Source: a virus
Virus record (IMG/VR): IMGVR_UViG_3300010885_013106
Span: 1-21,735 of that record
Strand: one strand, 5' to 3'
DNA: 21,735 nt
Notes under the pieces: generated by a model
What the model was told of the DNA's origin: nothing
Databases searched by the model: none
Seen by the model: only the letters and a program-made list of their open reading frames with translations
Program-made: the position numbers and the translations under genes
Shown: positions 1-21,735 of the stretch, piece after piece
Position numbering within the stretch: position 1 is the first letter of the stretch
Layout: each line of letters opens with the position of its first letter

Positions 1-569
1 CCTGGAGCTTTACCACCTGAAGTAACTAATCGAGCTCCTTTAGGTCGTATATCACGAAAATCAAATTCTACTTCTGACGTGCCTTTAAAATAGCTAGTCA
101 TTAATGATTTAACTGCATCCGCCCATCCTTCGATCGAATCGCTAACCAAATATCTTTTCTTACGAGTTTTGTTAGGCTTTCGTATCTCAGGTAAATTTTC
201 TACATGATGTTTTTGTACTGAGTACCCTACACCCGTACCGCCTAACAATAAAAACATTACTTCTGAAAATGCTCTTACATCATCTATCGGTAAGAAGCAA
301 CAGTTGTAAATTCTGTTAGGGCTTAATTCAATTGGCTTACCAGCAAATTGCAAACTTCTCATGGAAGGCAATATTTTCCTGTCATACACTAATTGATAAA
401 CGTCTTCAATTTCTTTTGCTAATTGAGGATACTTCTTCATGTGCATCTCTCTGTTTCTTGTAACTAGCTCTTCCCATGTCTCGCGTCTTTCCATTTCAGG
501 TAAGTATTTACTATACTTCATGAAGATGGTAATGTCCGACAAGATTTTGCTTGATAAATTTAAATTCAT
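1..569 (-). CDS. nrdJ: Class II (adenosylcobalamin-dependent) ribonucleoside-triphosphate reductase, N-terminal part, cut by window edge
   Basis: Reduces ribonucleoside triphosphates to deoxyribonucleotides using B12, supplying precursors for phage DNA synthesis. Only the first 189 codons are in the window; the frame is open to the edge. I translated it by hand. It starts at ATG 569-567 behind a good ribosome binding site (CGGAG, about 10 nt upstream). Residues 67-77 read ILPSMRSLQFA, residues 86-97 RIYNCCFLPIDD, residues 109-117 LGGTGVGYS, and residues 144-152 DSIEGWADA. The end reads TSGGKAPG. These are the hallmark blocks of the monomeric RTPR/NrdJ family. C90 in YNC probably corresponds to the redox-active cysteine before the substrate loop (family knowledge). 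Family members are about 700 residues or more, so roughly three quarters lies outside. The gene follows the helicase with a 33-nt gap that holds a promoter-like motif. I am confident of the family; the exact subtype (triphosphate versus diphosphate) rests on overall resemblance. Confidence 0.9.
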   Translation of the reverse strand, partial: MNLNLSSKILSDITIFMKYSKYLPEMERRETWEELVTRNREMHMKKYPQLAKEIEDVYQLVYDRKILPSMRSLQFAGKPIELSPNRIYNCCFLPIDDVRAFSEVMFLLLGGTGVGYSVQKHHVENLPEIRKPNKTRKKRYLVSDSIEGWADAVKSLMTSYFKGTSEVEFDFRDIRPKGARLVTSGGKAP

Positions 570-586
570 ATAAGTTCTCCGATTTT

Positions 587-600
587 GTATTTATAAATAT
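587..600 (-). promoter_or_regulatory. Weak match to the shared promoter-like motif, upstream of the reductase
   Basis: In the gene direction this reads ATATTTATAAATAC, sharing the ATATTTATA core with the exact 14-nt motif seen before four other genes. It ends 17 nt before the reductase ATG, a spacing like the others. The stretch is nearly palindromic, so it can be read on either strand. AT-rich intergenic DNA makes chance matches likely. Confidence 0.35.
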
Positions 601-602
601 AG

Positions 603-1970
603 TTACCCTAACGATCCGCCATTGATTTCCTTGAACTTTGTTGCTAAACTTTTACGCAAAATTTCATCGCCGTTTTCCATTGTCTTTTTAGTTTCTTTAC
701 CTTGAACACTTGTCTCTTCGAATATGTCTATTCTACCGTTACTCATATTAAGTCTACTAGGCAATGTTAATCCGTCAGGACCAAAACGATTCTTAATTAC
801 ATACCATCTACCAGTACCTGCTATTTTATCAGTTACTTTACGTGATAATGAAATTACGAAATCGCCAATCATAATTTTGGCAAAGGATGAAGCAACTTGC
901 TCACCTGTAATAATGTCGGATTCTGCCGAGCTCCTGTTTGCCTGGGACGCTGTAAATACTGGCACTTCATATTCACCTGCTAATCCTCTCAGGTCTTCGT
1001 ATATATTTTCTAATTCTTGATGAAGAGCATCTCTACCTGCTTTGCCACTTCCTCTTAATAAATCTGCATAATCCACAATTACAATATCAGGCTTTTTACC
1101 TTGTAATATGAGTTTATCCATATGTGCCTTTAAAGAAGATACTGAAGCTGTCTTTGTTGGATAATATTTAACAATTAATTCTCCAGTTATTTTTTTAAGC
1201 TCCGTTTCAATATCTTCAATATGGTATTTTAAGTTTTGTGTTGCTATACCAGTTATAACTGCATCGTACCTTTGTGATACATAAGCTTCTGTTAACTCCA
1301 TTGTATAATGAACCACTCTCAATCCTTTCTTAAGAATATGAGCGCCTATATTCATCATAGCAGTGGACTTACCACCACCAGGTCCTGCAACAAATATAAC
1401 TAACTCCCCTTTACCAAATCCACCGCCGGCTAAATCATTTATTAATGGCCAACATGTTGGCATTGTATTTCTTACGTTATCTGTATAACGTTCTGCAATA
1501 CCCAACAAGTATTCATAGCCAATATCTTTATCGGCTCCTGCTTTCATTGCTTCGTCAATTCTCTTTTTAATATCTTCATATTGACCACGTTTAAGTAAAT
1601 CAACTGAATCCATTATCGCTTTTTTAATTTCTTGATTTTTACAAAACTTAAGAGATTCTTCTTTTACAAAATCTAAATCATCTGATTCTACGTATTTAAA
1701 TACTTCACGTAAATTGTCTACTATAGAGGTTTTTAATATGTCGCTTGATTCTTCCTGCGTTTTTATTTTAAATACATCTAACGTAGGAATAGAGCCATAA
1801 TCTATAAAATATGTTTTTATAGTTTCTACAATCCATTGATTTGCTTGCGATTCAAAATATTCCGGAGCCATAATATCACTTACCTGTTGTAAGAATATTC
1901 TATCCGTTAATAACGATGATATAACCTTTACTTGAAAGTTATGCCCGTACGTCGATAATTTATCTGCCAT
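603..1970 (-). CDS. DnaB-type replicative DNA helicase (functional counterpart of T4 gp41)
   Basis: Hexameric 5'-3' helicase that unwinds DNA at the replication fork. The 455 residues show a DnaB-like N-terminal domain (about 1-110) and a RecA-fold ATPase domain (about 165-430). The Walker A motif is at 195-202 (AGPGGGKS) and is preceded by the GGGFGKGEL segment typical of DnaB. Walker B is at 295-303 (DIVIVDYAD). The DnaB motif VPVFTASQANRS is at 337-348. Length matches DnaB proteins. The start at ATG 1970-1968 is supported by the conserved N-terminus, although no clear Shine-Dalgarno sequence precedes it. It lies 22 nt after the exonuclease gene and closes the replication cluster. No separate primase is visible here. 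Confidence 0.93.
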   Translation of the reverse strand: MADKLSTYGHNFQVKVISSLLTDRIFLQQVSDIMAPEYFESQANQWIVETIKTYFIDYGSIPTLDVFKIKTQEESSDILKTSIVDNLREVFKYVESDDLDFVKEESLKFCKNQEIKKAIMDSVDLLKRGQYEDIKKRIDEAMKAGADKDIGYEYLLGIAERYTDNVRNTMPTCWPLINDLAGGGFGKGELVIFVAGPGGGKSTAMMNIGAHILKKGLRVVHYTMELTEAYVSQRYDAVITGIATQNLKYHIEDIETELKKITGELIVKYYPTKTASVSSLKAHMDKLILQGKKPDIVIVDYADLLRGSGKAGRDALHQELENIYEDLRGLAGEYEVPVFTASQANRSSAESDIITGEQVASSFAKIMIGDFVISLSRKVTDKIAGTGRWYVIKNRFGPDGLTLPSRLNMSNGRIDIFEETSVQGKETKKTMENGDEILRKSLATKFKEINGGSLG

Positions 1971-1992
1971 ACATTAATATAATAAAATTTTT

Positions 1993-3045
1993 TCAATATG
2001 CCGCTAAATTGCTAAAAGTATTTTGTAACCAAGAATCTAAATTAGGAATTACTGTATATGCCTTGTCTAACATGAACAATTGTTTAAACGAATTTTTATC
2101 GTATGTATTAGACGGCCTTCCTGCCATATCTACTATCATTGTTTTGTAAGTACCGGCAATATCTACATTATGTAATTGCATTAATCGATAATTAAGTTCC
2201 ATACTTTCTTTTTGTTCTAGTACGGATTTATAAATAGCATACTTGCTATCTTTATTTGCTTCACAATACTGTAATATTTCGTCTATATCTACCTTTCGAT
2301 GTTCGGTAATGAACGGAAACTTGTTAAGTAGGGTTTTATGGCCTACACCTTTTATACCTGGAATGTTATCGGAATTATCACCTATGAAGATTTTATATAA
2401 TAAAAAATTCTCCGGGTGCATTCCAAATCTTTCAACCATTTCATTACGACCATAAAGTTTCTTTTCTACTGGTCTCCACACTTGTACTCGTTCATCGATA
2501 AGCTGTAAAAAGTCTTTATCGTCTGACATTATCGTTACTTTCTTTGTTTCTTCTTTAACAAATATATCAGTCGCTAAATAACTAATAACATCATCTGCTT
2601 CAATATTATCAATTGATATAACAGTAACTGGTAGGCAATTTAAATATTCCGCTAATCGACCAAATTGTCTTTGCAACGATTGAATTTCTTGTTCTACAGT
2701 TTGTTCAGTATCATCAAATCTATTAAAGCGCGTAGGTAAACTACGTCCTTCTTTATAACCCGAATGCATTTTTCTTCGACGAGCAGAACCTCCCTTACCG
2801 TCAAATACTATTACTAATCGAGTAGGTTTAAATTGTCTTACTATCGCTCCAATAGAACGTATAAAACCAAACGTACCACCTATATGGTCGCCATCGTCAT
2901 TTACAATAGGAACTGCACTAAAAACTCGTATAAAGGAATTTAAACCGTCAACGATTAATACATCTGTATCGCGCTGACGGTTCAAATTCAATATACCCTG
3001 TTCGTTTTGTAATTGCTTAAATAATTCAGAGTATTTAGATTTCAT
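1993..3045 (-). CDS. 5'-3' exonuclease / flap endonuclease (PIN-like, T4 RNase H type)
   Basis: Nuclease expected to remove RNA primers and 5' flaps from lagging-strand fragments. The 350 residues carry the metal-binding acidic residues of the FEN/5'-exonuclease family in order: D33 in LIVDGLNSF, D82 in VIVFDGKGG, the EADD block at 149-152, and SDDKDF at 174-179. A helix-hairpin-helix region follows, with GDNSDNIPGIKGVG at 222-235. The basic patch ARRRKMHSGYKEGR near residue 90 matches the usual DNA-binding arch. There is no polymerase domain, so it is a free-standing enzyme that would partner the separate family A polymerase in this cluster. Its ATG overlaps the last base of the recA-like stop codon (TAATG), which suggests translational coupling. 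A roughly 30-residue N-terminal extension precedes the first catalytic strand. Confidence 0.92.
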   Translation of the reverse strand: MKSKYSELFKQLQNEQGILNLNRQRDTDVLIVDGLNSFIRVFSAVPIVNDDGDHIGGTFGFIRSIGAIVRQFKPTRLVIVFDGKGGSARRRKMHSGYKEGRSLPTRFNRFDDTEQTVEQEIQSLQRQFGRLAEYLNCLPVTVISIDNIEADDVISYLATDIFVKEETKKVTIMSDDKDFLQLIDERVQVWRPVEKKLYGRNEMVERFGMHPENFLLYKIFIGDNSDNIPGIKGVGHKTLLNKFPFITEHRKVDIDEILQYCEANKDSKYAIYKSVLEQKESMELNYRLMQLHNVDIAGTYKTMIVDMAGRPSNTYDKNSFKQLFMLDKAYTVIPNLDSWLQNTFSNLAAY

Positions 3046-4196
3046 TAACTTTCTTCGCCTTCGAAATCAGTATCAACTGTTACGTCGTCAATACCAAAAT
3101 CTTCGCCGGCCTTGTATTTTAAAATGTATTTTGAGCAAATTTCTTTGTAGATATGATCTTTCAATTCTGCATTATCCATTATCTTGCTTTCAAAATCCTT
3201 TGATTGGAATTTAATTATTTCACCCGTTTCAGTGTTAGTATATGTATACCATGCACCTGCTTGAGTAACTAAATTAAAACTTTTAAGCATTTCTAACCAA
3301 GAACCATAATCGTCGATGCCCGATTCAAAATAGATATCATAGTCAACCATTCTTAATGGAGGACCCATACGATTTTTAATAACCTGCGCACGAGTTTTAA
3401 TTCCTAAAATTTCATCTCGCCCGTCTTTTGAAACTTTAATCTGCCCTACAGATTTTAAACGCAATCTAACTGATGAGTGAAACGCAATTGCTTTACCGCC
3501 ACTCGTAGTCCATTGATCGCCAAAACTAACTCCCATTCTAGTACGTAACTGATTTGTAAATATCATACAAATTCTTTCGCGCCCAATGAAGTTAGTAATC
3601 TTACGCATCGCTTTTGATAAAATTAAAGCTTTGGAAGTTGCATAACCATCTTTATCATAGTCAGCGGCCATTTCAATTTTAGTTGAAGCGCCGGCTACTG
3701 AATCAACTACAATTGTAACAATTTTATTTTTATCTGTTTTACGTACAGATTCAATAATAGAGTCAATTGCATCGAAAATGTCTTCGATAGTGTCTAAAGG
3801 AACGTAAAGCATATCCTTTAAATTTACACCAATCGCTGTAAGGAATTCGCGTGATATAGCATTTTCAGTATCAATATATACTGCTAGCCCACCTTTCTTT
3901 TGCGTATTAGCTAGCACGTGAGCTGCTACTAATGATTTACCTGATGCTTCTAATCCGGTTATTTCAGTGATACGTCCTACGGGCAGTCCCCCGTTAGGTC
4001 GATTACTAATAGCTAAATCCAACATTGAACTACCGGTAGAAATCCATTCGTTTACTTCGGAAGGGGAATCATCATCCCCCTCCAAAAAGTAAGCTACTTT
4101 ATAATTACTACTTTTAAATTTTTTGTTAAGATTCGTTGCTAATATACCGGCCAGTTCATCCTGTAATGAGTCAATCTCAATAGATTTTTTTGCCAT
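3045..4196 (-). CDS. recA: RecA-type recombinase (role of T4 UvsX)
   Basis: ATP-dependent strand-exchange protein for recombination, repair and recombination-primed replication. The 383 residues contain Walker A at 81-88 (GLEASGKS), the catalytic-glutamate region YIDTENAIS, Walker B in VTIVVDSVAG, and a loop 2 region with FTNQLRTRMGV and TTSGGKAIAFHSS. The TTSGG-A-F pattern resembles bacterial RecA more than T4 UvsX. The C-terminus is acidic, as in RecA, where such tails regulate activity. The start has a good ribosome binding site (AAGGAG, 7 nt before ATG). It lies 14 nt after the ssDNA-binding protein gene and overlaps the exonuclease by one base, forming a tight gp32-recA-exonuclease-helicase unit. 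Because it could be a UvsX-like branch, the symbol denotes the family rather than strict orthology. Confidence 0.92.
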   Translation of the reverse strand: MAKKSIEIDSLQDELAGILATNLNKKFKSSNYKVAYFLEGDDDSPSEVNEWISTGSSMLDLAISNRPNGGLPVGRITEITGLEASGKSLVAAHVLANTQKKGGLAVYIDTENAISREFLTAIGVNLKDMLYVPLDTIEDIFDAIDSIIESVRKTDKNKIVTIVVDSVAGASTKIEMAADYDKDGYATSKALILSKAMRKITNFIGRERICMIFTNQLRTRMGVSFGDQWTTSGGKAIAFHSSVRLRLKSVGQIKVSKDGRDEILGIKTRAQVIKNRMGPPLRMVDYDIYFESGIDDYGSWLEMLKSFNLVTQAGAWYTYTNTETGEIIKFQSKDFESKIMDNAELKDHIYKEICSKYILKYKAGEDFGIDDVTVDTDFEGEES

Positions 4197-4210
4197 AATA
4201 GCTCCTTAAA

Positions 4211-4996
4211 TTACTTGTTAAATAGTTGATCGAATGCTGCACCGATATCATCTACTGACGATGCTGCGGTTGAAGAAGACTCAATTGAAGCCTTATTCTG
4301 TTTTTGATTGTCGCTTTTAGCTGGTTCTGTCGACGTAGTCTCTTCTGATGGATTCAACCAATCTTGTAATGCTTTTACTAAATCATCGTAAGAAGGCTCT
4401 TTAAAGATGTCATTGATATTAGGTTGACTTGCAATTTTCTCTAATACAGACTTATCCGTAGTTACTGGAGTTACATTCGGTTTAATACGAATTGATGTCT
4501 CAGGATAATCTTTACCTGTTTGTTCTTTTGATTTAAATTCAACTGTAATATCACGTCCGTTCATTGGATCTGAAATATCACCGTAATCAGGGTCTGCAAT
4601 AAATCCTAAAAGTTCTTGATAAACCGTTTTACCAAAACCCCAAAACTTAATACCTTCATGCTCTTTACCACGCACAATAATAGGTGCATAGCAACGCATT
4701 GTTGGTTCAAGCTTCTTGCCCATTTTCCAATCTTCTTTACTGCCAGATGATTTTAATTTTTCTGCAAATTCTACAATCGGATCAGGTCTTCCATAAGTAA
4801 TAGGGGATAACATGTTCTTACCACCAAAGTTATAATGAAAGTAAAGCTCTAAAAATGGATTGTCTCGATTGTGCTGATAAGGAACTATCCTTATTTGCTG
4901 CGCGCCTGGTTCAGGCTTCCATAAATTGTTTTGCTTTGTCGTAACATTTTGAAGTTGCGATAACTTCTGCCTAACGGCGTCTAAATTAATTGCCAT
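4211..4996 (-). CDS. Single-stranded DNA-binding protein, T4 gp32-like
   Basis: Coats single-stranded DNA in replication, recombination and repair. The 261 residues have the gp32-family layout. A basic N-terminal arm (MAINLDAVRQKLSQLQ) is followed by a core with LWKPEPGAQQIRIVPY and KFWGFGKTVYQELLGF. The C-terminal tail is low-complexity, rich in Ser/Thr and acidic residues, and ends in VDDIGAAFDQLFNK. In gp32 such tails recruit partner proteins. Only one cysteine is visible (MRCYAP), so the Cys/His zinc site of T4 gp32 is absent. The start follows AAAGGTAAATT-ATG. The position directly before the recombinase fits the role. An AT-rich leader of about 65 nt and a promoter-like motif precede it, suggesting separate and possibly autogenous control. 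Confidence 0.85.
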   Translation of the reverse strand: MAINLDAVRQKLSQLQNVTTKQNNLWKPEPGAQQIRIVPYQHNRDNPFLELYFHYNFGGKNMLSPITYGRPDPIVEFAEKLKSSGSKEDWKMGKKLEPTMRCYAPIIVRGKEHEGIKFWGFGKTVYQELLGFIADPDYGDISDPMNGRDITVEFKSKEQTGKDYPETSIRIKPNVTPVTTDKSVLEKIASQPNINDIFKEPSYDDLVKALQDWLNPSEETTSTEPAKSDNQKQNKASIESSSTAASSVDDIGAAFDQLFNK

Positions 4997-5042
4997 AATT
5001 TACCTTTGTTTATTTGTTAATTGTTATTAAATATAATGAATT

Positions 5043-5052
5043 CTTACGTAAG
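5043..5052. repeat. Perfect 10-bp palindrome CTTACGTAAG upstream of the gp32-like gene
   Basis: A perfect palindrome between the promoter-like motif at 5079-5092 and the gp32-like start. It could be a protein-binding site or a weak element in the leader, but it is short and has no terminator-like T run. I assign no function. Confidence 0.3.
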
Positions 5053-5061
5053 TTACAAATT

Positions 5062-5448
5062 TTATTTAACATTTATTATTTGATATAAATATGTGTTAAG
5101 GAATTTTAATTCGTTGTTTGACAACAATAATATTCCATTTGAGTAATTAGTCCAATCAATTTTAAATGACTTATCTAATACTCCGTTATTCTGTTGTTTA
5201 ATTAAAGTATTCAATGAATTAATGGTATAAATGGTATTTGTATCTCTCTTTCGATGTACTAACATTGCATTAGGTAATTGTTTCCGTTGCATTTCTTTAT
5301 CAATGTTAAAACTACAAACAAACTCTTCGCTGTCTTGAATGCCTAATATAAAGATTTTTTTGAATAATATAAAATATGTAGATTCAATTATATTAGTTGT
5401 ATAATCTAAATTTTCTTTTACCGTAAATACACATACTAATTGACTCAC
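5062..5448 (-). CDS. Unknown 128-aa protein between polymerase and gp32-like gene
   Basis: I do not recognise a characterised family. The 128 residues look like a folded soluble protein with alternating hydrophobic strands at the N-terminus (LVCVFTV, YFILFKKIFILGI) and a C-terminal part with YTINSLNTLI and FKIDWTNYSNGILLL. There is no signal peptide or convincing membrane helix. The start codon is GTG at 5448-5446, supported by a strong ribosome binding site (AAGGAG with 5-nt spacing). The only nearby ATG runs straight into TAG. An exact copy of the 14-nt promoter-like motif lies 22 nt upstream. Its place between polymerase and ssDNA-binding protein suggests an accessory role in replication, which is inference only. 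Confidence 0.75.
   Translation of the reverse strand: MSQLVCVFTVKENLDYTTNIIESTYFILFKKIFILGIQDSEEFVCSFNIDKEMQRKQLPNAMLVHRKRDTNTIYTINSLNTLIKQQNNGVLDKSFKIDWTNYSNGILLLSNNELKFLNTYLYQIINVK
5079..5092 (-). promoter_or_regulatory. Promoter-like motif for the gp32-like gene (13 of 14 matches)
   Basis: In the gene direction this reads ATATTTATATCAAA, one change from the exact 14-nt motif before four other genes. It lies inside the last codons of the 128-aa gene, 82 nt before the gp32-like ATG. That would give a longer leader than at the other sites. The match may be constrained partly by coding sequence. Confidence 0.45.
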
Positions 5449-5470
5449 TACATCTCCTTAACATTTTATC

Positions 5471-5484
5471 TTTAATATAAATAT
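5471..5484 (-). promoter_or_regulatory. Promoter-like 14-nt motif, exact copy, before the 128-aa gene
   Basis: Reads ATATTTATATTAAA in the gene direction, 22 nt before the GTG start and directly upstream of the AAGGAG ribosome binding site. The same 14 bases precede the tail tube, ferritin-like and 94-aa genes. It lies in the short gap after the polymerase gene, so it could restart transcription for the replication cluster. Confidence 0.6.
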
Positions 5485-5492
5485 AAAACGCC

Positions 5493-6836
5493 TTACTCAA
5501 CATCATGATAATTATTACCTTTTGTTAACTTTGATGGAAATTTATTATTAAGCTCGATTGTTTCTTTTATTTGACGTATTAAATTTTTGTCATAAACGCT
5601 CATATCAAATAAAAATGAATCGTATGTATATAGTATTAACTTACATTCTTTATCTTGTAATAGCTCATCTACGCTACTTATAATAAGAATATTTCGCTCT
5701 GTCTCATATATTTGAATAAAGTAGTTAAGCAATTTACTTGGATTGATATCCTTAAAGAATTTTTTATATAATTTTCTTCCAGCTAACGGAGATTCAATAT
5801 AACCTTCTTCCGTAAATTTCTCAAATAGCAAGTCAGTATACTTTTTTACTTGAGCAAAGAATTCAACTGCCATATAATCTTTTGTTATACCTCCATACAG
5901 CAATTTAAAACTAATTTGTTTTGATTCTTGATATTCAGCTTCATTTAAAGTATCTTTTTCAAAATACATTTTACCTAAATACTCGTGCACTGAAATATCA
6001 TCTGGAAATTTATAATCTATTAAGTCAGCTAATAATCGTAAGTGATAAGCGTCGTAATCAAATTGAACTAGAATGCCATTCTTATATCTACTTGTAAATG
6101 CCGATCTACTTCCATCTTCTTTATTTAATGCAGCGTAGTTAATACCATTAAATCTATTAGAAGGCCTTCCTGTTGTAGTATAAATATTATATTCAGTAAA
6201 TACTAATTTATCTGCATATAACGTTTCTTTAAAATGTTTATTGAATATCTTATGATCAATATTCAATCCATTTTTTTCTATATTATATAAAGTCCGAAGA
6301 ATAAAATCATAATAGTCATGAGCGGTAGTTATTGTATACGATTGATCTTCAAAATAATCTAATACATTAAAAAACTGTTCTCGAATCTTTTTACATCTAT
6401 CGTAATGTTTACTTATAGGAATAACTACATTGATATCAGATAAGTTTTCGTATGTTCTATAAAATTGATCATGGGTAGCAGTATCATAATCTTGATCTAA
6501 ATATGTATTTGAATAAAACCATTGTACTAAATCAATGTCAATTAAATTATTTTTTTCACTATATTTTAAAAATTTCTTTTTATCATAACAAAATATTTTC
6601 TCGAAACTATTAAGATAATCTTTTAATGTTTGTTTGTTTAACGATTCACTTTCCGAATGGTCATAACATAACATGTATTCATTTGATGAATCTATACTAT
6701 ATACATATAATAAAGATATATCACTTTCATGAAGAGTTTTGTATTCTGCACAATAAATAGGAATAATAAAATGTACGTTATCCGCTTCTTTTTCTAGGAA
6801 CTTAAAAAATTCTTTATGGCTATCTATAATTTTCAC
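5493..6836 (-). CDS. Divergent short family A DNA polymerase
   Basis: Probably the replicative DNA polymerase. The 447 residues match the C-terminal palm/fingers layout of family A enzymes: TGRPSN at 222-227 followed by INYAALNKEDGSR, motif A at 260-267 (DYDAYHLR), motif B at 306-315 (KQISFKLLYG), and motif C at 403-410 (YTYDSFLF). The two key carboxylates D260 and D406 are kept. The usual motif A glutamate (DYSQIELR) is H265, and the motif C HDE is YDS. The N-terminal about 130 residues could be a decayed 3'-5' exonuclease domain but show no clear DEDD residues, so proofreading would need another protein. The start is GTG 6836-6834 with no Shine-Dalgarno; an ATG at 6841 is out of frame, so the start is uncertain. 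It is shorter than most phage PolA proteins. Confidence 0.82.
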   Translation of the reverse strand: MKIIDSHKEFFKFLEKEADNVHFIIPIYCAEYKTLHESDISLLYVYSIDSSNEYMLCYDHSESESLNKQTLKDYLNSFEKIFCYDKKKFLKYSEKNNLIDIDLVQWFYSNTYLDQDYDTATHDQFYRTYENLSDINVVIPISKHYDRCKKIREQFFNVLDYFEDQSYTITTAHDYYDFILRTLYNIEKNGLNIDHKIFNKHFKETLYADKLVFTEYNIYTTTGRPSNRFNGINYAALNKEDGSRSAFTSRYKNGILVQFDYDAYHLRLLADLIDYKFPDDISVHEYLGKMYFEKDTLNEAEYQESKQISFKLLYGGITKDYMAVEFFAQVKKYTDLLFEKFTEEGYIESPLAGRKLYKKFFKDINPSKLLNYFIQIYETERNILIISSVDELLQDKECKLILYTYDSFLFDMSVYDKNLIRQIKETIELNNKFPSKLTKGNNYHDVE

Positions 6837-6857
6837 AACATAAATTTAAAAAATACT

Positions 6858-7520
6858 TTACATATTTCCAAATTGTTTTCGTATTTCTTCTGGAGTAAGT
6901 AAATGATATATAGAATATTCTGTATAATCAGTTAAGATTTTTACTATTCCCGGAAATTGCTTTTCATTTAAATATACTAATCGTTTGTTAGTATCATGCA
7001 CTCCGAACTCTATTATTTGTCCATTTGCTACAATATCATTTAATGGACCAGTTAATCTCCATTCGATAATAAAAGCATTATATAAAATTTCATCAATACC
7101 AAACTTAGGAGTTTTCCAAGACTTATATTGTGTATCATTTACTTCATAAAATTCCGTATATATATTTTTTAAATTTCTTCTGTATACAAAATAACGTTTA
7201 AAAAATCCTTTTTTATAATCGTCTAACGTAGGTAACGTATATACGTTAACTGGTGAGAAATTATATGATTCTGTTTTAAATTTACTAGTCGCTGATTCAT
7301 AAGAAACATTTGACGCATGAATACGTATATCAGAATAAGGAATTAATTTTTCTGATTTCATCATATTATAATATGGTTCAGATAAAACTAATCCGTCTAA
7401 ATACTTATGATAATATCCTATATATTCTACTCCATTTTCAAACATCCATTCCTTACCCTTAGTATAAAGGTTTGTTATAATTTTTGTTTTTGGATAATAT
7501 ATTTTGGGTCGTTTGTACAT
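6858..7520 (-). CDS. Probable virion structural protein, 220 aa, function unknown
   Basis: No characterised family is recognised with certainty. The N-terminal block (about residues 18-65) has an LYTKGKEWM segment, then EYIGYYHKY and SEKLIPYSD. This pattern of a glycine turn and YxGxYH is one I associate with phage structural proteins, but I cannot confirm it. The rest is rich in Tyr and Phe and predicted beta-type, with no signal peptide or membrane helix. The ATG overlaps the stop codon of the hub-like gene by one base (TAATG), so it is probably translated by coupling with that gene. This favours a baseplate or tail role over a replication role, even though the polymerase gene follows 21 nt later. 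Confidence 0.72.
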   Translation of the reverse strand: MYKRPKIYYPKTKIITNLYTKGKEWMFENGVEYIGYYHKYLDGLVLSEPYYNMMKSEKLIPYSDIRIHASNVSYESATSKFKTESYNFSPVNVYTLPTLDDYKKGFFKRYFVYRRNLKNIYTEFYEVNDTQYKSWKTPKFGIDEILYNAFIIEWRLTGPLNDIVANGQIIEFGVHDTNKRLVYLNEKQFPGIVKILTDYTEYSIYHLLTPEEIRKQFGNM

Positions 7521-9307
7521 TATTTATAAATTCTACAATATGTTGATAATGACGTAGTCCAATCGCCTTCCGTTACGTTATGAGTTACATTTGTTATTGC
7601 AAATCCTACTTTATAACCTGGTACTAATTTTTCAGCAGCGCCCGCGGCAGAATATGTTATAACTCCCCCGTATTGCCATCCACCCGTTCCATCAAGCGTA
7701 ACTGATAAATCCCATGGAGCTGCTGTTCCAAATCCTTTAGCTTGAGATAATTTAGCGGCTATTAAATTTTTATTAGAAGATTTTAATGCTGCACAATTTT
7801 GCTCATCAGCACTTTTACCAACAGCCGTTGCTTGCGCTTCATAGTCGGCAGGTGTTGGCGGCGCAGTATCTGCATTATTACCTTGCTGTTTATTATCACG
7901 AGGAGCATTTTTAATTATATAAAACATTGAAGCTTGGTCGCTATCTAACTTAGCTGATAAATTTGCACTTCGTACTGTATTAACTCCCGTCGCATTTACG
8001 GTAGGTAATTTATTAAAATCTACTATGTATATTTTTTTATCTGATTTCGTTGCGGTTGCGCTATTAGCTAATGTTAATGTATATGCTTGTCCGGTATTAT
8101 CATTTATTAAACTAAATACATTATCAAAAAATGATTTAATTGATAATCTTCGTTTTGTCCCATCTGCCTGAGAACCTTCTTCAACGGTAGGCTGTCCATA
8201 TTTTACCAACATATCAACACTGATTAATAATTGATTTGGATCTCCCTTAAATGCGCCGCCGCCAGTATCAAAAACTTTATCACCGTATGTAGAATTTCCA
8301 GGTACTAACATTTCCATTGGATTACCTGCTTTGATCATTGAATCCCACCATTCGACCATTGCTTCAGAAGAATCGATTTCTGTTGAAGTAAATGTTTTAA
8401 GTATTTTATTCATTACATCTACTACCGATTTAAAAGTAACATAAGCTTTAAATTGTGTTTTCGTAGTGTCTGCAGTGTTTGGATCTGTTTTTGCTTTTGC
8501 ATAGTCTTCAGGAACTTCAATAATACATCCAGTTAATCCATTATTAAATGTAACACCACTTCCAGCTGCTTTTCCTTTTGCTGCTTGTTTTTGACAATCT
8601 GCGAACGAAGAAAATATACCAGTAATTTTAGATTCATTACCAGCGGCATCAACAGTTCCTTGGGACGTAAATTCCGGGGAAGCTGCATCCGCGCTAATTG
8701 ACGCTACTGATACTGAAGTATTATTTCCTATCAATTCAACGGTTACGTCAAATCCGCCTTCGCTATTAGATGATATATTATATCCTATTACTTTACCAGA
8801 AAATCCTTCACCGGATAAAACTTTACCTCCATACGCCCATCCCCATGCCATACTTTTCGTTTCTCCTACAGTAGGCAAATTACCTAATCCTCCATATGTT
8901 CTATACGTATAACTTCCTTTTTGCGTCATTCCTAACGTATCCATACCGGCAGTAGTTATAGCTATTAAATGAGCCTTTGGTTTAAATTTATCTCCGGTTA
9001 CTCTTTCATATACGCCTGAAGTCTTTATTTTCTTTGTTTTAATTTTTGTTTTAATTTCTCCGGTTACTGGATCTTCTTCTTGTTCAATTTTTGCATCGTG
9101 GTTTTCGCCTAAATCAATTTCATCTACTTCTTCTTCACCACTTAATCCTAAAGTATTTTTGCCCCAAGTTGAATTATATCCACCGGCAGAAGCAAAAACA
9201 ATTTTACCATATGCTACTGCAAGATAATTTAAATCTCTTTTGTTGCTTGTATAACTACTTAAAATTCCTCCGCCGGCTGAACGCCACCATGGACAAACAA
9301 ACCCCAT
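7520..9307 (-). CDS. Putative baseplate hub protein (gp27-like role), 595 aa
   Basis: Likely part of the central baseplate hub on which the tail tube and spike assemble. Near residues 165-200 it has KVIGYNISSN followed by GFDVTVELIGNN. The C-terminal about 65 residues read PWDLSVTLDGTGGWQYG, LVPGYKVGFAITNVTHNV and GDWTTSLSTYCRIYK. This combination of a compact beta domain, GF.I.NVTH.V and DWTT followed by a near-terminal arginine is characteristic of phage hub proteins. The middle is rich in Ala, Thr and Gly. It starts at ATG 9307 behind AAAGGTAA and lies 3 nt after the LysM-like gene, a pairing common in baseplate clusters. No lysozyme or other enzyme motif was seen. The assignment rests on motif style and context, so the precise T4 counterpart is uncertain. 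Confidence 0.65.
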   Translation of the reverse strand: MGFVCPWWRSAGGGILSSYTSNKRDLNYLAVAYGKIVFASAGGYNSTWGKNTLGLSGEEEVDEIDLGENHDAKIEQEEDPVTGEIKTKIKTKKIKTSGVYERVTGDKFKPKAHLIAITTAGMDTLGMTQKGSYTYRTYGGLGNLPTVGETKSMAWGWAYGGKVLSGEGFSGKVIGYNISSNSEGGFDVTVELIGNNTSVSVASISADAASPEFTSQGTVDAAGNESKITGIFSSFADCQKQAAKGKAAGSGVTFNNGLTGCIIEVPEDYAKAKTDPNTADTTKTQFKAYVTFKSVVDVMNKILKTFTSTEIDSSEAMVEWWDSMIKAGNPMEMLVPGNSTYGDKVFDTGGGAFKGDPNQLLISVDMLVKYGQPTVEEGSQADGTKRRLSIKSFFDNVFSLINDNTGQAYTLTLANSATATKSDKKIYIVDFNKLPTVNATGVNTVRSANLSAKLDSDQASMFYIIKNAPRDNKQQGNNADTAPPTPADYEAQATAVGKSADEQNCAALKSSNKNLIAAKLSQAKGFGTAAPWDLSVTLDGTGGWQYGGVITYSAAGAAEKLVPGYKVGFAITNVTHNVTEGDWTTSLSTYCRIYK

Positions 9308-9310
9308 ATA

Positions 9311-9628
9311 TTACCTTTTATTTGCATTTTCAATTAAAGAATCTACTTCAGCCTGAAACTTTACAGGGGGTATACGTATTTGTATTCCTGGTTCTAAATA
9401 TAATGAACTAAAAGGAATGTCAGGATTCGCGGCAGCAATTAACCACCATAAATTAACATCTTTATAATAATCAAAAGCTAAAAAATCTAACGTATCTCCT
9501 ATAGTAGTTATGATATACGTATCATCCGGTGTCTTTTCTATAGTAGGTAATATTCCGGCACGTACGTATCGGTGTTTCCTATCTTTATTTAGTAGGACTC
9601 CATTTAATTTATATCGATCGTAAAACAT
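9311..9628 (-). CDS. LysM-like baseplate wedge protein (T4 gp53-like)
   Basis: Small baseplate or tail protein, 105 residues. Residues about 37-91 form a LysM-type fold: TYIITTIGDTLDFLAFDYY, LWWLIAAANPDI, then LEPGIQIRIPP. The pattern GDTL-LA-YY-LWW-IA-AN-PG-IRIP is typical of the gp53/LysM family in contractile-tail baseplates, where it helps hold wedges together and does not bind cell wall (family knowledge). The N-terminal RYKLNGVLLNKDRKHRYVR is also in keeping with phage members. The start at 9628 has no Shine-Dalgarno; AT-rich sequence with a partial promoter-like motif lies immediately upstream. It sits between the 1017-aa tail protein and the hub-like protein. Confidence 0.85.
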   Translation of the reverse strand: MFYDRYKLNGVLLNKDRKHRYVRAGILPTIEKTPDDTYIITTIGDTLDFLAFDYYKDVNLWWLIAAANPDIPFSSLYLEPGIQIRIPPVKFQAEVDSLIENANKR

Positions 9629-9636
9629 ATTTTTTA

Positions 9637-9650
9637 TTTTTAATAAATAT
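9637..9650 (-). promoter_or_regulatory. Partial match to the promoter-like motif before the gp53-like gene
   Basis: In the gene direction it reads ATATTTATTAAAAA, 11 of 14 positions shared with the exact motif. It ends only 8 nt before the ATG, leaving almost no leader, and no ribosome binding site intervenes. It could be a leaderless start or simply AT-rich chance. Confidence 0.25.
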
Positions 9651-9651
9651 C

Positions 9652-12600
9652 TTAAATGTTAGAATCCCATAACCAACTACCATTAGCTGTCGTTGGAGTA
9701 TAATTTCCTTCATATAAGTGATATACTCTACCACCTTTTTGCGGTCTCCAATCATGTATAACTTTAAACTGGACATCTACGTCTACTAAATTTGGTAACT
9801 GTTTTGCACTTTTATTTTTTCTTTCAGTTTTTGTACCATTGGATACTATATCATCTGCTAAGTCCCAAGAAGCTTCATCATTAACTGATACTGTTACTCC
9901 CGTAAAATATCCCGGAGTATTATAAAACATATTTCCCATTGTTAATCTACATAAAGCACCGCCTGGTCGACCAGCTCCGTAGATTGGCATTGTATATGAA
10001 GTTAAATAATTTAATTTTCTCCACATTGGTACAAGCTCTTCTCGAGTTGTAGCAGCTACAGTAAAATTAAAAGATACATTTCTTTCGAATGAACTATATA
10101 TAGCAGGCCCATCCGGTCGTCCCATAATTGAAACGGTATTCCAACCCGGACTAAATGAATCAGCTATTCCTTTAACAGTTGCTCTAAATACTACCACATC
10201 ATCTTTTTCTTCACCGAATAAATCTATACCGCCAAAATAAAATTTAATAAAATCTTTTGTATTATTTGAATATATATCATCAGGTTTAACGCCTTTCTTT
10301 TCAGAAATATAATCAATTGCATTTATTTTATCTCCTCTAAAAGTAGAGTCTTCTGATAATGAAAATTGATCTCTTCCCGTTTTTAATTGCCTAACGACCC
10401 CATCAATATTACCTACTATATTACCTGTAGAATCTTTACGCTCATATGGATTACTTCTATCATTATTAGGATTTCCATGATCACCAAAACCATATCGTTT
10501 AGATATATTATCATCTGTATAATTAACGTTTTTAGTATCTATAGAAAACGTACGGGTATCGCCATCTAATTTAGTACGAAAATCATTTATTTTTGTAGTC
10601 TTAGAATTATTACGGTCTTTTGCAATCTTACGTATTTCTGCATACGGCAATGTAGAATATCTATTTTGTTCGGAACTGCCATTGGCAGCAAATGCAGAAT
10701 TTTGAACCTTTAACGATAATCCTTCTGAATAGTTATTACCCGGTTCATTACCAGCGGATACTGTTTTATCTAACCATCTTTTAAGACTTCTAGGATTACC
10801 TGGACTGCTTGCTGATGTTGGATCTATATCATTTTCTAAATCGTCAATAGCTATTGCATCGTTATCACGTCCTTTTACATTTGAACTTAATTTAGGATTA
10901 CCTAAATGGCCTGTAGATATTTTAAATAGACCGGCATAATAATCTTCTGGAGATCTACTATTAAGTATTAAACGTTCAGTAACTTTATCTTCAGGATTAA
11001 AGGTTCTGGTATCTACATATCTTCTAATATTTGTAGATCCTATTCCGTATACAGATCCAGGTCCACCTAAACCAGATAACGTTTGTATAATAGGATTATC
11101 CGAGCCTTTAATTTTATTGGATAGTTTTTGAAATCCTTCTAATGTTTTTGATTTGGCAGGAATTTTTTGAGTGCCAAATAACTCCGTTTTAAGTTGTAAA
11201 AGTCTATTTACAGCTACAAATTGATTTGAATTTTTTGTTTGATATTGAATTACTTTTTCATATGATGCAGCTTCATTTAAAAATGGAATTCCATGTCTTG
11301 TAAAATGTAATCCAAATGCCGATCCTGGTACGGATAATAATGTAGATATTCCTGAATGTGACCGCGTATCATTAAATGGTAATACATTCTCCAGATTCTT
11401 TTCAACTAATGGATTTGATTTTCCTAATCCTACTTGAGTTATTGCCCATATAATACCTTTTGGACTTGCCATAAATTTAGCAAGACGCGCAGTATCAATA
11501 GCACTACGTTCTAATGCCGTACTAGCTCCGCCTCGTATAAATCCGCCATCTAATGCAGCCGCTAAATTATTTGCGGCAGTACGTCCTTCTTGCTGCCCTA
11601 ATGCATCTATACCCCATCTTTGCGGATTCAATACATTTGGATTTTGAATGCCCCTTAAAATTAAAGGATGCGCTATATATGTAGGATTAAATGCTTCGTC
11701 ACGCATTTTAAATTTAGAATATTGCTGTTCTAAAGGCGAAGGGCTTCTTCTACGTAATGCCCAAGATGCTAATAAACTTTGATTGGAATCATTACGAACT
11801 GCTTCTGCATATCTATTCTCTGCGTAAAAACCTTTATTGCCCATTTTAGAGCCAGCGCCTAATTGATTTTCTAATTTAGCCGATCCTCCTGAAGGTCCTA
11901 AAGTTACATTTAATAATCTTGCTCCATAAACCGTTTCAGGATATTGATATTTAGTATTATCTGCACTAATACCTATAAAGCCTGATTCATAAGGAGCTAA
12001 ATTAGTTTTGAATCCTTTAGCACCTGAAGTTTCATCTGGAAAATAATTTACTACTCTTAATTGATTTCCCGTTGGATTAGTATATACATTACCGTTAATT
12101 CCGGCAAATTGCGATTCGCCAATAGGATTCTTAATTATAAATCCTTTAGCAGGTCTATTATTAAAATAGTCTACTCCGATACCCGGTGTAGTATTAATTG
12201 TAGTTCCATTTGGATTAGTAAATGTAGTTCCGTTTATTCCAACAAATTGAGTTACTCCTATAGGATTTTTAATTGTAAAACCTTTTGCATATGTATTAGG
12301 CATAAAATCTATACCTGTACCAGCAGAAGTATTTATTACTGTACCGTTAGGATTTGTAAATGTATTGCCATTAATTCCTATAAATTGCGAAACGCCAATT
12401 GGATTTTTAATTGTAAATCCATTAGCATAAGTATTTAAAATATTATCTACATTTGGAGGTAATGTGCCAGGAAATCCATAAAGAGAAGTTTGTCCGTTAT
12501 TAACAAATTGCGTTACTCCTACTGGATTCTTAATTGTAAATCCTTTAGCGTTAGTATTTATAAATACATCAGTACTTGCAGGTAATGCAGAATCAAAATC

Positions 12601-12705
12601 TAATTGCGATGCATTTGGTGATAGATCAGCTAATGCACCTTTAGTATCATATCGATCAGGCGTACCGTTTATAGCTAAATTTGATTTTAATGATACTAGT
12701 CCCAT
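9652..12705 (-). CDS. Large repeat-containing tail/baseplate protein, 1017 aa
   Basis: Predicted structural protein of the tail. Residues about 49-258 hold five imperfect repeats built around AKGFTIKNPIGVTQF, followed in the middle copies by GINGNTFTNPNGT. This glycine/asparagine-rich beta repeat may form an elongated arm. The middle (about 290-800) is polar and unassigned. Residues about 820-1000 form a conserved tail-protein domain with WNTVSIMGRPDGP, SFNFTVAATTREELVPMWRKL, SYTMPIYGAGRPGG, MGNMFYNTPGYFTGV and EASWDLADD. I have seen this pattern in large tail proteins coded near the tape measure, but I cannot tie it to one T4 gene. It starts at ATG 12705, 10 nt after the tape measure stop, without a clear Shine-Dalgarno, and lies before the LysM-like protein. 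A baseplate-periphery or fibre-attachment role is possible. Confidence 0.7.
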   Translation of the reverse strand: MGLVSLKSNLAINGTPDRYDTKGALADLSPNASQLDFDSALPASTDVFINTNAKGFTIKNPVGVTQFVNNGQTSLYGFPGTLPPNVDNILNTYANGFTIKNPIGVSQFIGINGNTFTNPNGTVINTSAGTGIDFMPNTYAKGFTIKNPIGVTQFVGINGTTFTNPNGTTINTTPGIGVDYFNNRPAKGFIIKNPIGESQFAGINGNVYTNPTGNQLRVVNYFPDETSGAKGFKTNLAPYESGFIGISADNTKYQYPETVYGARLLNVTLGPSGGSAKLENQLGAGSKMGNKGFYAENRYAEAVRNDSNQSLLASWALRRRSPSPLEQQYSKFKMRDEAFNPTYIAHPLILRGIQNPNVLNPQRWGIDALGQQEGRTAANNLAAALDGGFIRGGASTALERSAIDTARLAKFMASPKGIIWAITQVGLGKSNPLVEKNLENVLPFNDTRSHSGISTLLSVPGSAFGLHFTRHGIPFLNEAASYEKVIQYQTKNSNQFVAVNRLLQLKTELFGTQKIPAKSKTLEGFQKLSNKIKGSDNPIIQTLSGLGGPGSVYGIGSTNIRRYVDTRTFNPEDKVTERLILNSRSPEDYYAGLFKISTGHLGNPKLSSNVKGRDNDAIAIDDLENDIDPTSASSPGNPRSLKRWLDKTVSAGNEPGNNYSEGLSLKVQNSAFAANGSSEQNRYSTLPYAEIRKIAKDRNNSKTTKINDFRTKLDGDTRTFSIDTKNVNYTDDNISKRYGFGDHGNPNNDRSNPYERKDSTGNIVGNIDGVVRQLKTGRDQFSLSEDSTFRGDKINAIDYISEKKGVKPDDIYSNNTKDFIKFYFGGIDLFGEEKDDVVVFRATVKGIADSFSPGWNTVSIMGRPDGPAIYSSFERNVSFNFTVAATTREELVPMWRKLNYLTSYTMPIYGAGRPGGALCRLTMGNMFYNTPGYFTGVTVSVNDEASWDLADDIVSNGTKTERKNKSAKQLPNLVDVDVQFKVIHDWRPQKGGRVYHLYEGNYTPTTANGSWLWDSNI
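11932..12561 (-). repeat. Five imperfect tandem repeats in the N-terminal part of the 1017-aa tail protein
   Basis: Units of about 35-46 residues (residues 49-258), each with the core KGFTIKNPIGVxQF. Copies 2-4 continue with GINGNxFTNPNGT. The fifth copy is degenerate (KGFKTNLAPYESGF). DNA identity between copies is moderate, so the array is older than the tape measure duplication. Confidence 0.85.
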
Positions 12706-12715
12706 ATATTAATAA

Positions 12716-15700
12716 TTATGCCCTATATCCATTTACGTTCGACGAATAAGATTTCTTAAGCGACATAACGCTTTGCATATCCGATATTGCTTTTTCGCCT
12801 ATTTTAAGTACTACTGGTTGATCTACTTTGGTTATTAATTCTTTTAATAAAGCTTCTACATTTTTAAAATTTGGTTGATTATTATCTGTATTAATAGTTT
12901 GCTCTGTTTGTACAATTGGTTGAGCACGTACTTCCGCAGGTTGTTGCATTACCGGGGTAACTGTAGTAGGTTTTGTTTGAGTTATTTGCGTTTCTTGTGT
13001 CGGCGTTTCTTCATCGCCAAATCCAAAGAAACTTCCTACAGAACTAATTGCATTACTTGCTAAATCTTTAACTCCCGACATTGCAGAGTTTAACGTATCA
13101 CCTAATCCACCACCTCCAACATCCTTAGGGGTAGCAGATGCAATTTGTTGCATACGAGATATATCATCGTCTGTTATATTTTTCATTGAAGCTAATAAAG
13201 AATCATATGATTTTGATAAATCATCAATAGCAGAAGCTAATGAATCTATTTCATTATATTCTATATTAGCAATATCATTTAATAAAGATGAAATTATATC
13301 ACCTTTATCTGCTACGCTATCATCTAGCGATGCCATTTTTTGATTAAATGATTCTATGCTAGTTCCCGCTAATGCAATAGTTTTAGCAACCGTATCAATT
13401 TTACCCGTGTCAATGGCAGCTAATTGAGTAAATACTGCGAATGGATCGGCGCCTAGGAAACTATTTAATGCGTCTGCTAATCCACCTTTTAAAACTTGAT
13501 TATTAAATTTATCTAATGCATCAGCTGCAGCAGATATCGGAGCAGTATCAATACCTCCGAAGTTTTTCAATGAATCGGCCATAGCAGTTAAACCATCTCC
13601 GGTAACTTTCATTTTATTACCGTCAATAGTTTCTAATTCTTTTAATGTATCTACTGGACTAGCTCCGAAGAATGATGCTATGCCATTAACTACCTCTCCC
13701 GCGGTTAATGCTAATAATCCAGCTCCTAATACAACTAATGCTCCACCTACTGCAAGTAAATTAGCAGCATCAACCTGGCCTAATGTAGCAATTGATTCGG
13801 TTATGGATGTTATTATTTTTGATATATTACTACCTATTGTATCAATTATTTTAGATACGCCATTAGCTAATGAATCTATAATAGGAGGAAGTTTACCGAA
13901 TACTCCTACCACCATATCAGCAAATATTTTTAACGCGGGTGCCGCAATATTTAAAGCCGCTGCAAATGGAATCATTGCTAATCCTAACGCAGCGATTAAT
14001 CCTACCGCTATAAAAGGTAATCCTGTTGCAGCGACTGCTCCTAATGCTTCTAAACCTACGCCTAATGCAATTAATCCAGCAGCACCTACTTCACCTAATA
14101 AAGCTATTCCACCTAAAAAGATCAATGAAGGAAGTGCAATTATCGCAGCTACTGCAAATGCGGCTAATGCTGCTGACCCTAACAATGTTGGGCTCATTAA
14201 CATTAATCCTTCTGCTAATCCTGTAAAGTTTGCCGCTAAAGAACCGAATGAAACTTTTCCAAATACTAATAAGAAAGGAATAGCCACTAATCCTAATGCG
14301 CCTGCTACTGCAAATGCACCTAATCCTGCTGACCCCATCATTGTACCTGACATTGATTGCAGTCCAGTTCCTAATGCAGTAAAGTTTTCTTCTAATTTAT
14401 CAAATTTTATTTTACCAAATACTAATAAGAAAGGAATAGACACTAATGCTAATCCTCCTGCAATACCAAATGCTCCAGTTGCTTTGACACCGTTAAGGGT
14501 ACCATCCATCGCTTTTAATCCTGCCGCTAAATTAGTAAAATTATCTTTTAAATTATCTAATTTAACTTTACCCATGAATAATAAAAATGGTATTGATGGT
14601 AATGATAATAATAGTGCAGGACCTGCTAATGCCATATTACGAATACCTTTTCCTACACCATCTTCGCCCATAGCTTTTAAACCATCGGCAAGATTTCTCA
14701 TATTATCCTTAAATCCTTCAAAGGCTCCTTTTTTCGTAGACTTTGAATCAATTCCTTTAGTATCTACTTCAGGCGTTTCTACTTTTTTCTCCGAAAGTTC
14801 GTCTACTCCACCTTTCTTTTTACCAAATGAAGGAAATTTACCTTCTTTAATACTTTTAAATCCATCTTTTAAAGAAGATCCAATACCTTTCGCACTATCA
14901 TACATTGATGATAATCCGTCTTTTGCTTTACCTAATCCTTTTAAAAGAAACCATCCACCGATTATAACTCCAATAGTAGTTGCAATTCCTTTAATCACTT
15001 CCATTGACATACTAGTGCCTTCAGCAGCTTTACCTGCTTCGCCCGTAGCATCTTTTATACCAAAAATATCTGTTTTAATATATTTTACTACTTTACTTAT
15101 TTTATCAAAAACAAAAGATATACCATCTATAACTTTGCCGATAGGATACCATGCACCTTTTAATACGGCCATTGATATTTCCATTATAGTACCTAATACA
15201 GATCCAATAACTCCAAATACTTTTGACATTGATTTTAATGTGCCTGATCCATCTCCTAATGAATCTACAAATTTGTCTATTATTGGTAATATTGGCTCAA
15301 CCATTTTATATAATAAATCAGTTACTTTTTGAATTGTACTACCTAATTTTTCTTGAATACCCGCACGTTGCTGTTCTGCAAGTTTAGCCTTTAACATTTT
15401 ACGAGCTTCATCATCTTTTAAACCGTTTAAAGTTTTTTGTAAATCTAATTGACCTTCTTTATCTTTAGCTAAAATTTCATTTAATTTCTTTTCGTCGATA
15501 CCCATGCTTTGGAGTTCTTTTTCCTTTGCCATCATACCAGCTAATTCGTCATTGGACATTCCTAATGCATCAGCTAATGCTCTTTTTTGGATAGGACCCA
15601 TTTTTTCGTAGTTGGCAAGAGTACCGGCTTGTTTTTTCATTTCTGCCATTTGCTTTTCTGTTTGACCGGTCATTGCATAATAACGAGCTGCATTCATATT

Positions 15701-18700
15701 AATATCTCTACCTAATATTAATCGAGCTTTATTTTCTGCCGTTACAGAAGATTCTATATCCATTAATTTATCGCCAGATGCAGCGACTTGGTCTAATGTA
15801 ACTCCCATTAACTTTGCTTGTTTAACTGCTAATGCTAATGCTTTTGGATTTTTTGAAAAATTCATTAATGTAGATTTAGATGTTTTAGCTATCTCTTTCA
15901 TTATTTCTTGAGCAGGTACTAATCCATCTTCCCCTAATGCTTGAGCCTGTAAACTAATATTTTCTAATGTCGTACCAGTAATAGCTGCTGCGGAATTCAA
16001 TCCCATTGTTTCGTCTGCAGTCAATCCAAATTGTGTAGTTAACATTGTACTAGTTTCTAACAGTCCCTTTGCTTTTTCATTAGTAAGAGCCATTTTGCCA
16101 ATATTCATTCCCGTAGCAGCTTGTAAATCAACCATTTGCTTTGTTACATCCGCGGCATTCATTCCTACTAGATCCATTTCTGCGGCAATATCTACTGCGG
16201 AATTTTGTAACTTTCCCGCTTCTTGATACGATACATTTAAATTATGTGCCAATTCAGATACTTGTTTATCTGCATCCATAAACAATTTCACTAATGCAAC
16301 TACTCCTGCAATAGCTAACAATAAAGGAAGTATAGGAAGTAATGATGCCATTAATGTAGAAGCGCCCGCTGAAGCGGCAGAGAAAAATCCTGATACTCCT
16401 CCGCCTGCACTCATGAATCCATCGGCAATAGATTTAAATAATTTATCCTTCATTTCAGATTGTATTTTATCTAATCCTAGCATTTTTGATAAACCGCTTG
16501 GTACTATACCAAATAATTTATCGACCGGAGCCATCATTGAATCGCGTAAGCCTTCTGCTTTATCATTAACGGTTGCATACGCTTCGGATGTTGCTTGAAG
16601 TGCTTGGTACGTTTTTAATTGAGCGTTATTTGCTTGTATATTCGCTTCTACAATGCCCATAGCCTCACCGAACTGCTCGGTCGTTAAATTATTTTGTTGT
16701 TCTAAAATATTTATCCGAGCTTGCGCAAGACCTCGTTGCTGTTCTAACTTATCGTTTATTTCATCACTTAAATCAATTTGATTATATTGTGCAGTTCCAA
16801 CTTCATATGCAGATTTTTCTACTGCTTGCATTTTAGCAGCTAAAGAGCCTTGATTAGTAATTTGATCTTTAGTTATATCATTTAATAACTCGTATGTAGT
16901 AACTAAGCCACTTGCTTGTATAGCAGCTGCTGTAGTTAAGGTATTTTGCTTTTCTTGTAATTCCGGTAATGATTCTGTTAAAGATTTTTGTTCTTGTATT
17001 AAATCGTTTAATTTTGTTTCTCTTGATAATCGGCGATTGGCTGCTTCATTTGCTCGGTACGTTAATTTATCGGATTCTTCTTGTAAAGATATTAATTTAT
17101 CTAATAATTTATTACGATCTTTTCCAGGGCCAGTATTAAGTTTTTCTTCTAATTCGGCCTGTTTACTTAAATTATTATATAATCTTTCATCTAATTTACT
17201 TTCTAACTGTTTTGCTTCGATTAATTCTGCAGAAGAATTATTAATATCTTGATCGATATTAATTAATCTTTCTCGTCCTATAGCTAGTTTATCTGTTATA
17301 TCCCCTAATTTACTAGTATCTGTATTTAAAATTTCCGAATATATTTGTTGACGTTTATCTAATACGTTTAATCTAACTTTAGAATCTTCAAGAAATTTAC
17401 TTTGACTTATTTGACTCGCCATTTCTTTCGTAACTAATCCAGAAGCTTTAAATCTAGGACCATCGTATGTAGATAGCTCTTTTGAAATTTCTGCAAACTG
17501 CTTTTGGCCTGCAGTAGATTCTTTAATTTTATTTTGAAATTCGTTTTGAGCGCTAGTAGAATCTTGAATCGTACCCGTAAGATTTTTACTATAATTCATT
17601 AAAAACTGCGATTCTGCTTTTGACGCCTTACCGCCTTCATTTATTTTTTTTATGATAGTATCATACTTTTTTTGCATTTTATCTAATGCTTTAGTAGATG
17701 CTATTGTATTATTTGTTACTTCATTCGTAGCATTTGCTTGATCTTGTATTGCAGCAGTAGCATTTGAAGTATCAACTTCTGTTTGTAATTGTATAGACGG
17801 GGTATTTTTGGCTATATTACTTAAATTTGATACATCAGGCGTATCTATAATCGATGATAATATAATTGGATTATACTTATTAATTGTTTTATCAAGTAAA
17901 GATGTATCTACTAAACCAATTTCAGCCATTAATTCTGAAATAGGCATTTTATCCAATTCTGATAAATCTATTTTATTTAATTTAGCATTAATAGATATAT
18001 CATTAAAATTCGGTAATTCTAAATCTTGAACATTAAATTTAATAGTTGCACTGATATCTTCTACTTTAGGTAATTCTATGTCCTGAACGTTAAATTTAAC
18101 ATTTGCTTGTATATCTTCGATAGGCTGAACCGTGTATTTAATAGAAGCATTAATGTCTTCTACTTTAGGTAAATCTATCGGTTGAGTATTAAATTTAATA
18201 GAAGCATTAATGTCTTCTACTTTAGGTAAATCTATCGGTTGAGTGTTAAATTTAATATTTGCATTGATATCTTCTACTTTCGGTAAATCGATTGGTTGAG
18301 TATTAAACTTAACATTTGCTTGAATGTCTTCAACTTTTGGCAAATCAAAAGTTTGTACATTAAATTTAATGTTTGCATTAATATCATCAAGTTTAGGTAA
18401 GTCAATATTCTCTAATTTACTAATATCTACATTTGATATAGATGCATTTAAATTAATATCAGGTAAATTTTTAATAGATTCTTGTAATGTAGATATATCT
18501 ACTTCATTAATATTTGAAATAATATTCAAATTAGGTACTTTTATACTCGATATATCTTTTGAAAAACTATTTAATTCACCTCGTAGCGATCCGAATTCTT
18601 TAGATAATGACATTACTGACTTACTCATGTCAGTCATCTTATCTTGTATTTTATCTGAATAGTCTATAGAATCCTTAAATCCAGATGTTAATGTCTTGAC

Positions 18701-18832
18701 AAAATTATCAAGTTTTTTAGTATTAAAAACTTTTGATAATTCTTTTTCTAAATCTTTTATTGATAAAGTAACGTCATCAAAAGAGTTTTTAATCTCTTCA
18801 GCTTTTTTCTTCGGATCTTGCTGTTTTGCCAT
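12716..18832 (-). CDS. Tape measure protein, 2038 aa
   Basis: Sets tail length and is threaded inside the tail tube. It is the longest gene, follows the tail chaperone region and precedes baseplate genes, the classical tape measure position. An N-terminal helical region (1-110) is followed by a 19-residue repeat array (about 145-285). A long glutamine-rich coiled-coil part comes next (about 390-780, e.g. LEEKLNTGPGKDRNKLL). A hydrophobic segment lies near 829-853 (LLPILPLLLAIAGVVALV). A conserved central domain (about 870-1110) contains ALGEDGLVPAQEIMKEIAK and NMNAARYYAMTGQTEKQM. Three 52-residue hydrophobic repeats lie at 1414-1569, before a Ser/Thr/Gln-rich tail. At roughly 1.5 angstrom per residue the length predicts a tail near 300 nm if it is mostly helical. 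The start lies 4 nt after the 94-aa stop and has only a weak ribosome binding site, implying coupling. Confidence 0.93.
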   Translation of the reverse strand: MAKQQDPKKKAEEIKNSFDDVTLSIKDLEKELSKVFNTKKLDNFVKTLTSGFKDSIDYSDKIQDKMTDMSKSVMSLSKEFGSLRGELNSFSKDISSIKVPNLNIISNINEVDISTLQESIKNLPDINLNASISNVDISKLENIDLPKLDDINANIKFNVQTFDLPKVEDIQANVKFNTQPIDLPKVEDINANIKFNTQPIDLPKVEDINASIKFNTQPIDLPKVEDINASIKYTVQPIEDIQANVKFNVQDIELPKVEDISATIKFNVQDLELPNFNDISINAKLNKIDLSELDKMPISELMAEIGLVDTSLLDKTINKYNPIILSSIIDTPDVSNLSNIAKNTPSIQLQTEVDTSNATAAIQDQANATNEVTNNTIASTKALDKMQKKYDTIIKKINEGGKASKAESQFLMNYSKNLTGTIQDSTSAQNEFQNKIKESTAGQKQFAEISKELSTYDGPRFKASGLVTKEMASQISQSKFLEDSKVRLNVLDKRQQIYSEILNTDTSKLGDITDKLAIGRERLINIDQDINNSSAELIEAKQLESKLDERLYNNLSKQAELEEKLNTGPGKDRNKLLDKLISLQEESDKLTYRANEAANRRLSRETKLNDLIQEQKSLTESLPELQEKQNTLTTAAAIQASGLVTTYELLNDITKDQITNQGSLAAKMQAVEKSAYEVGTAQYNQIDLSDEINDKLEQQRGLAQARINILEQQNNLTTEQFGEAMGIVEANIQANNAQLKTYQALQATSEAYATVNDKAEGLRDSMMAPVDKLFGIVPSGLSKMLGLDKIQSEMKDKLFKSIADGFMSAGGGVSGFFSAASAGASTLMASLLPILPLLLAIAGVVALVKLFMDADKQVSELAHNLNVSYQEAGKLQNSAVDIAAEMDLVGMNAADVTKQMVDLQAATGMNIGKMALTNEKAKGLLETSTMLTTQFGLTADETMGLNSAAAITGTTLENISLQAQALGEDGLVPAQEIMKEIAKTSKSTLMNFSKNPKALALAVKQAKLMGVTLDQVAASGDKLMDIESSVTAENKARLILGRDINMNAARYYAMTGQTEKQMAEMKKQAGTLANYEKMGPIQKRALADALGMSNDELAGMMAKEKELQSMGIDEKKLNEILAKDKEGQLDLQKTLNGLKDDEARKMLKAKLAEQQRAGIQEKLGSTIQKVTDLLYKMVEPILPIIDKFVDSLGDGSGTLKSMSKVFGVIGSVLGTIMEISMAVLKGAWYPIGKVIDGISFVFDKISKVVKYIKTDIFGIKDATGEAGKAAEGTSMSMEVIKGIATTIGVIIGGWFLLKGLGKAKDGLSSMYDSAKGIGSSLKDGFKSIKEGKFPSFGKKKGGVDELSEKKVETPEVDTKGIDSKSTKKGAFEGFKDNMRNLADGLKAMGEDGVGKGIRNMALAGPALLLSLPSIPFLLFMGKVKLDNLKDNFTNLAAGLKAMDGTLNGVKATGAFGIAGGLALVSIPFLLVFGKIKFDKLEENFTALGTGLQSMSGTMMGSAGLGAFAVAGALGLVAIPFLLVFGKVSFGSLAANFTGLAEGLMLMSPTLLGSAALAAFAVAAIIALPSLIFLGGIALLGEVGAAGLIALGVGLEALGAVAATGLPFIAVGLIAALGLAMIPFAAALNIAAPALKIFADMVVGVFGKLPPIIDSLANGVSKIIDTIGSNISKIITSITESIATLGQVDAANLLAVGGALVVLGAGLLALTAGEVVNGIASFFGASPVDTLKELETIDGNKMKVTGDGLTAMADSLKNFGGIDTAPISAAADALDKFNNQVLKGGLADALNSFLGADPFAVFTQLAAIDTGKIDTVAKTIALAGTSIESFNQKMASLDDSVADKGDIISSLLNDIANIEYNEIDSLASAIDDLSKSYDSLLASMKNITDDDISRMQQIASATPKDVGGGGLGDTLNSAMSGVKDLASNAISSVGSFFGFGDEETPTQETQITQTKPTTVTPVMQQPAEVRAQPIVQTEQTINTDNNQPNFKNVEALLKELITKVDQPVVLKIGEKAISDMQSVMSLKKSYSSNVNGYRA
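14126..14593 (-). repeat. Three 52-residue hydrophobic repeats in the tape measure protein
   Basis: Residues 1414-1569. Each unit starts IPFLLxxGK, continues with a DxLxxNFTxLxxGL stretch, and ends in a small-residue hydrophobic segment such as GAFAVAGALGLVA. The period is exactly 52 residues (156 bp). Each copy could supply one or two membrane-spanning segments, which fits a tape measure that inserts in the host inner membrane at injection (inference). Confidence 0.85.
17978..18400 (-). repeat. 57-bp tandem repeats coding a 19-residue unit in the tape measure protein
   Basis: About seven copies of a unit like LPKVEDINANIKFNTQPID at residues 145-285. One copy lacks the DLPKV part. Two neighbouring copies share 52 identical bases (18136-18187 and 18193-18244, offset 57), showing recent duplication or ongoing recombination. 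Outer copies are more diverged. Confidence 0.92.
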
Positions 18833-18836
18833 TTAA

Positions 18837-19121
18837 TTACGCCCAATCTTTATAACCGTATTTTTTGCTTAATGCTTTTTCAGATTCGCTATTATAAAAT
18901 TTTTGTTCGCGTGCTGTCGCATCTTTTAAATCTTGCAAAGCAAATTCAACGGCTCTGAATTTTTCTACGATATCTGGATCGGTTTTTAATTGCTCAACAG
19001 CATTTTTAATCTTACCTTTAAAAAATAAACGTATAATAAGATCAACGAACTTACTTTCTTTAATAAGTTCTTTGCGAACTTCTTCGCGTATAAGTTTTTT
19101 TAATATGTCTTGTTTATTCAT
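18837..19121 (-). CDS. Small helical protein before the tape measure, 94 aa, unknown
   Basis: No known family is recognised. The protein is charged and almost wholly helical in appearance: a basic N-terminus (MNKQDILKKLIREEVRKELIKE), a short hydrophobic patch (FVDLIIRLFF), then helices ending SKKYGYKDWA. The LIREEVRKEL pattern resembles IRNLIINEL in the partial coiled-coil protein at the right edge, which may mean shared assembly contacts or simply similar helices. It has an exact 14-nt promoter-like motif 14 nt upstream and a Shine-Dalgarno (AAAGG). Its stop lies 4 nt before the tape measure ATG, so the two are probably co-translated. A tape measure chaperone or tail assembly helper role is plausible but inferred from position only. 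Confidence 0.8.
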   Translation of the reverse strand: MNKQDILKKLIREEVRKELIKESKFVDLIIRLFFKGKIKNAVEQLKTDPDIVEKFRAVEFALQDLKDATAREQKFYNSESEKALSKKYGYKDWA

Positions 19122-19135
19122 GTTGAATGCCCGCC

Positions 19136-19149
19136 TTTAATATAAATAT
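19136..19149 (-). promoter_or_regulatory. Promoter-like 14-nt motif, exact copy, before the 94-aa and tape measure genes
   Basis: Reads ATATTTATATTAAA in the gene direction, followed directly by GGCGGG and the 94-aa ATG 14 nt downstream. It lies in the gap after the chaperone frameshift extension and could drive the tape measure transcript independently. Confidence 0.6.
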
Positions 19150-19170
19150 CAAGGTCGAGCATTCTTTAGG

Positions 19171-19404
19171 TTATTTTCTGCCTGGAGTTATACCTGGCCT
19201 ATCTGTACCTTTTGAAGATTTTTTATTTGCATCTTTTTGAGCTTTATTTTGTTCTTCAATTGTTTCATTTATTTTTTTGATATAAAATCGCCTTAAGAAT
19301 ATAGGCATATTGTAGACGCACTCCCAAGTGAATCCTCCCTTCCCGTGATATACGAGATTAAATATCTCCGAGTGGAGATATGGGCGATACTCAGGAGTTG
19401 GGCC
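19171..19404 (-). CDS. Frameshift extension of the gp26-like chaperone, 77 aa
   Basis: An open frame not joined to its upstream gene in the normal reading frame. From GGC at 19404-19402 it codes GPTPEYRPYLHSEIFNLVYH, then GKGGFTWECVYNMPIFLRRFYI, then a charged tail to TAA at 19173-19171. The GGF-(acidic)-VYNMPI-LRRFY part looks like the second domain of phage tail assembly chaperones or T4 gp51-type proteins. No ATG, GTG, TTG, CTG or ATT occurs in this frame before the M at 19308, yet the earlier residues look coding, and the frame runs back over the T7 run of the upstream gene. The natural reading is a +1 (or -2) frameshift at TTT-TTT-T giving a product of about 360 residues. Alternatives are a sequencing error in the T run, or an independent 45-aa protein from 19308. 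Confidence 0.72.
   Translation of the reverse strand, partial: GPTPEYRPYLHSEIFNLVYHGKGGFTWECVYNMPIFLRRFYIKKINETIEEQNKAQKDANKKSSKGTDRPGITPGRK
19362..19381 (-). promoter_or_regulatory. Perfect 8-bp hairpin downstream of the putative frameshift site
   Basis: In the mRNA sense, ATATCTCC, a 4-nt loop ACTC, then GGAGATAT. It begins 23 nt after the T7 run and 9 nt after the zero-frame stop, inside the extension frame. It has no T run, so it is not an intrinsic terminator. It may stimulate frameshifting, although the spacing is longer than the usual 5-9 nt for -1 sites. Confidence 0.55.
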
Positions 19405-20254
19405 AAAAAAAGCTCACGTCCATCGGCATATCCATTATTTTGGTTTCGCCGGTTGTTTCTGAAGTGAATATAAATGTCATATCTAAATCTGGAGTAACTT
19501 TTTTAATTTCATCACGTAATGCACGAGAATCCATTGCAAGAAGTTCATTGTCTACAAAACCATTAATTGTAGCAGTATCTGATTTACCATCAACTGACGT
19601 AATTAAATTTTTCAACCTTGTAGTAAGTTCTTTATCTATTCCCGTATTCTTTATTAACTTGGCATATCCTTTAAGATCTTCTTTAATCTTTTTCTCTAAA
19701 CCATGCGTCAGTAATCGATACGTAATTGTTCTTTTAGATGCCGGTAAGACGAACGTAAATTCATTTTGTCCAGGAACGATAGACTCATAGTCATATTCTT
19801 TTGGAGCAATTGTCGTTAAGTCTATGACCACTTTTTGTTTGTTATCCGAATATGGATCTTGCACTTCAACTGCATACTCTTTACCATATCCTAAAATACG
19901 AGCTGCGATCATAATTGCATTTTTATCGCATACTAATAAATCATCGTAATTGATTTTAGATACAATCATCGATTGAAATAATTTATCTAATACAACGCCT
20001 TGTTTAATAAGATTAGTAGAAGTAAGAATATCCTCTTCTCTTGCAGTCATATATTTCATTTCTACTTGCCCGGATGCTAATGCATTGTCTGTTGCATATA
20101 ATAATCCTTTAGTAGGAAGATCTACAATTTCTGTAGGGAAGTTATATTTCTTAACTTCTTCTTGTTTAAAATTTTGGAGAGCTGCTGCTTTAAGCGCTGC
20201 GTCGGACATATCGTCCGCGGGTTTTTTTGGGTAGTTTTCGTCAACTAATGCCAT
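19391..20254 (-). CDS. gp26-like tail/baseplate chaperone, 287 aa (zero-frame product)
   Basis: Resembles the T4 gp26 family of baseplate/tail assembly proteins. Visible blocks are YNFPTEIVDLPTKGLLY (about 38-54), VEMKYMTAREEDIL (about 64-77), LIKQGVVLDKLFQSMIV, DLLVCDKNAIMIAARILGYG (about 106-125) and a C-terminal FTFVLPASKRTITYRLLTHG region. The LPSKG-like turn, MT..EE, D...I...RI.GYG and final LT.G order is what I recall for this family. The zero frame ends SFFWPNS-TGA just past the T7 run, only four codons after the possible shift. It starts at ATG 20254 with a weak AAAGAT ribosome binding site. Location immediately upstream of the tape measure region fits a chaperone that coats the tape measure. 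Confidence in the gene is high; in the exact T4 counterpart, moderate. Confidence 0.82.
   Translation of the reverse strand: MALVDENYPKKPADDMSDAALKAAALQNFKQEEVKKYNFPTEIVDLPTKGLLYATDNALASGQVEMKYMTAREEDILTSTNLIKQGVVLDKLFQSMIVSKINYDDLLVCDKNAIMIAARILGYGKEYAVEVQDPYSDNKQKVVIDLTTIAPKEYDYESIVPGQNEFTFVLPASKRTITYRLLTHGLEKKIKEDLKGYAKLIKNTGIDKELTTRLKNLITSVDGKSDTATINGFVDNELLAMDSRALRDEIKKVTPDLDMTFIFTSETTGETKIMDMPMDVSFFWPNS
19405..19411 (-). other. Putative slippery run TTTTTTT (possible +1 or -2 frameshift site)
   Basis: The zero frame reads AGC-TTT-TTT-TGG. Phe tRNA on the second TTT can re-pair fully after a +1 slip, leading to GGC and the 77-aa extension; a -2 slip reaches the same frame. A -1 slip leads to a different frame without the conserved residues. 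Six T instead of seven would give one continuous gene, so an assembly error must be excluded. Confidence 0.6.
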
Positions 20255-20288
20255 AACGTTTTATCTTTTTTTTGTTTATAATTATAAC

Positions 20289-20792
20289 TTATTTAAAATA
20301 CTTATTTTCAAAATACAATACATCTAATTGATTATCTACATTAACTAATTTAGCTGCATTTAATAAATCTGAATATTCAATTACGGACTCTGTTTGAAGT
20401 TTTCTAAACTCTGTAAATAAATCGAATGTAGCTAAATCTGACGTAAATAAATCTTTAGAATCTTTATTATACCTATCAAATAGATTATACTCTAATAAAT
20501 ATGCCTTATTAATAATATCAATTAAACTTGTAAAAGTAATATTTGGTTTAACTGCAGGCAATTGCGGATCGATATTCCAATCCACTAAATACTGTTGCAA
20601 TTTATACGCGTGCTCTAATTCACTCGCTGCTTCTGCTTCGAAAAATTTTGTAGCTTTTTTATAATTGGCATTACCGCACCAATTTTTAGCATTGGTATAA
20701 AAGAAATGAGCTTTATACTCGTCAGCAATTCTATTATTAATAATTTCTACGGACGAATCAATTAGCGTATTTGGACTTTTTGGTGTTTCCAT
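20289..20792 (-). CDS. Ferritin-like di-iron protein, 167 aa
   Basis: Predicted four-helix ferritin, which would oxidise Fe(II) and store or bind iron. Length fits ferritin subunits. Candidate metal ligands fall in the right order and helices: E25 (DEYKAHFFY), E58 and H61 in the ExxH motif (ASELEHAYKL), E101 (YLLEYNLF), and E135/E139 (TESVIEYS). The C-terminus LYFENKYFK resembles the LYF.D.EL end of bacterial ferritins. The usual glutamine before the last glutamate appears as S136. It has its own ribosome binding site (AAAAAGG) and an exact promoter-like motif 17 nt upstream, placed after the terminator of the tail tube gene, so it may be expressed separately. Its role in a phage is unknown: iron capture, oxidative protection or a virion component are possible. 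A non-ferroxidase helical bundle with chance residues is less likely. Confidence 0.87.
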   Translation of the reverse strand: METPKSPNTLIDSSVEIINNRIADEYKAHFFYTNAKNWCGNANYKKATKFFEAEAASELEHAYKLQQYLVDWNIDPQLPAVKPNITFTSLIDIINKAYLLEYNLFDRYNKDSKDLFTSDLATFDLFTEFRKLQTESVIEYSDLLNAAKLVNVDNQLDVLYFENKYFK

Positions 20793-20809
20793 TAATAAAA
20801 ACCTTTTTA

Positions 20810-20823
20810 TTTAATATAAATAT
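20810..20823 (-). promoter_or_regulatory. Promoter-like 14-nt motif, exact copy, before the ferritin-like gene
   Basis: Reads ATATTTATATTAAA in the gene direction, 17 nt before ATG and immediately before the AAAAAGG ribosome binding site. It lies just downstream of the intrinsic terminator that ends the tail tube transcript, as expected for a new transcription unit. Confidence 0.65.
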
Positions 20824-20833
20824 GTAACGGCCT

Positions 20834-20867
20834 AAAAAAAATTCCCTATACGATTAATATAGGGAAT
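20834..20867 (-). terminator. Intrinsic terminator after the tail tube gene
   Basis: In the gene direction, a perfect 10-bp stem ATTCCCTATA / TATAGGGAAT with a 7-nt loop (20841-20867) is followed directly by seven T (20840-20834). It begins about 29 nt after the tail tube stop codon. This is the clearest terminator in the window. Confidence 0.88.
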
Positions 20868-20895
20868 CTTTATATATTCTAAATATTTAATTTTA

Positions 20896-21384
20896 TTAGA
20901 ACTGCAATATAGCGTAGTCATACTTAATAGTTAAGCTAATGTTGATTGCATCTTCTGTAGACCAATCAAAATCACCGAACTGAGCTGCGCCGATATAAGC
21001 ACCTTTTAAAGTCCATTCTTCAACTTTATCACCTACTGGTCCTAATACGTTGAACGTAATGTCTTTCTTATAGAAGTCAGAATATCCATCACGACCTGTT
21101 ACAGACTCATGAGATAAACGTACCCATTCCATTACTGCTTGCGCACCAGAAGGAACAATTGGATCATAAAGAGTAATAGTAACATCATCCCAACGACCTT
21201 TTCCTTTTAATTTTCTTTCAACGTTGATATGATCTAATACTACATCGCCAAATGTAATACTTGGACGACCTGAAGCCTTAACTAGGTATGCAGGGATACC
21301 TTCGATGTACATAATAAACCTGTTGGCTACTTTAGGTTCAAATGCGGTAAACATTATTTCGGTAGGGTCAATTAATTCTGCCAT
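20896..21384 (-). CDS. Tail tube protein, T4 gp19-like
   Basis: Subunit of the inner tube through which DNA and the tape measure pass. The 162 residues match the gp19 tube family in length and layout. An N-terminal strand region (ANRFIMYIEGIPAYLVKASGRP) leads to GDVVLDHINVERKLKGKGRWDDVTITLYDPI, then VMEWVRLSHESVTGRDGY with a KKDITFNVLGP strand. The C-terminus reads WTLKGAYIGAAQFGDFDWS and ends in a beta strand TIKYDYAILQF. It starts at ATG 21384 behind AAAAGG. An exact promoter-like motif lies 42 nt upstream with a small hairpin between, and a strong terminator follows. This arrangement suits a highly expressed single-gene unit, as expected for a protein needed in hundreds of copies. Confidence 0.92.
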   Translation of the reverse strand: MAELIDPTEIMFTAFEPKVANRFIMYIEGIPAYLVKASGRPSITFGDVVLDHINVERKLKGKGRWDDVTITLYDPIVPSGAQAVMEWVRLSHESVTGRDGYSDFYKKDITFNVLGPVGDKVEEWTLKGAYIGAAQFGDFDWSTEDAINISLTIKYDYAILQF

Positions 21385-21403
21385 TTTATTTCCTTTTTAT
21401 TAA

Positions 21404-21417
21404 TACCCCAACGGGTA
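21404..21417 (-). promoter_or_regulatory. Small 5'-leader hairpin of the tail tube mRNA
   Basis: TACCC, a 4-nt loop GTTG, then GGGTA in the gene direction, between the promoter-like motif and the ribosome binding site. It may protect the 5' end of an abundant mRNA. The stem is only five base pairs. Confidence 0.35.
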
Positions 21418-21426
21418 CTTTTTTTA

Positions 21427-21440
21427 TTTAATATAAATAT
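21427..21440 (-). promoter_or_regulatory. Promoter-like 14-nt motif, exact copy, before the tail tube gene
   Basis: Reads ATATTTATATTAAA in the gene direction, 42 nt before the tail tube ATG and 20 nt after the stop of the upstream coiled-coil gene. It is the copy with the longest leader among the four exact ones. Confidence 0.65.
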
Positions 21441-21460
21441 TCGTTTGGTTACAAAAAAAT

Positions 21461-21735
21461 TTATTTTGTAGCCATTTTAGAAACTTTTTCTTTTTGTTTT
21501 TGTAAATCTGCAATCTTTTTTTGTATAGGTTCTGATTTCTTTGCAGAGTCTGACTTTAATTTAGCTACCTGGCCTTGCAAATCCGATACTTGATTTTCTA
21601 AATCTGCTTTTTGTTCTTCTTTTTCAGCATCGGTTAATTCATTTATAATTAAGTTTCTTATATATGTTCTTAATTTAGTTTCATTAACAGATTCAGTTCT
21701 AGCAGGTACTTTTTGTCCTTGAGGTGCTTGAGTTC
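21461..21735 (-). CDS. C-terminal part of a coiled-coil protein, cut by window edge
   Basis: An open frame of 91 codons running in from the right edge and ending at TAA 21463-21461; no start is visible. The sequence is a charged helix: TKLRTYIRNLIINELTDAE, then heptad-like DLENQVSDLQGQVAKLKSD and KKIADLQKQKEKVSKMATK. The preceding residues (APQGQKVPARTESV) look like a flexible linker. Hydrophobic residues recur at coiled-coil spacing, so oligomerisation is likely. It lies directly upstream of the tail tube gene, where T4-like phages often carry sheath or other tail genes, but nothing seen here identifies it as sheath. Function is unassigned. Confidence 0.75.
   Translation of the reverse strand, partial: TQAPQGQKVPARTESVNETKLRTYIRNLIINELTDAEKEEQKADLENQVSDLQGQVAKLKSDSAKKSEPIQKKIADLQKQKEKVSKMATK

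Follow-up and report, generated by a model that had tools for sequence, protein, structure and literature searches.

Phage tail chaperones are a textbook case of a conserved frameshift, mostly of the -1 type, and T4 has long been called an exception. In phage lambda, the tail assembly chaperones gpG and gpGT were related by a -1 frameshift (Xu, Hendrix and Duda 2004, as reviewed in PMC5009743). Vladimirov, Gautam and Davidson (2022, as reported in PMC12846349) described T4-like chaperones that have -1 poly-T signals, and in some T4-like phages the short and the long chaperone have a gene each (the same work, as cited in PMC10885494). Chaperone frameshifting, the T4-like chaperones (26/51) and -1 slippage in T4-like phages are already published. 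A +1 frameshift is very likely in the chaperone of the haloarchaeal myovirus HSTV-2 (PMC5009743, PMC8211752), and phage Mu is a known natural case of a -2 shift, also in a tail chaperone (PMC3498833). The +1 cases in Listeria phages, which the first-pass annotation of this DNA had cited as chaperone examples, are capsid and tail-shaft genes instead (PMC5009743). The +1 site of influenza A PA-X, UCC_UUU_CGU, was found by peptide sequencing, and the P-site tRNA-Phe moves there from UUU to UUC (PMC3498833).

The window, which is the whole 21.7-kb virus record analysed here, contained a gp26-like gene divided between two reading frames of the minus strand. The best explanation for this arrangement is a programmed +1 frameshift that makes the long form of the tail chaperone (probability of about 85%). 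The gene was composed of the following parts.

19391..20254, minus strand: zero-frame ORF of 287 aa, candidate short chaperone form (G / TAC-N), T4 gp26-like (phrog_150, E 1.9e-8; PF12322, E 4.1e-5)
19403..19414, minus strand: putative shift site AGC TTT TTT TGG (UUU_UGG), the same or a variant site at 87 loci
19171..19413, minus strand: +1-frame ORF of 80 codons and a TAA for the C-terminal (T) domain, start codons absent from codons 1-35, dN/dS 0.115
19171..20254, minus strand: 360-aa product predicted from one +1 slip, the long form of the chaperone (GT / TAC-NC), AlphaFold model with a mean pLDDT of 83, N-terminal part resembling YqbN (3klu) and the HK97 chaperone (2ob9)

The 3' end of the 287-aa ORF read ...GAC GTG AGC TTT TTT TGG CCC AAC TCC TGA on the minus strand, and the seven A residues of the plus strand at 19405-19411 corresponded to a T7 run on the coding strand. 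The zero-frame TGA was located four codons beyond the second TTT, as the first-pass annotation had read it. The +1 frame opened at 19413, immediately after a +1-frame TGA, and closed at the TAA at 19171-19173. This frame had no ATG, GTG or TTG for 35 residues, the first being the ATG inside VYNMP. The start-less segment proposed earlier was real, with one correction to its length, from 77 residues to 80 open codons (77 being the count from the GPT after the run). Translation of the gene with a single +1 step gave 360 aa, the length expected for the fused product.

Relatives were collected by a scan of viral contigs, which gave 80 at 44-94% identity, and named isolates were taken from a phage collection. 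In total, 87 loci were classified, the window included; one further locus (LR756511) was excluded as its gp26-like match stopped short of the junction. The break was kept at the same place in all 87 loci, sequenced isolates among them; at 87/87 loci the gp26-like ORF had the site at its end and the extension lay in the +1 frame. The isolates with this arrangement included Microcystis phage Mel-JY01, the Flavobacterium immuto phages, Bacillus SP-15, Listeria LIS04, and Streptococcus GXN1. The 87 sites were distributed as follows.

TTT TTT TGG: 63 loci
TTT TTT TTC: 6 loci
TTT CTT TGG (immuto type): 5 loci
CTT TTT TGG: 5 loci
TTT TTC TGG: 2 loci
TTT TTT TAC: 2 loci
TTT CTA: 1 locus, LR756508
TTC TTT CGT: 1 locus, GXN1
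TTT TTT CAC: 1 locus, SP-15
TTT TTT AGT: 1 locus, LIS04

The same break was kept at sites that have no long T run, namely TTTCTTTGG in the five immuto-type loci, TTTCTATTC in LR756508, and TTCTTTCGT in GXN1. The extension was complete at 82 loci, which represented 61 distinct sequences. In these 61 extensions the median dN/dS of the +1 frame was 0.115 (41 close pairs), and past the zero-frame stop the differences by codon position, counted in the +1 frame, were 310/185/754. Purifying selection acts on the extension as read in the +1 frame, and the open frame is far from a chance product. The first Phe codon was TTT in 50 of 51 loci when 36 were expected from each locus's own codon use, a comparison between kindred loci that carries no formal probability. 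The long chaperone form was missing from the annotation of the named isolates examined: the extension was entered as a separate hypothetical protein in Mel-JY01 and as a truncated protein in the immuto phages and SP-15, and was unannotated in LIS04 and GXN1.

The 287-aa ORF matched phrog_150, the family of the T4 gp26 'baseplate hub', over residues 34-284, and its match to PF12322 (23.8 bits) was 0.7 bit below the cut-off of 24.5. The gene was flanked by two tail genes.

20896..21384, minus strand: tail tube gene (gp19-like), upstream (phrog_4542, E 9.1e-26)
12716..18832, minus strand: gene for a tape measure protein of 2038 aa, downstream (tail length tape measure family phrog_167, E 3e-8)

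The order tail tube, chaperone, tape measure was the same in the immuto phages and LIS04 by annotation, and the chaperone gene adjoined the tail tube gene in Mel-JY01 and SP-15. This position between the tail tube and tape measure genes points to a tail assembly chaperone pair of the lambda G/GT type in a T4-like phage. Several other features were observed in this region. A 167-aa ORF with a ferritin-like domain (PF00210, E 3.4e-17) was located between the tail tube and chaperone genes (20289-20792, minus strand), and a Dps/ferritin-type protein within a tail module was unexpected. Between the tail tube and ferritin-like genes (about 20833-20871, minus strand) lay an inverted repeat that resembled a terminator, ATTCCCTATA...TATAGGGAAT with a T run after it. 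The start of the tape measure gene (17997-18400) contained tandem repeats of about 57 bp, with 4.6 copies at 82% at 18136-18400, and the gene next to it carried a 138-bp repeat array (12057-12435). A 550-aa ORF antisense inside the tape measure gene (13680-15332, plus strand) is probably a by-product of codon use.

When the AlphaFold model of the 360-aa product was compared with known structures, the best two of 589 re-aligned PDB chains were YqbN (3klu) with a Z of 6.3 and the tail assembly chaperone of HK97 (2ob9) with a Z of 5.2, which are modest scores; in a Foldseek search of the PDB, 2ob9 ranked second with an E value of 1.4. YqbN is a protein of chaperone type. In the comparison with viral models, the SP-15 baseplate hub subunit was the top match to bear the name of a known protein (E 2.7e-18). 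No relative was found in the PDB by sequence. The gp26-type chaperone identity given in the first-pass annotation was thus supported by phrog_150, by the position between tube and tape measure, and by the two best structural matches, both of chaperone type. The +1 domain matched phrog_634, the family of the T4 gp51 C-terminal domain, weakly (E 0.13). A profile-profile comparison with the cyanophage-type gp51 gave a probability of 93 and an E value of 2.9e-7 for that single pair. Single-sequence PHROG searches with the +1 domain from other loci returned nothing convincing, and no match was obtained between the window-type protein profile and T4 gp51 as a single sequence.

Downstream of the site, one candidate stimulator was predicted in the window.

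19320..19398, minus strand: predicted RNA stem-loop, possible frameshift stimulator, beginning 7 nt downstream of the UUU codon that slips

The RNA from 19398 to 19320 had a minimum free energy of -33.6 kcal/mol with a z value of -3.71, and none of 200 shuffles reached it. The outer stem was invariant in the five closest relatives (L007-L011), and the stem-loop accordingly displayed no covariation within its clade. Other lineages (L012, L036, and L044) had a short G+C-rich hairpin of another kind in this position. Across the family, a downstream RNA structure was unconvincing, with a mean z of -0.72 over 61 loci, and only structures confined to a lineage looked strong. No convincing Shine-Dalgarno stimulator of the prfB kind was found in the window, where the duplex had -4.0 kcal/mol and the family median was -3.9.

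The same frame relation could be reached by other routes, which were weighed against programmed +1 frameshifting. An error of one base in the homopolymer, with the 360-aa gene in truth continuous, was previously regarded as the main rival and would suit a homopolymeric run in a possibly fragmentary virus contig. It was rejected because the break was conserved at 87 loci in many assemblies, including isolate genomes, even at sites without a long T run; its probability is negligible, and the two-frame break is genuine and no sequencing error. Translation of the extension as a separate gene, by re-initiation or from a non-ATG start, finds some room in the GTG or TTG codons that the +1 frame contained within 60 nt of the zero-frame stop in 26/69 distinct loci, and in the ATG found in only 8/69. 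However, 35/69 distinct loci, the window clade included, had none of these start codons. In the window, the +1 frame was shut by a stop one codon ahead of the run and the first possible start fell in the middle of the conserved domain. A separate gene with its own start was rejected for the window clade, and is highly improbable as an account of the family.

A programmed -2 shift on the T run, in the style of the Mu gpGT precedent, would add one extra Phe, so that the junction would read ...VSFFFGPTPEYR where a +1 shift gives ...VSFFGPTPEYR. Most sites, including that of the window, have runs of T6-T7, on which a -2 shift or transcriptional slippage leads to the same frame, and tRNA-Phe could re-pair with its cognate codon two bases upstream at 80/87 sites, the window's among them. 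A cognate +1 slip of tRNA-Phe from UUU to UUY was possible at 87/87 sites. The seven remaining sites (five UUU_CUU_UGG, one UUU_CUA, and one UUU_CGU) had no cognate -2 slip while the frame relation was unchanged. Because these seven sites permit cognate re-pairing for +1 only, and +1 on UUU_Y accounts for all sites as a single mechanism, +1 is favoured and the -2 shift is unlikely. The earlier proposal of a +1 (or -2) event was therefore upheld as to frameshifting, and narrowed in direction. Transcriptional slippage, in which the polymerase would drop one U or add two on T7 to give mixed mRNA, could draw on the T7 of the window and the T9 of a few relatives. The same seven sites kept the frame relation with a longest T run of three, and slippage was ruled out as a general mechanism since some relatives have no T run; its chances are very small. 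The usual -1 chaperone form, with a -1 frame and an X_XXY_YYZ heptamer, did not apply, the extension being in the +1 frame throughout.

Programmed +1 frameshifting would proceed as follows. The majority of ribosomes would read UUU UUU UGG CCC AAC UCC UGA through to the stop and release the short 287-aa form (G / TAC-N). On some ribosomes, tRNA-Phe would slip by +1 from UUU to UUY, skipping one base and adding the second domain. In the clade of the window, the stem-loop 7 nt downstream may help the ribosome pause. We infer that the shift occurs in the cell and, by analogy with lambda, that the tape measure protein would be coated with numerous copies of the short form and a few of the long one, while the C-terminal domain would recruit tail tube subunits.

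A cyanophage-type sister group (P-SSM2 and 80 contigs, L090-L169) was compared at the same junction. In this group, gp26 ended in an invariant in-phase T_TTT_TTC and gp51 lay in the -1 frame, and the U_UUU_UUC -1 heptamer occupied the place homologous to the +1 site. The second Phe codon was TTT in 0 of the 48 loci tested, though TTT was the commoner codon in nearly all of them. Most loci of this type had a gp51 ATG just downstream, and the P-SSM2 annotation lists gp51 as a gene of its own. Desulfovibrio phage 7757 had no ATG, GTG or TTG throughout its -1 extension, and its long form is therefore very likely made by frameshifting. In T4, gp26 and gp51 (4803-5429, minus strand, and 5480-6229, plus strand, of locus L087) belonged to one Pfam family, PF12322, and gp51 consisted of a gp26-like domain (PF12322, E 3.9e-52) with an attached C-terminal domain (phrog_634, E 1.2e-23). 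By domain make-up, the two T4 genes are the two-gene version of the short and long chaperone, which agrees with the separate short and long genes cited in PMC10885494.

A tree built from 49 gp26-type proteins placed the +1 loci on one side of a single branch with a support of 100/100, and the frame labels changed the minimal number of times; the long deep branches and arbitrary root of this tree give no order of +1 and -1. On balance, +1 slippage at UUU_Y is probably the inherited route to the long chaperone across one deep T4-like branch, while its sister group slips by -1 at the corresponding Phe-Phe codons and T4 has two genes, such that the direction of the slip changed and the fusion was kept. 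If so, the hosts of the +1 branch would span Flavobacterium, cyanobacteria, Bacillus, Listeria, and Streptococcus, and one gene would have found three solutions (+1, -1, and two genes).

When compared with the known systems, the family resembled lambda gpG/gpGT in arrangement, and lambda shifts by -1 whereas this family has a +1 frame relation at a Phe UUU_Y site. With T4-like gp26/gp51 it shared the gp26 family (phrog_150) and a junction at the Phe-Phe end; T4 has two genes and the cyanophage type U_UUU_UUC with -1, whereas the clade of the window has +1. The first-pass annotation had called a +1/-2 event in a T4-like phage unusual, which holds for the +1 direction only, as T4-like frameshifted chaperones were already published with -1 (as reported in PMC12846349). 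No report of a +1 chaperone clade was found in the literature searched, in which Vladimirov 2022 was represented by PMC10885494 and PMC12846349. The clade-wide +1 version of the T4-like chaperone frameshift appears to be new, and was probably overlooked so far. HSTV-2, likened here by its published description, very likely has a +1 tail chaperone, but it is an archaeal virus. Mu gpGT is a tail chaperone in the same relative frame as +1, but it is made by a -2 shift, and +1 fits the present family better. With its two predicted products, the +1 clade would allow +1 and -1 recoding to be compared in nature at a single homologous site. The GXN1 site UUC_UUU_CGU shares UUU_CGU with PA-X, an unrelated gene of a eukaryotic virus, and the +1 clade would add a conserved case from bacterial viruses to the UUU_Y +1 class that influenza PA-X had led to predict.
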